This document shows, in pieces, positions 1-64,000 of a DNA stretch of 64,000 nt. A program made the translations under genes and the position numbers. Under the pieces are notes generated by a model. That model was not told the DNA's origin, made no database searches, and saw nothing but the letters and a program-made list of their open reading frames with translations. The stretch lies in NCBI RefSeq assembly GCF_024171735.1, contig NZ_JAMTCH010000003.1, forward strand, positions 298,841 to 362,840, read 5' to 3'. The DNA is from Prauserella alba. GTDB lineage: Bacteria > Actinomycetota > Actinomycetes > Mycobacteriales > Pseudonocardiaceae. Within the stretch, counting starts at the first letter, position 1. Every line of letters starts with the position of its first letter.

Positions 1-1031
1 ACGCGCGAGTGCTTCGTCGGGTACGCCGACAGCATGAGCGCGATCTTGCGGTCGGAGGTGGGCGTGTGGCGAAGGCGGGCGTGTGCCAGCGCGATGCGCG
101 CGACGCGCGAGGCGCGCTCGGCGTCCGGCACGTAGTGGGGCAGACCGTCCTCGTCGAGTTCCTTGAACGAGAACGGCACGGTGATGAGCCTGCCGTCGAA
201 CTCGGGCACGGCCATCTGGTTGCCCGCGTCCATGGGCGACAGGCCCTCGTCGTTGTCGAGCCAGGTGTCGCGATCGCTGGTCAGGCACATCGCCTGCAGC
301 GTCGGGACGTCGAGCGCGGCGAGCTCGGCCACGTCCCACGACTCGTCGTCGCCGCCGGCGCCCGCCTCGGACGGCCGGGTGCCGCCCGCGGCCAGCACGG
401 TCACCAGCAGCGCATCGGCCCGTTCGAGCTCGGCCATCATCTCCGGTTCGCGCGAGCGCAGCGACGCGCAGTAGATCGGCAGCGGACGCCCGCCCGCGGC
501 TTCGACCCGGTCGGCCAGCGTGTGCACGAACGCGGTGTTGCCGGACAGGTGGTGCGCGCGGTAGTAGAGGATCGCCACGACCGGACCGTCGGCAGGCCCG
601 CCCGAGGGCCGCGGCAGCACACCCCACGAGGGCTGCTCGGCGGGAGGTTCGAACCCGTCGCCGGTCAGCAGCAGGGTGTCGGAGAGGAAACGGTGCAGCT
701 GAGCCAGGTTCTCCGGCCCGCCGTGGGCGAGATACGTGTGCGCCTGGGTCGCGGAGCCGACGGGGACCGTCGACAGCGCCATCAGCTCCGCGTCCGGCGC
801 CTGTTCGCCGCCGAGCACCACGACGTGCGCGCCGCTCTCGCGCACGATGCGGAGTCCCTCGGCCCAGGTGCGCTCGGTTCCGAGGATGCGCACGACGACG
901 ATCGGCGCTCCATGGAGCAGCCGCGGCAGCTCGTCGAGGTCGAGTCGGGCAGGGTTGGCAAGGCGGTAGTCGGCGCCGCTCGAGCGCGCACTCAACAGGT
1001 CGGTGTCCGACGTGGACAGCAGCAAGATCAC
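1..1031 (-). CDS. cobN: Cobaltochelatase large subunit CobN, N-terminal part (cut by window edge)
   Basis: Encodes the first 343 or so residues of CobN, the large ATP-dependent cobaltochelatase subunit that inserts Co2+ into hydrogenobyrinic acid a,c-diamide in the aerobic B12 pathway. The GTG start at 1031 has a strong AGGAGG about 7 bp upstream. The protein opens VILLLSTSDTDLLSARSS and contains the CobN-typical stretches GPVVAILYYRAHHLSGNT and SLRSREPEMM. Full CobN proteins are about 1,200 residues, so about 70% lies before the window; the reading frame is open to base 3. It is divergent from cobG with 274 bp between them and no B12 riboswitch visible in that gap. The AAA/VWA partner proteins are presumably supplied by the fused chelatase gene at 15152. 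Confidence 0.93.
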   Translation of the reverse strand, partial: MILLLSTSDTDLLSARSSGADYRLANPARLDLDELPRLLHGAPIVVVRILGTERTWAEGLRIVRESGAHVVVLGGEQAPDAELMALSTVPVGSATQAHTYLAHGGPENLAQLHRFLSDTLLLTGDGFEPPAEQPSWGVLPRPSGGPADGPVVAILYYRAHHLSGNTAFVHTLADRVEAAGGRPLPIYCASLRSREPEMMAELERADALLVTVLAAGGTRPSEAGAGGDDESWDVAELAALDVPTLQAMCLTSDRDTWLDNDEGLSPMDAGNQMAVPEFDGRLITVPFSFKELDEDGLPHYVPDAERASRVARIALAHARLRHTPTSDRKIALMLSAYPTKHSR

Positions 1032-1121
1032 AGGTAGTTCCTCCTCGGCCGCCAACTCTCCGGGGGCAGGCGTGGCGAGTCAAGGTGACGTATTGCTCCG
1101 CAGCGCGCTGACCTGGGGGAG

Positions 1122-1148
1122 GTGGCGCGAAGGGACCGTTCGCGCCAC
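1122..1148. repeat. Perfect inverted repeat in the cobN/cobG gap
   Basis: Ten-base arms GTGGCGCGAA (1122-1131) and TTCGCGCCAC (1139-1148) are perfect complements around a 7-base loop. It lies in the divergent gap, away from either start codon. It may be a REP-like element or a hairpin in the cobG leader; only one copy was noticed in this window. Confidence 0.6.
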
Positions 1149-1196
1149 GCAGGGAGTGCCGCCGGCTTTCGTTGGCAACGCGCCGTTTCCCGCGCC

Positions 1197-1238
1197 GACC
1201 TCGGCCGGCGGCGGCCGAGGTCGCCGGCCGAGGTCGCC
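1197..1238. repeat. GC-rich tandem and inverted repeat upstream of cobG
   Basis: GGCCGAGGTCGCC is repeated twice head to tail (1213-1225, 1226-1238). GACCTCGGCC at 1197-1206 is the reverse complement of GGCCGAGGTC at 1213-1222, so the region can also fold as a strong hairpin. It ends 67 bp before the cobG start and would lie in a cobG leader if transcription begins upstream of it. Function unknown. Confidence 0.55.
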
Positions 1239-1305
1239 GGCCGCGGGTCGCAGGGGAAACATCGCGAGGGACGAGGCTGTCGTCCCGGCTGCCTACAGTG
1301 GGCAC

Positions 1306-2565
1306 ATGGCCACGACCCCACCCGCCGCCGACGCACCGCCCGCCGACGGCCCCGGTGACCGCTCCGGTGTCGCCCGGTTGCGCGCGGACGCCTGCCCCGG
1401 GGTGGTCGCGACGCACGAAGCCGCCGACGGCCCGCTCGCGCGCGTCCGGCTGCCCGGCGGCCTGCTGGCACCGGAGCAGGCACGGGTGATCGCAGCCTGT
1501 GCCGCGGATCTCGGTGACGGCAGGGTGCACCTCACCTCCCGCGGGAACCTGCAGCTGCGCGCGGTCCGGGACGCCGACGCCCTCGTCGGCAGGCTCGCCG
1601 GGGCTGGGCTGCTGCCGTCGCCGGGCCACGAGCGCATCCGCAACATCCTGGGTTCACCGTTGTCCGGCCTCGCTCCACGGCTGTGGTCAGGAGGCCGCGC
1701 GGCAGGGGACACCGAGCAGGCCGGCAGGTCCGCGGGCATCGCCGACGTGCGGCCGCTCGTGCGCGATCTCGACGCGATGGTGTGCGCCACACCCGAGCTG
1801 ACCGACTTGCCGGGCCGGTTCCTGTTCGCCGTCGACGACGGCAGCGGTGACGTCGCGGCCGACGCGGACCTGTGCTGGCGAGCGACGGCGGACGGCACCG
1901 GCGCCGTGCTCGTGGCCGGTGCCGACACCGGCCTGCGCATGCCGGCCTCCCGTGCCGCGGCGGCCCTGGTCGCGGGTGCGCGGGCGTTCGACGAGGTCCG
2001 CGACGAGGCGTGGCGGCTCCGCGAGATCGACCCGTCACCCGTGGTCGAGGCGCTGCGCTCGCATGCGAGTACCGACATCGAGCCGGTCCCGCAGCGATTC
2101 GCACCACCGGCACCGGTCGGGACCGTGCGGGGCACCCACGCCGTCGTCGCCGCACCGCGGTTCGGGGAACTGTCCGCCGACACGCTGCGTGACCTCGCCG
2201 GTCGCGGCCGTGACGGCCGCGCGCTCACCGTCACACCGTGGCGCACCGTCGTGGTCCACGACACGTCGCCCGGCGAGCTCGCCGCGTACGCGGATCTCGT
2301 CGTCGACCCGGACGATCCGCTACTCGGGGTGAGCGCGTGCATCGGGGCTCCGCGGTGCGCGAAATCCCACGCCGACGTGCGCGCGGACGCGCTGGAGCTG
2401 GCCCCCGACGGGGTCGCCGCCCACTTCGCAGGGTGTTCGCGGCGGTGCGGCAGACCGGGCGGATCTCACATCGACGTGGTCGCCGCGGAAGGTGGCTATC
2501 ACGTCGGAGGTACGTTCGTCGGGCTCGACCGGGTCGCCGAGGCCCTGTCCGCGCAGCGCCGGTGA
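1306..2565 (+). CDS. cobG: Precorrin-3B synthase CobG
   Basis: Predicted 419-residue monooxygenase that hydroxylates precorrin-3A at C20 and forms the gamma-lactone needed for ring contraction in the aerobic pathway. It belongs to the sulfite/nitrite reductase ferredoxin-like family. The 4Fe-4S/siroheme-type cysteines are present as CIGAPRC (C-x5-C, around residue 345) and CSRRC (C-x3-C, around residue 388). The nitrite-reductase-like LTSRGNLQLR and the segment RIRNILGSPLSG are also visible. ATG 1306 was chosen because family homology begins soon after it, although the frame is open upstream. It leads the block cobG-cobH-cobIJ-nitroreductase and is separated from cobH by 55 bp. The gene order matches M. 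tuberculosis cobG-cobH-cobIJ. Confidence 0.92.
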   Translation: MATTPPAADAPPADGPGDRSGVARLRADACPGVVATHEAADGPLARVRLPGGLLAPEQARVIAACAADLGDGRVHLTSRGNLQLRAVRDADALVGRLAGAGLLPSPGHERIRNILGSPLSGLAPRLWSGGRAAGDTEQAGRSAGIADVRPLVRDLDAMVCATPELTDLPGRFLFAVDDGSGDVAADADLCWRATADGTGAVLVAGADTGLRMPASRAAAALVAGARAFDEVRDEAWRLREIDPSPVVEALRSHASTDIEPVPQRFAPPAPVGTVRGTHAVVAAPRFGELSADTLRDLAGRGRDGRALTVTPWRTVVVHDTSPGELAAYADLVVDPDDPLLGVSACIGAPRCAKSHADVRADALELAPDGVAAHFAGCSRRCGRPGGSHIDVVAAEGGYHVGGTFVGLDRVAEALSAQRR

Positions 2566-2620
2566 CGACCTCACGGGCGGGCGCGTGACCATCCGACCGC
2601 ACGACACGGGAAGGACAGCA

Positions 2621-3250
2621 GTGATCGACTACATCCGCGACGGAGCGGAGATCTACCGCCACTCGTTCGCGACGATCCGAGAGGAGGCCGATCTCGCCGT
2701 GTTGCCGGACGACGTCGCAACCGTGGCGGTACGGATGATCCACACGTGTGGAATGCCGGATCTCGTCGATGACCTGGCCTACAGCCTGGACTTCGTGGAC
2801 GCGGGCCGCAGGGCGCTCGAGGCGGGCGCGCCGATCCTGTGCGACGCGAACATGATCGCCAGCGGCATCACCCGCAACCGGCTGCCCGCCGACAACGAGG
2901 TCGTCTGCACCCTCTCCGACGAACGGGTCCCGAGGCTGGCCGAACAGCTCAACAACACGCGCTCGGCGGCCGCGCTCGAACTGTGGCGGGACCGGTTGCC
3001 GGGTTCGGTCGTCGCGATCGGCAACGCCCCGACGGCGCTGTTCCGGCTGCTGGAGCTGATCAACGAGGGCGTCGGCAAGCCCGCGGCGATCATCGGCGTC
3101 CCCGTCGGGTTCGTGGGCGCCGTCGAGTCGAAGGACCTGCTGATCACGCGCGGTCCGGCGCCGCATCTGGCCGTGCGCGGACGGCGCGGTGGCAGCGCGA
3201 TGGCCGTGGCGGCCGTCAATGCGCTGGCCACGAAGGAGGAGATCCTGTGA
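2621..3250 (+). CDS. cobH: Precorrin-8X methylmutase CobH
   Basis: A 209-residue enzyme, normal length for CobH/CbiC, that moves the C11 methyl group to C12 and converts precorrin-8X to hydrogenobyrinate. The catalytic histidine is in MIHTCGMPD (about residue 43), and the conserved segments ILCDANMIASGITR and GNAPTALFRLLE are intact. The start is GTG 2621, preceded by AAGGACAG. Its stop overlaps the GTG start of cobIJ as GTGA, indicating translational coupling. Confidence 0.95.
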   Translation: MIDYIRDGAEIYRHSFATIREEADLAVLPDDVATVAVRMIHTCGMPDLVDDLAYSLDFVDAGRRALEAGAPILCDANMIASGITRNRLPADNEVVCTLSDERVPRLAEQLNNTRSAAALELWRDRLPGSVVAIGNAPTALFRLLELINEGVGKPAAIIGVPVGFVGAVESKDLLITRGPAPHLAVRGRRGGSAMAVAAVNALATKEEIL

Positions 3251-4770
3251 GCTCCGCGACCGGCGTGCTGTACGGCGTCGGCCTCGGGCCCGGTGATCCG
3301 GAACTGGTGACGGTCAAGGCCGCGCGGTTGATCTCCGAGGCGGACGTCGTCGCGTACCACTGCGCGCGCCACGGCCGGAGCATCGCGCGGTCGGTCGCCG
3401 AGCCGTACCTGCGTGACGCGCAGCTCGAAGAGCGCCTCATGTACCCGGTCACCACGGAGACGACGAACCATCCCGGCGGCTACGAGGGAGCGATCGCCGA
3501 GTTCTACGAGCTCGCCGCGAAACGCCTCGCGGAGCATCTCGACGAGGGCCGCGACGTCGTCCTGTTGTGCGAGGGCGACCCGTTCTTCTACGGCTCCTAC
3601 ATGTACATGCACGAGCGTCTCGCCGACCGCTACGAGGCCCATGTCGTACCCGGCGTGACCTCCGTCAGCGGCGCCTCGGCCGAGCTCGGCCGCCCGCTGG
3701 TGCAGCGCGACGAGGTGCTCACCTTGCTGCCCGGCACGCTGCCGGCCCCGGAGCTGGCCCGCAGGCTGGCCGACACGGAGGCCGCCGCAGTGCTCAAACT
3801 CGGGCGCACGTTCGGCACCGTGCACGAGGCACTGACCGAGGCAGGGCGGCTCGACGAGGCGTACTACGTCGAGCGCGCGAGCTGGCAGGTGCAGCGCGTC
3901 GAACCACTCACCGACGTCGACCCCGAGACGGTGCCCTACTTCTCGCTGGCCGTGGTGCCGAGCCCCGCCTACGCCTCGCGCAAGGCCGGCGCCGACGAGG
4001 CGCCCGCACCGACGAGCGATCCGGCCAGGGGTGACGTCGTGGTCGTCGGCCTCGGCCCCGCGGGACCGGAGTGGCTGACCCCGGAGGCCGACGAGGCCCT
4101 GCGCGAGGCCGAACATCTCGTGGGCTACGGCCCGTACGTGGCGAAGGTGCCGCAGCGGGCCGGGCAGCAGCGGCACGCTTCGGGTAACCGCGTGGAGGCC
4201 GACCGCGCCCGCGAGGCGTTGCAGCTGGCCGCCGGCGGGGCACGGGTGGCCGTTGTGTCGTCGGGTGACCCCGGCGTGTTCGCCATGGCCTCGGCGGTCC
4301 TGGAACAGGCGGAGGCCGAGGAGTTCGCCGACGTCGCGGTGCGGGTCGTGCCCGGCGTGACGGCGGCGCACGCGGCGGCTTCCCGGGTGGGCGCCCCGCT
4401 GGGGCACGACTTCGCGACGGTGTCGCTCTCCGACCGGCTCAAGCCGTGGGACATCATCGAACGCCGCCTCGACGCGGCGGGCAGGGCGGACCTCGTCGTC
4501 GCGCTGTACAACCCCGCGTCGCGGAGCCGCACGACGCAGCTGGCGGATGCGCGCGACGTGCTGTTGCGGCATCGGGCCGCCGACACCCCGGTCGTGATCG
4601 CCCGTGACGTCGGTGGCGCCGAGGAGGCCGTGCGGGTGGCGACGCTGGGCGGCTTCGACCCCGCCGAGGTCGACATGCGGTGTGTGCTCATCGTCGGCTC
4701 GTCGCGGACGCGGGTGCGCACCCAGCCCGACGGCACGCCGCTCGTCTGGACCCCGCGCAGCTACGGCTGA
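3247..4770 (+). CDS. cobIJ: Fused CobI-CobJ precorrin methyltransferase
   Basis: A 507-residue fusion of two S-adenosylmethionine-dependent tetrapyrrole methyltransferases, the size of M. tuberculosis CobIJ. Residues about 1-245 are CobI (precorrin-2 C20-methyltransferase), with GVGLGPGDPELVTVKA at the N-terminus and CEGDPFFYGSY. Residues about 260-507 are CobJ (precorrin-3B C17-methyltransferase and ring contraction), with VVVGLGPAGPEWLTPEAD, SSGDPGVFAMAS and LYNPASRSR. A short Ala/Pro-rich linker joins the halves. GTG 3247 overlaps the cobH stop by 4 bp. CobJ acts directly on the CobG product, consistent with their co-transcription. Confidence 0.95.
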   Translation: MSSATGVLYGVGLGPGDPELVTVKAARLISEADVVAYHCARHGRSIARSVAEPYLRDAQLEERLMYPVTTETTNHPGGYEGAIAEFYELAAKRLAEHLDEGRDVVLLCEGDPFFYGSYMYMHERLADRYEAHVVPGVTSVSGASAELGRPLVQRDEVLTLLPGTLPAPELARRLADTEAAAVLKLGRTFGTVHEALTEAGRLDEAYYVERASWQVQRVEPLTDVDPETVPYFSLAVVPSPAYASRKAGADEAPAPTSDPARGDVVVVGLGPAGPEWLTPEADEALREAEHLVGYGPYVAKVPQRAGQQRHASGNRVEADRAREALQLAAGGARVAVVSSGDPGVFAMASAVLEQAEAEEFADVAVRVVPGVTAAHAAASRVGAPLGHDFATVSLSDRLKPWDIIERRLDAAGRADLVVALYNPASRSRTTQLADARDVLLRHRAADTPVVIARDVGGAEEAVRVATLGGFDPAEVDMRCVLIVGSSRTRVRTQPDGTPLVWTPRSYG

Positions 4771-4784
4771 CACCAGGAGACCGG

Positions 4785-5342
4785 ATGTCCGACGCTCCAG
4801 ACTCCGTGGACAGCCTGCGCGCACTCGTGGGCAGGCCGTCGCGGCGGCTGTTCTCGGCCGATCCGGTGCCGCGCGAGGACGTCGAGCGCATGGTCGACGT
4901 GGCGCGACGGACCGGTTCGGCACGGAACCGGCAACCGTGGCGGTTCGTCGCGGTGGCCGACGCCGGCGTGCGCAGGCAGCTCGCCGGGTGCGGTGCGTAT
5001 GCGGGTCACCTCGCGGGTGCACCGTTGGTCCTCGTGCTGCTGACCCGCGACAACGGGTTTCGTGACACGCCGTTCGACCTGGGCAGGGTCACTCAGTCGC
5101 TCACCGTCGCGGCCGCGGCGCTCGGTTACGACACGTGTCTGGCCACGTTCTACCCCGACGACAACGTCCGCGCCGCGGACCGGCTGCTGGGGGTCGACGG
5201 CCCGTGGCACGCCGAGCACGCGATGTCGGTGGGCCGCGCCGGGAGCGACGCCGACTCCGTGTCGGGGAACTCCGTGTCGGGGAACTCTGCGGTGCCGACG
5301 GGGAGACATCCCGTCTCCGAGTTGCTGACCTGGCACGGGTGA
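4785..5342 (+). CDS. Nitroreductase-family flavoprotein linked to B12 genes
   Basis: A 185-residue FMN-dependent nitroreductase-fold protein. SRRLF near residue 20 and RNRQPWRFVAV near residue 47 match the FMN-binding start of the family; a second conserved region is TQSLTVAAAALGYDTC. It follows cobIJ by 14 bp and is probably in the same transcript. The family includes BluB (5,6-dimethylbenzimidazole synthase), but this protein is shorter and lacks the BluB-type RDVRDEF region and lid, so a BluB assignment is not supported. Near the C-terminus a perfect 15-bp tandem duplication (5256-5285) encodes SVSGNSVSGNS. ATG 4785 follows CCAGGAGA. Substrate unknown. Confidence 0.75.
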   Translation: MSDAPDSVDSLRALVGRPSRRLFSADPVPREDVERMVDVARRTGSARNRQPWRFVAVADAGVRRQLAGCGAYAGHLAGAPLVLVLLTRDNGFRDTPFDLGRVTQSLTVAAAALGYDTCLATFYPDDNVRAADRLLGVDGPWHAEHAMSVGRAGSDADSVSGNSVSGNSAVPTGRHPVSELLTWHG

Positions 5343-5343
5343 G

Positions 5344-5382
5344 CCGCCCGTGACCGGCACACGCGGTGCCGGTCACGGGCGG
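5344..5382. terminator. Bidirectional terminator-like hairpin between convergent genes
   Basis: Perfect 17-bp arms (5344-5360 and 5366-5382; core CCCGTGACCGGCAC with its complement) flank a 5-base loop. The element begins 1 bp after the nitroreductase stop and lies before the convergent arabinosyltransferase stop at 5477. There is no T-run, as is usual for GC-rich actinomycetes. Confidence 0.75.
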
Positions 5383-5476
5383 TCCTTGCCGTCCGCCTCC
5401 CGTGGCATGTGCCCAACTGCTGCACCGCCGGCCGGTCGCGGCGCCACGGGAGGCGCGTGCCGCGATCGGCCGGTGC

Positions 5477-8400
5477 TCAGCGGCTCTTGGAGTTGCCGTC
5501 CGGCTGCTGCGGGCCCGGGCCGGGTGACTGCCAGCCCCACATGGTCCGCTCGCCCGTCTCGACCGTCGGTTCCGTGCCCTGGCGGTACGGCCTGACCTCG
5601 TACAGCGAGCCCCACGCCTGGCTGGGCTTGCCCTTCACGTAGCTCGGCACCTCGGGGTCGTCGGCGACCTCTTCGAGGTTGCCGATCGGCCCGCCGCCCT
5701 GGCTGCTGGCGATGTTCGATTCGTGGGCCAGGGGTTCGGCGACGATCCGGTAGTCGGGCATCTCGTAGATGCCGTTGCGGATCTTCATCGGGCTCAGGCA
5801 CGGGTAGACGAACGAGGCGGGCCAGTCGATGTACACCGGAGCGTCGCCGACGCGTTCGGTCAATGTGGTGAACGTGGGCACGCGCGGGGCGGTCACGGCG
5901 ACCCAGCCGTCCTCGGTGAGGTCGTCGTCGCCCGCGGCGACGCGCACGGCCGTCGCCCCGTCGGGTGCCTTGTCGAGGCTCAGCCGCAGGTCCTTCCACT
6001 CGTCTTCACCGTCGCCGGAGTCGAGCAGCGTCTCGGTGCCGGTGACCTCGAAGCCCTGCGGCGTGGGCTTGCCGAACTCCAGCTCGACCTGCGTGGCCTT
6101 GCCGCCCGGCGCGTAGGCGGACAGCGCGACCTGGTCCCCGTCGGTGCGGTCGCCGAGCCCGAACCAGTCGGTGCGCAGCTGTCCGGTCGGGTTGGCGGCC
6201 TCGTTGTAGCTGCTCCACATCGGCACCGTTTCCGGGGTGAATCCGTGCGGCGGCTCGGCCAGTGCGTCACCGTCGCTGAGCGGTTCGCTGTGGAAGCCCT
6301 CCTGCACGGGGCCGTTCGCCCGCTGCGGCGGCGGCAGTTCCCCCGGCCGGTCACGGTCCGGCTGTTCCTGGAGCGGGGCGGTGCGCTGCCGGCCCGGAGG
6401 CAACCGGGTGAGCATGCTCGACACGGGGTCGCGCTCGACCATCACGTAGTCGCCGAGTCCGCAGCTGGAACCCGTCACGTGCTCGATGTTCGCCTTGCCG
6501 AACGAGTAGGTGCCGCGTTGTTCGTGGATGGCCTTGGCCATGGAACCGACCTCGGCGGCCACGAACAGCCCGCTGACCAGGACGAACGCCAGCGAACCGC
6601 GGAACAGCATCCGGCGTTGCGACGGTTGCGGCGCCTGCGGTCGTCCCGAACGGATGTTCTCGACGAACGCGTACAGCGCGAACAGTGCGGCGCAGACCAG
6701 CAACACCGTGGCGATCTTGATGCCGAACAGTTGGGGCGGCATGTTCCACCACGGCACGCCGAGGCGGGAGATGAACCAGTAGGCGTTCGGACCGGTCAGT
6801 GCCAGCGCGGACACGCCGAGCAGCCCCGTCACGAACAGTGCCTGGTTGCGCCGCGACCGCAGCACCGAGGCGCTGACCGCCAGCGCCGTCAGCGCCGCCA
6901 TGGCCGCACCCACCGCGGCGAAGGCGCCGAAGTGGTGCGTGAACTTGGTCGGCGTCAGTGCCATGAGCAGGAAGAACACCGCGGTGGTGCCGATGAGGCG
7001 GCGGCTCGGCCCGAGTGCGGCGCCCTTGATCCGGCTTCGCCGCAACAACACAGCCAGGCAGGCCGCGGTACACAACAGAAGGAGCAACACCGGGAACCGG
7101 CGGGTCGCGGAGCCGTCCGCGGAGTCGGTGAACAGCAGCTCGTAGCGGTTCAGTTCCTGGAACCAGGACAGGTTCGGCCCGACCGCGGTCCGCAGTCGCG
7201 TGCCTTCGAGGACCGTCGCGAACGTCTGATCGGCGAACACGACGACCAGAACCAGCAGGCCCGCGCCCGCGATCGGCGCCAGCACCGGCCGCCACCCGTT
7301 GTCGCGGGCACGCTGGCGCAGCAGCTGGAACAGGGGCTTGGCCGCGACCAGGAAGGGCGCCACCGCGATGAGTCCCGTGGGCGTGGCGGCCAGGGTGAAC
7401 GCGGCGGCGAGCAGCCCCAGGCCGACGGGCAGCAGCCGCCGGGTGACCAGCGCCCGTTCGACGGCGCAGATCGCCAGCAGCGAGCCGAGCGCGGCGACCG
7501 GCTCGGGCCGGGTACCGGTGTTGTAGGTCATCCACCAGACCAGGAACACCGTGGCCGCGGCCCACGCGGCGGCACGGCTCGACCGGACCGCCTTGCCGAG
7601 CCGCGGCATCACCTCGCGGCTGATGAGCAGCCAGCTGAGCACCCCGAGCAGGAAGGACGGCAGTCTGATCCACGGTGCGACCGTGCTGACGTGTGCCATC
7701 AGCTCGTAGACGTGGTAGAACCAGCCGAACGGCGCCTCCGCGACACCGAACCAGCGGTGATAGTTCGTGAGATATCCGGCGTCCTCGGCCACCCGGGCCA
7801 TCGACAGGATGTAGCCGTCGTCGGCCGTGACCGGGCCGATGAACACCCATGTCCCGAGCATGCCGATCACGACCGCGTCGCGGCCCGTCAACCGCCACCA
7901 GCCGACCGGCGCCCAGCGGGGTGCCCGGCGTGCGAAGCCGCGGTCGAGCCGGTTGACCACGAACAGGCAGGCCAGCAGTGCCACCACGGCCACGGCACCC
8001 ACGACGGTTTTCAGGACCGTCGGTTCCGATTGGTAGCGGGTGTCGGGTGTGATCGACACGCCGAGCCCGTCGGTCGGGTCCTGCGCGGCCTCGATCGACG
8101 AGTAGATGCCGACGACCCGCGGGCGTACGTCACCGTCCTCGGAGTACACCGGCGTGCCGTTGACCGACATGCTCGTGTGCTCGGCGGTCGACGAGACCGA
8201 GATGGTGCAGTCACCGGCCGGGAGCTGTTGGCGCGCCACCTGCTCACCGCGGCTGAACGCGATGAGCGTGTGGTCGTTCACCCGCAGCTGCATGCCGGCG
8301 CCGTCTTCGAGGCGTTCCGGCGGGACGGTCGACAGCAGGTTCGTCTCGCCCGCGGTCCGGTCGTCGACCGACCGGGCCGTCGCGCACGGCACGTCGGCCG

Positions 8401-8662
8401 TGAACTCCTGGGCCCAGTAGCCGGCGAGCGGGGCGTTCACCTGTTCGGTGTCGCCGCCCGCTGGCCAGCTGATCCGCGCGGTGTCCTGGACCACGGGCAG
8501 GAACGGGTACGCGACGGCGCACAGGGCGGCGACGAGTCCCAGGATCGTCGCGAGCCACTTCTTCTGCGTGTTCGCGCGAGGGCCCGTTGATCCGGCGGAT
8601 GCGCCGGAATGCTCCGGCTGCTGCCCGGATGTGTCCGTCGAATTCGAGATCGCTGGCCGCAT
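5477..8662 (-). CDS. emb: Arabinosyltransferase EmbA/B/C-type (GT53)
   Basis: A 1,061-residue polytopic GT-C membrane glycosyltransferase, normal length for Emb proteins, that adds arabinofuranose from decaprenyl-phosphoarabinose to arabinogalactan or lipoarabinomannan. A first membrane segment lies at about residues 35-58. A periplasmic jelly-roll-like domain follows to about 210. The catalytic Asp pair is in VTADDGYILSMAR (about 279-291), followed by YHRWFGVAEAPFGWFYHVYE. Many membrane helices run to about residue 690, and the C-terminal 370 residues form a carbohydrate-binding-like domain. One Emb copy stands alone here, 45 bp downstream of cobK on the same strand, so which paralogue it is cannot be told. 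It is the strongest evidence for an arabinogalactan-containing actinomycete. ATG 8662 is preceded by GGAGG-poor sequence; the start is moderately certain. Confidence 0.93.
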   Translation of the reverse strand: MRPAISNSTDTSGQQPEHSGASAGSTGPRANTQKKWLATILGLVAALCAVAYPFLPVVQDTARISWPAGGDTEQVNAPLAGYWAQEFTADVPCATARSVDDRTAGETNLLSTVPPERLEDGAGMQLRVNDHTLIAFSRGEQVARQQLPAGDCTISVSSTAEHTSMSVNGTPVYSEDGDVRPRVVGIYSSIEAAQDPTDGLGVSITPDTRYQSEPTVLKTVVGAVAVVALLACLFVVNRLDRGFARRAPRWAPVGWWRLTGRDAVVIGMLGTWVFIGPVTADDGYILSMARVAEDAGYLTNYHRWFGVAEAPFGWFYHVYELMAHVSTVAPWIRLPSFLLGVLSWLLISREVMPRLGKAVRSSRAAAWAAATVFLVWWMTYNTGTRPEPVAALGSLLAICAVERALVTRRLLPVGLGLLAAAFTLAATPTGLIAVAPFLVAAKPLFQLLRQRARDNGWRPVLAPIAGAGLLVLVVVFADQTFATVLEGTRLRTAVGPNLSWFQELNRYELLFTDSADGSATRRFPVLLLLLCTAACLAVLLRRSRIKGAALGPSRRLIGTTAVFFLLMALTPTKFTHHFGAFAAVGAAMAALTALAVSASVLRSRRNQALFVTGLLGVSALALTGPNAYWFISRLGVPWWNMPPQLFGIKIATVLLVCAALFALYAFVENIRSGRPQAPQPSQRRMLFRGSLAFVLVSGLFVAAEVGSMAKAIHEQRGTYSFGKANIEHVTGSSCGLGDYVMVERDPVSSMLTRLPPGRQRTAPLQEQPDRDRPGELPPPQRANGPVQEGFHSEPLSDGDALAEPPHGFTPETVPMWSSYNEAANPTGQLRTDWFGLGDRTDGDQVALSAYAPGGKATQVELEFGKPTPQGFEVTGTETLLDSGDGEDEWKDLRLSLDKAPDGATAVRVAAGDDDLTEDGWVAVTAPRVPTFTTLTERVGDAPVYIDWPASFVYPCLSPMKIRNGIYEMPDYRIVAEPLAHESNIASSQGGGPIGNLEEVADDPEVPSYVKGKPSQAWGSLYEVRPYRQGTEPTVETGERTMWGWQSPGPGPQQPDGNSKSR

Positions 8663-8707
8663 CGGAGGTCACGCTAGCGGGAGCGCACGGGCGGCCCGCC
8701 CGCGGGG

Positions 8708-9466
8708 CTATCCCGCTGTGCGGTCGACAACCCAGCGCACGGCGGATTTTACATCGGCCGAACGGGGCATCTCGGGACGTGGTGGACGGCGTACGACGAC
8801 CACCGGAACACGCTCCTCACGTGCCGCGTGGAGCTTCGCCGAGGTCATGTCACCGCCGCTGTCCTTCGTGACGAGCACGTCGATGCGGTGCCTGCGGAGC
8901 AGCTCGACCTCGTCGGTCACGCGGTAGGGACCGCGTGACAGTGTCACGTCGAGCCGGGCGGGGAGGGGACCGTCGGTCTCGTCCGGCGGGTCGACGCAGC
9001 GGGCGAGCAGCCACATGTCGAGACCGGCGAACTCGGCGAGGCCCTGCCTGCCGGTGGTGAGCAGCGCCCTGGTGCCGAGCCGGGGCAGCAGCCGAGCCGC
9101 GTCGGCGAGCGTGTCGGCCCAGTGCCAGTCGTCGCCGTCGCCGGGCTGCCAGCCGGGCCGTTCGAGCCGGAGCACGGGTACGCCGGCCGAGGCGGTCGCC
9201 GTGGCCGCGGACGCGGAGATCCGCCGCGCGAACGGGTGCGTCGCGTCGACGACGGCACCGATGCCGTGGTCGGTCAGCCACCGCGCGAGACCGTCGGGGC
9301 CGCCGAAACCACCCACTCGGACGTCCCCCTGAGGGAGGCGGGGCTGGGCCACCCGGCCCGCGAGGGACGATGTCACCGGGACCTCGCGGGCGACGAGCTC
9401 GGCGGCGAGCGCACGAGCCTCGGAGGTGCCGCCGAGGATCAGCACCCGTGGAGCGATACTTCCCAT
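8708..9466 (-). CDS. cobK: Precorrin-6A reductase CobK
   Basis: A 252-residue NADPH-dependent reductase that converts precorrin-6A to precorrin-6B. Family motifs are in order: ILGGTSEARALA (residues 9-20), SSLAGRVAQPRLPQG, VVDATHPFARRIS, LLTTGRQGL and VTKDSGGDMTSAKLHAARE. The ATG at 9466 is 77 bp from the divergent cbiD start, so the two share a promoter region. No riboswitch consensus was seen in that short gap. Confidence 0.95.
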   Translation of the reverse strand: MGSIAPRVLILGGTSEARALAAELVAREVPVTSSLAGRVAQPRLPQGDVRVGGFGGPDGLARWLTDHGIGAVVDATHPFARRISASAATATASAGVPVLRLERPGWQPGDGDDWHWADTLADAARLLPRLGTRALLTTGRQGLAEFAGLDMWLLARCVDPPDETDGPLPARLDVTLSRGPYRVTDEVELLRRHRIDVLVTKDSGGDMTSAKLHAAREERVPVVVVRRPPRPEMPRSADVKSAVRWVVDRTAG

Positions 9467-9543
9467 GACCGGACAGTCTGACCGAGCCCGCCACCCGGCC
9501 GGGCGAATGTGTGACGTAACCGAGCGCGTGACGGAGTGATTGT

Positions 9544-10611
9544 GTGACCGAGCTCCGGTACGGCTGGACGACGGGCGCCTGCGCGACCGCGGCGACCACC
9601 GCCGCCTACACCGCCCTGCTGACGGGCGAGTTCCCCGACCCGGTCGAGGTTCGGCTGCCGAAGGACCGGCGCCCGTCGTTCGCGCTCGCCACCGAACGGT
9701 TCACGGGCGGCGAGGCGAGCGCCGGGGTGATCAAGGACGCCGGTGACGACCCGGACGTCACGCACGGCGCCCTGGTGATCGCCACCGTACGGCCGGGGCC
9801 GGAGGGCAGCGGGGTCACGTTCCGTGCGGGGGCGGGCGTCGGCACGGTGACGCTGCCCGGCCTGCCGCTGGACGTCGGTGAGGCCGCGATCAACCCCGTG
9901 CCTCGGCGGCTGATGACCGAGGCGGTGCAGCGCGTGGCCGCCGAGCACGGCGGCAGCGCCGACGTCGTCGTCGAGGTCGGCATCGACGGCGGTGAGGAGA
10001 TGGCGCGGCACACGTGGAATCCCCGGCTCGGCATCGTCGGTGGCCTGTCGGTGCTCGGCACGACCGGTGTGGTGGTGCCGTACTCGTGCTCGGCGTGGAT
10101 CGACAGCATCCGCCGCGGGATCGACGTCGCGCGGGCGCTGGGACTCGAGCACGTCGCGGGCGCGGTCGGGTCGACGTCCGAGCGGGTCGCGCAGGAGCTG
10201 TACGGCCTGCCCGACGAGGCGCTGCTCGACATGGGCGATTTCGCGGGCGCGGTGCTGAAGTACCTGCGCCGGAATCCGGTGCCGCGGCTGACCCTGTCCG
10301 GCGGGTTCGCGAAACTGTCGAAACTGGCCGCGGGGCACCTGGACCTGCATTCGAAGCGGTCGCAGGTGGATCTCGGGTTGCTGGCGGGGATCGCCGAGGA
10401 CGCCGGCCGGGGCGAGGTGGCGGCCGCGATCGGCGGGGCGAACACGGCGCTGCACGCGCTGGAACTGGCGCGGGAGGCCGGTCTGGAGCTGGGCGATCTC
10501 GTCGCGGAACGTGCCCGGCAGCAGGCCGTCGAAGTGCTCGGCGACGCGCCGGTGCACGTCGACGTGATCGCCATCGACCGCGCGGGCACCGTCGTCGGCC
10601 GCGCGGGCTGA
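9544..10611 (+). CDS. cbiD: Cobalt-precorrin-5B C1-methyltransferase CbiD
   Basis: A 355-residue CbiD-family methyltransferase that adds the C1 methyl group with loss of the C20 fragment. The N-terminal signature RYGWTTGACATAATTAAYTALL and the later ETVE-region equivalents are replaced by well conserved segments: AINPVPRRLM, LGIVGGLSVLGTTGVVVPYS and GAVLKYLRR. CbiD is the anaerobic-route enzyme, with CobF the usual aerobic counterpart, so it probably substitutes for CobF here beside CobG. The GTG start at 9544 has GTGACGGAG upstream. The gene is followed by the palindromic repeat at 10671. Confidence 0.93.
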   Translation: MTELRYGWTTGACATAATTAAYTALLTGEFPDPVEVRLPKDRRPSFALATERFTGGEASAGVIKDAGDDPDVTHGALVIATVRPGPEGSGVTFRAGAGVGTVTLPGLPLDVGEAAINPVPRRLMTEAVQRVAAEHGGSADVVVEVGIDGGEEMARHTWNPRLGIVGGLSVLGTTGVVVPYSCSAWIDSIRRGIDVARALGLEHVAGAVGSTSERVAQELYGLPDEALLDMGDFAGAVLKYLRRNPVPRLTLSGGFAKLSKLAAGHLDLHSKRSQVDLGLLAGIAEDAGRGEVAAAIGGANTALHALELAREAGLELGDLVAERARQQAVEVLGDAPVHVDVIAIDRAGTVVGRAG

Positions 10612-10670
10612 CCCACACGCTCCGCAACCACCCCTGCATGGCGGGTGGGCATCCGGGTGAGTGCGGTGAT

Positions 10671-10723
10671 GCCCCCAAGGGCACTTTGGTGGCGCTCAAT
10701 GCAACCAAAGTGCCCTTGGGGGC
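10671..10723. repeat. Dispersed palindrome, copy 1
   Basis: The outer 20 bp of each arm (10671-10690 and 10704-10723) are exact reverse complements, starting GCCCCCAAGGGCACTTTGGT. Counting the inner GGC/GCA the arms reach 23 bp with one mismatch around the loop GCTCAAT. The same loop and nearly the same arms recur at 40618. It lies 60 bp after cbiD and before a convergent gene, and could double as a terminator. Confidence 0.85.
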
Positions 10724-10788
10724 AATTCCACCCGGCGGATGTGGTTACTCGGGGTGGTGGACATTCGCCTCGACGGGGTCGCAGGGGG

Positions 10789-11169
10789 TCAGCAGTGGCT
10801 CAGCTCCAACCCGACGTAGTTCGTGTTGGCCACGCGGTAGTTGAAGCTTTCCCTGGTCCCGAAGCCCTTCGTCCGGACAAGGCCCCAATTGTCAACCGTG
10901 TCGACGCAGATGTCGGTGTTGTCCGGCAGGGTGTCCTCGACCCAGCCGAAGAAGTTGACACCGCCGTCCGCGCACACGAGCTCCCAGTGAGCCCGGCCGC
11001 CGGGGACCGTGGGATTGGCGACCGAGGGGCAGTAGCCACTGATGTGAGAGCCGCCCTCGTCGCCGGCCGGAGCCGGCTGCGCCGCGTCGGCGTGGGCGGT
11101 GAGCGTCGTGGTGCCTGCGAGTGCGAGGGCGCCGAGAGCTGCGGCGGCGTGCCGGGTGATCGGGCGCAT
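10789..11169 (-). CDS. Small secreted protein with four cysteines
   Basis: A 126-residue protein not matched to a named family. It has a Sec signal peptide (MRPITRHAAAALGALALAG, with a likely cleavage after AHA or ADA near residue 28). The mature part of about 97 residues carries four cysteines in GYCPSV, LVCADG, ICVDTV and the C-terminal SHC, suggesting two disulfides. ATG 11169 follows AAAGGAACGC. It is divergent from the erm leader peptide (230 bp between starts) and convergent with cbiD. Aromatic and Asn-rich segments (ESFNYRVANTNYVG) suggest a small beta-rich exported domain. Function unknown. Confidence 0.8.
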   Translation of the reverse strand: MRPITRHAAAALGALALAGTTTLTAHADAAQPAPAGDEGGSHISGYCPSVANPTVPGGRAHWELVCADGGVNFFGWVEDTLPDNTDICVDTVDNWGLVRTKGFGTRESFNYRVANTNYVGLELSHC

Positions 11170-11399
11170 GCGTTCCTTTCCCTCTGCGGTTTCTGCCGGG
11201 CCGAGTGTGCGGTGGCGGCATGGTCGACCCGTGGTTCTCGGGTGGTCGGACGGTGGCTCGGCGGTGCCGGTCGATCTGCCGCCCGGTTCCCGCAGGGGGG
11301 ACCGCTGTCGGCGCCGGTGTGGGTGCTCCGCGGAGTCGCCGGTTGCAGCACCGGAAAACGAGTCGACACGCCACGGCGCGCGTCCGTACGTTGTTCCGC
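11170..11399. other. Divergent promoter region, no gene seen
   Basis: The 230 bp between the secreted protein and the erm leader ORF must hold both promoters. I see no convincing ORF. No clear -35/-10 pair or WhiB7-type AT-rich box could be assigned by eye; AAAACGAG near 11355-11362 is the most AT-rich patch on the erm side. Confidence 0.4.
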
Positions 11400-11453
11400 A
11401 TGGGTTCAGGTGCCTTCTTCGTGGCGTTCTTCGTGAGGCTGCGCCGCGCATAG
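11400..11453 (+). CDS. Erm leader peptide with RLR stalling motif
   Basis: A 17-codon ORF, MGSGAFFVAFFVRLRRA, ending 112 bp before erm. Arg-Leu-Arg is the +x+ type motif at which macrolide-bound ribosomes stall in inducible erm leaders such as those of ermD and ermX (family knowledge). The RLR codons (11436-11444) sit inside the 5' arm of a hairpin (11435-11463), so a ribosome stalled there would open that hairpin. The ORF has no strong Shine-Dalgarno sequence directly upstream (ACGTTGTTCCGC). Its role as leader is inferred from its position, length, motif and downstream secondary structure. Confidence 0.72.
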   Translation: MGSGAFFVAFFVRLRRA

Positions 11454-11556
11454 CGGCGGCCTCGGCGTATCGCTCGACTTCCCCGTGCGCCGGCCGTCCT
11501 CGGCAGTCCTGCCGGGCGGCCCACGTTGTGCTGCCCGGGTCACCCACGGCACCCGG
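11435..11556 (+). promoter_or_regulatory. Predicted erm translation attenuator
   Basis: Hairpin 1 (11435-11463) pairs GAGGC with GCCTC and GCCGC with GCGGC around GCATA and overlaps the RLR codons and the leader stop. Hairpin 2 pairs CCGGGT (11535-11540) with ACCCGG (11551-11556). It buries the first half of the erm Shine-Dalgarno GGAG (11555-11558), which is 7 bp before the GTG start. The GC-rich segment between (11490-11520) offers alternative pairing partners. Drug-dependent refolding is inferred, not shown. Confidence 0.55.
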
Positions 11557-11565
11557 AGAACACCC

Positions 11566-12423
11566 GTGTCTCGTCACAGCGGCCGACACGAACTCGGCCA
11601 GAACTTCCTCACCGACCGGGCCACGATCGCCCGCATCGTCGACCTCGTCGCCCGCACCGACGGCCCGATCGTCGAGATCGGCCCCGGAGCCGGCGCCGTC
11701 ACACTCCCTCTCGAAACGCTGGGAAGGCAGATCACCGCGGTCGAGCTCGACGGGCGCCTCGTCGCCGGGCTCCGGAACACGGTGGGTCGCCCGCGATCGG
11801 CCGACCAGCGAGGGCAGCCGCCGCGGACCCGCGTCGTCCACGCCGACTTCGGTGGCTTCGCCCTGCCCCGTGCGCCGCACGTGATCGTCGGCAACCTCCC
11901 GTTCCACCGCACCACCGGCATGTTGCGCCGCGTGCTGGCCGCCGACCACTGGACCGACGCCGTGCTGCTCGTCCAGTGGGAGGTGGCGCGCCGCCGCGCA
12001 GGCGTCGGCGGGGCCACGATGATGACGGCCCAGCGGTGGCCGTGGTTCGAGTTCGGGCTCGACCGGCGGGTCCCCGCATCGGCGTTCACCCCGCGTCCCG
12101 ACGTCGACGGCGGCCTGCTGACGATCAGCCGCCGCGCCCGCCCGCTGGTCCCGGCATCCGAACGCCGCGGTTACACCGAGCTGGTCCACGCCGTGTTCAC
12201 CGGACCCGGTCGAGGCATCAGGGAGATCCTGACGCGCCGATTCGGCGACCGCGCCGCGGTGAACCGGTGGCTCGCCGACAACGGGGTGCGTGCCACGGCC
12301 CTGCCGCGCGAACTCAGCGCACAGCAGTGGGCAGCGCTGCACGGGCTGGCAGCGGAGCTGCCGGCGCGGCGGCCCGGCGACGGGCGACGATCCGGCGGGC
12401 GGACTCGCCCACAGCGCCGATGA
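11566..12423 (+). CDS. erm: Erm 23S rRNA (adenine-N6) methyltransferase
   Basis: A 285-residue Erm-family enzyme that methylates A2058 of 23S rRNA (E. coli numbering) and gives MLS-type resistance. The N-terminus SRHSGRHELGQNFLTD is the classic Erm opening. The SAM-binding motif is VEIGPGAGAVTLPLE, and the catalytic N-[IL]-P-[YF] motif is GNLPFHRTTGML. The Arg-rich C-terminus is common in actinomycete Erms. It is taken as Erm and not the KsgA dimethyltransferase because of these motifs and the RLR leader. GTG 11566 follows CCGGAGAA. The frame is open upstream to 11485, but the methyltransferase homology starts at this GTG. Its last 110 bp overlap the convergent DedA gene. Confidence 0.9.
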   Translation: MSRHSGRHELGQNFLTDRATIARIVDLVARTDGPIVEIGPGAGAVTLPLETLGRQITAVELDGRLVAGLRNTVGRPRSADQRGQPPRTRVVHADFGGFALPRAPHVIVGNLPFHRTTGMLRRVLAADHWTDAVLLVQWEVARRRAGVGGATMMTAQRWPWFEFGLDRRVPASAFTPRPDVDGGLLTISRRARPLVPASERRGYTELVHAVFTGPGRGIREILTRRFGDRAAVNRWLADNGVRATALPRELSAQQWAALHGLAAELPARRPGDGRRSGGRTRPQRR

Positions 12424-12931
12424 CCGTGGCCATGCAGATCCCGGCGAGCAGCGACAGCACCGGATCACCACGGGTGACCGGTGCGATCAGCAGTCCCATG
12501 CCCGTCATGTATCCGCACCACACGGCGGAGCTGACGACCGTGGCCGGGACGAAGCGGATCACCGGAATGCGCACGCGACCGGCCGCGGCGACGCTGACGA
12601 GGCGCCCTCCCGGCAGGAACCGCACCGCCACCAGCGTCAGCATCGGCCTCCGGTGCAGCTGCCTGCGGACCCAGGTGTCGTCGCGCCTGCCGCGCAGGAA
12701 CCGGTGCGACGACCTGCCGAGCGTGTACAGCAGGGCGTCACCGGCGAGCGATCCCACGAAGGCCGCCGCGGCGAGTGCGACGACCCTGCCGGCGTCGCCC
12801 GCGGCGGCGACCGACGACAGCAGCACCGGTTCGCTGGGCAGGAACGGCAGCGGGCCGTCGGCCAGCACGGCGAGTGCCAGCAACGGCAGGAGCCACGTAC
12901 TGCCCAACAGGTCGCCCGTCATGTCCTCCAC
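12314..12931 (-). CDS. DedA/SNARE-associated family membrane protein
   Basis: A 205-residue integral membrane protein of the DedA (VTT) superfamily, which includes lipid scramblase/flippase-like proteins. The N-terminus has PLPFLPSEPVLLSS, a re-entrant-loop-like proline-rich segment. It is followed by FVGSLAGDALLYTLGR and by RFLPGGRLVSVAAAGRVRIP, which matches the DedA G-x-x-R motif region. Four to five hydrophobic segments are visible. The C-terminus is Ala/Arg-rich and its coding end overlaps the erm 3' end by 110 bp in antisense. It lies 23 bp upstream of the start of cobM's stop-side neighbour on the same strand but has no evident B12 role. Confidence 0.8.
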   Translation of the reverse strand: MEDMTGDLLGSTWLLPLLALAVLADGPLPFLPSEPVLLSSVAAAGDAGRVVALAAAAFVGSLAGDALLYTLGRSSHRFLRGRRDDTWVRRQLHRRPMLTLVAVRFLPGGRLVSVAAAGRVRIPVIRFVPATVVSSAVWCGYMTGMGLLIAPVTRGDPVLSLLAGICMATVIGAVGESARRIVARRRAAAPAAPLPARAALPTAVR

Positions 12932-12954
12932 GATCTCGGCCTGCGGCGGCCCTG

Positions 12955-13740
12955 TCAGTGGGGCTGGCCCCCGTTCTCGCAGTAGGGGTCACCGGGTGCG
13001 TGCCGTTCCCTTCCCGCCGAGTAGAGGAAGCTGTCGGGGAAGTTCTCGGCGGCGAGGACCTTGCCGACGAAGATCATCGCCGCGCGGTTCAGTCTGGCCT
13101 CGCGGACCTGGCCCGCGATGTCACCGAGCGTTCCGCGCAGCACCGTTTCCCCGGGCTGGGTCGCCTTGGCGACCACCGCGGCGGGGCAGTCCGGCCCGTA
13201 GTGCGGCAGCAGTTCGTCGACCACCTGCTCGACCCGGTTGACCGCCAGGTGCAGGGCCAGCGTGGCGCCGGACGCGCCCAGCGTCGCCAGCTGCTCACCC
13301 TCGGGCATCGACGTGGACCGCGCCTGCGCGCGGGTGAGGACGAGACTCTGCCCGACCGTCGGCACCGTCAGCTCGCGGCCCAGCACGGCTGCGGCCGCGG
13401 AGAAGGCGGGTACGCCCGGGGTGACGTCGTAGGGCACGCCTGCCGCGTCGAGGCGGCGCATCTGCTCGGCGACCGCGCTGTAGACGGCGGGGTCCCCGGA
13501 ACACAGCCGCGCGACGTCGTGGCCAGCCTCCTGCGCGGCGACCAGCTCGGCGATGATGTCGTCGAGCGTCAGGTCGGCGGTGTCGACCAGCGTGGCGCCC
13601 TCCGGGCAGTGGGCGAGCAGGTCGGTCGGCGTGAGGCTGCCCGGGTAGAGGCAGACGCCGCAGCTCGCGAGCAGTTGCTGCCCGCGGACGGTGATCAGGT
13701 CGGCGGCGCCGGGTCCGGCACCGATGAAATGGACGGTCAC
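12955..13740 (-). CDS. cobM: Precorrin-4 C11-methyltransferase CobM
   Basis: A 261-residue SAM-dependent tetrapyrrole methyltransferase that makes precorrin-5. It begins VTVHFIGAGPGAADLITVRG and contains YPGSLT, RLCSGDPAVYSAV and VTPGVPAFSAAAAVLG, all CobM/CbiF-typical. The start is placed at GTG 13740, which overlaps the cobL stop as GTGA, instead of the upstream in-frame ATG at 13785 inside cobL. CobL and CobM are translationally coupled. Confidence 0.94.
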   Translation of the reverse strand: MTVHFIGAGPGAADLITVRGQQLLASCGVCLYPGSLTPTDLLAHCPEGATLVDTADLTLDDIIAELVAAQEAGHDVARLCSGDPAVYSAVAEQMRRLDAAGVPYDVTPGVPAFSAAAAVLGRELTVPTVGQSLVLTRAQARSTSMPEGEQLATLGASGATLALHLAVNRVEQVVDELLPHYGPDCPAAVVAKATQPGETVLRGTLGDIAGQVREARLNRAAMIFVGKVLAAENFPDSFLYSAGRERHAPGDPYCENGGQPH

Positions 13741-14927
13741 GGCTTCCTCACACTCCATTGCGTTACAGCGCGGGCGGGGCTCCACCCGGTCAGGCCGCCC
13801 AGCGGTGCGGCGCGTTCGACGGAGATCCTGGTCAGTTCGCCGCCGCGGTCGGCGTACCGGGCTGCCAGTGCCTGCTCGGCCTCGAGCGTCACACCGTGGG
13901 CCACGAGCCTGCCGCCGGGGCGCAGGGCGTCCCAGCAGGCGGTGAGCACTCCGGCGCCCGCGACCCCACCGCCGACGAACACCGCGTCGGGCGTGTCCAG
14001 ACCGGCGAGCGCGTCCGGTGCGCGGCCGGTGACGACCTCGACGTCCGGGACACCCAGCTTCGCCGCGTTGCGGGCGATGCGCTCGGCCCGTTCGGGGCGG
14101 GATTCGACGGCGACTGCCCGGTTGTCAGGGTGCGCGCGGCACCATTCGACGGCGACGCTGCCCGCCCCGGCGCCGACGTCCCACAGCAGTTCGCCGGGCA
14201 TCGGCGCGAGCCGGGCGAGGGCACTGGCCCGCAGGTCGCGTTTGGTGAGCTGGCCGTCGTGGTCGAACGCCTCGTCGGGCAGGCCCGCCAGCAGCGTGTG
14301 TGCCGAGCCGGAGCAGGTGATGGCGACGACGTTGAGCGGCGCACCGGGTGGGTGCGGCCAGTCGCGGGCGGTGCCCTCGAGGCGGCGTTCCTCGGCCGAA
14401 CCGAGGTTCTCCAGCACGGTCAGGGCGCTGTCGCCGAAGCCGTGGTCGGCCAGCAGGGCCGCGACGCGTCCCGGGGTGTCGGCGCCGGAGCTGAGCACGA
14501 GCACCCGCCTGCCGGGGGCCAGCGTGCGCAGCACCCTGTGGGCGTCGCGGCCGACGGCACTGACGACGTCGGTCTCCTCGGCCGTCCAGCCCAGCCGCGC
14601 GCGGGCGAGGGTGACCGACGACACCGCGGGAACGATCCGCACGGCGTCGGCGCCGAGCCTGCGGATCAACGTGCCACCGATGCCCGACAGCAACGGATCC
14701 CCGCTGGCGAGCACGCCGACGCGGCGGTCGGCCAGCTCGCCGATCACGTCGTCGAGCGCGGGCAGCAGCGGACTGGGCCACGGCCGCTTCTCGTAGGGGC
14801 CGTCGGGGACCAGGTCCAGCTGCCGGGGACCGCCGAGCAGCACGTCGCACGTCTCGAGCTCCGCGCGGGAGGCCGGTGGCAGTGCCTGCCAGCCGTCCGC
14901 GCCGATACCCACCACGGTGATTGTCAC
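13737..14927 (-). CDS. cobL: Precorrin-6Y C5,15-methyltransferase (decarboxylating) CobL
   Basis: A 396-residue CbiE-CbiT fusion that methylates C5 and C15 and decarboxylates the C12 acetate, giving precorrin-8. Residues about 1-200 are the CbiE-type tetrapyrrole methylase (TVVGIGADGWQALPP, LASGDPLLSGIGGTL). Residues about 215-396 are the CbiT-type Rossmann methyltransferase (ELLWDVGAGAGSVAVEWCR, AVAVESRPERAERI). GTG 14927 is about 230 bp from the divergent chelatase operon start. The B12 riboswitch in that gap is on the other strand. Confidence 0.95.
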   Translation of the reverse strand: MTITVVGIGADGWQALPPASRAELETCDVLLGGPRQLDLVPDGPYEKRPWPSPLLPALDDVIGELADRRVGVLASGDPLLSGIGGTLIRRLGADAVRIVPAVSSVTLARARLGWTAEETDVVSAVGRDAHRVLRTLAPGRRVLVLSSGADTPGRVAALLADHGFGDSALTVLENLGSAEERRLEGTARDWPHPPGAPLNVVAITCSGSAHTLLAGLPDEAFDHDGQLTKRDLRASALARLAPMPGELLWDVGAGAGSVAVEWCRAHPDNRAVAVESRPERAERIARNAAKLGVPDVEVVTGRAPDALAGLDTPDAVFVGGGVAGAGVLTACWDALRPGGRLVAHGVTLEAEQALAARYADRGGELTRISVERAAPLGGLTGWSPARAVTQWSVRKP

Positions 14928-14974
14928 GTCTGGTCACGGTAGTTGTGTTGCGACGAACACCCGCGGGCGGTGGA

Positions 14975-15090
14975 ACGTGTGCGATGATGCCCGGGAAGCG
15001 GCCGCCGTGGAACCCGGTGCGAATCCGGGACGGTCCCGCCACTGTGACCGGCCGGAAGGCCGGGAAGTCAGAGCTTCGGTGGTCGCGGGA
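14975..15090 (+). promoter_or_regulatory. Cobalamin riboswitch ahead of the chelatase-cobO-cobB-cobC operon
   Basis: The conserved core is clear: GGGAAGC near 14993, the CCCGGTGCGAATCCGGG hairpin near 15013-15029 and the B12 box GCCACTGTGA at 15038-15047. A paired arm CCGGCCGGAAGGCCGGG and GAAGTCAGAGC follow. The element ends about 60 bp before ATG 15152, and the intervening AGGGAG is the ribosome-binding site. Adenosylcobalamin binding is expected to reduce expression of the operon. Exact outer boundaries are approximate. Confidence 0.92.
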
Positions 15091-15151
15091 ATGCTTGCGT
15101 GGTGCGAAACCCGGTGGGCGTGGAAACCCGCCGTCGAGCAAGGGAGTCTGC

Positions 15152-17227
15152 ATGCGGCCGTACCCGTTCACGGCAGTCGTCGGAATGGGCGAACTGCGCC
15201 TGGCGCTCCTGTTGTGCACCATCTCACCGTCGATCGGCGGCGTGCTGGTGCGCGGGGAGAAGGGCACCGCGAAATCCACCATGGTGCGCGCCCTCGCGGG
15301 GCTGCTGCCCGATGTGGACGTCGTGGACGACTGCCGGTTCTCGTGCGACCCGGCGGCGCCCGACCCTTCGTGCCCGGACGGTCCACACCGGACGGCCGCC
15401 TCGTCCCAGCGACCCGCACGGCTGGTGGAACTGCCCGTCGGCGCCGCGGAGGAGCGGGTCGTCGGGTCGCTCGACCTGGAACGCGCGCTGCGGGACGGTG
15501 TCACGGACTTCCAGCCGGGCCTGCTCGCCGGCGCGCACCGCGGGATGCTCTACGTGGACGAGGTCAACCTGCTCCACGACCACCTGGTCGACACGCTGCT
15601 CGACGCGGCGGCGATGGGCCGGGTGACCGTGGAACGGGAGGGCGCGTCCGTGTCGCACGCCGCCCGGTTCGTGCTCATCGGAACGATGAACCCCGAGGAA
15701 GGCGAACTGCGGCCGCAGCTGTTGGACAGGTTCGGGCTGACCGTCGAGGTCTCGTCGAGCCGCGACGCCGCCGAGCGGGTCGAGGTCGTGCGACGGCGGC
15801 TCGCCTACGAATCCGATCCGGACGCCTTCGCTGCGGGCTATGCCGACGACGACGCCTCCCTGGCCGCCGAGATCGCCGCCGCACGCAAACTGTTGCCGTC
15901 GGTGGAGTTGACCGACGGTGCACTCCTGCAGATCGCGGAGGTGTGCGCCGCGTTCGAGGTCGACGGCATGCGGGCCGATATCGTCACGGCCCGCACCGCC
16001 GCCGCGCACGCCGCCTGGTGCGGCCGCACCGAAGTGTCTACAGAGGACATTCGGGTCGCGGCGCGGCTGGCGCTTCCGCATCGGCGCAGGCGCAACCCGT
16101 TCGACGCGCCCGGTATCGACTCCGAGCAGTTGGAGCAGGCGTTGCAGGACGCCCAACCGCCCGAGGACGACTCCGACGGCTCCGATCGCGACGGTGACGG
16201 CGACGGCCCGGACAGCGGCCCCGACGGCGGAGACGGCCCGGAGGATCCCGACGGCGGTGGGCCGGATGACGACGGTCCCGGTGGCGGGCCCGACGGCGGC
16301 CCCGGCGGGGGAATGCCCGACGAGAACCCGCAACACGAGCCCCGGAACCCGCAACACGGCGACGCGGACGCGGGGAGCGAGGACGGCGCCGCGCCGCCTG
16401 CGGAGCAGCGGGCGGGCACGGACACTCCGTACCGGGCGAAGCTGTTCACCGTGGACGGCACCGGTGCCGGTGCCGACGGCAGGCGTTCCCGTTCCGAAGG
16501 GGAGCGCGGCCGGATCGTCGGCGTCCGTCCCGACGGCGAGCGGAGCGGATCGCCGCACCTGGTCGCCACGTTGCGTGCCGCGGCCCGGCACCGGCCGCAC
16601 CGGGGTCCGCGCGCCGACGGTGCCGGACCCGTCGTGCTGCCCCGTGACCTGCGTTTCGCCCGGCGGGAGGGCAAGGAGGGCAACCTCGTCCTGCTGTGTG
16701 TCGACGCGTCCGGGTCCATGGGATCGAAAACCCGCATCCGAGAGGTGAAGACCGCGGTCCTGTCGCTGCTGCTGGACGCGTATCAGCGCCGGGACAAGGT
16801 CGGGCTCGTCACGTTCCGGGCGTCGGAAGCCGCGGTGGCGTTGCCGCCGACGAGCAGCGTCGACGTTGCGGCGACGCGGCTGGAGGAGCTGCCGACCGGT
16901 GGGCGGACCCCGCTGGCCGAAGGGTTGACGCGTGCCGCCGAGGTGCTGCGGGTCGAGGCGCTGCGGGACGGCGATCGCAGGCCGCTGCTGGTCGTGGTGA
17001 CCGACGGGCGGGCGACCAGCGGGCCGGAGGCACTGGAGCGGGCACACACCGCCGCGGACGGCCTGGCACGCACCGGAGTGTCGGCCGTGGTCATGGACTG
17101 TGAGACCGGCCGCATGCGGCTCGGCCTGGCGAAGACCCTCGCGGGCAGGCTCGGCGCCGAGCACGTGGCCGTCGGGGACGTGGCCGCGGAGAAGCTGACC
17201 GACGAGGTGAAACGGAGGGCGGCCTGA
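15152..17227 (+). CDS. Fused AAA-VWA metal chelatase subunit (ChlI/ChlD-type, cobalt)
   Basis: A 691-residue fusion of a MoxR/ChlI-like AAA+ ATPase and a C-terminal von Willebrand A domain, the actinobacterial partner presumed to drive CobN. The AAA part (residues 1-330) has Walker A GEKGTAKST, Walker B MLYVDEVNLL and the arginine-finger region TMNPEEGELRPQLLDRFG. Residues about 335-440 are an acidic Asp/Gly/Pro-rich linker. The VWA domain (about 510-691) has the MIDAS motif DASGSMG. ATG 15152 follows AGGGAG, 60 bp after the B12 riboswitch. The linker includes NPQHEPRNPQHG, encoded by two units of the 21-bp repeat family. The stop overlaps the cobO ATG (TGATG). Confidence 0.9.
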   Translation: MRPYPFTAVVGMGELRLALLLCTISPSIGGVLVRGEKGTAKSTMVRALAGLLPDVDVVDDCRFSCDPAAPDPSCPDGPHRTAASSQRPARLVELPVGAAEERVVGSLDLERALRDGVTDFQPGLLAGAHRGMLYVDEVNLLHDHLVDTLLDAAAMGRVTVEREGASVSHAARFVLIGTMNPEEGELRPQLLDRFGLTVEVSSSRDAAERVEVVRRRLAYESDPDAFAAGYADDDASLAAEIAAARKLLPSVELTDGALLQIAEVCAAFEVDGMRADIVTARTAAAHAAWCGRTEVSTEDIRVAARLALPHRRRRNPFDAPGIDSEQLEQALQDAQPPEDDSDGSDRDGDGDGPDSGPDGGDGPEDPDGGGPDDDGPGGGPDGGPGGGMPDENPQHEPRNPQHGDADAGSEDGAAPPAEQRAGTDTPYRAKLFTVDGTGAGADGRRSRSEGERGRIVGVRPDGERSGSPHLVATLRAAARHRPHRGPRADGAGPVVLPRDLRFARREGKEGNLVLLCVDASGSMGSKTRIREVKTAVLSLLLDAYQRRDKVGLVTFRASEAAVALPPTSSVDVAATRLEELPTGGRTPLAEGLTRAAEVLRVEALRDGDRRPLLVVVTDGRATSGPEALERAHTAADGLARTGVSAVVMDCETGRMRLGLAKTLAGRLGAEHVAVGDVAAEKLTDEVKRRAA
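16330..16359 (+). repeat. 21-bp repeat units inside the chelatase coding linker
   Basis: GCAACACG occurs at 16330 and 16351, exactly 21 bp apart. GCCCCGGAACCCGCAACACG (16339-16358) is identical over 20 bases to 28501-28520 in an intergenic array. The unit is in frame and encodes the heptapeptide NPQHEPR followed by NPQHG. Confidence 0.8.
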
Positions 17228-17829
17228 TGCCGCAGGGGAAGCCGGCCGTGGTGCCGGACGACGGACTGACCACGCGGCAGCGGCGGAACCGCCCGATCGT
17301 GGCCGTCCACACGGGACCCATGAAGGGCAAGTCCACCGCCGCGTTCGGCATGGCGTTGCGGGCGTGGAACCAGGGTTGGAACATCGGCGTGTTCCAGTTC
17401 GTCAAGTCGGCCAAGTGGCGCGTGGGCGAGGAGAACGCACTGCGCACGCTCGGCGAGACCGGTCAGGGCGGGCCCGTCGAGTGGCACAAGATGGGCGAGG
17501 GCTGGAGCTGGTCCCGCAAGAAGGGCACCGACGACGACCACGCCGAGAACGCCCGCGAGGGCTGGGCGGAGATCAAGCGCAGGCTCGGTGAGGAGACGCA
17601 CGACTTCTACGTGCTCGACGAGTTCACCTACCCGCTGCACTGGGGCTGGGTCGACGTCGACGACGTGGTGGAGACGCTGCGCAGCCGGCCCGGCAGGCAA
17701 CACGTGGTGATCACCGGGCGCAACGCGCCGCAGCCGCTCGTCGATGCGGCGGACCTGGTCGCCGAGATGTCGAAGGTCACGCACCCGATGGATGCTGGGC
17801 AAAAGGGCCAGCGGGGCATCGAGTGGTAG
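17227..17829 (+). CDS. cobO: Corrinoid adenosyltransferase CobO
   Basis: A 200-residue CobA/CobO/BtuR-type ATP:cob(I)alamin adenosyltransferase acting on cob(I)yrinic acid a,c-diamide. The nucleotide loop reads TGPMKGKSTAAFGMALRAWN, where the usual second glycine of the GNGKGKT-type loop is Met. The other family blocks GVFQFVKSAKWRVGEENAL, YVLDEFTYPLHWGW and VITGRNAPQPLVDAADLV are intact. ATG 17227 shares a base with the preceding stop. The C-terminus ends KGQRGIEW, typical of CobO. Confidence 0.95.
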   Translation: MPQGKPAVVPDDGLTTRQRRNRPIVAVHTGPMKGKSTAAFGMALRAWNQGWNIGVFQFVKSAKWRVGEENALRTLGETGQGGPVEWHKMGEGWSWSRKKGTDDDHAENAREGWAEIKRRLGEETHDFYVLDEFTYPLHWGWVDVDDVVETLRSRPGRQHVVITGRNAPQPLVDAADLVAEMSKVTHPMDAGQKGQRGIEW

Positions 17830-19163
17830 CCCGCGTCGTCATCGCCGCGCCCGGTTCGGGGCACGGCAAGACGACCGTCGCCACCGGGTTGATGGCGGCG
17901 CTCCGTGCCCGCGGCACCGCGGTGTCCGGGCACAAGGTCGGCCCTGACTTCATCGACCCGAGTTATCACGCCATGGCCACCGGGAGGTCCGCGCGCAACC
18001 TCGACCCGTTCCTGCAGGGTGAACACCGCGTCGTCCCGTTGTTGCAGCACGGGTCGAGCGGCGCCGACGTCGCGGTGATCGAAGGCGTGATGGGCTTGTT
18101 CGACGGTGCGCTCGGCACCGACGGCTACGCCTCGACGGCGCACGTCGCGCGGCTCGTCGACGCGCCGGTCGTGCTGGTGGTCGACGCGAGTGCGGCGAGC
18201 CGCAGTGTGGCCGCGCTGGTGCTGGGGTTCGCGCGGTACGACCCGGACATCGAGCTGGCCGGCGTGATCCTCAACAAGCTCGGTTCGCAGCGGCACGAGG
18301 ACGAGATCCGCGGGGCACTCGCACCGACGGGCATTCCCGTGCTGGGTGCGCTCCGGCGCAGCGACGACATCCACGCGCCGAGCAGGCACCTCGGCCTCGT
18401 CCCCGCGGACGAACGGGAGACCGATGCTCGGGAACTGCTGCCCAAACTGGCCGAGTGGATCGCCGGCGGGGTCGACCTCGACGCCGTGGTGCGGGTCGCG
18501 TGGGGGGCGCGGCCGCTGACCGCCGACCCGTGGTCGCCGGGTCCGGTCCACAGTGGGCCGCGAGCCGTGGTGGCCGCCGCGGCCGGAGCTGCCTTCACCT
18601 TCCGGTACACCGAGACCGTGGAACTGCTCGCCGCCCACGGCGTCGACGTCGTGGACTTCGATCCGCTCCGGGACGAGGCGTTGCCGCCGGAGTGTGCCGG
18701 CATGTACTTCGGCGGCGGATTCCCCGAGGCACACCTCGAGGAACTGTCGGCCAACGAACCGTTACGCACCGCGATCGGCGACGCCGTCGCCGACGGTATG
18801 CCCGCGGTGGCCGAATGCGCCGGTCTGCTGTACCTGTGCCGCGAGCTGGACGGGTTGCCGATGGTCGGTGCGCTCGACGCGACGGCCCGGATGACCCGGC
18901 GCGGCGCACTCGGCTACCGCACGGCGACCGCCGCCGGTGACAACGTCCTCGCCGCACGCGGGGACACGGCGCGCGGGCACGAGTTCCATCGCACTGTCGT
19001 CGAACCGAGAGCCGGGGAGACGGCGGCGTGGCGCTGGGACGGTGAACCGGAAGGATTCGCGACGCCGACGTTGCACGCGTCCTACCTGCACGTCCACTGG
19101 GCGGGGCATCCCGAGCTGGCGCGGGCGTTCGCGGCCGCGGTGCACCGGAGAGCGGGGCCATGA
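17823..19163 (+). CDS. cobB: Cobyrinate/hydrogenobyrinate a,c-diamide synthase CobB
   Basis: A 446-residue glutamine- and ATP-dependent amidase. Residues 1-210 form the DTBS-like ATPase domain with a P-loop in AAPGSGHGKTTVATG and the segment SGHKVGPDFIDPSYH. The C-terminal class I glutaminase has the nucleophile in AECAGLLYL (about residue 330) and the catalytic His in ASYLHVHWAG near the end. GTG 17823 overlaps the cobO stop by 7 bp, and the stop overlaps cobC by 4 bp. It supplies the diamide substrate of CobN and CobO. Confidence 0.95.
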   Translation: MVARVVIAAPGSGHGKTTVATGLMAALRARGTAVSGHKVGPDFIDPSYHAMATGRSARNLDPFLQGEHRVVPLLQHGSSGADVAVIEGVMGLFDGALGTDGYASTAHVARLVDAPVVLVVDASAASRSVAALVLGFARYDPDIELAGVILNKLGSQRHEDEIRGALAPTGIPVLGALRRSDDIHAPSRHLGLVPADERETDARELLPKLAEWIAGGVDLDAVVRVAWGARPLTADPWSPGPVHSGPRAVVAAAAGAAFTFRYTETVELLAAHGVDVVDFDPLRDEALPPECAGMYFGGGFPEAHLEELSANEPLRTAIGDAVADGMPAVAECAGLLYLCRELDGLPMVGALDATARMTRRGALGYRTATAAGDNVLAARGDTARGHEFHRTVVEPRAGETAAWRWDGEPEGFATPTLHASYLHVHWAGHPELARAFAAAVHRRAGP

Positions 19164-20209
19164 CCGGAGGCGACCGCGCCGACGGCGAGAACCACGTCCG
19201 CGACGTCGACCTGTGGCATCACGGCGACCGCGAGGTCGGCGACGGCCTCGTCGACCTCGCGGTGAACGTCCGGGTGCCGCAACCGCCGGAGTGGTTGCTG
19301 ACCGAGCTGCGCGACAGTCTGTCCACAGTGGCGGCCTATCCCGACGTTGCCGGCGCCGGGGACGCGATCGCGGCGCGGCACGGCCGCGAGGCCGACGACG
19401 TGCTGCCGACCGCGGGCGGCGCCGAGGCGTTCACACTGCTGGCGCGGGCGTGGCCCGGATGCAGACCGGTCGTGGTGCATCCGCAGTTCACCGAGCCGGA
19501 GGCCGCGTTGCTCGCGGCGGGCCACGACGTGACGCGGGTCGAGTTGCCCGAATCCGGCGGGTTCGCGCTCGACGCCGAGCTGGTTCCCGCCGATGCCGAC
19601 CTCGTGTTCGTGGGCAACCCGACGAACCCCACATCGGTGCTGCATCCGGCGGCGTCGATTCGCGCGCTGGTGCGGCCGGGCAGGTTGGTGGTCGTCGACG
19701 AGGCGTTCCTCGACGCGGTGCCGGGTGAACCGGAAACCCTTGCTCCGGAACGGATCCCGGGCGTCGCCGTGGTGCGCAGTCTGACAAAGACGTGGGGCAT
19801 CGCCGGGCTGCGCGCCGGGTACGTGCTGGCCGAGCCTGCGGTCGTCGAACGGTTGCGCGGGCTGCAGCCGCCGTGGTCGGTGTCGACTCCCGCGGCGGTG
19901 GCGATGGCGGCGTGCAGCAGACCTGGTGCCGTCGCCGAGGCCGAGACGCTGGCCCGCGAGGCCGATTCCGACCGTGAGCGGCTCGTCACGCGGCTGCGGG
20001 ACTTCGGCGTCGAGGTGGCGGGCACGCCGCGGGCACCGTTCGTGCTGGTGCGCGTGCCGCGTGGGGAGAAGATCCGCCTGGCGTTGCGCGAGGTGGGCTA
20101 CGCCGTGCGGCGCGCGGACACCTTCCCCGGCCTCGGGCCGGACTGGTTGCGCATCGCCGTGCGCTCCGACATGGACGGTTTCCTCGACGCCTTGGCGGCC
20201 CTCCTGTAA
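19160..20209 (+). CDS. cobC: CobC/CobD-type PLP aminotransferase, L-threonine-phosphate decarboxylase-like
   Basis: A 349-residue fold-type I PLP enzyme of the histidinol-phosphate aminotransferase-like group, orthologous in context to actinobacterial CobC (Rv2231c). It is thought to supply the aminopropanol-phosphate side arm. The PLP lysine is in SLTKTWGIAGLRAG, with VFVGNPTNPTSVL and VVDEAFLDAVPG typical of the family. The catalytic arginine region is DWLRIAVRSD. It is the last gene of the riboswitch operon and is followed by a 21-bp repeat array. Exact activity is inferred from cluster context. Confidence 0.87.
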   Translation: MTGGDRADGENHVRDVDLWHHGDREVGDGLVDLAVNVRVPQPPEWLLTELRDSLSTVAAYPDVAGAGDAIAARHGREADDVLPTAGGAEAFTLLARAWPGCRPVVVHPQFTEPEAALLAAGHDVTRVELPESGGFALDAELVPADADLVFVGNPTNPTSVLHPAASIRALVRPGRLVVVDEAFLDAVPGEPETLAPERIPGVAVVRSLTKTWGIAGLRAGYVLAEPAVVERLRGLQPPWSVSTPAAVAMAACSRPGAVAEAETLAREADSDRERLVTRLRDFGVEVAGTPRAPFVLVRVPRGEKIRLALREVGYAVRRADTFPGLGPDWLRIAVRSDMDGFLDALAALL

Positions 20210-20212
20210 CCG

Positions 20213-20275
20213 CATGTCCTGCACCCAGCCCCGCGTGTTCTGCATCCACACCCGCGTTTCCTGCACCCACACCCG
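20213..20275 (-). repeat. 21-bp-period tandem array, three units
   Basis: CATGTCCTGC (20213), CGTGTTCTGC (20234) and CGTTTCCTGC (20255) are spaced exactly 21 bp apart. They are reverse-orientation copies of the GCAGGACACG core. The array begins 4 bp after the cobC stop and lies between convergent genes. Confidence 0.8.
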
Positions 20276-20349
20276 TCGCCCGGCCGCCGCATCCCGACGC
20301 CGCGCTGCCGCGTGTGTGCGCCGTGGTGTGCCGCGTCCGGGCGGCGCAG

Positions 20350-21204
20350 TCACCGCACGAGTGCGAGCTGCCGGGACTGGGCGACCAGCACGCCGGCCGA
20401 GTCCCAGATCTCGAAGTCTTCTTCGTGGTAGCCGCCGGACAGGTGCCTGGTGAACGCGCGGCAGGCGAGCCACCCCGGTGCCGGTCTGGCGCGCAGGTGG
20501 ACGGTCAGCTCGATCGTCGAGGACCCGCCGACACCCAGGTCCAGCACGACCGGTGCCGCCGCGTCGACGAGCATGGCGAGTGCGGTCGTGTCGGCGTCGT
20601 GCCCGTCGGCGAACCGCAGCCAGAACTCGGAGACCGGCTCCCCGGACGGCGTGCCGTACCAGAAACCGGGGACCCGATCGAGCCGGTAGTCGACGCGCGC
20701 GGCGACGGTGGCGCCGGGCTGCTCGCTCAGCGTCAGCGGATCCGTGCAGGTCTCCGGGTCGGCCAGCGCGGGCGCGGCGTTGTTGAACGCGACCGATTCG
20801 TGTGGAGCGACGGAGTCGTGCGGGGCGACCGGGCCGTTGCCCGCAGCCGGAGCGGACACCCCGTCGAGGTCTGCGTAGGTCGCCTGTGCGAGCACCACCG
20901 CACCGTCCTGTTGGGACAGCCGGGCAGAGCCGGTCGCGGTTCGGCGGCCCTGTTTCACGACCTCGGTCGCGATCTCGGCAGGGCCGGGCGTGCCGGGCCG
21001 CAGGAAGTGTGCCGACACCACCAGCGGGTCGGGCATCGCCAGCTGCTCGCCCAGCGCCCGGACGCACAACGCCAGCAGATATCCGCCGTTGGCCACGCCA
21101 TCGCGTATCGCCCAGCGGTCCGAGACGGTCGTGGCGTAGTGGCCGTCCCCGGATGCGGTGACGGCGGTGTCGGTGTCGAACTCGGACGATGCGGTCGTGG
21201 TCAT
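20350..21204 (-). CDS. Acyl-CoA thioesterase family protein (double hotdog)
   Basis: A 284-residue TesB-like thioesterase-superfamily protein. The first hotdog has the conserved WAIRDGVANGGYLLAL and VVSAHFLRPGTPGPAEI. The second has TTALAMLVDAAAPVVLDLG, IELTVHLRARPAPGWLACR and GGYHEEDFEIWDSAGVLVAQSRQLAL, a classic C-terminal TesB/thioesterase block. A duplicated VAPHDSVAPHESVA links the halves. ATG 21204. It stands alone between cobC and cobS; the substrate is unknown and no B12 role is implied. Confidence 0.85.
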   Translation of the reverse strand: MTTTASSEFDTDTAVTASGDGHYATTVSDRWAIRDGVANGGYLLALCVRALGEQLAMPDPLVVSAHFLRPGTPGPAEIATEVVKQGRRTATGSARLSQQDGAVVLAQATYADLDGVSAPAAGNGPVAPHDSVAPHESVAFNNAAPALADPETCTDPLTLSEQPGATVAARVDYRLDRVPGFWYGTPSGEPVSEFWLRFADGHDADTTALAMLVDAAAPVVLDLGVGGSSTIELTVHLRARPAPGWLACRAFTRHLSGGYHEEDFEIWDSAGVLVAQSRQLALVR

Positions 21205-21335
21205 CGCTGCACCTCTCTTCCCGGCACCATGATCGGTGCCGGTGACGACGCATGTCGATGACCTCCGAGGTAACGGCTGACGCGGTCGGAGCCGCGTCCA
21301 GGTGGGGAGGACCGGGTGGCGGCGCGTGGTCGAGT

Positions 21336-21356
21336 GCAGGACACGCGGGTGTCGTC
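21336..21356 (+). repeat. Single 21-bp-family unit downstream of cobS
   Basis: GCAGGACACGCGGGTGTCGT starts at 21336, matching the GCAGGACACG units in the array at 28595. It sits 5 bp from the cobS stop, in the 157-bp gap between cobS and the thioesterase, where I see nothing else. Confidence 0.6.
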
Positions 21357-21361
21357 CCGGG

Positions 21362-22171
21362 TCAGATGCTGAGGATCACCAGCGTTGCGGCGAGGGCGGT
21401 CTCGACGCAGGCGCCGAGGACGTCGCCGGTGACGCCGCCGAGCCTGCGCACGCATCGCGCCAGCAGCACGCCAGCCGCGCACCAGCCGGTCAGCACGGCG
21501 ACCGGGCCTTGCCACCACGCGACGGCCGGGTCGAATCCGGCCAGCACCGACAGCGCCGCGACCGACAGTGCGATCGCCGCGGCGACCGGCACCGGAACCG
21601 CTCCGGCCACGGCGGCACCCAGACCCTCCGGCCGCGCCGACGGGACGAACCGGGTGCAGCACAGCGGCAGCACCACGCGGCTCGCGACCACGGCCACGAC
21701 GAGGCCCGTCACGCCGGCACCCGTGGCCACCACGCTCGCCAGCGCGCCGGTCTGGGCCAGCAGGACCAGCACCAGCGTGGCGACCCCGGTCGGTCCTGCG
21801 TCGCCGCGGCGCATGATGTCGAGCGCGCGGTCGCGGTCGTAGGACGCGCCGAGGCCGTCCGCGGTGTCGGCCAGGCCGTCGAGGTGCAGTCCGCGGGTCG
21901 CCAGTGCCGTCGTCGCGAGCGCCAGTGCCGCCACGGCGAACGCGGGCAGGCCGAGCAGCCCGCCCAGCCAGACGACGACGCCGGCCCCCACGGCGAGCGC
22001 CAGTCCCGCGAGCGGTGCCGCCGTCATGGCGACGCCCGCGATGCGGCGGTCGACCGTGCGGGGTGCGGGCACCGGCAACGCCGTCAGCGTGCCGAAGGCC
22101 ATGCGCAGGCCGTCACCGGCGGCGTGCCCGGGTGACGGATCGTCGCCGGAACCGGGAGCGGTGCCGCCCAC
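21362..22171 (-). CDS. cobS: Adenosylcobinamide-GDP ribazoletransferase CobS
   Basis: A membrane-embedded enzyme of about 269 residues that joins adenosylcobinamide-GDP to alpha-ribazole (phosphate). The signature DGLRMAFGTLTALPVP opens the domain. RGLHLDGLADTADGLGASYDRDRALDIMRRGDAGPTG carries the conserved acidic catalytic region, split here as HLDGLADTADGLG and DIMRRGDAG. Seven or so hydrophobic segments follow. The start is uncertain: GTG 22171 is used, but TTG 22189 (overlapping the cobT stop) or an ATG at the start of MAFGTLTA are alternatives. It is third in cobU-cobT-cobS. Confidence 0.9.
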   Translation of the reverse strand: MGGTAPGSGDDPSPGHAAGDGLRMAFGTLTALPVPAPRTVDRRIAGVAMTAAPLAGLALAVGAGVVVWLGGLLGLPAFAVAALALATTALATRGLHLDGLADTADGLGASYDRDRALDIMRRGDAGPTGVATLVLVLLAQTGALASVVATGAGVTGLVVAVVASRVVLPLCCTRFVPSARPEGLGAAVAGAVPVPVAAAIALSVAALSVLAGFDPAVAWWQGPVAVLTGWCAAGVLLARCVRRLGGVTGDVLGACVETALAATLVILSI

Positions 22172-22181
22172 CTGCTCGTGC

Positions 22182-23201
22182 TCAGCCAAGGTCGGCCAGC
22201 CGTCCCATGCCGGCGAGCACGGCGCGGGCGTTGCGGAGTACCGGAACGGCCTGCACGGCGCCGCTGCCCTCGCCGAGTCGCAGGCCCAGGTCGAGGATCG
22301 GTTCCAGGCCGAGCGCCTTGAGCGCAAACGCTTGCGCAGGTTCGGTGGACCGGTGCCCGGCGACCCACCACCGCTCGGCACCGGGCGCGACCTCCCGCGC
22401 CACGACCGCGGCTGCGCACGGGAATACGCCGTCCAGCACGACCGGCACCTTCCGCTCGGCCGCCCGCACGAGGAACCCGACGGTCGCCGCCGCACACGCA
22501 CTGCCCAGCGAGGTCAGCGCGGCGAACGGGTCGTCGGCGGCCGCGCGCGCGAGAGCCTGGTCGAGGACCGCCACCTTGCGGGCACGGCCGTCGTCGTCGA
22601 CGCCGGTGCCGGTGCCGACCACGTCGTCGGCCGGCAGGCCCAGTACCGACGCCACGAGTGCCGCGGCGATGGTCGTGTTGCCGATGCCCATGTCACCCGG
22701 GATGAGCAGGTCCGCCCCGTCGTCGATCTCGGTGTCGGCGGCCGTGGTGCCCGCATCGAACGCCTGCCGCGCCTGACCGGGTTCGAGCGCGTCGGCCACG
22801 TCGATCGACCCCGAGCCCCGGCGCACCTTGTGCCGCCGCACCGGTTCGGGCACGTCGTCGAGCGGATCGTCCACCGCCAGGTCCAGCACGCGCACGTGCG
22901 CGCCCACCTCGCGGGCGAGGACGTTCACGCCGGACTCGCCGGCCAGGAACACGCGCACCATCGCCGCCGTCAGATGCCGTGGGTACGCCGACACCGATCC
23001 GGAAGCCGACACCCCGTGGTCGCCCGCGAACACCACGACGCGCACGTCGTCCAGCGGGCGCGGCGGCACCTGGCTGTGGGCGGCGCACAGCCACGCGGCC
23101 AGGTGTTCGAGCCTGCCGAGCGCGCCGACCGGTTTGACCAGGCCGTCGAGCTGCTGCAGCGCCTCGTCGCGGGCATGGTCGTCGAGTGGGGGGATCTGCA
23201 C
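22182..23201 (-). CDS. cobT: Nicotinate-nucleotide-dimethylbenzimidazole phosphoribosyltransferase CobT
   Basis: A 339-residue enzyme that makes alpha-ribazole phosphate from NaMN and a lower-ligand base. It has the CobT blocks LVKPVGALGRLEHLAAWL, VVFAGDHGVSASGSVSAYP and LLIPGDMGIGNTTIAAAL. The catalytic Glu is in LRLGEGSGAVQA near residue 310. The start is GTG 23201, 9 bp after cobU. Length is normal. Confidence 0.95.
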   Translation of the reverse strand: MQIPPLDDHARDEALQQLDGLVKPVGALGRLEHLAAWLCAAHSQVPPRPLDDVRVVVFAGDHGVSASGSVSAYPRHLTAAMVRVFLAGESGVNVLAREVGAHVRVLDLAVDDPLDDVPEPVRRHKVRRGSGSIDVADALEPGQARQAFDAGTTAADTEIDDGADLLIPGDMGIGNTTIAAALVASVLGLPADDVVGTGTGVDDDGRARKVAVLDQALARAAADDPFAALTSLGSACAAATVGFLVRAAERKVPVVLDGVFPCAAAVVAREVAPGAERWWVAGHRSTEPAQAFALKALGLEPILDLGLRLGEGSGAVQAVPVLRNARAVLAGMGRLADLG

Positions 23202-23210
23202 GGCGTTCTC

Positions 23211-23858
23211 CTATTCCAGCGTCAGCACACGGCCGGCGACGATCAGCCGGACCGCGTCGGAATGCGTGGCCACGGCGGTGTTCAGGGCCCCCAGCACGTC
23301 ACGGAAGATGCGCCCCGACGCCGACGCGGGCACGACACCGCTGCCGACCTCGTTGCTCACCGCGATCGCGGGCACGGTGGCCTGCCGCCACGCGTCGGCG
23401 AACGCACCGAGCCGTTCGTCCACGCGTTGCTGCCAGCCCTCGCGTTGTTCCCACGCCCCGGACTCGTCGAGCACGCGCGTCAGCCACGTGCCGAGGCAGT
23501 CGATGAGCACCGGGGACTCGGCCTGGCGCAATGCGGCCGTGACGTCGCCCGTCTCCACCGTGGCCCAGTGTGACGGCCTGCGTTCGCGGTGCGCGGCCAC
23601 GCGGGCGCTCCACTCGGGGTCGTCGTCGCTCGGCGGCATCCCGGCGGCGATGTAGGTCACCGCGGGATGCCGGTTCGCGAGCCCTTCGGCGTAGCGCGAC
23701 TTGCCCGAACGGACACCGCCGAGCACGAGCGTCCTGCCTCCGCCGACGGCGTCGTCGGCCCGGGCCACCGGTTGCCGGTGGCCGCGGAGCGCCGAGGCCG
23801 CGGCTTCGAGGCGGTTCGCCGCGAACTCGGCGAGGCGCCTCTTCGCATCGTTCGTCAT
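23211..23858 (-). CDS. cobU: Adenosylcobinamide kinase/guanylyltransferase CobU
   Basis: A protein of about 215 residues that phosphorylates adenosylcobinamide and transfers GMP to it. The P-loop is LVLGGVRSGKSRYAEGLA, beginning near residue 45, and the conserved YIAAGMPPSDDDPEW, VLIDCLGTWLTR and VSNEVGSGVVPA follow. Typical CobU starts almost at the P-loop; here an N-terminal extension of about 45 residues (MTNDAKRRLAEFAANRLEAA) precedes it. ATG 23858 is used; ATG 23867 is an alternative and a shorter start is possible. It is divergent from cobD with starts about 28 bp apart, so promoters must overlap. Confidence 0.93.
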   Translation of the reverse strand: MTNDAKRRLAEFAANRLEAAASALRGHRQPVARADDAVGGGRTLVLGGVRSGKSRYAEGLANRHPAVTYIAAGMPPSDDDPEWSARVAAHRERRPSHWATVETGDVTAALRQAESPVLIDCLGTWLTRVLDESGAWEQREGWQQRVDERLGAFADAWRQATVPAIAVSNEVGSGVVPASASGRIFRDVLGALNTAVATHSDAVRLIVAGRVLTLE

Positions 23859-23885
23859 GCAGGGCATTCTGGACCACTCGATAGG

Positions 23886-24839
23886 GTGAGCGCTGTGGTC
23901 CGTGTTCAAGCTGTCACCGCCGCAGGCATCGTCGCCGGGTACGCGGCCGACGTCCTCGCAGGAGATCCCCGCCGGGGACATCCCGTCGCGCTGTTCGGCA
24001 CCGCGGCGGCCGCTCTCGAACGCCGCATGTGGGCCGACTCCCGCCTGCGCGGTGCCGCCTACGCAGCGGTGTGCACCGGGGGAGCGGCCGCGGCAGGCGC
24101 GTGCGCGGCGGCCGCCACCCGGCGCAGCCCGCTGGCCAGGTTCGCCGTCACGACCGCCGCGACATGGGCCGTGCTCGGCGGCACCGGACTGGCCCGCGAA
24201 GGCGACGTCATGGCAGGGCACCTGCAGTCCGGGGACCTGTCCGCGGCCCGTGCCCGGCTCGGGCACCTGTGCGGACGCGACGCCACCGAGCTCGACGGGA
24301 CGGGCCTGGCCCGCGCCGCGACCGAGTCGATCGCCGAGAACACCTCGGACGCGGTCGTCGCGCCGCTCGTGTGGGGCGGGATCGCCGGCCTGCCGGGGCT
24401 GCTCGGCTACCGCGCACTGAACACGCTCGACGCGATGGTCGGGCACCGCAGCACCCGGTACGAGCGTTTCGGCTGGGCGGCTGCCCGGGCCGACGACGTC
24501 GCCAACCTCGTGCCGTCGCGGCTCTCGGCACTCGCCGCCGCCCTCGCCGCACCCGGCGTCGGCGGACGGCCCGGCGGAGCGGTGCGGGCGTGGCGCCGCG
24601 ACGCCCACCGGCATCCGAGCCCGAACGCCGGCCCCGTCGAGGCCGCGTTCGCGGGCGCGCTCGGGGTGCGGCTGGGTGGCACCAACGTCTACGGCGGGCG
24701 TGCCGAGAACCGCGGCACGCTCGGTGACGGGCCGTCGCCGAGCGCTTCCGACCTGGGACGATCCGTGCGCCTGTCGCGGCTCGTCGGACTGGTGTCGCTG
24801 GGCGTCACCGCCGGTGTCGCCGCGGCTCGGCGTCACTGA
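23886..24839 (+). CDS. cobD: Adenosylcobinamide-phosphate synthase CobD/CbiB
   Basis: A 317-residue integral membrane protein that attaches the aminopropanol arm to adenosylcobyric acid. The N-terminus GIVAGYAADVLAGDPRRGHP is the CbiB signature. It is followed by ESIAENTSDAVVAPLVWGG, YRALNTLDAMVGHR and HPSPNAGPVEAAFAGALGVR. GTG 23886 after ATAGG is chosen; GTG 23895 is equally possible. Its last 7 bp overlap the convergent cbtA stop. Confidence 0.94.
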   Translation: MSAVVRVQAVTAAGIVAGYAADVLAGDPRRGHPVALFGTAAAALERRMWADSRLRGAAYAAVCTGGAAAAGACAAAATRRSPLARFAVTTAATWAVLGGTGLAREGDVMAGHLQSGDLSAARARLGHLCGRDATELDGTGLARAATESIAENTSDAVVAPLVWGGIAGLPGLLGYRALNTLDAMVGHRSTRYERFGWAAARADDVANLVPSRLSALAAALAAPGVGGRPGGAVRAWRRDAHRHPSPNAGPVEAAFAGALGVRLGGTNVYGGRAENRGTLGDGPSPSASDLGRSVRLSRLVGLVSLGVTAGVAAARRH

Positions 24840-25678
24840 CCCACCGTCACCGCGAGGCCGTCACGGCTGCCACGCCCCCGTGTCTTCCCTGCCAGTGCCT
24901 TCTCGGTCAGCACCGCGAACACCAGTCCGAGGACGCACCACAGCACCACCTGCGTGCCGAGCGAGGCGAGCCGGAAGTCCCACAGCAGCGATCCGGGGAA
25001 GTCGCCGGGTACCTCGTCGACCGCGGGCAGCAGTGCCCCGGCCACGGCCATCACCGTGACGTACGTGCCCACACCGAGCAGGCCGCCGCCGGCGGCACCG
25101 ATGCGGTCGGCGACGGCCCGGCCCGCGGCGACCGCCACCATCGCGGTGACCACCGACAGTGCCAGGAATCCGAAGTAGAGCGCGGTGCGATCCTCGATCG
25201 TGCCGGCCTGGCCCACCGCCGGTGGATTCGCCGGGTACTTCAGGAACGGCACCAGCACCGCGACCGCGAATCCGCCTGCGGCCAACAGCGTCACCGACAT
25301 CCGTGGCCGCAACGTGGTGACGCGGCCCTGTGCCACGGCGAACGCGATCGCGAGCAGTCCGCCCATGGCGACGGCGTACCCGGTCGTCCCGGTCAGCAGG
25401 CCGAGCGTGAGCTGCACGCCGCGGCCGACGAGCGCGTCGTCACCGTGGCCATGGCCTGCTTCCGGCGCGGCACCGGATTCCCCGCTGTGGCCGTGCGGTT
25501 CGGCCCCACCTGAGCCGGAGCCGGAGCCGTGGTCGTGGGGTGCGGCGTGGCTGTGCGATTCCTCGAGCGCGATGGCGTTCTCGACCGATGGTTCGCCCAC
25601 GAAGAAGGCGAACACGGCGGCCAGCAGCCCGGCGGCGAGGCCCGCGAGCATGCCGCGGACCAGCAACGTCTTCATCAT
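24833..25678 (-). CDS. cbtA: Cobalt transporter subunit CbtA
   Basis: A 281-residue membrane protein of the CbtA family, a proposed cobalt importer repeatedly linked to B12 riboswitches. The N-terminal helix MMKTLLVRGMLAGLAAGLLA is followed by FFVGEPSVENAIALEES. A strongly His-rich loop with HSHAAPHDHG, EPHGHSG and GHGHGDD, probably metal-binding, follows, then four further membrane segments. LLWDFRLASLGTQ near the C-terminus is family-typical. ATG 25678 is preceded by GGGAGGGG; a second ATG follows immediately. It lies 14 bp after cbtB. Confidence 0.92.
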   Translation of the reverse strand: MMKTLLVRGMLAGLAAGLLAAVFAFFVGEPSVENAIALEESHSHAAPHDHGSGSGSGGAEPHGHSGESGAAPEAGHGHGDDALVGRGVQLTLGLLTGTTGYAVAMGGLLAIAFAVAQGRVTTLRPRMSVTLLAAGGFAVAVLVPFLKYPANPPAVGQAGTIEDRTALYFGFLALSVVTAMVAVAAGRAVADRIGAAGGGLLGVGTYVTVMAVAGALLPAVDEVPGDFPGSLLWDFRLASLGTQVVLWCVLGLVFAVLTEKALAGKTRGRGSRDGLAVTVGQ

Positions 25679-25692
25679 GTGTCCCCTCCCGA

Positions 25693-25908
25693 TCAGTGGC
25701 AGGGGAAGGCCAGCAGGTGCCGGCCGTCGTGGACGAACTCGTGCACCAGGCCGTCCGACACCAGCGAGACGGCGCCCGCCTCGGTGGTGACGAACAGCAG
25801 CACGAGTAGCGCCAGCACGGTGGTGAAGACCGCCCACGGCACGATCTCCCGCAACGGAATGCGGACGGCGGTGGGGCGGGGAACGGAGACGACGTTCGTC
25901 TGCGACAT
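25693..25908 (-). CDS. cbtB: Cobalt transporter subunit CbtB
   Basis: A 71-residue single-helix membrane protein. After the N-terminal cytoplasmic part there is one hydrophobic helix (WAVFTTVLALLVLLFVTTE). The C-terminus HEFVHDGRHLLAFPCH has the H-x3-HD-x-RH-x4-PCH pattern of CbtB, a likely metal-binding tail. ATG 25908 follows GGAGGTACACGCG. It is the first gene after the minus-strand B12 riboswitch and is co-transcribed with cbtA. Confidence 0.94.
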   Translation of the reverse strand: MSQTNVVSVPRPTAVRIPLREIVPWAVFTTVLALLVLLFVTTEAGAVSLVSDGLVHEFVHDGRHLLAFPCH

Positions 25909-25949
25909 CGCGTGTACCTCCTGGGGCTTGTCGCGGCCCGATCGGCGGC

Positions 25950-26060
25950 GGAGGCGATGACGGTGGGTCTGACTACGGGGTGTGCTGCCTGAGCACACGC
26001 CCGATCACAGTGGCGCGACCGTGCCGGGTTCTCACCGGCTTCCAGCCGTCATCGCATGAG
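25950..26060 (-). promoter_or_regulatory. Cobalamin riboswitch ahead of cbtB-cbtA
   Basis: Read on the minus strand it contains GGAAGCCGGTGAGAACCCGG, GCGCCACTGTGATC (B12 box at 26004-26014 in plus coordinates) and AGTCAGACC. CCGTCATC (26046-26053) pairs with GATGACGG (25956-25963) to close the core. The ribosome-binding site of cbtB lies about 35 bp downstream. This puts cobalt uptake under B12 feedback. Confidence 0.93.
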
Positions 26061-26443
26061 CCGTTCGAGGTTAGGCCCGCCCGGCGCGGGAAGTCAACGC
26101 GATGTGGCCCGCACCGCTCGCCCTTCCCATCGTGTGTCCTGCGCCCGCCCGTCGCCCGACCACCACCCCCCAACGCCGTGCTGCCGCACGACTGCGTCCA
26201 CGCGCGTGTCCTGCATTCGGTACCCCGTTGTGCTGCCCGCGTCACCCGGCCACGACCCCGACGAGGCGCTGACCCACGGCTGCCACCCCGCGCACCAGCG
26301 CCGCCGTTTCCCGTCGTTGGCCCGTCGTCGGCACCTCGTCCGGGCCGACGCGACGGCGCAGGGCCCGCATTCCGGCCGTGCGACCGCATCACCGTCCGAA
26401 CGGGACACGGGGCGGGCGCGGGCCACGTGGCACGGGGCCGCAC
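26061..26443. repeat. Intergenic gap with degenerate 21-bp-family units
   Basis: Reverse-orientation cores TGTGTCCTGC (26133), GCCGTGCTGC (26175, 42 bp later) and CGTGTCCTGC (26205) lie in this gap, with CGTTGTGCTGCCCGCGTCAC at 26226. The last matches 19 of 20 bases with the sequence at 11524 in the erm leader. Spacing is partly off register, so the array looks decayed. From 26290 to the phosphoesterase stop I see nothing recognisable. Confidence 0.6.
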
Positions 26444-28285
26444 TCAGCCGGGCAGCATGAAATCCTTCGGAGGCAGAGCCCTCGACACGATGCGCGTACC
26501 GCCCACCTGACCGTAGAAGCCCTGCCCGAAGCGACCGCCCGATTGGGTGCCGCCGATCGCGAACGGCTTGCCGACCGTCGAAATGCCCTTCGACCGCTGC
26601 GCCGCGTTGCGGGTGATCCTCGACCCGTCGACGTAGACCACCGTGCGGGCGCCGTCGTTGACGATCGCGACGTGTGTCCACCGTCCGACCGGGACGGCGT
26701 GACTCCAGCAGGTCGGGTCGTCGTTGATCGACGTCGGATAGACGACGTACTGCAGGAAGCGTTCGCTCGTCACGTTCAGGCTGCACACGGCGTCGTCGGT
26801 GGAGTAGCCGCCGTCCTTGCCCGCGTCACCGGCGCGGCCCTCCCAGCTGAGGATGCCCATCCACGCGTGGTCGCCCTCGAACGGCTCGGGCAGGCGGAAG
26901 AACGTTTCGATGGTGTAGCCACGTTCGAACGTCGCCGTGTTGAGCGGTGCGCCCGAACGGGTGTGCAGCACCGCGCCGCGATCCGGGTTCTTGCCACCGT
27001 CGAATCGGACGCCGGCGTGGGCGGGCGCGCCGACGTGGTGATCGGCCGACCACGTCAGCACGTCGGCCGGACCGTCGTGGAGGCGCTGCGCGACGAGATC
27101 GTTGCCGTTACCGGACAGGTCACGGGCCACGGCGTGATGCGCCACCGGTGCGCCGTCCTCGCCCGCGCCGGCGAACCCCTCGTCGTCGAACCGCCAGTAC
27201 GCCGCCGTGCCCGCGACGAGCACCTCCGAGGCCGGCCGCGACGGCGGGTTCGCGGGCGGGGCGAACCCCGCGAACCGCTCGGTGAACGAAATCTCGATGC
27301 TGAACCGGTCGACGTCACCGGTCAGCTCCACCGTCTCGGCCTCCAACGGCGTACGGTCCTTCTTGCCCAGCAGCCACGGCGAGAACGTCTCGACGTCGAT
27401 GCGGTCGCGGGCGAGGTCGAACGCGTACGTCCGCAGCATGCCCGCACCGCCGTAGTAGCGGTCCTGGTAGTTCGTGATGTGCACGTGGACGGGGTTTCCC
27501 GCGTCGTTGGTGAGCGTCGTGCGACCGCACGGCCAGTAGTGCCCGCCCAGCGCGAGGAAGATCTGGTCGTTGCCGCGGATCAGCCCGTCCCACAGGTGCC
27601 TGCCGTGCTCGGACAGCGTGGCGTCGCCGGATTCGTCGGCCCACACGATGTCGTGCGTCGTCAGGATCGTCGGCAACGTCGGGTGCCGGTCGAGAACACC
27701 CTGCGCCCACCGGATCCCCGCGTCGGAGACGCGCCAGTCGAAGGCGAGCACCAGCCACGTGCGGCCGCCGCCTTCGAAGGTGTGGAAGCTGTTGTAGCCG
27801 TCAGGGGACGAACCGCCGTAGGAGTCCGACTTCGCGAACCGCTCGGGCCCGAACGTGCGCAGGTACGGCGTGTCGCCGCGCTGGTCGTCGCCTGTGACGT
27901 CGTGGTTACCCGCCAGCACGCTGTAGGGCAGTCTGCCGTCGATGCCGGTGCGGAAGAGCGTGTCGGCGATGCGCATCTCGGTTTCGGTGCCGTGTTCGGT
28001 CAGATCGCCGAGCTGGGCGAGGAACGCGATGTTGTGGTTGCGCCGCTCCCGCACTGCCCACCGCAGGCTCTCGCGCACCGGTTCGTGGTCCGAACCGCCT
28101 TCGTCGATGAGGTACTGGACGTCGGGCAGGGCGGCGACGGTGAACCTGGCGCCCTCGGGGGACGGGTGGCCGTGCGGGGCGGCCTGTGCCGGCGCCGCGG
28201 TGACGGCGCCGGATGCCGCCACGACCGCCGGGGTGACCGCGGCGGCGGACAGGACGGAACGTCGGGATACTCCGGAAGGGGACAT
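26444..28285 (-). CDS. Tat-exported metallophosphoesterase with LamG-like C-terminal domain
   Basis: A 613-residue secreted calcineurin-like phosphoesterase. The Tat signal is SRRSVLSAAAVTPAVVAASG (residues 8-27), with cleavage after AQA. The metal-site motifs are in order: LPDVQYL, LGDLTEHG, VLAGNHDVTG, TTHDIVW and LGGHYWP. A concanavalin/LamG-like domain occupies about residues 370-610 (AYWRFDDEG, YTIETFFRLPEPFEGDHAWM, GRWTHVAIVNDGARTVVYVDG). The final VGGTRIVSRALPPKDFMLPG is typical of LamG tails. It probably hydrolyses phosphoester polymers or nucleotides outside the cell; the substrate is not predictable. ATG 28285. Confidence 0.88.
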   Translation of the reverse strand: MSPSGVSRRSVLSAAAVTPAVVAASGAVTAAPAQAAPHGHPSPEGARFTVAALPDVQYLIDEGGSDHEPVRESLRWAVRERRNHNIAFLAQLGDLTEHGTETEMRIADTLFRTGIDGRLPYSVLAGNHDVTGDDQRGDTPYLRTFGPERFAKSDSYGGSSPDGYNSFHTFEGGGRTWLVLAFDWRVSDAGIRWAQGVLDRHPTLPTILTTHDIVWADESGDATLSEHGRHLWDGLIRGNDQIFLALGGHYWPCGRTTLTNDAGNPVHVHITNYQDRYYGGAGMLRTYAFDLARDRIDVETFSPWLLGKKDRTPLEAETVELTGDVDRFSIEISFTERFAGFAPPANPPSRPASEVLVAGTAAYWRFDDEGFAGAGEDGAPVAHHAVARDLSGNGNDLVAQRLHDGPADVLTWSADHHVGAPAHAGVRFDGGKNPDRGAVLHTRSGAPLNTATFERGYTIETFFRLPEPFEGDHAWMGILSWEGRAGDAGKDGGYSTDDAVCSLNVTSERFLQYVVYPTSINDDPTCWSHAVPVGRWTHVAIVNDGARTVVYVDGSRITRNAAQRSKGISTVGKPFAIGGTQSGGRFGQGFYGQVGGTRIVSRALPPKDFMLPG

Positions 28286-28470
28286 ACGTCGCAGTCTCGC
28301 CGTCCCCGTTGGACGCCGGGTGGCACGGATGTTGAGCAACGCTGAACATTCTCGCGTCCACCGTGGCCGGGTCGAGACCTGTGAGCAGGGCTCGGGCGGC
28401 AGCCCGGCGGCGTTCGGCAGCTGCAGGACCACGGGGGGCCGGGCACGCGGCGCTCGGCCGACGGGCGGGA

Positions 28471-28636
28471 GCAACACGACCCCCGGAACCGGCAACACGG
28501 GCCCCGGAACCCGCAACACGACCCCCGGAACCCGCAACACGGGTCCCGGAATCCGCAACACGCGATCCCGGGTGCAGAACACGCGGGCACGAACGCAGGA
28601 CACGCGGGACGGGGTGCAGGACACGCGCGGCGGGTG
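28471..28636 (+). repeat. Eight-unit 21-bp tandem array
   Basis: Unit starts are 28471, 28492, 28513, 28534, 28555, 28574, 28595 and 28616; all steps are 21 bp except one of 19. The first five units open GCAACACG followed by a CCCCGGAACC-like tail. The last three open GCAGAACACG or GCAGGACACG followed by CGGG-rich tails. It fills most of the 407-bp gap between the phosphoesterase (5' side) and gltD (3' side). Confidence 0.9.
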
Positions 28637-28692
28637 GGCGCGGGCTCCGCCGGAACCGCGCCCACCCGCCGCGGGGTGTCGACCCTGTGGTG

Positions 28693-30147
28693 TTACGACA
28701 TCGGGCGGTCCGTCGGCGCGATCGGCGACGGCAGCATGTCCCGGTCGGTGAGGTACGCGTCGACGCCTGCGGCCGCCGAACGGCCCTCGGCGATCGCCCA
28801 CACGATCAGCGACTGCCCACGGCCCATGTCACCGGCCACGAACACGTTGTCCAGACTCGTCCGGAACTCCGCGTCACGCGCGACGTTGCCCCGCTCGTCC
28901 AGCTCGACGCCCAGGTCCTCGACCAGGCCCGCCTGCTGCGGCCCGACGAAGCCCATCGCCAGCAGCACCAGCTGTGCGGGCAGCTCCTGCTCGGTGCCCT
29001 CGACCGGTTCGAACCCACCGCTCTCGGCGCGCTGCACCTCGACGATCCGCAGCGCCCGCAGGTTGCCGTCGGCGTCGGCGACGAACTCGCGGGTGTTCAC
29101 CGAGTACAGCCGCTCGCCGCCCTCCTCGTGTGCCGAGGAGACCCGGTAGATCATCGGGTACGTCGGCCACGGGTGCGCCTCCGACCGCGACTCCGGCGGC
29201 TTCGGCATGATCTCCAGCTGTGTCACCGAGTTCGCGCCCTGCCGGTGGGCAGTACCCACGCAGTCCGCGCCGGTGTCGCCGCCGCCGATCACGATGACGT
29301 CCTTGCCCGCGGCGTCGATCGGGGAGACGTCCAGCTCGCCGCTCGCCACCTTGTTCGCCGGCGGCAGGTACTCCATCGCCTGGTAGACGCCTGTGGTCTC
29401 ACGGCCGGGTGCAGGCAGGTCGCGCCACGCCGTCGCACCGCCGGCCAGCACCACCGCGTCGTACTGCGACCGCAGCTCGTCCGCGGTGACGTCCACGCCG
29501 ACGTCCACGTTGGTGCGGAACTCCGTGCCCTCCGCGCGCATCTGGTCGAGCCGCCGGTCGAGGCGGTGCTTCTCCATCTTGAACTCGGGGATGCCGTACC
29601 GCAGCAACCCGCCGATCGCGTCGGCCCGCTCGAGCACGACGACGTCGTGCCCGGCGCGCGTCAGCTGCTGGGCGGCAGCCAGGCCCGACGGGCCCGAGCC
29701 GACGACCGCGACCTTCTTACCCGTCTTCGTGGTCGGCGGCTGCGGCGTCACCCAGCCTTCCTCCCACGCACGGTCGATGATCGAGATCTCGACGCGTTTG
29801 ATCGTCACCGGGTCGTCGTTGATGCCGAGCACGCACGCCGTCTCGCACGGTGCGGGGCACAGCGTTCCGGTGAACTCCGGGAAGTTGTTCGTGGCGTGCA
29901 GCCGCTCGATCGCGTCGGCCCAGTCGTCGCGCCACGTCAGCGTGTTCCACTCCGGAATCAGGTTGCCCAGCGGGCAGCCCTGGTGACAGAACGGGATGCC
30001 GCAATCCATGCAGCGGCCCGCCTGGTCCTTCAGCTTGGTGCGCTCGAAGTCCTCGTAGACCTCACGCCAGTCCTTGATCCGGATGTCGACGGGACGAGAC
30101 TTCGGCGTCTCCCGCTTCGTGTTCAGAAAACCCTTGGGGTCAGCCAT
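28693..30147 (-). CDS. gltD: Glutamate synthase small subunit GltD
   Basis: A 484-residue NADPH-dependent GOGAT beta subunit that passes electrons from NADPH through FAD to GltB. The N-terminal 4Fe-4S cysteine motifs are CMDCGIPFCHQGCPLGN and CPAPCETACVLG. The first FAD/NAD fold is VAVVGSGPSGLAAAQQL and the second VIVIGGGDTGADCVGTA. The C-terminal VFVAGDMGRGQSLIVWAIAEGR is typical. ATG 30147 is chosen over the upstream in-frame start because MADPKGFLNTKRE is the family N-terminus. It is downstream of gltB with a 116-bp gap. Confidence 0.96.
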   Translation of the reverse strand: MADPKGFLNTKRETPKSRPVDIRIKDWREVYEDFERTKLKDQAGRCMDCGIPFCHQGCPLGNLIPEWNTLTWRDDWADAIERLHATNNFPEFTGTLCPAPCETACVLGINDDPVTIKRVEISIIDRAWEEGWVTPQPPTTKTGKKVAVVGSGPSGLAAAQQLTRAGHDVVVLERADAIGGLLRYGIPEFKMEKHRLDRRLDQMRAEGTEFRTNVDVGVDVTADELRSQYDAVVLAGGATAWRDLPAPGRETTGVYQAMEYLPPANKVASGELDVSPIDAAGKDVIVIGGGDTGADCVGTAHRQGANSVTQLEIMPKPPESRSEAHPWPTYPMIYRVSSAHEEGGERLYSVNTREFVADADGNLRALRIVEVQRAESGGFEPVEGTEQELPAQLVLLAMGFVGPQQAGLVEDLGVELDERGNVARDAEFRTSLDNVFVAGDMGRGQSLIVWAIAEGRSAAAGVDAYLTDRDMLPSPIAPTDRPMS

Positions 30148-30178
30148 GAGCCGCCTCCTGTGTCTTGTGGGACACCCT

Positions 30179-30214
30179 CCCCTGCTGTGGCGAAAAGACA
30201 TGCCACAGCGGGGG
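30179..30214 (-). promoter_or_regulatory. Intercistronic hairpin between gltB and gltD
   Basis: CCCCTGCTGTGGC (30179-30191) and GCCACAGCGGGGG (30202-30214) pair over 13 bp with one wobble around a 10-base A-rich loop. It lies 31 bp upstream of gltD in the operon. It could attenuate read-through, stabilise gltB mRNA or set the gltB:gltD ratio. Confidence 0.6.
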
Positions 30215-30263
30215 CCCATCCCGGTCCGCGTCCATCGCTGCCGCTTCGTAAACTCCGCGATTG

Positions 30264-33200
30264 TCAGCCATGAGCCGCCTCCATGATCGCCTCGTTCACG
30301 TCCCTGCCGTCGCGCTCGGCCTGAGCGCGCGCCTGCAGAACACGCTTGTAGTCCTTCGGCATGACCTTGGTGATCCGCGGCAGTGCGGACTCCCAGTCGG
30401 TGAGCAGCGCGTGCGCCACGGCCGACCCTGTCTCGGTGTAGTGCTTCTCGACGGCGTCGAGCAGGACTTCGACGTCCTCCTCGTCGAGACCGTCCAGGTC
30501 GACCATCTCACCGTTGACGCGGACCGGGTCGAGGTCGAGCACGTAGGCCACACCGCCCGACATGCCCGCCGCGAAGTTACGGCCCGTCCTCCCGAGCACG
30601 ATCACGCGCCCGCCTGTCATGTACTCGCAGCCATGGTCGCCGACGCCCTCGACGACGGCCAGCGCGCCCGAGTTGCGCACGCAGAACCGCTCGCCGACCT
30701 TGCCGCGCAGGAACAGCTCGCCGCCCGTGGCGCCGTAGCCGATCACGTTGCCCGCGATGATGTGGTCCTCGGCCACGATCGGCGAGTCGTGCGGCGGCCG
30801 CACCGTGATGCGCCCACCCGACAGGCCCTTGCCGACGTAGTCGTTGCCGTCACCGAGCAGCCGCAGGGTGATGCCCTTCGGCACGAACGCCCCGAACGCC
30901 TGCCCGGCCGTGCCGGTGAACGTGATGTCGATCGTGTCGTCGGGAAGGCCCTCGCCGCCCCACTGCTTCGTCAGCTCGTGACCGAGCATGGTGCCGACCG
31001 TGCGGTTGACGTTGCGCACCGGCAGGTCGAGCGTCACATGGTCGCCGGAACGCAGCGCGCCCTCGGACAGCTGGATCAGCGTGTTGTCGAGCGCGGAGTC
31101 CAGTCCGTGGTTCTGCTCGACGACCTGGTGCCGGGCGGCGCCCGGCTCGATGTCCGGCACGTCGAAGATCGGCGACAGGTCGAGGCCCTCGGCCTTCCAG
31201 TGGTCGACGGCGTCGCGGGTGTCGAGCAGTTCCGCGTGGCCCACCGCCTCGGCGATCGAGCGGAAGCCCATCGCCGCCAGGTACTCGCGCACCTCCTGGG
31301 CGATGAACTCGAAGAAGTTCACCACGTAGTCGGCCTTGCCGCTGAACTTCTCCCGCAGCGCGGGGTTCTGCGTGGCCACCCCGACCGGGCAGGTGTCCAG
31401 GTGGCACACCCGCATCATGATGCAGCCCGAGACCACCAGCGGCGCGGTGGCGAAGCCGAACTCCTCGGCACCCAGCAGCGCGGCGATGAGCACATCACGG
31501 CCGGTCTTGAGCTGACCGTCGGTCTGCACCACGATCCGGTCGCGCAGCCGGTTCGACAGCAGCGTCTGCTGCGTCTCGGCCAGGCCCAGCTCCCACGGTC
31601 CGCCCGCGTGCTTGATCGACGACAGCGGGGAGGCGCCGGTGCCGCCGTCGTGGCCGGAGATCAGCACGACGTCGGCGTGCGCCTTCGACACACCCGCGGC
31701 GACCGTGCCGACGCCGACCTCCGACACGAGCTTCACGTGGATGCGCGCGGCCGGGTTGGCGTTCTTCAGATCGTGGATCAGCTGTTTGAGGTCCTCGATC
31801 GAGTAGATGTCGTGGTGCGGCGGCGGGGAGATGAGCCCGACGCCCGGCGTCGAGTGCCGGGTCTTGCCGATCCACGGGTACACCTTGCCGCCCGGCAGCT
31901 GGCCGCCCTCACCGGGCTTGGCGCCCTGCGCCATCTTGATCTGGATGTCGTCGGCGTTGACGAGGTACTCGCTCGTCACCCCGAACCGTCCACTCGCGAC
32001 CTGCTTGATCGCGCTGCGGCGCTCGGGGTCGTACAGGCGTTCCGAGTCCTCGCCGCCCTCACCGGTGTTGGACTTGCCCTGCAGCCGGTTCATCGCGATC
32101 GCGAGGGTCTCGTGCGCCTCGGCCGAGATGGACCCGTACGAGATCGCGCCCGTGGCGAACCGCTTCACGATCTCCGAGACCGGCTCGACCTCCTCGATCG
32201 GCACCGGCGGGCGCTCGCCCTCCTTGAACTTGAACAACCCGCGCAGCGTCATCAGCTGCTCGGCCTGCTCGTCGACGGACTTGGTGTACTCCTTGAAGAT
32301 CTCGTACTTGCCCGACCGCGTGGAGTGCTGCAGCTTGAACACCGTCTGCGGGTTGAACAGGTGCGGTTCGCCCTCGCGGCGCCACTGGTAGTCACCGCCC
32401 GTGGCGAGTTCGCGGTGGCTGGGCCGCACCCCGTCGGCGGGGAAGGCGCGCCGGTGCCGTTCGGTGACCTCGCGGGCCAGCACGTCGAACCCGACGCCGC
32501 CGAGCCGCGACGTGGTGCCGGTGAAGCACGTGTCGACGACATCGGAGCCGAGGCCGATCGCCTCGAAGATCTGCGCACCGGTGTACGAGGCCACCGTGGA
32601 CACACCGATCTTCGACATCGTCTTGCGGACACCCTTGCCGAGCGCCTTGATGAGGTTGGTCGTCGCCTCCTTGGCGCTGACGCCGGCGACCCTTCCCTGC
32701 TCGGCGAGTTCCTCGACGGTGGCCATCGCCAGGTACGGGTTGACCGCCGCGGCGCCGTAACCGATGAGCAGCGCGATGTGGTGGACCTCGCGGGCGTCAC
32801 CGGACTCGACGATCAGCCCGACCTGCGTGCGGCTCTTCTCGCGCACCAGGTGGTGGTGCACCGCGCCGGTCAGCAGCAACGACGGGATGGCCGCATGGTC
32901 GGCGTCCACGCCGCGGTCCGACAGCACGATCAGCCGCGCACCGTCGGCGATCGCCTCCGACACCTCGGCGCGGATCTCGTCCAGCCTGCGCTGCAGCGAC
33001 TCGCCGCCGCCCGCGACCTCGTAGGTGCCGTGCACCGTGTACGAGGAGTACTCGGGCAGGTTGCCGTCGTCGTTGGCGTGGACGAGCTTCGCCAGGTCGT
33101 CGTTGTCGAGCACCGGGAACGACAGCACGATCTTGCGCGCGTGCTCGGGACCCGCTTCGAGGAGGTTGGGTTCCGAGCCGAGCTGCGTGCCCAGCGCCGT

Positions 33201-34805
33201 GACGAGCTCCTCCCGGATCGCGTCGAGCGGCGGGTTGGTCACCTGGGCGAACAGCTGCGTGAAGTAGTCGAAGATCGGGCGCTGGCCGCTCGAGAGCGGG
33301 GCGACCGGGGAGTCGTTGCCCATCGACCCGATCGGTTCGGCACCCGTGCGGGCCATCGGCTCGAGCAGTACGTCCAGTTCCTCGGCCGTGTAGCCGAACG
33401 CCTGCTGCCTGCGCACGAGCGAGGCATGAGTGGGCACCTCGCGCTCGCGCTCGGGCAGGTCGTCGAGCTTCAGCCTGCCGGCATCGAGCCACTCGGCGTA
33501 GGGATTCTCGGCCGCGAGCTGGCCCTTGACCTCCTCGTCGTCGATGATCCGGCCTTCGGCCGTGTCGACGAGGAACATGCGGCCGGGCTCGAGCCTGCCC
33601 TTGCGCACGATCGACGCCTGGTCCAGTTCGAGCACCCCGGCCTCGCTGGCCAGCACGACGAGACCGCCGTCGGTGACCCAGTACCGCGCGGGCCGCAGCC
33701 CGTTCCGGTCGAGCACGGCGCCGATCTGCGTGCCGTCGGTGAACGAGACCAGCGCCGGGCCGTCCCACGGCTCCATCATCGTGGCGTGGAACTCGTAGAA
33801 CGCGCGGCGGGCCGGGTCCATCTCGGCGTGGTTCTCCCAGGCCTCCGGGATCATCATCAGCACCGCGTGCGGGAGCGAGCGGCCGCCGAGGTGCAGCATC
33901 TCGAGCACCTCGTCGAACGAGGCCGAGTCGCTCGCGCCGCGCGTGATCACCGGGTAGATCCGGCGCAGCGGCCCGGGGATGAGGTCGGTGTCGAGCTGGG
34001 ACTCGCGGGCGTCCATCCAGTTGCGGTTGCCCTTGAGCGTGTTGATCTCGCCGTTGTGCGCCACGTAGCGGTACGGGTGTGCCAGCGGCCACGACGGGAA
34101 CGTGTTCGTGGAGAACCGCGAGTGCACGAGGCCGATCGCGCTGACGACGCGCTCGTCGGTCAGGTCGGGGAAGAACTTCGGCACCTGCGGTTCGGTGAGC
34201 ATGCCCTTGTAGACGATCGTGCGCGCCGACAGGCTCGGGAAGTAGACGCCGGACTCTTCGAGCTGGTGCTCGGCGCGCTTGCGCACGACGAAGGCGGCCC
34301 GTTCCAGTTCGAGGCCGGTCAGGGTGTGGTCCCCGTCGCGCTGCGAGCCGAGGAACACCTGCGCGAAGTACGGCATCGCCTCGCGGGCGCTCGGGCCGAC
34401 GTGTTCGGCCCGGACCGGCAGGTCGCGCCAGCCGAGCACGCGGAGGTGCTCCTCGGCCGCGATGCGCTCGATGGCCGACATCGCCTTGTCGCGTGCGGCC
34501 TCGTCGGTCGGCAGGAACGCGGTGCCTGCGGCGTACGTGCCGGGTTCGGGCAGTTCGAAGTCGGTGACCTCGCGGAAGAACGCGTCCGGGATCTGGATCA
34601 GGATGCCTGCGCCATCGCCGGTTTCGGTTTCGGCGCCGCGCGCGCCACGGTGTTCGAGGTTGCTCAGGGCGACCAGGGCTTGACGGACGATCTCGTGGTC
34701 GGGACGGCCGGACAGGTCGGCGACGAACGCGACGCCACAGGCGTCGTGTTCGTACTGCTCGTCGTAGAGACCGGTGTTCGGCTTACGCGGGGCGTGGCGG
34801 GTCAC
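30264..34805 (-). CDS. gltB: Glutamate synthase large subunit GltB
   Basis: A protein of about 1,513 residues, normal for bacterial GOGAT alpha. It transfers ammonia from glutamine to 2-oxoglutarate. The Ntn glutaminase nucleophile is the Cys in [14 protein letters not shown] (about residue 23 after a short propeptide). The FMN/synthase region has [39 protein letters not shown] and [15 protein letters not shown]. The 3Fe-4S cysteines are in [15 protein letters not shown]. The C-terminal GXGXG beta-helix follows. GTG 34805 has AGGAGGG 10 bp upstream and is preferred to GTG 34832. It forms an operon with gltD. Confidence 0.96.
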
Positions 34806-34832
34806 GGCTTGCCGCCCTCCTTGGCTCGGCAC

Positions 34833-35284
34833 AGCCAGGCCGCGCTGCCAGCCGGCCGGGGCGTTCCGGTCGGCTAACGGTGCGGCCTGGTGGTGCGATG
34901 GTCAGTAGGGGACTCGTCGATGGCGTCCCGTCCACCTTCCGGCGGCGGGCATGGCACCGAAACGTCGACCACACGCCGTTGTGTGGATCCTGGTTGGCTC
35001 TCCGATGAGCCGGCGCGCGCAGTCCGTGGTGGCGAACGGCGCTGGTGCGCAGACACGCGCCGTACACGGGCAGGGTTCGCCTGCCGCGTCCGGCGCGCGC
35101 TGAACATCCCGGGGTTAGCCGGTCTTATGACAGTAATGTGAAATCGCCGTTATAGGGACTTCTCAGTGAGCGCTCGTGGGATACAACACTGCGGGATTGA
35201 CGGCCGGGAAGTCAACTGGTTGATTCCGCAATTTCTGCTGTGACCTGCGACGACGATGGTGATCTCGGCAGGTGCGGACCACGA
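34833..35284. other. Upstream region of gltB, no gene seen
   Basis: About 450 bp between gltB and the convergently facing end of the hydratase gene. The section 35110-35250 is noticeably more AT-rich than the surroundings (TTATGACAGTAATGTGAAAT, TTATAGGGACTT) and is the likely gltB promoter/regulatory region. Short ORFs here have random-looking Arg/Pro-rich products and were not called. Confidence 0.5.
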
Positions 35285-36085
35285 TCACGCCGGTGAGGGG
35301 CCGAAGGTCGCCGTGACGTCACCGAGACCGTGCATGTGGGCCACCACCGTCTCGCCCGGATGTACGAAGAAGGCCTGCGTCATCGTCCCCGGCAGCACCA
35401 CGTGTCCCGGTTCGAGCGCAATGCCCAGCGGCCCGATCGTGTTGGCCAGCCACACGAGGGCGTTGAGCGGTGAGCCCAGCACGGCACCGCCCGTGCCGGT
35501 GGCCAGCAGCTCGCCCGACCGCTGCAGGCTGCAGCCCATCAGCCGCAGGTCGACGGCCGACAGCGGAGTCGGCTTCGTGCCGAGCACCACACCTCCGGAC
35601 GAGGCGTTGTCGGCCACCGTGTCGGCGATGGAGATGCGCCAGTCCCGGATCCGGGAGTCGACGATCTCCAGCGCGGGCAGCACGAACTCGACCGCCCTTG
35701 CCGCGTCCGCCGTGGTGACGCCCGGTCCGCGCAGCTCCCGGCCGAGCACGAACGCCACCTCCGGTTCGATGCGCGGTTGCAGGAATCGTGCCGTGATCGG
35801 CTGGTGTTCGAGGTGGAACATGCCACTCGTGAGGTGGCCGAAATCCGGCTGGTCGACCCCCATCTGCTGCTGCATCGCGGGCGAGGACAGGCCGACCTTG
35901 TGGCCCTTGACGATCTCACCGGCCTCGACCCAGCCGCGGACCTGTTCCTGCTGGATGCGGTACGCGTCGGTGATCGTCAGGTCCGGCCACTGCGCCACGA
36001 GCGGGTCGATCGGGGTGCCGGTCTCGTAAGCCTGCTGCAGGCGTTTCGCGAGGTCTCCGACGGTGGCGGCGTCGATGGCGTTCAT
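35285..36085 (-). CDS. 2-keto-4-pentenoate hydratase family protein (MhpD-like)
   Basis: A 266-residue member of the fumarylacetoacetate hydrolase/MhpD fold. Conserved blocks are DAYRIQQEQV, VKGHKVGLSSPAMQQQMGVD and the metal-binding RIEPEVAFVLGREL. ALEIVDSRIRDWR, DNASSGGVVLGTKP and GSPLNALVWLANTIG follow. Such enzymes hydrate 2-hydroxypenta-2,4-dienoate-type products of meta-cleavage pathways or decarboxylate oxalocrotonate. No meta-cleavage genes are nearby. It is third in the transhydrogenase-dehydrogenase-hydratase operon (50-bp gap), which hints at hydroxy/oxo-acid metabolism. ATG 36085. Confidence 0.83.
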   Translation of the reverse strand: MNAIDAATVGDLAKRLQQAYETGTPIDPLVAQWPDLTITDAYRIQQEQVRGWVEAGEIVKGHKVGLSSPAMQQQMGVDQPDFGHLTSGMFHLEHQPITARFLQPRIEPEVAFVLGRELRGPGVTTADAARAVEFVLPALEIVDSRIRDWRISIADTVADNASSGGVVLGTKPTPLSAVDLRLMGCSLQRSGELLATGTGGAVLGSPLNALVWLANTIGPLGIALEPGHVVLPGTMTQAFFVHPGETVVAHMHGLGDVTATFGPSPA

Positions 36086-36135
36086 GGGCTCACGTTCCGA
36101 GTCGGGGGTCACCTTCGGCAAGGATGTCGTTCCGG

Positions 36136-39099
36136 TCAACGGGACGATCGGCTGTGACGGGCGCGCAGGGCGCGGTCGAGGATCTCCGCCAGGTGCAGTG
36201 CCCGCCGGGAGGTGAGGTCCGCGATCTGGGTGCGGCAGCTGAAGCCGTCGGCGAGCACGAGTGTGTCGTCGGACGCGGCCTCCACCTCGGGGACGAGCAC
36301 CCGCTCCGCGGCGGCCACGGAGACGTCGTAGTGGCCGCGCTCCATCCCGAAGTTGCCCGCCAGTCCGCAGCAGCCGGAGTCGAGTGTGCGGCAGTTGATG
36401 CCCGCCCTGGCCAGCACCCGCTGGTCGGCGGCGTTGCCCGCGACGGCGTGCTGGTGGCAGTGCTGCTGTGTGATCGCGGGCACAGGGCCGTCGGAGTCGA
36501 GTTCGGGGAAGTCGACGTCGGGCGCGTACTTCTCCAGGAACTCGGCCAGGGTCAGTGCGTTGATCCCGTCGCCGGTGCCGCCGTCGATCTCGGCGGGGTC
36601 GAACAGGTCGTGGATGTCGTGTCGCAGGACGGCCAGGCAGCTCGGTTCCAGCGCGACGATCGGCGTGCCCGCGGCGATCTCGGGGCCGAGCACCTTCAGC
36701 GTCCGCCGCAGCACCGTGCGGGCGACGCCGAGCTGCCCGGTGGAGATCCACGTCAGTCCACAGCAGACCGAGGAACGCGGAAGCACGACGTCGAAACCCG
36801 CGTGATCGAGTACGTGGGCCGCGGCGAGGCCGACGTCGGGGGAGAAGTGGTCGGTGAACGTGTCCGGCCACAGCACCACGCGCGGGCGCGTGAACGTGGC
36901 CGGCACGGCTTCGGCGCGGGTCCGCAGGCGGTGGCGCAACGTGCGGCGCGCGAAGCGGGGCAGCGAGCGTTCCGGCGCGATGCCGCCCAGCCGGGTCAGC
37001 GCCCGTGACAGACGCGATGAGCCGAGCACCGCGTTGGCCGCTCGCGGTGCCAGCGAGGCGAGCCGCGACCACAGCGGCAGGAACCCGAGCGAATAGTGCG
37101 CCGCGGGCCGGACGCGGCGCCGGTAGTGCTGGTGGAGGAACTCCGCCTTGTACGAGGCCATGTCCACATTGACCGGACAGTCGGACAGGCATCCCTTGCA
37201 CGCCAGGCAGAGGTCGAGGGCGTCGCGCACCTCGGTGGAACGCCAGCCGTCCGGCACCGTCTCACCGCGCATCATCTCCGACAGCATCCGCGCGCGCCCG
37301 CGCGTGGAGTGCTCCTCGCGGCCCGTGGCCATGTAGCTCGGGCACATCACCCCGGTCGAGGTGTCGATGCACTTGCCGACACCGACACAGCGGCGCGCCG
37401 CGACGGCGAGACTGCCCCCGTCGTGCGGATACTTCAGCGTGAGCGGCAGCTCGCGCACCGGACCGTCGAACCGCAGGTCGGCGTCCATCGCGTGCGGGCG
37501 CACCAGCACACCCGGATTCAGCAGGTCGTCGGGGTCCCAGATCGCCTTGAACGCCTCGAACAGGCGCAGCACCTCCGGCGAGTACATGCGTGGCAGCAGT
37601 TCCGCACGGGCATGCCCGTCCCCGTGCTCGCCGGACAACGAACCCCCGTGCGCGACGACGAGATCGCCCGCGTCCTCCATGAACGAGCGGAACCGTGCTC
37701 GCCCTTCGTCGTCGGTGAGCGTGAAGTCGATGCGCACGTGGACACAGCCCTCGCCGAAATGGCCGTAGGGAATGCCGCGCAACCCGTGGTCGGCGAGCAA
37801 CCGCCGGAACTCCCGCAGATAGGCGCCGAGCCGCTCCGGCGGCACCGCGGCGTCCTCCCAGCCCGGCCATGCCTCGGCGCTGCCCTCCGGCGTCGGGATG
37901 CGGGTGGCGATGCCGGAAGCGGCCTCGCGGATCGACCACAGCTGCTTCTGGTCCGCAGGGTCGTCGGCGATCGACGTCGTGGCGCCCGTTTCGGTCGTCA
38001 GCGTGGCCGCGATCCGTTCCGCGCGGGCCCGTGCGTCGGCGAGGTCGTTCCCGCCGATCTCGGCGAACAGCCAGCCGCCGCCCTCGGGCAACCGGTCGAG
38101 CGCGGCGGGCCTGCGGCCCCGCACCAGCAGGGCGTCGATCATGTCCGAGCCCATGCCCTCCAGCGTGAGCGGTTCGAGCGGGAGGACGTGGGGGACCGCG
38201 TCGGCGGCGGCCACGTCGTCGGCGTACCCGGCGACGAGCAGCACCCGCACGGCCGGTGCGGGCACCAGGCGCACCGTCGCCTCGGTCAGCAGCGCGCAGG
38301 TGCCCTCGCTGCCCACCAGTGCGCGGGCGACGTCGAACCCGTTCTCGGGCAGCAGCCGGTCCAGCGCGTAGCCGGACACACGGCGCGGCAGCGAAGGGAA
38401 GCCCTGCCGGATGGTGGCCAGGTTGTCGTCGACGAGCGCCCGCAGCGCCCGGGTGTGGGCGTTGTCGGGTGCCTCGCCGTGGCCGAACGTCATCGGCGTG
38501 CCGTCGGCGGCAAGCACGTCCAGTGCGACGACGTTGTGCGTCGTGCGGCCCCATGCCACCGAGTGCGAACCGCACGAGTCGTTGCCGATCATGCCGCCGA
38601 GCGTGCAGCGGCTGTGCGTCGACGGATCCGGCCCGAACGTGAGCCCGTACCGGGCCGCTTCGGCGCGCAGCGTGTCGAGCACCACGCCGGGCTGCACCCG
38701 TGCCGTCCGCTCCTCGGGGTCGATGTCGAGAATGCGGTTCATATACCGCGTGTGGTCGAGTACGACACCCTCGCCGACGGCCTGGCCCGCGATGCTCGTG
38801 CCCGCTCCGCGCGCCGTGATCGGCACGCCGAGTTCCCGGCAGACGCGCAGGGTCGCCCGCACGTCGCCGGCATCGCGCGGGAACACGACGGCACGCGGGA
38901 CGTGGCGGTAGTTCGACGCGTCCATGCTGAACACGGCGCGCGCGGTCGGATCGGCCTCGACGTCGCCGGTGACCGCGGCACGGAGCCGGGCGGCGAGCGA
39001 GTCGGCGCCTGCGGGCGCGGCGCCGGTGCCGGACCGGTCCGTGCCGGGTCGGTGTGCGTCGGTGGGCGTTGCTGCGGCTTCGTTGACGGGATCGCTCAC
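36136..39099 (-). CDS. FAD-linked D-2-hydroxyacid dehydrogenase with Fe-S domain (YdiJ-like)
   Basis: A 987-residue fusion of a GlcD/D-2-hydroxyglutarate-dehydrogenase-type flavoprotein and a GlpC-like Fe-S module. The FAD PCMH domain (about 60-290) has FPRDAGDVRATLRVCRELG, TARGAGTSIAGQAVGEG, FGPDPSTHSRCTLGGMIGND and SCGSHSVAWGRTTHNV. The FAD-oxidase C-domain reaches about 560 (GEHGDGHARAELLP, FKAIWDPDDLLNPG). Two 4Fe-4S clusters follow (CVGVGKCIDTS..CP and CLACKGCLSDCP), then two CCG domains (VCCGLTWIS, GCCGLAGNFG). The architecture matches E. coli YdiJ, reported as a D-2-hydroxyglutarate dehydrogenase (from memory). Start GTG 39099; the upstream in-frame stretch is non-homologous. It is adjacent to the transhydrogenase gene (25-bp gap). 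Confidence 0.85.
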   Translation of the reverse strand: MSDPVNEAAATPTDAHRPGTDRSGTGAAPAGADSLAARLRAAVTGDVEADPTARAVFSMDASNYRHVPRAVVFPRDAGDVRATLRVCRELGVPITARGAGTSIAGQAVGEGVVLDHTRYMNRILDIDPEERTARVQPGVVLDTLRAEAARYGLTFGPDPSTHSRCTLGGMIGNDSCGSHSVAWGRTTHNVVALDVLAADGTPMTFGHGEAPDNAHTRALRALVDDNLATIRQGFPSLPRRVSGYALDRLLPENGFDVARALVGSEGTCALLTEATVRLVPAPAVRVLLVAGYADDVAAADAVPHVLPLEPLTLEGMGSDMIDALLVRGRRPAALDRLPEGGGWLFAEIGGNDLADARARAERIAATLTTETGATTSIADDPADQKQLWSIREAASGIATRIPTPEGSAEAWPGWEDAAVPPERLGAYLREFRRLLADHGLRGIPYGHFGEGCVHVRIDFTLTDDEGRARFRSFMEDAGDLVVAHGGSLSGEHGDGHARAELLPRMYSPEVLRLFEAFKAIWDPDDLLNPGVLVRPHAMDADLRFDGPVRELPLTLKYPHDGGSLAVAARRCVGVGKCIDTSTGVMCPSYMATGREEHSTRGRARMLSEMMRGETVPDGWRSTEVRDALDLCLACKGCLSDCPVNVDMASYKAEFLHQHYRRRVRPAAHYSLGFLPLWSRLASLAPRAANAVLGSSRLSRALTRLGGIAPERSLPRFARRTLRHRLRTRAEAVPATFTRPRVVLWPDTFTDHFSPDVGLAAAHVLDHAGFDVVLPRSSVCCGLTWISTGQLGVARTVLRRTLKVLGPEIAAGTPIVALEPSCLAVLRHDIHDLFDPAEIDGGTGDGINALTLAEFLEKYAPDVDFPELDSDGPVPAITQQHCHQHAVAGNAADQRVLARAGINCRTLDSGCCGLAGNFGMERGHYDVSVAAAERVLVPEVEAASDDTLVLADGFSCRTQIADLTSRRALHLAEILDRALRARHSRSSR

Positions 39100-39124
39100 G
39101 GCGCCCACCGTAGGCGCCCCCGGC

Positions 39125-40405
39125 CTACCAATTCTCGAGCGACTCGGTGAGAACCGCCTCGACGTCCTCCTCCCGCACGGTGCGGGGTGCGACGGCCAGC
39201 AACCGCTGCTGCTGCATCGTCCCCGCCACGAGCGCACCGATGTCGGAGCGGCCGTAGCCGACACCGGACAGCCCGTTGGGGATGCCGATGTCCCGCATCA
39301 GCGACGTCAGCGCCGCGGGCAGTCGCTCGCGGTCGTCGGTGGTGGCCTGCTGCGCGCGCGGATCGAGGATGTCGGCGGCGCGCAGGTGCTTGCCCGGGTC
39401 GGTGGGGAAGGTGAAGCGGAACGCGGCGGGCGCCGTGAGCGACACGGACTCGCCGTGCGGCACGAGGGCGGCGTCCTGCGGATAGTTCGCGGGCCGGTAC
39501 TCGCGCACCCGGCCCGCGATCGGGTACGCGCAGGCGTGCGGCACGTGCACGCCCGCGTTGCCGAAGCCCATGCCCGCGAACGTCGCGGCGAGCATCATGT
39601 CGGTACGCGCTTCGAGGTCACCACCGTTGAGGACGGCCTTGCGGAACGAACGGGCCAGCAGCTGCAGCGCCTGTTCGGTCCACGCGTCCGAGATGGGATT
39701 CGAGCCGTTGTAGGCCACCCGTGTCTCCGGCGTGTGCCGGGGGAACGAGTGGAACGGGCGCGCGGTGTAGGACTCGAGGGCGTGGCACAACACGTCCATG
39801 CCGCTCGCCGCGGTGACCTCCGGCGGCATCGACAGGGTCAGCAGCGGGTCGATCACGGCGAGGTTCGGCCGCAGGTGCGAGTGGCTGATACCTGACTTGA
39901 CCTGCAGGTCGAGGAAGTCCATGACGCACACGGGCGTCGTCTCGGAGCCGGTGCCCGCCGTCGTCGGCACCGCGACGAGCGGTTTCAGCGGCCCCTCCGG
40001 TGCCTTGCCCTGGCCGATCGGCTTGTTGACGTAGTCGTAGAGGTCCGCCGGGTACGTCGTGAAGAGGTTGACGGCTTTGGCCGTGTCGATGGCCGAACCG
40101 CCGCCGACGCCGATGAAACCGTCCCACGTGGACTCGCCGGCGAAGTCGATCGCATCACGGATGCTCCGGTCGGTCGGCTCGACGTGCACCCGGTCGTAGA
40201 TCTCGACGGTCAGCCCACCCGCCTTGGCCGCGTCGGCGACGCGCTGCGGCACGCCGGTGGCGGCGACGTCCGGGTCGGTGACGATCAGCACGCGCCGGGC
40301 GCCCAGCTGCGCGAGGTCCCAGCCGATCTCGTCCACGGCGCCCGCACCGAACTTCAGCGGCGTCGCACCCCAGGTGAAGACCGTTTCGTTGAGATACTCG
40401 GTCAT
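39125..40405 (-). CDS. Hydroxyacid-oxoacid transhydrogenase-like iron alcohol dehydrogenase (ADHFE1/HOT type)
   Basis: A 426-residue group III Fe-dependent ADH of the HOT subgroup. HOT couples oxidation of 4-hydroxybutyrate to reduction of 2-oxoglutarate to D-2-hydroxyglutarate. Visible features are ETVFTWGATPLKFGAGAVDE, DGFIGVGGGSAIDTAKAVNL, VPTTAGTGSETTPVCV and the metal-ligand segments MDVLCHALESYT and AGVHVPHACAYPIAG. The HOT-like C-terminus has LVPHGESVSLTAPAAFRFTF and LSGVGYGRSDIGALVAGT. ATG 40405 is chosen; the open frame upstream is low complexity. It leads an operon with the YdiJ-like dehydrogenase, which would recycle D-2-hydroxyglutarate. Confidence 0.82.
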   Translation of the reverse strand: MTEYLNETVFTWGATPLKFGAGAVDEIGWDLAQLGARRVLIVTDPDVAATGVPQRVADAAKAGGLTVEIYDRVHVEPTDRSIRDAIDFAGESTWDGFIGVGGGSAIDTAKAVNLFTTYPADLYDYVNKPIGQGKAPEGPLKPLVAVPTTAGTGSETTPVCVMDFLDLQVKSGISHSHLRPNLAVIDPLLTLSMPPEVTAASGMDVLCHALESYTARPFHSFPRHTPETRVAYNGSNPISDAWTEQALQLLARSFRKAVLNGGDLEARTDMMLAATFAGMGFGNAGVHVPHACAYPIAGRVREYRPANYPQDAALVPHGESVSLTAPAAFRFTFPTDPGKHLRAADILDPRAQQATTDDRERLPAALTSLMRDIGIPNGLSGVGYGRSDIGALVAGTMQQQRLLAVAPRTVREEDVEAVLTESLENW

Positions 40406-40462
40406 GCCGGCCGCCTCGTCGTGCGCGAGGGTGCGGTGACGCCGGGTGCGGTCACGGGCGGG

Positions 40463-40498
40463 CACTCGATCGTCGGCGAGCACTCGGTCATCGGCGAG
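40463..40498. repeat. 18-bp tandem duplication upstream of the transhydrogenase
   Basis: CACTCGATCGTCGGCGAG (40463-40480) is followed by CACTCGGTCATCGGCGAG (40481-40498), two mismatches in 18. It is 58 bp upstream of the ATG and could be a paired operator or a simple duplication. Confidence 0.55.
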
Positions 40499-40617
40499 CT
40501 CCAGGTTCATCGCGCGGCAGTCGGCCGCCGCATCGCGCTCCGTTGCGGACGAATCCGAGCCTCGCACCCCCGCGCCCGCTGATCAACCGCCGAGCCGAAG
40601 GGTTGCGGTCCTCGGGC

Positions 40618-40670
40618 GCCCCCAGGGGCACTTTGGTTGCGCTCAATGCAACCAAAGTGCCCCTGGGGGC
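40618..40670. repeat. Dispersed palindrome, copy 2
   Basis: Perfect 23-bp arms at 40618-40640 and 40648-40670 (outer part GCCCCCAGGGGCACTTTGGT) flank the loop GCTCAAT. The loop and most of the arms match copy 1 at 10671; arm differences are compensated so the palindrome is kept. It ends 8 bp from the APH-fold gene stop and 213 bp upstream of the transhydrogenase start. Confidence 0.9.
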
Positions 40671-40677
40671 GGGGGGT

Positions 40678-41544
40678 TCAGGTCGGAAGGAACCAACGGC
40701 GGGCCAATGCCGGGAGCGTCGGGGTGTCCGGGGCGGGCAGCAGCCGCAGGTACGACGACAGGTTCGAGTACCGGTGCAGCAGCGTGTACGCCAGCAGGCG
40801 GCGTGCCAGATCCTCGTCGAGTTCGGCCGTGCCGTAGCCGTACCCGAGCAGCAGCTCCCGCAACAGCCCCGGCTCGCCCGCGGTGAGGAACACGCCGACG
40901 GCCGAGAACTCGTACTCCGGCGCGCCCCGCATCGCGGGTTCGAAGTCGAGCAGCCCCGTGGGAGCGAACGTGTCGGGGTCGACGAACACGTGCTCGGGCA
41001 TGACCTCGGTGTGCAGCAGCACCGGGTCCGGATCGCCCAGCTCGACGCCGTCCAGGAACTCCGGTATCTGCGCGCGCCAGTCCGCGGCCAGCCCGAGCCC
41101 GGACTGGTGCGCCATCACCTCACCGCGGCGGCCGGACAGGAACCGCGACCAGTCGGCGGGCCACAGATCCGGAGGCGGGACGGCGTGGAGTTGCGCCAGC
41201 AGCGCGCCGAGGCGGTGCATCAGCCGGAGGCGATCCGATGTGGACATGGTGGGCCAGACCGTCGGGAGATCCACTCCCGGCAGCCGCCGCATGAGGACGT
41301 AGCGCCATTCGTCGAGCTCTCCCTCGCCCTCGACGCGGGGAGTCGTGACGTCGAGCACGCCGTCCAGCGCCGTGAGTGCCGCCAGTTCCGTGAGCGCCTC
41401 GTCGACGTCGTCGGCCGGGTAGGCCTTGAGCACGAGCGCGTCGCCGATCGCGAAGACCGGCAGCGAACCGGTGGGGAACGGCTGCACCGGAAGGTCGGCG
41501 AGGCCTTCGCGGGCGCACGCCGCCGCGACGGGGAAGGAGTCCAC
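40678..41544 (-). CDS. APH/choline-kinase-fold phosphotransferase family protein
   Basis: A 288-residue protein resembling aminoglycoside phosphotransferases. The N-lobe has VFAIGDALVLKAYPADD with the ATP lysine and YVLMRRLPGVDL at the hinge. The catalytic loop reads LLHTEVMPEHVFVD where the family norm is HGDxxxxN, so the catalytic Asp is Glu and the Asn is His. The metal segment is LLDFEPAMRG. This pattern may define a subfamily or a protein with altered chemistry. GTG 41544 has GGAAGGAG-like sequence only inside the gene; the start is moderately sure. Substrate unknown; no adjacent antibiotic genes. Divergent from the MFS gene. Confidence 0.75.
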   Translation of the reverse strand: MDSFPVAAACAREGLADLPVQPFPTGSLPVFAIGDALVLKAYPADDVDEALTELAALTALDGVLDVTTPRVEGEGELDEWRYVLMRRLPGVDLPTVWPTMSTSDRLRLMHRLGALLAQLHAVPPPDLWPADWSRFLSGRRGEVMAHQSGLGLAADWRAQIPEFLDGVELGDPDPVLLHTEVMPEHVFVDPDTFAPTGLLDFEPAMRGAPEYEFSAVGVFLTAGEPGLLRELLLGYGYGTAELDEDLARRLLAYTLLHRYSNLSSYLRLLPAPDTPTLPALARRWFLPT

Positions 41545-41650
41545 CCGCGCAGGCTACGACGGCGCATGCGGCCGCACGAGCGATTTCGGTGATTCCGGGT
41601 CCCGCCGCGCCGGGGTCCGAGGCCCGGACCCCGACCGCGGAAGATCGCCA

Positions 41651-41681
41651 CTGGACCTCGAGTGTGCTCGAGGTTGCATCG
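41651..41681 (+). promoter_or_regulatory. MerR-type operator-promoter of the MFS gene
   Basis: A 20-bp palindrome with arms ACCTCGAG (41655-41662) and CTCGAGGT (41667-41674) lies between a -35-like CTGGAC (41651-41656) and a -10-like GCATCG (41676-41681). The 19-bp spacer is the hallmark of MerR-family-controlled promoters. Transcription would start within a few bases of ATG 41690, giving a leaderless or nearly leaderless mRNA. No merR gene is in the window beside it. Confidence 0.55.
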
Positions 41682-41689
41682 TTGCCGGC

Positions 41690-43168
41690 ATGACGACGAC
41701 CGCGCCGGAGCCGGAGAGCCCGGACCCCGCACACCAGGGCTCCCCGCATCCGGACTCTGCGTATCCGGGCTCCCCGGAGCTGCGGCAAGGGCGGGCACGG
41801 CGCCCGAGCGTGCTCTGGAGTCCCGAGCACCGGACGACCACGGCGGGAGTGCTGCTGCTGGTCACGTTGATGGCGTTCGAGAACCTCGGAGTCGCCACGG
41901 CGATGCCGACGATGGTCGCCGATCTCGGCGGCGGGGCGCTGTACTCGTGGCCGTTCACTGTGTTCCTGGTCGCCAGCGTGGTGGCGACGGTCCTGTCCGG
42001 TCGTGTCTGTGACCGGCGGGGTCCGGCGCCCTCGCTGCTCGGCGGGCCGCTGGTGTTCCTGGTTGGCCTGCTGGCGGCCGGGTTCGCGCCGAACATGGCC
42101 GTGTTGCTGGCGGGGCGCTTCCTGCAGGGCCTCGGAACGGGAACCGTGCTGGTCGCGACGTCGCTGCTGATCGCGCTCGTGTTCACCGACGCCGAACGCC
42201 CGGTGATCTACGCGGCCAACGCCGCCGCCTGGGTACTGCCCGCCGTGCTCGGGCCGTCGGTGGCCGGACTGGTCACCGACACCGTCGGGTGGAGATGGGT
42301 GTTCCACGGACTGGTCCCGCTCGTGCTCGTCGGGCTCGCCCTGCTGGTGCCGGTGGTGCGCAGCATCGCGGCCTATCGTCCGCCGCCGCGCGGACGCGCG
42401 GCGAGCGTGCCCGCCGCCGTCGCGGCCGCCGTGGGAGTGGCCGCGCTTACCTGGGCCTCGCAGCACCCGTCCGGGTTCGCGCTCACCTACGGCGCGGCGG
42501 GACTGGCCGCGGTCGCACTCGCACTGCGCCGGCTGTTGCCCGCCGGAACGGTCACCGATCGGGGCGGACTGGGCGGGCTGGTGCGTTCACGGGCGCTACT
42601 GGCCGGCACGTTCGCAGGCATGGAGGCGTTCCTGCCCCTGACGATGACCGGCGTGCACGGCTACGGTCCCGCCCTGGCCGGGCTGCCCCTGACCGTCACG
42701 GCGCTGAGCTGGTCGCTGGGATCGGCGCTGCAAGGGCGGTTCCCGCACTGGGATCGTGACCGGCTGGTGCGGGCAGGGTTCGCGCTGGTCGGCGCCGCCG
42801 TGGCGCTGTTCGGCTGCGTCGCGCTCCCGGGATGCCCCGGATGGGTGGCGTTCGCGGCGGCGATCGTCGGCGGGGCGGGTATGGGCATGGCCTTCCCGTC
42901 GGTGCAGGTCCTGATGCTGCGGCGCGCGGACGAATCGGAACGCGGATTCGCCAGCTCGGCCATGCAGCTCGGCGACTGGGTGACATCGGCGCTGGTCATC
43001 GGGTTCGGCGGGGTGCTGCTGGGTGTGCTCGGCTCCGCGGCCGCCCCCGGTACGCCGGTCGTGGTGCTCGCCGCGTCGCTGACGGTGCTGGCCGCGGTGG
43101 GCGGCGTGCTGGCCGGTGCGCGACGGCGGGCCGACGGCTCGTGGCCGACGCCGCAGCGTTCGCCGTGA
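41690..43168 (+). CDS. MFS drug-efflux transporter (DHA2-like)
   Basis: A 492-residue major facilitator transporter with a Ser/Pro-rich cytoplasmic N-terminus of about 50 residues. Motif A lies in VLSGRVCDRRGP between helices 2 and 3; GRFLQGLGTGTVLVATSLL is motif C/B-like. FENLGVATAMPTMVADLGGG is typical of drug:H+ antiporters at helix 1. About 12-14 hydrophobic segments are visible. ATG 41690 is within 10 bp of the predicted -10 box. A MerR-type operator overlaps the promoter, so induction by a hydrophobic compound or redox signal is likely. Confidence 0.85.
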   Translation: MTTTAPEPESPDPAHQGSPHPDSAYPGSPELRQGRARRPSVLWSPEHRTTTAGVLLLVTLMAFENLGVATAMPTMVADLGGGALYSWPFTVFLVASVVATVLSGRVCDRRGPAPSLLGGPLVFLVGLLAAGFAPNMAVLLAGRFLQGLGTGTVLVATSLLIALVFTDAERPVIYAANAAAWVLPAVLGPSVAGLVTDTVGWRWVFHGLVPLVLVGLALLVPVVRSIAAYRPPPRGRAASVPAAVAAAVGVAALTWASQHPSGFALTYGAAGLAAVALALRRLLPAGTVTDRGGLGGLVRSRALLAGTFAGMEAFLPLTMTGVHGYGPALAGLPLTVTALSWSLGSALQGRFPHWDRDRLVRAGFALVGAAVALFGCVALPGCPGWVAFAAAIVGGAGMGMAFPSVQVLMLRRADESERGFASSAMQLGDWVTSALVIGFGGVLLGVLGSAAAPGTPVVVLAASLTVLAAVGGVLAGARRRADGSWPTPQRSP

Positions 43169-43192
43169 GGGCCCGACTACCCTGGAACGGCG

Positions 43193-44392
43193 ATGACCTA
43201 CCTCGACCATGCGGCGACCACCCCCATGTTGCCGGACGCCATTGCGGCGATGACTGACGCGATGTCCACCGTGGGCAACGCGTCATCGTTGCATTCCTCG
43301 GGACGCCGCGCGCGGCGCGTCGTCGAGGAGGCCCGGGAGGTCGTGGCCGAGGCCCTCGACGCCAGGCCGTCCGAGGTGATCTTCACGGGCGGCGGGACGG
43401 AGAGCGACAACCTCGCCGTCAAGGGCACCTTCTGGGCACGGAGGGACGCCGATCCGGCGCGCCGCCGGATCCTGGTCAGTGCCGTCGAGCACCACGCCGT
43501 GCTGGACGCCGTCCACTGGCTCGCCGAGCACGAGGGGGCCGAGCTGACCTGGCTCGAGGTCGACGACCACGGGCGCGTCCGCCCCGAGACACTGCGGGCC
43601 GCGTTCGAGCACGGCCATGCCGACATCGCCCTCGCGACCGTGATGTGGGCCAACAACGAGGTGGGTACGGTCAACCCGGTCGCCGAGCTCGCGGCCGTCT
43701 GCGCAGAGTACGACGTCCCGCTGCACACCGATGCCGTCCAGGCCGTCGGAGGCGTCGAGGTCGGCTTCGCCGCATCCGGCGCACAGGCACTCACTCTCAC
43801 CGGCCACAAGATCGGCGGGCCGTACGGCGTCGGAGCGTTGCTGTTGGACCGGTCCACCCCGGCCGTCCCGCTCCTGCACGGCGGCGGACAGGAACGTGAG
43901 GTGCGGTCCGGAACGCTGGACGTCCCCGGTATCCAGGCGTTCGCCACGGCCGTGCGGGTCGCTGTCGAGCACCGCACCGAGGTCGCCGAGCGCACGGTCA
44001 AGCTTCGCGACGACCTGATCGCCGCCGTGCGGACGGCCGTGCCGGACGCCGTGCTGAACGGCCTTCCCGCCGATTCGGCCGACCGGCTGCCCGGCATCGC
44101 GCACTTCACGTTCCCCGGCTGCGCGGGCGACAGCCTGCTGATGCTGCTGGACGCGAAGGGTATCGAGTGTTCCACCGGTTCGGCGTGCACCGCCGGCGTG
44201 GCCGAACCGAGCCACGTGCTCACCGCGATGGGCGCCGACGCCTCGGCGGCCCGCGGTTCGCTGCGGTTCTCGCTGGGCCACACATCCACCCAGGACGACG
44301 TCGACGCGCTGGCGCGGGAATTGCGCGGGGCCGTCGACAGGGCACGCCAGGCGGGCCTCGCCGGCATGCGCAAGCAGAAGCAGGAGGCATGA
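43193..44392 (+). CDS. iscS: Cysteine desulfurase (IscS/NifS family)
   Basis: A 399-residue PLP enzyme that releases sulfur from cysteine. It opens [18 protein letters not shown]; the PLP-binding lysine is in [16 protein letters not shown]; the persulfide cysteine is in [24 protein letters not shown] closes the fold. It lies 5 bp upstream of mnmA, so its likely main acceptor is the MnmA thiouridylase (as Rv3025c-Rv3024c in mycobacteria). ATG 43193 follows CTGGAACGGCG. Confidence 0.95.
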
Positions 44393-44396
44393 GGTC

Positions 44397-45488
44397 ATGC
44401 GCGTACTGGCCGCGATGAGCGGAGGTGTCGACTCGGCGGTGGCGGCGGCGCGTGCCGTCGAGGCCGGGCACGACGTGACGGGTGTGCACCTGGCGCTGTC
44501 GGCGAAGCCCGGCACGCTCCGCACGGGTGCGCGGGGCTGCTGCACCATCGAGGACTCCCGCGACGCCCGCCGCGCCGCCGACATCCTCGGCATCCCGTTC
44601 TACGTGTGGGACTTCGCCGAGCGGTTCACCGAGGAGGTCGTGGAGACCTTCGTGGGTGAGTACGCCGCAGGGCGGACGCCCAACCCGTGTGTGACCTGCA
44701 ACGAGAAGATCAAGTTCGAGGCGCTGCTGGAGAAGGCGATCGCACTCGGCTTCGACGCGGTGTGCACCGGGCACTACGCCAGGCTGTCCGTTTCCGGTGG
44801 CGTGCCGGAGCTGCGCCGTAGCGCCGACGACCACAAGGACCAGTCGTACGTGCTGGCCTCTCTCACACCGCAGCAGCTGCGGCACGCCATGTTCCCGCTC
44901 GGCTCCTCACGCAAGCCCGACGTGCGGGAGGAGGCGGCCGAGCGCGGACTGGCCGTGGCCGAGAAGCCCGACAGCCACGACATCTGCTTCATCCCCGACG
45001 GCGACACGAAGCAGTTCCTCGAGAACCGGCTGGGCGAGCGCCCTGGCGACCTCGTCGATGCCGAGACCGGTGCCGTGCTGGGGCAGCACACCGGCGTTCA
45101 CGGCTTCACCGTCGGCCAGCGCAAGGGCCTCGGCATCGACGCGCCCGCGCCCGACGGCAAGCCGCGGTACGTGCTGTCGCTGGAACCGGTGTCCGGAACG
45201 GTGAAGGTGGGTTCCTCCCAGGAACTGTCGGTGTCCACGATCGACGCCGACCGCGCGATCTGGCCGTCGGAGCAGCCGCTGTCCGGCCCGACCGAGTGTG
45301 TCGTGCAGGTGCGCGCGCACGGCGGCATGGCACCGGCCGTGGCCGAGGTCGACGGGGACGCCGTGCGGATGTCGCTGCGCGAACCGCTGACCGGTGTCGC
45401 GCCGGGGCAGGTCGCGGTCCTCTACCGCCCCGACGCGGAAGAAGGCGACGTCGTCCTCGGCAGCGCGAAGATCTCGGCCACGGCGTAG
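44397..45488 (+). CDS. mnmA: tRNA-specific 2-thiouridylase MnmA
   Basis: A 363-residue ATP-pyrophosphatase that thiolates U34 of tRNA Lys/Glu/Gln. The PP-loop is [12 protein letters not shown]. The catalytic cysteines are in [12 protein letters not shown] and [11 protein letters not shown], with [12 protein letters not shown] between them. [20 protein letters not shown] belongs to the C-terminal beta-barrel region. ATG 44397 follows AGGAGGCATGAGGTC. Sulfur comes from the adjacent cysteine desulfurase. Confidence 0.96.
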
Positions 45489-45516
45489 CCCCGCGCGCGT
45501 CCCGCGTCCGGAACCG

Positions 45517-45568
45517 CGTGTTCTGCGTTCGGACACGCATGTTCTGCGTCCGGCACGGCGTGTCCTGC
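45517..45568 (-). repeat. 21-bp-period array, three reverse units
   Basis: CGTGTTCTGC (45517), CATGTTCTGC (45538) and CGTGTCCTGC (45559) are exactly 21 bp apart. The array begins 29 bp after the mnmA stop and mirrors the one after cobC. Confidence 0.85.
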
Positions 45569-45681
45569 ACTCGTGTCGCGTCGTCGGGCGGCGTTGCTCC
45601 GGTCCGTCGCCCTGCCGCCACTGCTCATCGGTACGCGGCGGCGCGACACGATGTCTGAGCCCCACCGTGGTTTCGGAAACG

Positions 45682-45807
45682 GCCAACACGGCCCCCGGAG
45701 GGCGCAACACGGCCCCCGGAGAGTGCAACACGGCCGGGAATCTCCGTTTCGGTTGCTGCGCGGGCGCAGGACACGCGGTGCTGGGTGCAGGACATGCGGG
45801 TGTTGAA
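45682..45807 (+). repeat. 21-bp-period array, forward units
   Basis: CAACACGG cores at 45684, 45705 and 45726 are followed by GCCCCCGGAG-like tails. After a decayed stretch, GCAGGACACG at 45766 and GCAGGACATG at 45787 resume the 21-bp spacing. It fills the gap before the acyl-CoA synthetase and is oriented opposite to the array at 45517, so the two face each other. Confidence 0.85.
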
Positions 45808-45878
45808 CGGTTCATTCGGCTGGGGGAGGATCGCGTCCACGACGCAGGTCGAACGCGTCGCGATGACGGAGGAGTTCA

Positions 45879-47519
45879 ATGTCGAACGCAGGCAACGCCG
45901 GCTCGAGCGCTACCGCGCCGGGCGGTGCCATCCACAACGGCGCCGCGGCGGGCGGTATCCGGTCCAGCACGATCGCCGACATCCCGCGGCGCAGCGCCTC
46001 ACGAACGCCGCACCGGGTGGCGGTCCGGTTCGCCGATCGCACGTGGACCTACGCCGAGCTGGACGCCGCCGTCACGCGCGCCGCCTCGTACCTGCTCTCG
46101 TCGGGCCTGAACCACGGTGACCGCGTGGCCGCGTACGGCAAGAACTCCGACGCCTTCCTCATCGGATTCCTCGCCTGCGCCCGTGCGGGCCTGGTGCACG
46201 TGCCCGTCAATTACAACCTCACCGGTGACGAGCTCGACTACCTGATCACCCAGTCGGGCAGCCGCATGGTGCTCGCCGACCCGGCGCTGCGGCCCAACCT
46301 CGACGCTCTCGACCTGTCCGTCGAGCGGATCCTGCCGCTGCGGGACGAGAACGATTCGCTGCTGGCGATCGCGAGCACCGGAGACGTTCCGGACCTCGAC
46401 GCCGAACTCGACACCCCGGTCGCGGACACCGATCTCGCCCAGCTGCTGTACACGTCCGGCACGACGTCGAAGCCCAAGGGCGCGATGATGACGCATCGCG
46501 CGCTGGTGCACGAGTACCTCTCGTGCATCGTCGATCTCGATCTCACCGCCGACGACGACCCGCTGCACGTCATGCCGCTGTACCACTCGGCGCAGATGCA
46601 CGTGTTCCTCGTGCCGTGGCTGGCGGTGGGCGCGTCCAACACGATCGTCGAGACGCCCGACCCCGCCGACATTCTGCGCCGGATGGCCGACGACCGGCAC
46701 GGGGCGTTCTTCGCCGCGCCGACGTTGTGGGTCGCGCTGGCCAATCACGCGGACTTCGGCAGTCGCGATCTGTCGGCGCTGCGCAAGGCCTACTACGGTG
46801 CGTCGATCATGCCGGGGCCGATCCTGCAGCGCCTCCGCGAGAAGCTGCCGGACCTCGGGTTCTACAACTGTTTCGGCCAGTCGGAGATCGGCCCGCTTGC
46901 CACGGTGTTGCGCCCCGAGGACCACGACACGCGTCCCGAGTCCGCCGGCCGTCCCGTGCTGTTCGTCGAGGCGCGGGTCGTCAACGGTGACGGCAACGAC
47001 GTCGCGCCGGGCGGCGAGGGCGAGATCGTCTACCGCTCGCCGCAGCTGTGCCTGGGGTACTGGGACAAGCCGGAGGAGACGGCCGAGGTCTTCGGCGGCG
47101 GTGGGGGAGGGGGTGCTCCGGCCGATGAGGGTGTAGCCGGCGGGTGGTTCCACTCCGGGGACCTGGTGCGAGTGGACGAGGAGGGTTACATCTTCGTCGT
47201 CGACCGCATCAAGGACGTCATCAACACCGGCGGTGTCATGGTGGCCTCGCGGGAGGTGGAGGACGCGCTGTACACCCACCCGTCGGTCGGGGAGGTGGCC
47301 GTGGTGGGCCTGCCCGACGAGAAGTGGATCGAGGCCGTCACCGCCGTCGTGGTCCCCAAGGACGACGGCCTGCCCGACGAGGACGAGTTGACGCAGTGGG
47401 TCAAGGATCGACTGTCGGCGTTCAAGGTGCCCAAGCAGGTGCACTTCGTCGACGATCTGCCGCGCAACGCGTCCGGCAAGATCCTCAAGCGGGAACTCCG
47501 AGACCGCTTCAGCGGCTAG
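45879..47519 (+). CDS. Acyl-CoA synthetase (AMP-binding family)
   Basis: A 546-residue ANL-superfamily adenylating enzyme that activates a carboxylic acid as acyl-AMP and then acyl-CoA. The AMP loop is LLYTSGTTSKPKGAMMTH (near residue 190). FYNCFGQSEIGPLA is the A5-like motif, HSGDLVRVDEEGYIFVVDR the hinge, and NASGKILKREL holds the catalytic lysine near the end. A Gly-rich insertion FGGGGGGGAPADEG lies just before the GWFHSGD block. ATG 45879 follows GGAGGAG. Its chain-length specificity is not predictable. Confidence 0.88.
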   Translation: MSNAGNAGSSATAPGGAIHNGAAAGGIRSSTIADIPRRSASRTPHRVAVRFADRTWTYAELDAAVTRAASYLLSSGLNHGDRVAAYGKNSDAFLIGFLACARAGLVHVPVNYNLTGDELDYLITQSGSRMVLADPALRPNLDALDLSVERILPLRDENDSLLAIASTGDVPDLDAELDTPVADTDLAQLLYTSGTTSKPKGAMMTHRALVHEYLSCIVDLDLTADDDPLHVMPLYHSAQMHVFLVPWLAVGASNTIVETPDPADILRRMADDRHGAFFAAPTLWVALANHADFGSRDLSALRKAYYGASIMPGPILQRLREKLPDLGFYNCFGQSEIGPLATVLRPEDHDTRPESAGRPVLFVEARVVNGDGNDVAPGGEGEIVYRSPQLCLGYWDKPEETAEVFGGGGGGGAPADEGVAGGWFHSGDLVRVDEEGYIFVVDRIKDVINTGGVMVASREVEDALYTHPSVGEVAVVGLPDEKWIEAVTAVVVPKDDGLPDEDELTQWVKDRLSAFKVPKQVHFVDDLPRNASGKILKRELRDRFSG

Positions 47520-47730
47520 GTGCAGGGCAGAGGGCCAGCAACCTCTCGGCGAGACGTGCAGCCACGTGGTCGGCGCCGGTGCCGGTAGGGGTGTCGGCGA
47601 GCAGGATGCGGTGGAGGATGACCTCGGCGGTCTGCACCAACAGCGCCGCCGTGTGATCCGCCTGGTCCTGCTCACCGACGGGGGCGACTCCGCAACGGCG
47701 CACGTGCCGGGCGAGGGCCGTCGTGGTCAC
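47509..47730 (-). pseudogene. Possible C-terminal remnant of a TetR-family regulator
   Basis: A minus-strand frame of 73 codons from GTG 47730 reads like a TetR ligand-binding C-terminus: ADHTAALLVQTAEVILHRIL then DHVAARLAERLLALC. No helix-turn-helix could be found upstream in any minus frame before the MetE-like gene, so this would be a decayed fragment. It overlaps the acyl-CoA synthetase stop by 11 bp. The rest of the gap 47731-47865 shows nothing else. It may be only a chance ORF. Confidence 0.3.
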
Positions 47731-47865
47731 TTCCCGGTCGAGTCGCCGGGCGCCGAGCGGCTCGCCGAGTTGCTGACCGGCCCCGGCCGGAGCCGTGAGG
47801 CTGGCCGGTCCGCGTCGACGGGTGCCCGGGACACGGCGACGGGCCGATGGGAAACAATCGGGTCC

Positions 47866-48903
47866 GTGGAACAGCGAGTGTGGCCGAGCGGCGTGGCGAC
47901 GGGGATCGGATCGATGCCGGGAACGGACATCGCCGAGGCGGCGGCGATCGTGTTCGGCGAACTGCCCGACCTTCCCCACATACCGGAACTGCCCGACCGC
48001 GGGGTGGGCGCGGACCTGCTGGGACGCACCGCGGGAATGCTGGTGGACATCGCGGTGGACGTCGTGCCGACCGCGTACCGGATCACCGGCCGTCCCGGGC
48101 GGCACCACCGGCGGGCGGTCGACCTGCGGCGCTGGGACGTCGATGCCGTCACGGAGGCCGCCGACCGTGCGGGTGGCACACCGTGGGCGGTGAAGACGCA
48201 GGTCGCCGGGCCGTGGACGACCGCCGCCGGTATCGAACTCGCTCGCGGCCGTCGGGTGTTGACCGATCACGGGGCGACGCGCGACGTCGTCGAGTCCCTG
48301 CTCGAAGGGATCGCTGCGCACGTGGCCGAGCTGTCGCAACGCACCGGTTCCGGTGTCGTGGTGCAGTTCGACGAGCCGTTGCTGCCGGACGTGCTGGCCG
48401 GTGCGCTGCCGACGCCGTCCGGCTACGGCACGGTCGACGCGGTGCCGGAACCGGAGGCCCGCGAGCTGCTGCACCACGTCATCACACGCGCGGCCGAGAT
48501 CACCGGCAACCCGGTCGTCGTGCACTGCTGCGGGCGCAGGCCGCCGGTGGCGCTGCTGCGCGCGGCGGGCGCGCACGCGATCGCCCTCGATGCGACGCTG
48601 CTCGACGGTGCACCGGGGAGTCTGCTCGACGAGCTCGGCGAGGCGTGGGACACGGGCGTGCAGCTGGGTCTCGGACTGATACCCGCCGAACCGCCGGCGG
48701 TGTGGCCGGATCTGGCCAGGGTCGCGCGCCCCGCGCTCGACCTGGTGGATCGCCTCGGGTTCAACCGGTCGATCCTGGCCGAGCGTGCGCTCGTGACCCC
48801 GACGTGCGGCCTCGCGGGCGCGACGGGAGGCTGGCTGCGCCGCGCGCTGGCGCTGAGCCGCGACGTCGGCAGGGCATTCGTCGAACCGCCGGAACGGTGG
48901 TAG
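47866..48903 (+). CDS. MetE C-terminal-domain-like protein (UROD/MetE fold)
   Basis: A 345-residue protein resembling the catalytic barrel of cobalamin-independent methionine synthase, the conserved neighbour of ligA in actinobacteria (Rv3015c-like). GVATGIGSMPGTDIAEA opens the domain. KTQVAGPWTTAAG and VVVQFDEPLLPDVLAG follow. The zinc-ligand-like VVVHCCGRRPPVALL and the terminal LVTPTCGLAG supply Cys/His similar to MetE. The folate-binding N-terminal half of MetE is absent, so methionine synthesis cannot be assumed. GTG 47866 follows AACAATCGGGTCC. Confidence 0.78.
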   Translation: MEQRVWPSGVATGIGSMPGTDIAEAAAIVFGELPDLPHIPELPDRGVGADLLGRTAGMLVDIAVDVVPTAYRITGRPGRHHRRAVDLRRWDVDAVTEAADRAGGTPWAVKTQVAGPWTTAAGIELARGRRVLTDHGATRDVVESLLEGIAAHVAELSQRTGSGVVVQFDEPLLPDVLAGALPTPSGYGTVDAVPEPEARELLHHVITRAAEITGNPVVVHCCGRRPPVALLRAAGAHAIALDATLLDGAPGSLLDELGEAWDTGVQLGLGLIPAEPPAVWPDLARVARPALDLVDRLGFNRSILAERALVTPTCGLAGATGGWLRRALALSRDVGRAFVEPPERW

Positions 48904-48915
48904 AGGGGGAAGATC

Positions 48916-49728
48916 ATGGGATGGTTCCGGAGAAAACGATCCGGATCGGCCGGCAGCGGGCGCACGGGTGAGGACGGCGCACGCGCCGACGCCGGTGTCG
49001 ACGGCGCGGCCGGTGGGGAGGCGCCCGATCCGCGCACGCCGTGGCCCGAGCAGCCCGTGCCGGACGATCCGCACGCGGCCGCGGAGGAGTTCTGGTCGGC
49101 GTGGGCGCAGCTGTTGCCACACCTGAGTGCGGCGTTGGGGGAGGGCGACACCGAGCGCGCAGAGAACCTGCTGGTCGAACCGGTGGCGGCGGTCCACCCC
49201 GGACTGCAGTTCAGTGTGGACCGCGGCGGTCGTGCGATCTACGCGCTGGTGATCAGCAGTCGCGAGGATCCGGAACTCCGGCCGTACACCGACGCCTGGC
49301 GGGAGGCCGCGCCGCCGGAGGACGCGATCTGGGAGTTCCACGACTCGGTGCCGCCCGTGCCCGATCCGGCCGGTGTGGCCGTGAACTTCGCGGGGCAGCG
49401 ATTCGACCTCGGGGACGTGCGCGTGGTGGCGCAGGTCGACGACGACGCGGGCCTGGTCGACGTCGCGGTGCACCATCCGCTGCTCGGCGACGTCGACGGG
49501 TTCGCGCGGACGACGATGACGTTCCTGCCGCTGGACGTGACCCTCGGTGAGCGTCTCGCGGCCGAGCGGCTGCGCCGCGTCGAAACGGCCGTGGCCGAGC
49601 CCGACAACGCGATCACCCTGGCGGAGTTCCGCGACCTGGTACGGCAACTCGCCGGCATTCCGGCGGACGGCGACGCCGCGGGTGACGACGACGGCGGCGG
49701 TGACGGCGGCGGGGAATCCGGCCGGTAG
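48916..49728 (+). CDS. Conserved hypothetical acidic protein
   Basis: A 270-residue protein with no recognised domain. The N-terminus GWFRRKRSGS is basic and then Gly/Ala-rich and disordered to about residue 45. A folded part (about 55-245) contains EEFWSAWAQLLPHLSAALGE and LQFSVDRGGRAIYALVISS. The tail is Asp/Gly-rich (DDDGGGDGGG). ATG 48916 follows GAGGGGGAAG, 12 bp after the MetE-like gene, so they are probably co-transcribed. No membrane segment or signal peptide. Confidence 0.75.
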   Translation: MGWFRRKRSGSAGSGRTGEDGARADAGVDGAAGGEAPDPRTPWPEQPVPDDPHAAAEEFWSAWAQLLPHLSAALGEGDTERAENLLVEPVAAVHPGLQFSVDRGGRAIYALVISSREDPELRPYTDAWREAAPPEDAIWEFHDSVPPVPDPAGVAVNFAGQRFDLGDVRVVAQVDDDAGLVDVAVHHPLLGDVDGFARTTMTFLPLDVTLGERLAAERLRRVETAVAEPDNAITLAEFRDLVRQLAGIPADGDAAGDDDGGGDGGGESGR

Positions 49729-49764
49729 CCGGTCACCGGGTCCGGCGCACGGCTCTTCCGGACA

Positions 49765-50202
49765 TCACTCCGCCATCAGTTCGAGGTCGAGCCGGCGTAG
49801 CCAGCGTGTTTCCATCTCCATCTTGAGGGCTGCGACCTGTGTGGTGGCGAACAGGCTCGGTGCGGCTTCGTGGAGCAGCTCGCACTTGCCGGGGCCCATC
49901 GCGCGAGCCTTCGCAACGGCGCCGGCACCGTTCAGATCCATCAGGTCCAGATCGTCGAAACGCAGTGCGTCGAGGAGCGCGTTCGTGAGTGCGAGCCGGT
50001 CGACCCGTTCCCGCCGCGTTGTCAGGTAGGCGAGGTCGAGGTCGTGTGGCGCTCGAAGTGGTTGGGACGCCACGGCGCTGCCGTGCGCGACGAGCAGGTC
50101 GACCCCGTGTCGGGCACACAATGTGGCGAGTGAACCGTCCGCGGACATGGTTCGGAGCCGGTTCAGCGCGTCGTACGGGCTCGACTTCGAGGGGGCGGTC
50201 AC
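49765..50202 (-). CDS. Nucleotidyltransferase-fold protein (MNT-like)
   Basis: A protein of about 145 residues with the minimal nucleotidyltransferase signature: VDLLVAHGSAVASQPLRAPH followed by DLDLAYL, that is G-S near residue 43 and D-x-D about 14 residues later. The rest is helical. MNT proteins can be antitoxins with HEPN partners or tRNA-modifying enzymes, but no HEPN gene is adjacent. The start is uncertain: GTG 50202 has GGAGG almost touching it, and an internal ATG before SADGSLATLC is an alternative. Divergent from ligA (94 bp). Confidence 0.65.
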   Translation of the reverse strand: MTAPSKSSPYDALNRLRTMSADGSLATLCARHGVDLLVAHGSAVASQPLRAPHDLDLAYLTTRRERVDRLALTNALLDALRFDDLDLMDLNGAGAVAKARAMGPGKCELLHEAAPSLFATTQVAALKMEMETRWLRRLDLELMAE

Positions 50203-50281
50203 GCCTCCAGCATACGGCTCCGGCGGCTCCCGGCAGAGCGGTCGCGGCCGGAGCGGGTCGGCGGAATGTCGGGCCCGGTGA

Positions 50282-52910
<2,629 letters not shown>

Positions 52911-52990
52911 GCCGTCGACGCGGCCGATTCGACGACCGCCACGGCCACACCGGTCCGAACCGCGAGACGCCGCGGCGACCGGGCCGCGTT

Positions 52991-53800
52991 TCAGCCGCGG
53001 ATGCGGGTGAGCAACCGCCCGATGCCGTAGGCCGCCCCTGCTGCGGCGACGCCGGCCAGCACGGTGCCGGTCACCCCGACGTGTTCGACGAGCCAGTCGA
53101 CGACGTGGCGGCTCCGGGAATCCGGGTCGGCCAGCACGATCAGCGAGAACGCCCCGGCCAGGACGATCACGCCCGCCAGCACCCACCGCGCCCGGCGCTG
53201 CCGGAGGCCGAGTCGTTCGACCACCACGCGGCCCGCGTTCACGATCCGCCGTGCCCGCAGGATGTGGAAGCCGCCGAGCAGCAGCACCAGCCGCAGCACC
53301 TGCAACGGCCCGATGACGAACACCACCGCGGGAATCGCCGCGGCGACGACGAGCAACTGCCAGCGATACCGGCGCAGCCACCGCCGCACGCTGCCTTCCA
53401 GCCACAGCAGCACCACCGACTCGCCGACGAGCACCGATACCGAAGCCCAGTTCAGCACCGTCCCGATCGCCGCGGCCGGTCCGCCGGCACGAGTCAGGAA
53501 GACCGCCGGGATCGACGCGAGCGCCGCGACGAGAACCGGGACGGTGAGTTTGCGTTCGAACTCGTCGGCCCGGTCCGACTGCTCGTTCCCCGTCGAGCTG
53601 CCGTCTCCCGAGGCCAGGCCACGCGAGGTGTCGTCAGCCGCAGTGCCGTCAGCCGAGATGCCGTCAGCCGTGGTGTCGTCGCCGGTGCCCACGACCTGCG
53701 GCCCGGTGGGGCCTGCGGTGTCGCCGGCGTCGTCAGGATGAGGCGAGCCGGGACGAGGCGAGTGGGGGTGAGGCGAGTGGGGGTGAGGCGGGTCGGACAC
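52991..53800 (-). CDS. Membrane protein with His/Pro/Ser-rich N-terminus
   Basis: A 269-residue protein not matched to a named family. Residues 4-20 are HPHSP-type pentapeptide repeats encoded by a GT/GA-rich 15-bp tandem repeat. An acidic Asp/Thr-rich linker follows to about residue 80. Then come four to five membrane segments (LTVPVLVAALASIPAVFL, LLVVAAAIPAVVFVIGPLQV, WVLAGVIVLAGAFSLIVL, GTVLAGVAAAGAAYGIG). An Arg-rich stretch ILRARRIVNAGRVVVERLGL sits between them and loosely recalls ion-channel S4 segments, but no pore signature is visible. GTG 53800. Confidence 0.7.
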   Translation of the reverse strand: MSDPPHPHSPHPHSPRPGSPHPDDAGDTAGPTGPQVVGTGDDTTADGISADGTAADDTSRGLASGDGSSTGNEQSDRADEFERKLTVPVLVAALASIPAVFLTRAGGPAAAIGTVLNWASVSVLVGESVVLLWLEGSVRRWLRRYRWQLLVVAAAIPAVVFVIGPLQVLRLVLLLGGFHILRARRIVNAGRVVVERLGLRQRRARWVLAGVIVLAGAFSLIVLADPDSRSRHVVDWLVEHVGVTGTVLAGVAAAGAAYGIGRLLTRIRG

Positions 53801-53853
53801 GGCGGGCTCGGCGACCTTCCGGACTCGGCATCGTCGGCTGGCCCCGGCGCGGT

Positions 53854-54507
53854 TCAGCCGTCCAGGACCACCGCGACAATACCGGCAAGGTGCGCGAGTC
53901 GGGCGACCTCGGCCGCGCGGAACATCGGCCCGCCGGGCCGGCCGATCAGCAGCACCAGGTCGGGCTTGCCGAGCGGGGTCGCAGCCAGTTCGGTGCCCAG
54001 CTCACGCCACGTGTCCGGTACCCACGGTGCTTCCCCGTCGAGCACGGTGGCGCGTTCCAACGGCAGCCACGGGACGTCGCCGATACGGGTTTCGGGGGCC
54101 GCGCCGGATGCCGCGAGCCGCTTCACCCCGCCGGAGCTGTGCTGCACGACCACCGACCAGCCTGCGTGCATGATCCGGGGGACCCCACCGGCCAGCACCG
54201 CCAGCCCGTGCGCGGGCTGCTCGGCGATCTCCTCGACCAGTTCGAGCTCACTGTGGGTGTCGAGCACACCGGCGTACGGGCGGACGGCGTCCACCTCGAC
54301 GCCGTCGACGCTCTCGGCCGCGGTGATCAGCGCGTCCGGCAGCCGGTCCGAAGGCAGGTCCACCACGAGGTCGTCGATGGCGGTGCCGCCCGAGCGTTCC
54401 ACGACGTCGACGCTGAGGATGTCGGCACCGGCCGTGCCGAGGGCGGTGGCGATCGCGCCGAGGATGCCCGGAGTGTCCGGCAGCTGCACACGGATCAGGA
54501 ACGACAC
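53854..54507 (-). CDS. ACT-domain protein next to gatCAB
   Basis: A 217-residue protein with an N-terminal ACT domain (FLIRVQLPDTPGILGAIATA, residues 3-22). ACT domains usually bind amino acids. The C-terminal half forms a separate domain (GKPDLVLLIGRPGGPMFRAA, EVARLAHLAGIVAVVL). It is the positional counterpart of mycobacterial Rv3013 beside gatC. It starts at GTG 54507, divergent from gatC, and may sense an amino acid; the partner is unknown. Confidence 0.82.
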   Translation of the reverse strand: MSFLIRVQLPDTPGILGAIATALGTAGADILSVDVVERSGGTAIDDLVVDLPSDRLPDALITAAESVDGVEVDAVRPYAGVLDTHSELELVEEIAEQPAHGLAVLAGGVPRIMHAGWSVVVQHSSGGVKRLAASGAAPETRIGDVPWLPLERATVLDGEAPWVPDTWRELGTELAATPLGKPDLVLLIGRPGGPMFRAAEVARLAHLAGIVAVVLDG

Positions 54508-54851
54508 CGCGGTCTCCCTTCAAGCAGGTGCGAGAACCGGATGCGTCCCCCGCCGGTGGCCGGTGAGGAACGGGAGCATCGCGGCCGTCTCGTCATGTCG
54601 TGTCACGTCGTGGCCGGGCGAGTCCCCCGACGGCCGTCGACGGCTGCGGAGGGGCAACGCCGACCGGTGATTGTTGCAGAACACGCGTGTCGAATATAGG
54701 CACCGGCTCGCTCGCCGCGTCGGCCCCCGTGGCAACCCCCGCCCGGCCGCACCGCCCCGGTCCGGCGGCCATAGACTTCGCGGGAGAAGACAGACCTCCG
54801 CAGGCGCTCGGCGGTCCTGCGGTCCGAGCACACCCCATCGGAGTCAGCTGC
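54508..54851. other. Divergent gap between the ACT gene and gatC
   Basis: A 344-bp gap. A GCAGAACACG unit of the 21-bp family is at 54676, with a degenerate GCAACGCCGACC unit 22 bp before it. GAATATAGG (54692-54700) just after the unit is the best -10-like sequence on the gatC side. No credible ORF was seen. Confidence 0.5.
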
Positions 54852-55151
54852 GTGTCGAACATTTCCCGCGACGAGGTCGCGCACCTCGCGAAACTGGCCA
54901 GGATGGCCGTCACAGAGGAGGAGCTGGACACCTTCGCGGGCCAGCTCGACCAGATCCTGGACGCGGTGGCCAAGGTCGGCGAGGTGGCGGGTGACGACAT
55001 CCCGCCGACGTCGCACGCCGCGGCGCTGACCAACGTCTTCCGTACCGACGAGGTCCGGCCCGGGCTGTCCCAGGACGAGGCCCTGGCCGGAGCGCCCGCC
55101 GCCGAAGAGGGACGGTTCCGCGTCCCGCGCATCCTTGGTGAACAGCAGTGA
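54852..55151 (+). CDS. gatC: Asp-tRNA(Asn)/Glu-tRNA(Gln) amidotransferase subunit GatC
   Basis: A 99-residue small subunit that holds GatA and GatB together. It begins [20 protein letters not shown], the classic GatC opening, with [20 protein letters not shown] and the C-terminal [12 protein letters not shown]. The start is GTG 54852; the frame is open upstream but not homologous. The stop overlaps the first possible gatA start (GTGA at 55148). Confidence 0.95.
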
Positions 55152-55162
55152 GCGGAGAAACA

Positions 55163-56665
55163 GTGAGCGACCTGACCAGGCTCACCGCGGCCGAACTCGC
55201 GGAGAAGATCCACGCCGGTGAGGTGTCGGCCGCCGAGACGACGCAGGCCCATCTGGACCGCATCGCCGCCGTCGACGACGACGTGCACGCGTTCCTGCAC
55301 GTCGACGCCGAGGGCGCGCTCGAGGCCGCCCGCGCGGTCGACGCCGGCATCGCCGCGGGCACGGCGCCTGCCAGCCCGCTGGCCGGGGTGCCGCTGGCCC
55401 TCAAGGACGTGCTCACCACCCGCGGCGTGCCGACGACGTGCGGCTCGAAGACGCTCGAAGGCTGGCTGCCGCCGTACGACGCGACGGTCACCCGGCGGCT
55501 GCGCGACGCCGGTGTGCCGATCCTCGGCAAGACGAACATGGACGAGTTCGCGATGGGCTCGTCGACCGAGAACTCGGCCTACGGGCCGACGCGCAACCCG
55601 TGGGACCTCGACCGCATCCCCGGCGGCTCCGGCGGCGGCTCCTCGGCGTCGCTGGCCGCTTACGAGGCGCCGCTGGCGATCGGCACCGACACCGGCGGTT
55701 CGATCCGCCAGCCCGCCGCCGTCACGGCCACCGTCGGCGTGAAGCCCACCTACGGCGGGGTGTCCCGCTACGGCCTCGTGGCGTTCTCGTCGTCGCTCGA
55801 CCAGGCGGGCCCCTGCGGCCGGACGGTGCTGGACGCGGCGTTGCTGCACGAGGTCATCGCCGGGCACGACCCCATGGACGCCACGTCCATCGACGCACCG
55901 GTGCCCGCCGTGGTGGACGCGGCACGCGAGGGTGCCCGCGGCGACCTGAGCGGCGTCAGGGTCGGCGTCGTGCGTGAGCTCTCCGGTGAGGGCTACCAGG
56001 GCGGCGTGCTCCGATCGTTCGAAGCCGCCGTGGCGCAGCTGAAGGAGCTGGGCGCGGAGGTCGTCGAGGTCTCCTGCCCGAACTTCACCTACGCGCTGCC
56101 CGCCTACTACCTGATCGCGCCGAGCGAGTGCTCGTCGAACCTCGCCCGGTTCGACGCCATGCGTTACGGGCTGCGCGTCGCCGACGACGGGAACCACAGC
56201 GCCGAAGAGGTCATGTCGCTGACCCGGGAGGAAGGGTTCGGCGCCGAGGTCAAGCGGCGGGTCATGCTCGGCACGTACGCGCTCTCCTCCGGGTACTACG
56301 ACGCCTACTACGGCTCGGCCCAGAAGGTGCGCACCCTCATCACGCGCGACTTCACCGCAGCGTTCGAGCAGGTCGACGTGCTGGTCTCGCCCACGACGCC
56401 GGTGACGCCGTTCAAGCTCGGCGAGAAGGTCGACGACCCGCTCGCCATGTACCTCAACGACATCTGCTCGATCCCGGCAAACCTGGCGGGCAACGCGGCC
56501 ATGAGCGTCCCCAGTGGACTGTCCGACGAGGACGGCCTGCCGGTCGGGCTGCAGATCATGGCGCCGGCGCTCGCCGATGACCGCCTCTACCGCGTCGGCG
56601 CCGCCTACGAAACGGCGCGCGGCCCGGTGCTCGACAAGCTGGGTGAACTGGAGGCCGCCAAGTGA
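55163..56665 (+). CDS. gatA: Asp-tRNA(Asn)/Glu-tRNA(Gln) amidotransferase subunit GatA
   Basis: A 500-residue amidase-signature enzyme that makes ammonia from glutamine. The Ser-cisSer-Lys triad is visible as the Lys in [14 protein letters not shown] and the serines in [19 protein letters not shown] and [13 protein letters not shown]. The start is placed at GTG 55163, which has GCGGAGA 6 bp upstream and gives [23 protein letters not shown] 55148, overlapping the gatC stop, is the alternative. The stop overlaps gatB by 4 bp. Confidence 0.96.
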
Positions 56666-58170
56666 CCACCACCGCCGAACTCATGGACTACGCCGAGGTC
56701 GTCGAACGGTACGACCCGGTGCTCGGCCTCGAAGTGCACGTCGAGCTGTCCACCGACACGAAGATGTTCTGCGGCTGCCCCAACTCCTTCGGCGGCGACC
56801 CGAACACGCACGTGTGCCCCGTGTGCCTCGGCCTGCCCGGCGCGCTGCCCGTCGTCAACGGCACCGCCGTGGAATCGGCCATCCGCATCGGTCTCGCCTT
56901 GAACTGCGACATCGCGGAGTGGTGCCGGTTCGCCAGGAAGAACTACTTCTACCCGGACATGCCGAAGAACTTCCAGACCTCGCAGTACGACGAGCCGATC
57001 GCCTTCGACGGCCACCTCGACGTCGTGCTCGACGACGGCGAGGTCGTGCGCGTCGACATCGAGCGCGCGCACATGGAGGAGGACACCGGCAAGTCGCTGC
57101 ACGTCGGCGGCGCCACCGGCCGGATCCACGGTGCAGAGCACTCGCTGCTGGACTACAACCGCGCGGGCGTGCCCCTCATCGAGATCGTCACCAAGCCCAT
57201 CACCGGCATGGGCGAGCGCGCGCCCGAGGTCGCCCGGGCGTACGTCACCGCGCTCCGTGATCTGTTGCGGGCCATGGACGTCTCCGACGTCCGCATGGAC
57301 CAGGGCTCGCTGCGTTGCGACGCCAACGTCTCGCTCATGGCCAAGGGTGCGAACGAGTTCGGCACCCGCACCGAGACCAAGAACGTCAACTCGCTGCGCA
57401 GCGTCGAACGCGCCGTGCGGTACGAGATGACGCGGCACGCCGCGATCCTGGCCGACGGCGGTTCCATCAAGCAGGAGACCCGGCACTTCCAGGAGGCGGA
57501 CGGCACCACCGCCGCGGGCCGCACCAAGGAGACCGCCGAGGACTACCGGTACTTCCCCGAACCGGACCTCGTGCCCATCGCCCCCACCTGCGAGTGGGTG
57601 GAACAGCTCCGCGCCACCATTCCCGAGCTGCCGTGGCAGCGCCGCAAGCGCATCCAGGAGGACTGGGACCTCACCGACGAGGAACTCCGCGACCTCGTCA
57701 ACACCGGCGCCATCGACCTCGTCGCCGCCACCGTCGACGCGGGAGCGACCCAGGCCGACGCCCGCAGCTGGTGGGTCCAGTACCTCAACCAGCAGGCCAC
57801 CTCGCGCGAGACCGAACTCGCCGACCTCACCATCACCCCGGCACAGGTCGCGCGCGTCATCGAACTCGTCGGCTCGGGCGAGCTCACGAACAAACTCGCC
57901 CGCCAGGTCGTCGACGGCGTCCTCGACGGCGACGGCGACCCCGACCAGGTCATCGAGAAGCGCGGGCTCAAGGTCGTCTCCGACGACTCCGCGCTCCTCG
58001 CCGCCGTCGACGAGGCCCTCGCCGCCCAGCCCGACGTCGCCGACAAGATCCGCGGCGGCAAGGTGCAGGCCGCAGGCGCCATCGTCGGCGCCGTCATGAA
58101 GGCCACCAAGGGCCAAGCCGACGCCGCCCGCGTCCGCGAGTTGATCTTGGAACGAGTTGGAGCGGCTTGA
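56662..58170 (+). CDS. gatB: Asp-tRNA(Asn)/Glu-tRNA(Gln) amidotransferase subunit GatB
   Basis: A 502-residue subunit that binds mischarged tRNA and performs ATP-dependent transamidation. It has [20 protein letters not shown] and the zinc-site cysteines CGCP and [45 protein letters not shown] and a C-terminal YqeY-like tail domain ([16 protein letters not shown]) complete it. GTG 56662 overlaps gatA as GTGA. The 3' end is followed by a MITE-like hairpin element. Confidence 0.97.
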
Positions 58171-58172
58171 TA

Positions 58173-58293
58173 GGCGGTGCGGGTAGGGGAACCTCAGTGG
58201 CTCCCTGGCTGCGGGATCGCCTCCTCATGAATGTCCAATTCACCACGTCGTCGCTGTCCTCGCCAGGAAGCCACTGAGAACCCCCGGCGGTGC
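58173..58293. repeat. MITE-like inverted-repeat element after gatB
   Basis: Sixteen-base arms CTCAGTGGCTCCCTGG (58193-58208) and CCAGGAAGCCACTGAG (58263-58278) match as inverted repeats with one mismatch. Outside them the octamer GGCGGTGC occurs as a direct repeat at 58173-58180 and 58286-58293, like a target duplication. The 54-bp interior encodes nothing. It may alternatively act as the gatCAB terminator. Confidence 0.5.
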
Positions 58294-58458
58294 CGGTTGC
58301 TTAGGCGGTCGCAGCGGCGGCTCACCGTTCGTCGTTGTAGCTTCCGACTTGCAGGTTCTCGGGTGGCGGGCTCGTCTTCGCCGTGGTTCCGCGGTGACGG
58401 TGCCGTCGTGGTGACAGTAGGGACAGTGCGGATCGCGACGAACTGGAGGGTGGCGCCG

Positions 58459-58962
58459 ATGTTTGCTCGGCCTTCGTGGCGTGAGGTCGGCGGGCTCGCG
58501 GCTGCGGTGCTCGCCGTCGTCTCGCTGCTGCTGCCGTGGACCGTGTTGTCCTCCGAGGATCCCGCGGTGCGGTCGGCGCTCGCCGAACTGCCGGCCGACG
58601 ACGTCACCCGTTCCGTGTGGCGGGCGACGTTCCTCGGCTGGTTCCCGCCCCTGCTCATCGTGGCCCTCGGCGTCACCGTCGCCGCTGCAGGCCGGATCCG
58701 TGCCGCGCGTACCGGCGGCCTTCCGCAGTTGTGGCTCATCGGCGCCTGTCTGGCGCTGCTGTGCGCAGTGCTCGGCTGGCTGTTCGCCGACTGGCAGTTC
58801 GGCAGCGAGGAACGCGCCGTGCTCGAGGCGGGCGGTGTCACCGTCGACGCCGCCATCGGCCGCTACCTCGGCATGCTCGCCGTCGTCGCGAGTGCCGTCT
58901 TCGCCGCGATCGACACCCGGGCGCTCCACGGCGAGACGCGCCGCAGCCGCCCCGCCCGATAA
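58459..58962 (+). CDS. Small membrane protein of unknown function
   Basis: A 167-residue protein with four hydrophobic segments: GLAAAVLAVVSLLLPWTVL, FLGWFPPLLIVALGVTVAAA, LWLIGACLALLCAVLGWLFA and YLGMLAVVASAVFAAI. The first loop and the C-terminus are charged. ATG 58459 has GGAGGG 9 bp upstream. The layout resembles actinobacterial four-helix accessory membrane proteins, but I do not recognise a family. It stands alone between gatB and a 21-bp repeat array. Confidence 0.72.
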   Translation: MFARPSWREVGGLAAAVLAVVSLLLPWTVLSSEDPAVRSALAELPADDVTRSVWRATFLGWFPPLLIVALGVTVAAAGRIRAARTGGLPQLWLIGACLALLCAVLGWLFADWQFGSEERAVLEAGGVTVDAAIGRYLGMLAVVASAVFAAIDTRALHGETRRSRPAR

Positions 58963-58969
58963 CAGCCCC

Positions 58970-59030
58970 CGTGTTGCGCTTCTGGGGCGCCGTGTTGCGT
59001 TTCGCGGGGCTCGTGTTGCGTTCTCGGGGG
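58970..59030 (-). repeat. 21-bp-period array, three reverse GCAACACG units
   Basis: CGTGTTGC occurs at 58970, 58991 and 59012, exactly 21 bp apart, each followed by a G/T-rich tail (GCTTCTGGGGCGC type). It starts 8 bp after the membrane-protein stop, in the gap before the convergent lppZ gene. Confidence 0.87.
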
Positions 59031-59120
59031 CGGGGCGGCGGTCACGCGCTGTCCCGCCGTCGGCCACGGTCCGTCCGGTCGCCACGGCCGCTCATACGGC
59101 GCCGAACCGGCGGCCACCGG

Positions 59121-60353
59121 TCAGTCGCGGCCGGAACCGCCCGACGGCTGGCGCACGATCAGCACCACGCGGTCGTCGCTCGACGCCGGGTCGCCGCCGT
59201 CCTTGTTGACCGTGCCCGCCACCGAGACGTTCTCCGACACCTGCGACAGCGACCCCAGCCTGCCGTAGCTCGGCCCGTTGTCACCGTCCATCGTGACCTG
59301 CGGTTCGCCGCCCACGGACCCGTCCTGCGTCAGCGGCAGGTTCTGCACGTTCTCACCGCGCGAGGTCGCCACGGCCACCGAATCCGTCCAGTCGGCGCAG
59401 CCGGTGACGCCCGGTTTGTCCGGCCATGTCCACGCGGGCGCCCCCAGTTCGGCCGCACCCTCGGACGCGCCACCCTCGGACGTGCCGCCGTCCGGCACGG
59501 CGAACAGCGCATCCTTGTCCGCACCGCGGTCGGTCACCCACGTGCGGGAGCCGTCCGGGGTCTGGCAGAGGCCTCCCGGCGCGGTCAGCCCGGACGCGAG
59601 CACCGGCGAACCGCTCGTCGGGTTGTCCTCGGCCGGCGCGCCGGACGGGTCGATCCGCAACACCTTGCCGGACAACGTGCCCGCGCGGTCGGCCTTCGCC
59701 GCGTCGCCTGCGTTGCCCGTGGCCACCAGCAGCGAACCGTCGGCCGTGGCCAGCAGCGCTCCCGCGTTGCCGGTTCGCCCCTTCGGGATTCCTGTCAGCA
59801 CCGGTTTCGGTTGCTGGCCCTGCGCGAACCGCACGACCCGGTTGTCCTCCGGCGTCGTGACGTAGGCGTAGACGAGGCGGTCCTCCTCGTACGTCGGTGA
59901 CAGCGCCAGGCCGGTGAGCCCCCCGTCGCCCGCAGCGTCCACGTCGAGCGTCGCGAACTCGTTCTTCGTGCCGTTGCTGTCGACCTGCATCACCCGGCCG
60001 CTGCGGCGCTCACCCGCCAGCGCGCTGATCACCTGGCCGCTTCCCGGCAGCGGGGCCACCGCCGACACCGTGTCCAGGCAGGTGGCGATCACGGCGCGGT
60101 CGAAGTCCTTGCACCCCTGCGGCGGCGGTACCTTCGTCGGCTGTTCCTGGGGAGCGCTCGGCACGTCGGGGGCCTCGACCTCGGGCAGTTCCGGCTGCGG
60201 TCCGCGTTCCGGCGACAGTTCCGGCGCCGCCGACCACCGTTGCCCGCTGGCGTCGTCCTCGAACTCGGCGCACCCGGACAGCACGAGCAGGCCGCTGACC
60301 GCCAGGACCAGCGGCACCGACCATCGTCGCTGTCCGAGTCGTCCACCGCGCAC
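59121..60353 (-). CDS. lppZ: Lipoprotein LppZ-like, glucose/sorbosone dehydrogenase beta-propeller
   Basis: A 410-residue lipoprotein. The signal peptide VPLVLAVSGLLVLSGC ends in a lipobox with the lipidated Cys at about residue 28. A Pro-rich linker to about residue 80 precedes a six-bladed propeller typical of PQQ/sorbosone dehydrogenases. Segments include GGLTGLALSPTYEEDRLVYA, LLVATGNAGDAAKAD and GKVLRIDPSGAPAEDNP. The linker includes repeated PELP/EVEAP-type residues. It is the positional counterpart of mycobacterial lppZ downstream of gatB. GTG 60353. Enzymatic activity is doubtful, and a cell-surface role is more likely. Confidence 0.85.
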   Translation of the reverse strand: MRGGRLGQRRWSVPLVLAVSGLLVLSGCAEFEDDASGQRWSAAPELSPERGPQPELPEVEAPDVPSAPQEQPTKVPPPQGCKDFDRAVIATCLDTVSAVAPLPGSGQVISALAGERRSGRVMQVDSNGTKNEFATLDVDAAGDGGLTGLALSPTYEEDRLVYAYVTTPEDNRVVRFAQGQQPKPVLTGIPKGRTGNAGALLATADGSLLVATGNAGDAAKADRAGTLSGKVLRIDPSGAPAEDNPTSGSPVLASGLTAPGGLCQTPDGSRTWVTDRGADKDALFAVPDGGTSEGGASEGAAELGAPAWTWPDKPGVTGCADWTDSVAVATSRGENVQNLPLTQDGSVGGEPQVTMDGDNGPSYGRLGSLSQVSENVSVAGTVNKDGGDPASSDDRVVLIVRQPSGGSGRD

Positions 60354-60439
60354 GGTTTCCGAGAGTAGGTGCCACGTCGTGAGTCGTGAGTAAGCGGGTC
60401 GCGGATTCCGGTCCGCGACCGGACCGCGAGGATGGGGCC

Positions 60440-61345
60440 ATGGCGATCACGGTTCTGGTTCCCGACGACGACGGTATGACAGCCCTGACCGGCATCGACG
60501 GGGTTCACCCTGTCAGGTACGAACCCGGGGAGGCCCTTCCCGGGGCCGCGGTCGACGCGGAGGTGCTCGTGCCGGGCTTCGGCGTCACCGAGAAGGTGCT
60601 CTCCGAGCTGCCGAAACTGCGGCTGATCCAGTTGCGCAGTGCTGGTGCGGAGGAGTGGATCGACGTCGTGCCGCCGGGCGTGCTGCTGTCGACGTGCCGC
60701 GGCGCCCACGGCGGCAGCACCGCCGAATGGGCCGTGGCCACGTTGCTGTCGCTGTATCGCGAGCTGCCGGACTTCCAGGCCGCGCAGGCCGAGGGCGTGT
60801 GGCGGCCGCACGGCACGGACACGCTGCAGGGCAAACGGGCCGTGATCGTCGGCGCGGGGGACGTCGGCAGGCAGCTCGAACGCAGGCTCACCCCGTTCGA
60901 CGTGCGCGTCACGATGGTCGGGATGACCGCCCGCGACGGCGTGCACGGTGTCGACGAGCTGCCGTCGCTGCTGGGGCAGGCCGACATCGTGGCGTTGCTG
61001 GTGCCGCTCACGTCGAAGACGCGCGGCATGGTCGACGCCGGGTTCCTCGCCGCGATGCCCGACGGGGCCGTGCTCGTCAACGCCGCCAGGGGGCCGGTCG
61101 TCGACACGGACGCGCTCCTCGACGAGCTGGCGGCGCGGCGGCTGCGCGCGATCCTCGACGTGACCGAACCCGAACCGCTGCCCGCGGGCCACCCGCTGTG
61201 GGCCGCGCCGAACGTGATGATCACGCCGCACACCGGCGGGTTCGTCGGCGGCAGGCTCGCACGCTCGTACGCCGTCGTGGCACGGGAGCTGGAACGGTAC
61301 GCGGGCGGGGAGCTGCCGGAGAACCTGGTCCACGGCGAGTACTGA
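60440..61345 (+). CDS. D-isomer-specific 2-hydroxyacid dehydrogenase
   Basis: A 301-residue NAD(P)-dependent dehydrogenase. The Rossmann motif is VIVGAGDVGRQLERRL (about residues 140-155). The catalytic Arg is in LVNAARGPVVDTDALLDEL, the Glu in DVTEPEPLPAGHPLW and the His in ITPHTGGFVGG. The N-terminal LIQLRSAGAEEW matches the substrate domain. ATG 60440 follows GAGGATGGGG. Substrate unknown; lone gene divergent from lppZ (86 bp). Confidence 0.9.
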   Translation: MAITVLVPDDDGMTALTGIDGVHPVRYEPGEALPGAAVDAEVLVPGFGVTEKVLSELPKLRLIQLRSAGAEEWIDVVPPGVLLSTCRGAHGGSTAEWAVATLLSLYRELPDFQAAQAEGVWRPHGTDTLQGKRAVIVGAGDVGRQLERRLTPFDVRVTMVGMTARDGVHGVDELPSLLGQADIVALLVPLTSKTRGMVDAGFLAAMPDGAVLVNAARGPVVDTDALLDELAARRLRAILDVTEPEPLPAGHPLWAAPNVMITPHTGGFVGGRLARSYAVVARELERYAGGELPENLVHGEY

Positions 61346-61368
61346 CGCGGGGTCGTCGTCGGATCGGC

Positions 61369-61400
61369 TCTGCGCCGGGTGGGTTCTGCGCCGGGCGGGT
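61369..61400. repeat. 16-bp tandem repeat ahead of the TetR gene
   Basis: TCTGCGCCGGGTGGGT (61369-61384) and TCTGCGCCGGGCGGGT (61385-61400) are tandem copies with one mismatch; a partial third copy (TCTGGCCCGG) follows. They end 11 bp before the putative TetR operator. Confidence 0.6.
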
Positions 61401-61411
61401 TCTGGCCCGGT

Positions 61412-61422
61412 TGGTCAACAAC
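61412..61422 (+). promoter_or_regulatory. Putative TetR operator at its own promoter
   Basis: TGGTCAACAAC lies 16 bp before the TetR start codon. The same 11 bases in reverse occur 18 bp upstream of the SDR start (63008-63018). Shared sequence in just these two promoter regions suggests autoregulation plus SDR control. Confidence 0.5.
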
Positions 61423-61437
61423 CGGTATCATCGAGGC

Positions 61438-62037
61438 GTGCCACGACCCCGCGAGTTCGACGAGGAGCGTGTCGTCGCGGCGGTCCGCCAGGTGTTCTGG
61501 GACAAGGGCTACGCGGCGACGTCGGTGGACGATCTCATGCGCGCCAGCGGTCTCGGCAAAGGCAGCCTGTACGGCGCGTTCGGGGACAAACACGCCTTGT
61601 TCCTGCGGGTGCTCCGCGAATACAACGACGCCAACGATCGAATGCTCCGCGAGCGGCTGGCGCAGCTGCCGCGGGCCGTCGACATGGTGCGCGAGTTCGT
61701 GCACGGTCCGAGTCGTGACACCACCGGGTCATCCGCGCAGCGAGGATGTCTCCTGGCCAACAGCACGGCCGAGTTGGCGACGAGCATGCCGGACGTGGCG
61801 GCCGAGGCCCGCCGGAGCTACGACGCGACCGCCGGGATCCTGACGGAGGCGATCGAGCGGGCCCAGCGCGACGGCGACGTGGCGCCCGATGTGGATGGTG
61901 GCCAGGTCGCCTATGCGGTGCTGGCAGCCCAGCTCGGCGTGGTCGCGCTCGGGCGGACCGGGATGGGTGTAGACGCTCTTGCCTCGGTGGCCGAGTCCGC
62001 CCTGGCTCGACTGCTGCCGCCGCCGGACGCCGAGTAG
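61438..62037 (+). CDS. TetR/AcrR-family transcriptional regulator
   Basis: A 199-residue repressor. The N-terminal helix-turn-helix (about residues 10-57) is AAVRQVFWDKGYAATSVDDL then MRASGLGKGSLYGAFGDKHA. The C-terminal part (about 80-199) carries RGCLLANSTAELATSMPDVA, the conserved C-terminal block of the AcrR_C-type group. GTG 61438. The nearest downstream gene is a convergent SDR whose promoter shares its operator-like motif, so it probably controls that enzyme in response to a small molecule. Confidence 0.9.
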   Translation: MPRPREFDEERVVAAVRQVFWDKGYAATSVDDLMRASGLGKGSLYGAFGDKHALFLRVLREYNDANDRMLRERLAQLPRAVDMVREFVHGPSRDTTGSSAQRGCLLANSTAELATSMPDVAAEARRSYDATAGILTEAIERAQRDGDVAPDVDGGQVAYAVLAAQLGVVALGRTGMGVDALASVAESALARLLPPPDAE

Positions 62038-62255
62038 CCCGCCACGCCCGGTGCCGACGGTCGAGGCCGTCGATCCACGGTGCCATTCGCGGTGCCGTTC
62101 GCGGAGCGGTCTGTGCACACACGTTCGCGTCGCACCACGGCGCGGGCCTGTGCGGGCGCGGGCGGTGCCCTTCTGGCCCGGCCGTGGTGCGGTTCAGCGC
62201 GAAGTCGCCCCGGGTATGCGTCGTCCGAGTCGACCGTCCCCGGCGCGGAGAGCTC
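62038..62255. other. Gap between convergent TetR and SDR genes
   Basis: About 218 bp between two gene ends. GC-rich imperfect repeats of TTCGCGGTGCC type at 62090-62115 could fold as a terminator. No ORF or other feature is recognisable. Confidence 0.4.
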
Positions 62256-62990
62256 TCAGATCTGCGCGGCGCCGCCGTCGGCCGCGAGCTCGGAACCGTT
62301 GACGTAACTCGACGCGTTCGAAGCCAGGAAAGTGGCGGCGGCAGCGATCTCCTCGGGTGTGCCGAGCCTGCCCAGCGGGGTGGCTTCCTCGGCCTGTTCC
62401 CGTGCTTCCGCGGGGACGAGGTCGAGCAGCCCCGGAGTGGGCACCGTGCCCGGAGAGAGCACGTTGACCCGGAAGTCGTACTGCCGCGCACTGTGGGCCC
62501 AGCCGCGGGCCAGGTTCCGCACCGCGGCCTTCGTCGCTGCGTAGATCTCGAGGCCGTACGGAGGGCGCGTCGCCGCACTCGAGCCGGTCAAGATGATCGA
62601 TGCCCCAGGGCGAAGCAGCGGCAATGCCTTTTGGACAGTGAAGACGGTTCCCTTGACGTTGGTGGCGAACAGGGCGTCGACCTGCTCCTCGGTGACCTCG
62701 CCGAACACGGTCTCGATGCCGATACCGGCATTGGCGACCACGATGTCCACGTGCCCGGCCTGTTCCCGGACGGTGTCGTAGAGCGCGTCGAGGTCGGACG
62801 GTACGGCGGAATCGCAGACCACGGCGGTCGCGTTCGCGCCGAGCTCGACGATGGCGTCGTCGAGTGCCTCCTTGCGACGGCCGGTGATGAACACCGTGGC
62901 GCCCTCCTCGCAGAACGCGTGTGCGATCGCGAGCCCGATACCGCTGCTGCCGCCGGTCACCACTGCGACCTTGCCCGTCAGGACGGCCAC
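62256..62990 (-). CDS. Short-chain dehydrogenase/reductase (SDR)
   Basis: A 244-residue classical SDR. The cofactor motif is VVTGGSSGIGLAIAHAF, with FITGRRKEAL after beta-2 indicating NADP(H) preference. NAG is in IVVANAGIG, the catalytic Ser in IILTGSSAATRPP, and Y-x3-K in YAATKAAVRNLARGW. SPGTVPTPGL and the C-terminal YVNGSELAADGGAAQI are typical. GTG 62990 follows GGAGGTGGGCGGC. It has an operator-like match to the TetR promoter 18 bp upstream. Substrate unknown. Confidence 0.92.
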   Translation of the reverse strand: MAVLTGKVAVVTGGSSGIGLAIAHAFCEEGATVFITGRRKEALDDAIVELGANATAVVCDSAVPSDLDALYDTVREQAGHVDIVVANAGIGIETVFGEVTEEQVDALFATNVKGTVFTVQKALPLLRPGASIILTGSSAATRPPYGLEIYAATKAAVRNLARGWAHSARQYDFRVNVLSPGTVPTPGLLDLVPAEAREQAEEATPLGRLGTPEEIAAAATFLASNASSYVNGSELAADGGAAQI

Positions 62991-63007
62991 GCCGCCCACC
63001 TCCTCAA

Positions 63008-63018
63008 GTTGTTGACCA
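63008..63018 (-). promoter_or_regulatory. Putative TetR operator at the SDR promoter
   Basis: GTTGTTGACCA is the reverse complement of TGGTCAACAAC at 61412 (11 of 11). It lies between the SDR ribosome-binding site and the upstream AT-rich TCAATAATGG, a good position for repression. The remaining sequence to 63261 shows no gene. Confidence 0.5.
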
Positions 63019-63261
63019 GTACGTCCATAACTCTGCCCGATCTGGACCGCACGGTCAATAATGGTGATGTGCGACTCCGTGATCACGCCGAGGTGTGGTT
63101 CGTCGCCTCGCTGCCGGTCGATCACCTGGGGCGGATGGGCCGTTGGGGTGGTTCGGACAATGGGGTGGTTCGGGCAAGGTGTCGACCATGGTCGGTTGTT
63201 CGCGCGTCCGGCCCGCTGGTTGGCTGCCTGCCGATCATCGATCCGGCAGAGAGGACCTCCG

Positions 63262-64000
63262 ATGGCCCCGGCCGAGTCCGCCCGACCGTCCCCCTCTTCG
63301 ACACCGCGACCCACGACGCAGCTTCCGCGATCGCAGTTTCCCCATTCGCAACTTCCCGATTCGCAGCGACCGCTGCCGTCACGGCGCCGGTTCGCGCGGG
63401 CGGTGAAGACGCTCGCGGCGACGGTGCTGCTGCTCGTCGTGCCCATGGCGGGGGTGGCCTACGCCGACCCGCCCGCCGCGTTGCCCGCGAACCACGCCGA
63501 GGCCGACGGCCGATGGCAGCCGGCGTTCGACTACGACACCGACGGCTGCTATCCGACGCCCGCGATCGGTCCCGACGGCGCCCTGAACGAGGGACTCGAC
63601 AACTCGGGCGCCTTGAACGGCAACTGCCGCGACGCCTCCGATCTGGACAACACGAACTCCTACTCGCGGTCCACGTGCGACGGTGACTGGTGCGCCTACC
63701 TGTACGACCTGTACTTCGAGAAGGATCAGGCCGTTCCCGGACTCGACGCGTTCGGCCACCGGCACGACATCGAGCACGTCGTCGTCTGGGTCCGTGGTGG
63801 CGACAGCGCCGAGTACGTGTCGGTGTCGGCGCACGGCGACTACTCGACCCACCCGGCCTCCGAGATGCAGTGGGAGGGCACGCACCCGAAGATCGTCTAC
63901 CACAAGGACGGCGCCGGTACGCACTGCTTCCGGCTCGCCTCCACAGGCGACGAACCGCCCGAGAACCATTACGGCACCTGGCAATACCCGGACCTGGTGA
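63262..64000 (+). CDS. Secreted necrosis-inducing (NPP1/NLP) family protein, cut by window end
   Basis: The first 246 residues of an exported NLP-fold protein. The N-terminus of about 45 residues carries pentapeptide repeats (TQLPR SQFPH SQLPD SQRPL). A basic stretch SRRRFARAVKT precedes a signal-peptide-like helix LAATVLLLVVPMAGVAYA, cleaved near residue 68. The NLP hallmark heptapeptide appears as GHRHDIE (165-171), followed by HVVVWVRGG; the canonical form is GHRHDWE, so Trp is Ile here. Four cysteines (GCYPTP, NCRDAS, STCDGD, WCAYL) suggest disulfides. ATG 63262 follows GAGAGGACCTCC. NLPs bind plant sphingolipids or act in saprophytic lifestyles; cytotoxicity is not implied. The stop lies beyond the window. 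Confidence 0.87.
   Translation, partial: MAPAESARPSPSSTPRPTTQLPRSQFPHSQLPDSQRPLPSRRRFARAVKTLAATVLLLVVPMAGVAYADPPAALPANHAEADGRWQPAFDYDTDGCYPTPAIGPDGALNEGLDNSGALNGNCRDASDLDNTNSYSRSTCDGDWCAYLYDLYFEKDQAVPGLDAFGHRHDIEHVVVWVRGGDSAEYVSVSAHGDYSTHPASEMQWEGTHPKIVYHKDGAGTHCFRLASTGDEPPENHYGTWQYPDLV

Follow-up and report, generated by a model that had tools for sequence, protein, structure and literature searches.

Arrays of 21-bp direct repeats at gene ends in Prauserella alba and related Pseudonocardiaceae

Several classes of bacterial repeats resemble the arrays reported here, which were analyzed in a 64,000-nt stretch of the Prauserella alba genome (hereafter, the window) and in related genomes. REP/BIME elements are intergenic, lie at the 3′ ends of genes in many copies, are palindromic and come with RAYT transposases. 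The arrays are likewise intergenic, found at 3′ gene ends and present in many copies; when the unit profiles were inspected by eye, the core was not seen to recur in inverted form within the unit. A RAYT/REP system was rejected, as a Y1 transposase domain (Y1_Tnp, PF01797) was found in only two of seven Prauserella genomes, in one copy each. In plasmid iterons, direct repeats spaced at close to two helical turns are contacted by an initiator on one face of the DNA. The arrays are also direct repeats with a near-two-turn step, but they are dispersed over the chromosome at many gene ends, whereas iterons cluster at an origin by the rep gene. Nor do the arrays resemble intrinsic terminators, with their GC hairpin and T-run: folding of the arrays is weak, and a search for a terminator-like site at the array behind gltD found none. 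The STAR elements of staphylococci are, by description, interspersed intergenic direct repeats (PMC3532100), and the likeness of the arrays to them is one of description only.

The closest described class is that of Subirana and Messeguer. In the portion of their report available to us, repeats of 20-21 or 52 nt are of constant size and variable sequence, their function is not known, and the shorter, 20-21-nt class also occurs in Actinobacteria (PMC8161180). The authors suggested either small RNAs or a protein whose polymerisation along the DNA requires a fixed repeat size (PMC8161180). The same line of work includes, from what is available of each, a 2019 survey (PMC6749651) and a follow-up study on the transcription of the Bacillus coagulans satellites (PMC8625621). 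The remark in the original prediction that no named system built on such a step was known needs correcting, since both constant-size, variable 20-21-nt repeats and the idea of a polymerising protein are found in that text (PMC8161180). The arrays share with these repeats, as far as the available description goes, a constant 20-21-nt step, a non-coding location, several families per genome and a short core. Their size is constant across families and species, and their sequence is variable, with two families (A and B) of one length, genus-specific tails and a mostly non-coding placement. Their short characteristic sequence is ACACG, which was also our search key; the lag scan described below was free of this key, in regions that outside the P. 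alba genome were chosen for their arrays. Set against the four-repeat detection limit given in the available text of PMC8161180, the gltD array has eight units and many of the 39 arrays of P. alba have two or three. Linkage to stop codons, orientation, polarity, conserved positions, a pan-genus core and depletion of indels are features of the arrays that are absent from that description in the part available to us. The repeat class has already been described, and what is newly added is its tie to gene ends. A fixed 20-21-nt size with a changing sequence in some bacteria is a puzzle to which the arrays give an address, in the form of defined gene ends, a core, a polarity, conserved positions in relatives and array-free sister genomes, and their study could lead to a nucleoid or termination factor of a new class.

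Arrays in the window

An eight-unit array lies at positions 28471..28636 on the minus strand, behind a gltD-like gene (28693..30147, minus strand; Pyr_redox_2 and Fer4_20 domains). Read in the sense of gltD, it consists of three B units (CGTGTYCTGC..) followed by five A units (CGTGTTGC..); in the orientation used originally, the two types read GCAACACGGNCCCCGGAATCC (A) and GCAGRACACGCGGNNCTGAGT (B). The core is CAACACG at 28472, 28493, 28514, 28535 and 28556, CAGAACACG at 28575, and CAGGACACG at 28596 and 28617. ACACG first occurs at 28474 and is repeated every 21 bp up to 28621, which confirms the eight head-to-tail units with an exact 21-bp step that had been predicted at 28471-28636. The register is set by ACACG and not by GCA, as the GCA-to-GCA distance is 19 at the border between A and B units. 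A GC-rich hairpin without a T-run (28626..28673, minus strand, identified by folding) separates the array from the gltD stop, and similar inverted repeats were seen by eye ahead of the array in G006, G003, G005, G002 and G004. When five stretches were folded, this hairpin (28632-28692) gave a z of -3.2, two arrays gave -2.0 and -1.9, and the other two were near 0.

The related arrays predicted at 20213, 45517, 45684 and 58970 are all real, with the first partly decayed and the second carrying one altered core. Three B units, partly decayed and with CGTGT in the sense of the gene, are found at 20210..20275 (plus strand), 3 nt past the stop of a cobC-like aminotransferase gene (19160..20209, plus strand; PF00155). 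Another three B units, the middle one with a CATGT core, occupy 45510..45568 (plus strand) behind the stop of mnmA (44397..45488, plus strand; tRNA_Me_trans domains). Facing them at 45683..45800 (minus strand), upstream of an AMP-binding gene (45879-47519), is an array of three A and two B units in the opposite orientation, which adjoins the 3′ end of no called gene and whose A and B parts are 43 apart rather than 42. Three A units at 58968..59031 (plus strand) have their first core 7 nt past the stop of a gene (58507-58962) for which no Pfam match was obtained. The single units predicted at 21336 and 54676 were recovered, the former as a B unit at 21336..21345 (minus strand) behind cobS (21362-22102, minus strand), but the core reported at 26133 was not; close by, CACACG is present at 26131 (minus strand) and a single B core at 26205. 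The exception to the non-coding placement is a pair of A units at 16330..16380 (plus strand), within the AAA-lid/VWA linker of a chelatase-like CDS (15152-17227). An AdoCbl riboswitch at 14998-15086, which precedes the chelatase-like gene and the cobalamin genes, was the sole Rfam match in the window, and none was obtained for the arrays.

Spacing, unit sequence and distribution

In the P. alba assembly (G000; 5.61 Mb in 11 contigs), exact GCAACACG-N13-GCAACACG dyads numbered 200 as compared with 0 for the backward control, and 93 triples were present. Distances between GCAACACG pairs were counted in an 863-kb sample (C1:1-462800 and C2:1000001-1400000), the C2 part of which had been picked because the dyad count had shown it to be rich in dyads; a distance of 21 was found 57 times, as against 2 for 20, 1 for 19, 0 for 22 and 1 for 23. 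A motif-free lag scan, which counted any repeated 6-mer in intergenic DNA per 10 kb, gave the same period. Lag 21 exceeded lags 20 and 22 in all 12 array-bearing sets, with 64 vs. 19/16 in P. alba, 144 vs. 1/5 in G210, 112 vs. 3/3 in G030, 127 vs. 8/4 in G026, and 85-248 vs. 0-27 in six congeners; lag 42 was above lag 21 in G003 and G004. The signal was weak in G262 (140 vs. 101/86) because of a high background. As the regions scanned outside P. alba were chosen around gltD or known arrays, the scan gives the period without the motif and not its frequency. In family members free of pattern hits, lag 21 was far smaller (13 vs. 2/8 in G033; 20 vs. 8/9 in G018), and in G042, a member of the order outside the family, lag 21 was not in excess (4 vs. 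2/5). The finding that 21-bp spacing is commoner than neighboring spacings (57 pairs vs. 0-2, and the lag scan) upholds the original prediction on a point at which it could have failed. In G015, where lag 21 gave 110 vs. 11/13, a 27-bp period was stronger still; this strong intergenic period was seen at C4 520001-600000.

The step is held more tightly than the sequence of the units. Among consecutive Prauserella cores no more than 32 apart, 124 of 132 are exactly 21 apart (0.94). In array-free intergenic DNA, comparisons between species gave 103 indel events to 743 substitutions over 5706 aligned bases, a ratio from which ~54% of steps would be expected to stay at 21 at the observed divergence. 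The ratio ranged by species from 0.022 (G004) to 0.231, and the lowest value would leave ~90% of steps at 21 by chance alone, which makes the extent of indel depletion uncertain. Adjacent A tails (93 pairs) differ at 4.51 of 13 positions and random A pairs at 5.04, and 4 of the 93 adjacent tails are identical. Simple expansion of one unit was rejected on this ground, neighbors being almost as different as random A units; the units are held to one consensus throughout the genome and are not recent duplicates of their neighbors. In a comparison of 12 unit sets, the positions shared besides ACACG, itself the search key, were C10, G13, R14-15, G18 and R21, and the consensus is otherwise genus-specific. 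These pan-genus positions are not all on one face of the helix, and breaks in the spacing show no preference for helix-equivalent steps.

A pattern search by taxon showed, among the matches listed, a clustered pattern in Prauserella and mostly single matches in scattered taxa, which we took for chance. The GCAACACG dyad was present in five of six congeners, whereas 29 other genomes of the family and 24 of the order had none. An element restricted to Prauserella, as this dyad had suggested, was overturned by a looser pattern of three ACACG at 21-bp steps, which was found in 80 of 297 family genomes and had no match in the other 217. By our reading of the table, at least 20 such triples occurred in 32 genomes of eight genera, with changing tails; the backward control gave 0 in most genomes and at most 29. 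In G001, the congener that lacks GCAACACG dyads, 331 ACACG triples were counted. Outside the family, a four-unit pattern was found in 7 of 391 actinomycete genomes, with one to three matches at one place in each. The other outcome against which the original prediction had been set, arrays missing from sister strains and matching a simple expansion of one unit, was not observed.

Two side observations concern distribution. The backward control GCACA gave 29, 54 and 20 matches at 21-bp steps in G162, G616 and G184, respectively; therefore, other 21-bp arrays with a different core, or 7-residue coding repeats, exist. Within P. alba, A-type dyads and triples are uneven, being dense at 227-570 kb of C1 and 1.0-1.46 Mb of C2 and sparse elsewhere on C1-C3. 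The first 240 kb of C3, with dnaA at 32 kb, lack an A triple, and the first A triple does not occur before 244 kb.

Placement and conservation at gene ends

Arrays were placed relative to genes called by a simple codon-usage script rather than a curated annotation. The P. alba set consists of 39 arrays in the 863-kb sample, in which two arrays are halves of one in two cases. The upstream neighbor is in the same sense in 30 of the 39. Since this is automatic in convergent gaps, distance to the stop is the test there, and the matched stop was the nearer one in 18 of 20. At codirectional junctions, 10 arrays are sense and 5 antisense, CGTGT in the sense of the gene being preferred; one of the five antisense arrays follows an in-frame TGA missed by the gene caller. 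Three more arrays lie in divergent gaps and one inside a gene. The heads of 37 of 38 arrays are intergenic, and 27 of these 37 have a same-sense stop no more than 100 nt away, as compared with 17% of random intergenic points. Single cores differ in that 64 of 94 lie in genes, and 9 of the 30 in intergenic DNA have a same-sense stop at that distance. Where a sense array follows a gene, its first core is 3-107 nt past the stop (150 were allowed) and no more than 36 nt past it in 20 of 26. Among arrays that start at least 40 nt past the stop, four of six have a stem of at least 12 ahead of them, vs. 20% of 211 control ends.

The neighboring gene is also informative. Sense arrays were found at 0 of 122 ends facing a codirectional neighbor 60-200 bp off and at 10 of 134 facing a convergent one; with the neighbor further off, the counts were 9 of 112 (codirectional) and 7 of 58 (convergent). 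Arrays thus mark ends of transcription units, and most gene ends have none. In ten genomes of eight genera, including Prauserella, 59 distinct arrays were placed, all of them outside genes; the loci were those returned by the search, and some were assigned to genomes by output order, in agreement with overlapping listings. The upstream neighbor is in the same sense in 47, not so in 9, and at an edge in 3. The matched stop is nearer in 17 and farther in 6 of the convergent gaps, the codirectional junctions hold 16 sense and 6 antisense arrays, 3 arrays are in divergent gaps, and in 11 cases a neighbor is missing. Sense orientation is only a preference. Coding repeats of 7 codons were rejected, as the arrays lie at varying distances behind stops and, by eye, in no single frame.

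Mixed arrays tend to be polar. In P. alba, the B type is next to the stop and is followed by A in 7 arrays vs. 3 of the reverse order (6 vs. 3 with a stricter chain). All mixed arrays begin with B in G005 (2/2) and in G015, of another genus (5/5), and a B-like type comes first in G078 (5/5, one mixed within) and G030 (2/2, one mixed), while G026 and G210 have one mixed array each, which starts with A. In 20 regions of G262 that were chosen for their arrays (L293-L312), facing arrays occur in both orders, 12 as > < and 4 as < >. Those of G262 occupy gaps between convergent stops, often at a near-constant distance, and can form long hairpins. In the 863-kb sample, only three pairs have a facing partner within 400 bp, and most Prauserella arrays have none. 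A separate observation is that P. alba arrays on C1 and C2 that are no more than 3 kb apart in the arrangement << >> point inward in seven of seven cases (7 vs. 0) and enclose short segments. Insertion of a gene cassette between inward arrays was rejected, as the enclosed genes of two segments are present in relatives (gene 11 in 6/6; genes 24 and 26-28 in 5/5; gene 25 in 4/5).

The ends that carry arrays are conserved. For 70 gene ends in two syntenic regions of seven species, both chosen to contain arrays, the probability of an array in one species given an array in another was 0.69 (144/209 ordered pairs) and the base rate 0.089 (37/418 cells), the 37 including two likely chance matches in coding DNA of G001, at gltD and at 337965; a value of 0.69 was reached in none of 1000 shuffles. 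The array behind the gltD ortholog is also present in G006, G005, G002 and G004, with identical units in G002, and degenerate cores remain in G003. Four intact units follow cobC in G006, arrays of 2 and 3 units follow cobS in G005 and G002, respectively, and arrays follow mnmA in G003, G005, G002 and G004. The junction at 45683..45800 has facing arrays in G002, G003, G004 and G005 as well, the end at 58968 has four units in G005 and none in G002, and the chelatase-like linker carries an array in G003, G005 and G004. Copy number thus differs between species. At the ends of genes 10 and 12 of C2, G001 has a CGTGTCAGCACCCCACGTCGC unit where P. alba has CGTGTTGC or CGTGTYCTGC, and in G015 the gltD stop is followed by a folded hairpin and then by five units that differ again in sequence, the same architecture as in the window. 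Units are thus exchanged at a constant place and step. Comparison of orthologous ends across genera covered 19 confident gene pairs, and both positives are one locus, this gltD of G015, a set too small to generalize from that case. As a side note, the gltD homolog of G001 (L186) is interrupted by an internal TGA into two overlapping pieces, which may be an assembly error.

Taken as a whole, the arrays are real, strong and functional-looking, and closeness to stop codons, preferred orientation, two polar unit types, conserved ends and occurrence in eight genera all go beyond what was originally predicted. As properties of the DNA sequence, the exact step, the length constraint, the polarity, the stop linkage, the conservation of positions with turnover of units and the spread in the family are established.

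Possible modes of action

The favored reading of the arrays, plausible though just short of probable, is that they are helix-phased sites for a putative multimerising DNA-binding protein that would insulate the 3′ ends of transcription units or form a barrier there. A protein ligand, its action on DNA and not on RNA, and the barrier role are our inferences. A sequence-specific, multimerising protein may occupy the phased rows behind stops at the ends of transcription units, where each 21-bp unit, being two turns of B-DNA, would repeat its contacts on one face of the helix, and adjacent subunits could line up into a short filament that is in most cases polar. Such a bound row would halt RNA polymerase running past the gene or coming from a convergent neighbor; alternatively, the complex would hold the twisting stress that accumulates at a 3′ end. 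A consensus shared by hundreds of places and drifting by genus, combined with a strict length, is as expected from co-evolution with a sequence-specific protein that binds side by side, for which two helical turns would be the natural step, and the places where arrays are found suit a barrier or insulator that closes transcription units. Counting against this reading are the antisense arrays, the two orders of facing arrays in G262, the uncertain extent of indel depletion, pan-genus positions that are not all on one helix face, spacing breaks without a preference for helix-equivalent steps, and the many gene ends and family genomes that have no array. A broader form of this proposal, in which a putative filament-forming protein would seal 3′ ends throughout the family as a chromatin-like cap, the sites co-evolving while geometry and ends stay fixed, is possible but rather doubtful.

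The arrays might instead act in the transcript, with CGUGU every 21 nt loading a multi-site RNA-binding factor, e.g., a Rho-like one, that ends or protects the RNA. The preferred sense orientation, the closeness to stop codons and the location at ends of transcription units are all in keeping with such an element, but a strict 21-nt spacing is unexpected for a flexible RNA. The mean fold z of the 39 arrays is only -0.54, with no strong general signal. Some arrays (4/6) lie behind strong hairpins and so may often not be transcribed; moreover, antisense and divergent arrays exist, and both orders of facing arrays occur in G262. We consider an RNA element unlikely, and DNA is favored because of the strict length, the arrays behind strong hairpins, the antisense arrays and the two orders in G262. 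To this extent the original preference for phased binding at the DNA level over RNA folding is supported by the weak folding of the 39 arrays, with a protein as the putative ligand.

The same constancy of length weighs on a mutational or selfish origin, in which a minisatellite without host function arises through slippage and unequal crossing-over at the ends of genes and its units are spread from locus to locus by conversion. Variation in copy number between species, the identical units of some arrays (gltD of G002) and the 4 of 93 identical adjacent A tails are what such a process leaves behind. Adjacent units are, however, nearly as different as random ones, indels are depleted and the step is 21 throughout the genera scanned, and the places of the arrays follow stop codons and are shared between species more often than chance allows, all of which make a minisatellite quite improbable.

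Phased repeats at 3′ ends may also attract gyrase or a supercoil-sensing nucleoid protein. In E. coli, REP elements have been proposed as gyrase or topology sites where positive supercoils collect at 3′ ends, and the location of the arrays at convergent and terminal gene ends and their two-turn phasing would suit the same role. Gyrase is generally regarded as universal, however, whereas the arrays are limited to part of one family, and a genus-specific consensus is hard to reconcile with it; we regard a topology site as no less improbable than a minisatellite. A hairpin terminator made of facing arrays, as suggested by the long stems into which those of G262 fold between convergent stops, is very improbable, since most Prauserella arrays have no facing partner within 400 bp and the folding signal is weak. 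WhiA, which has a GACAC site and is widespread in actinobacteria, was considered as a candidate and set aside, the arrays not being widespread.
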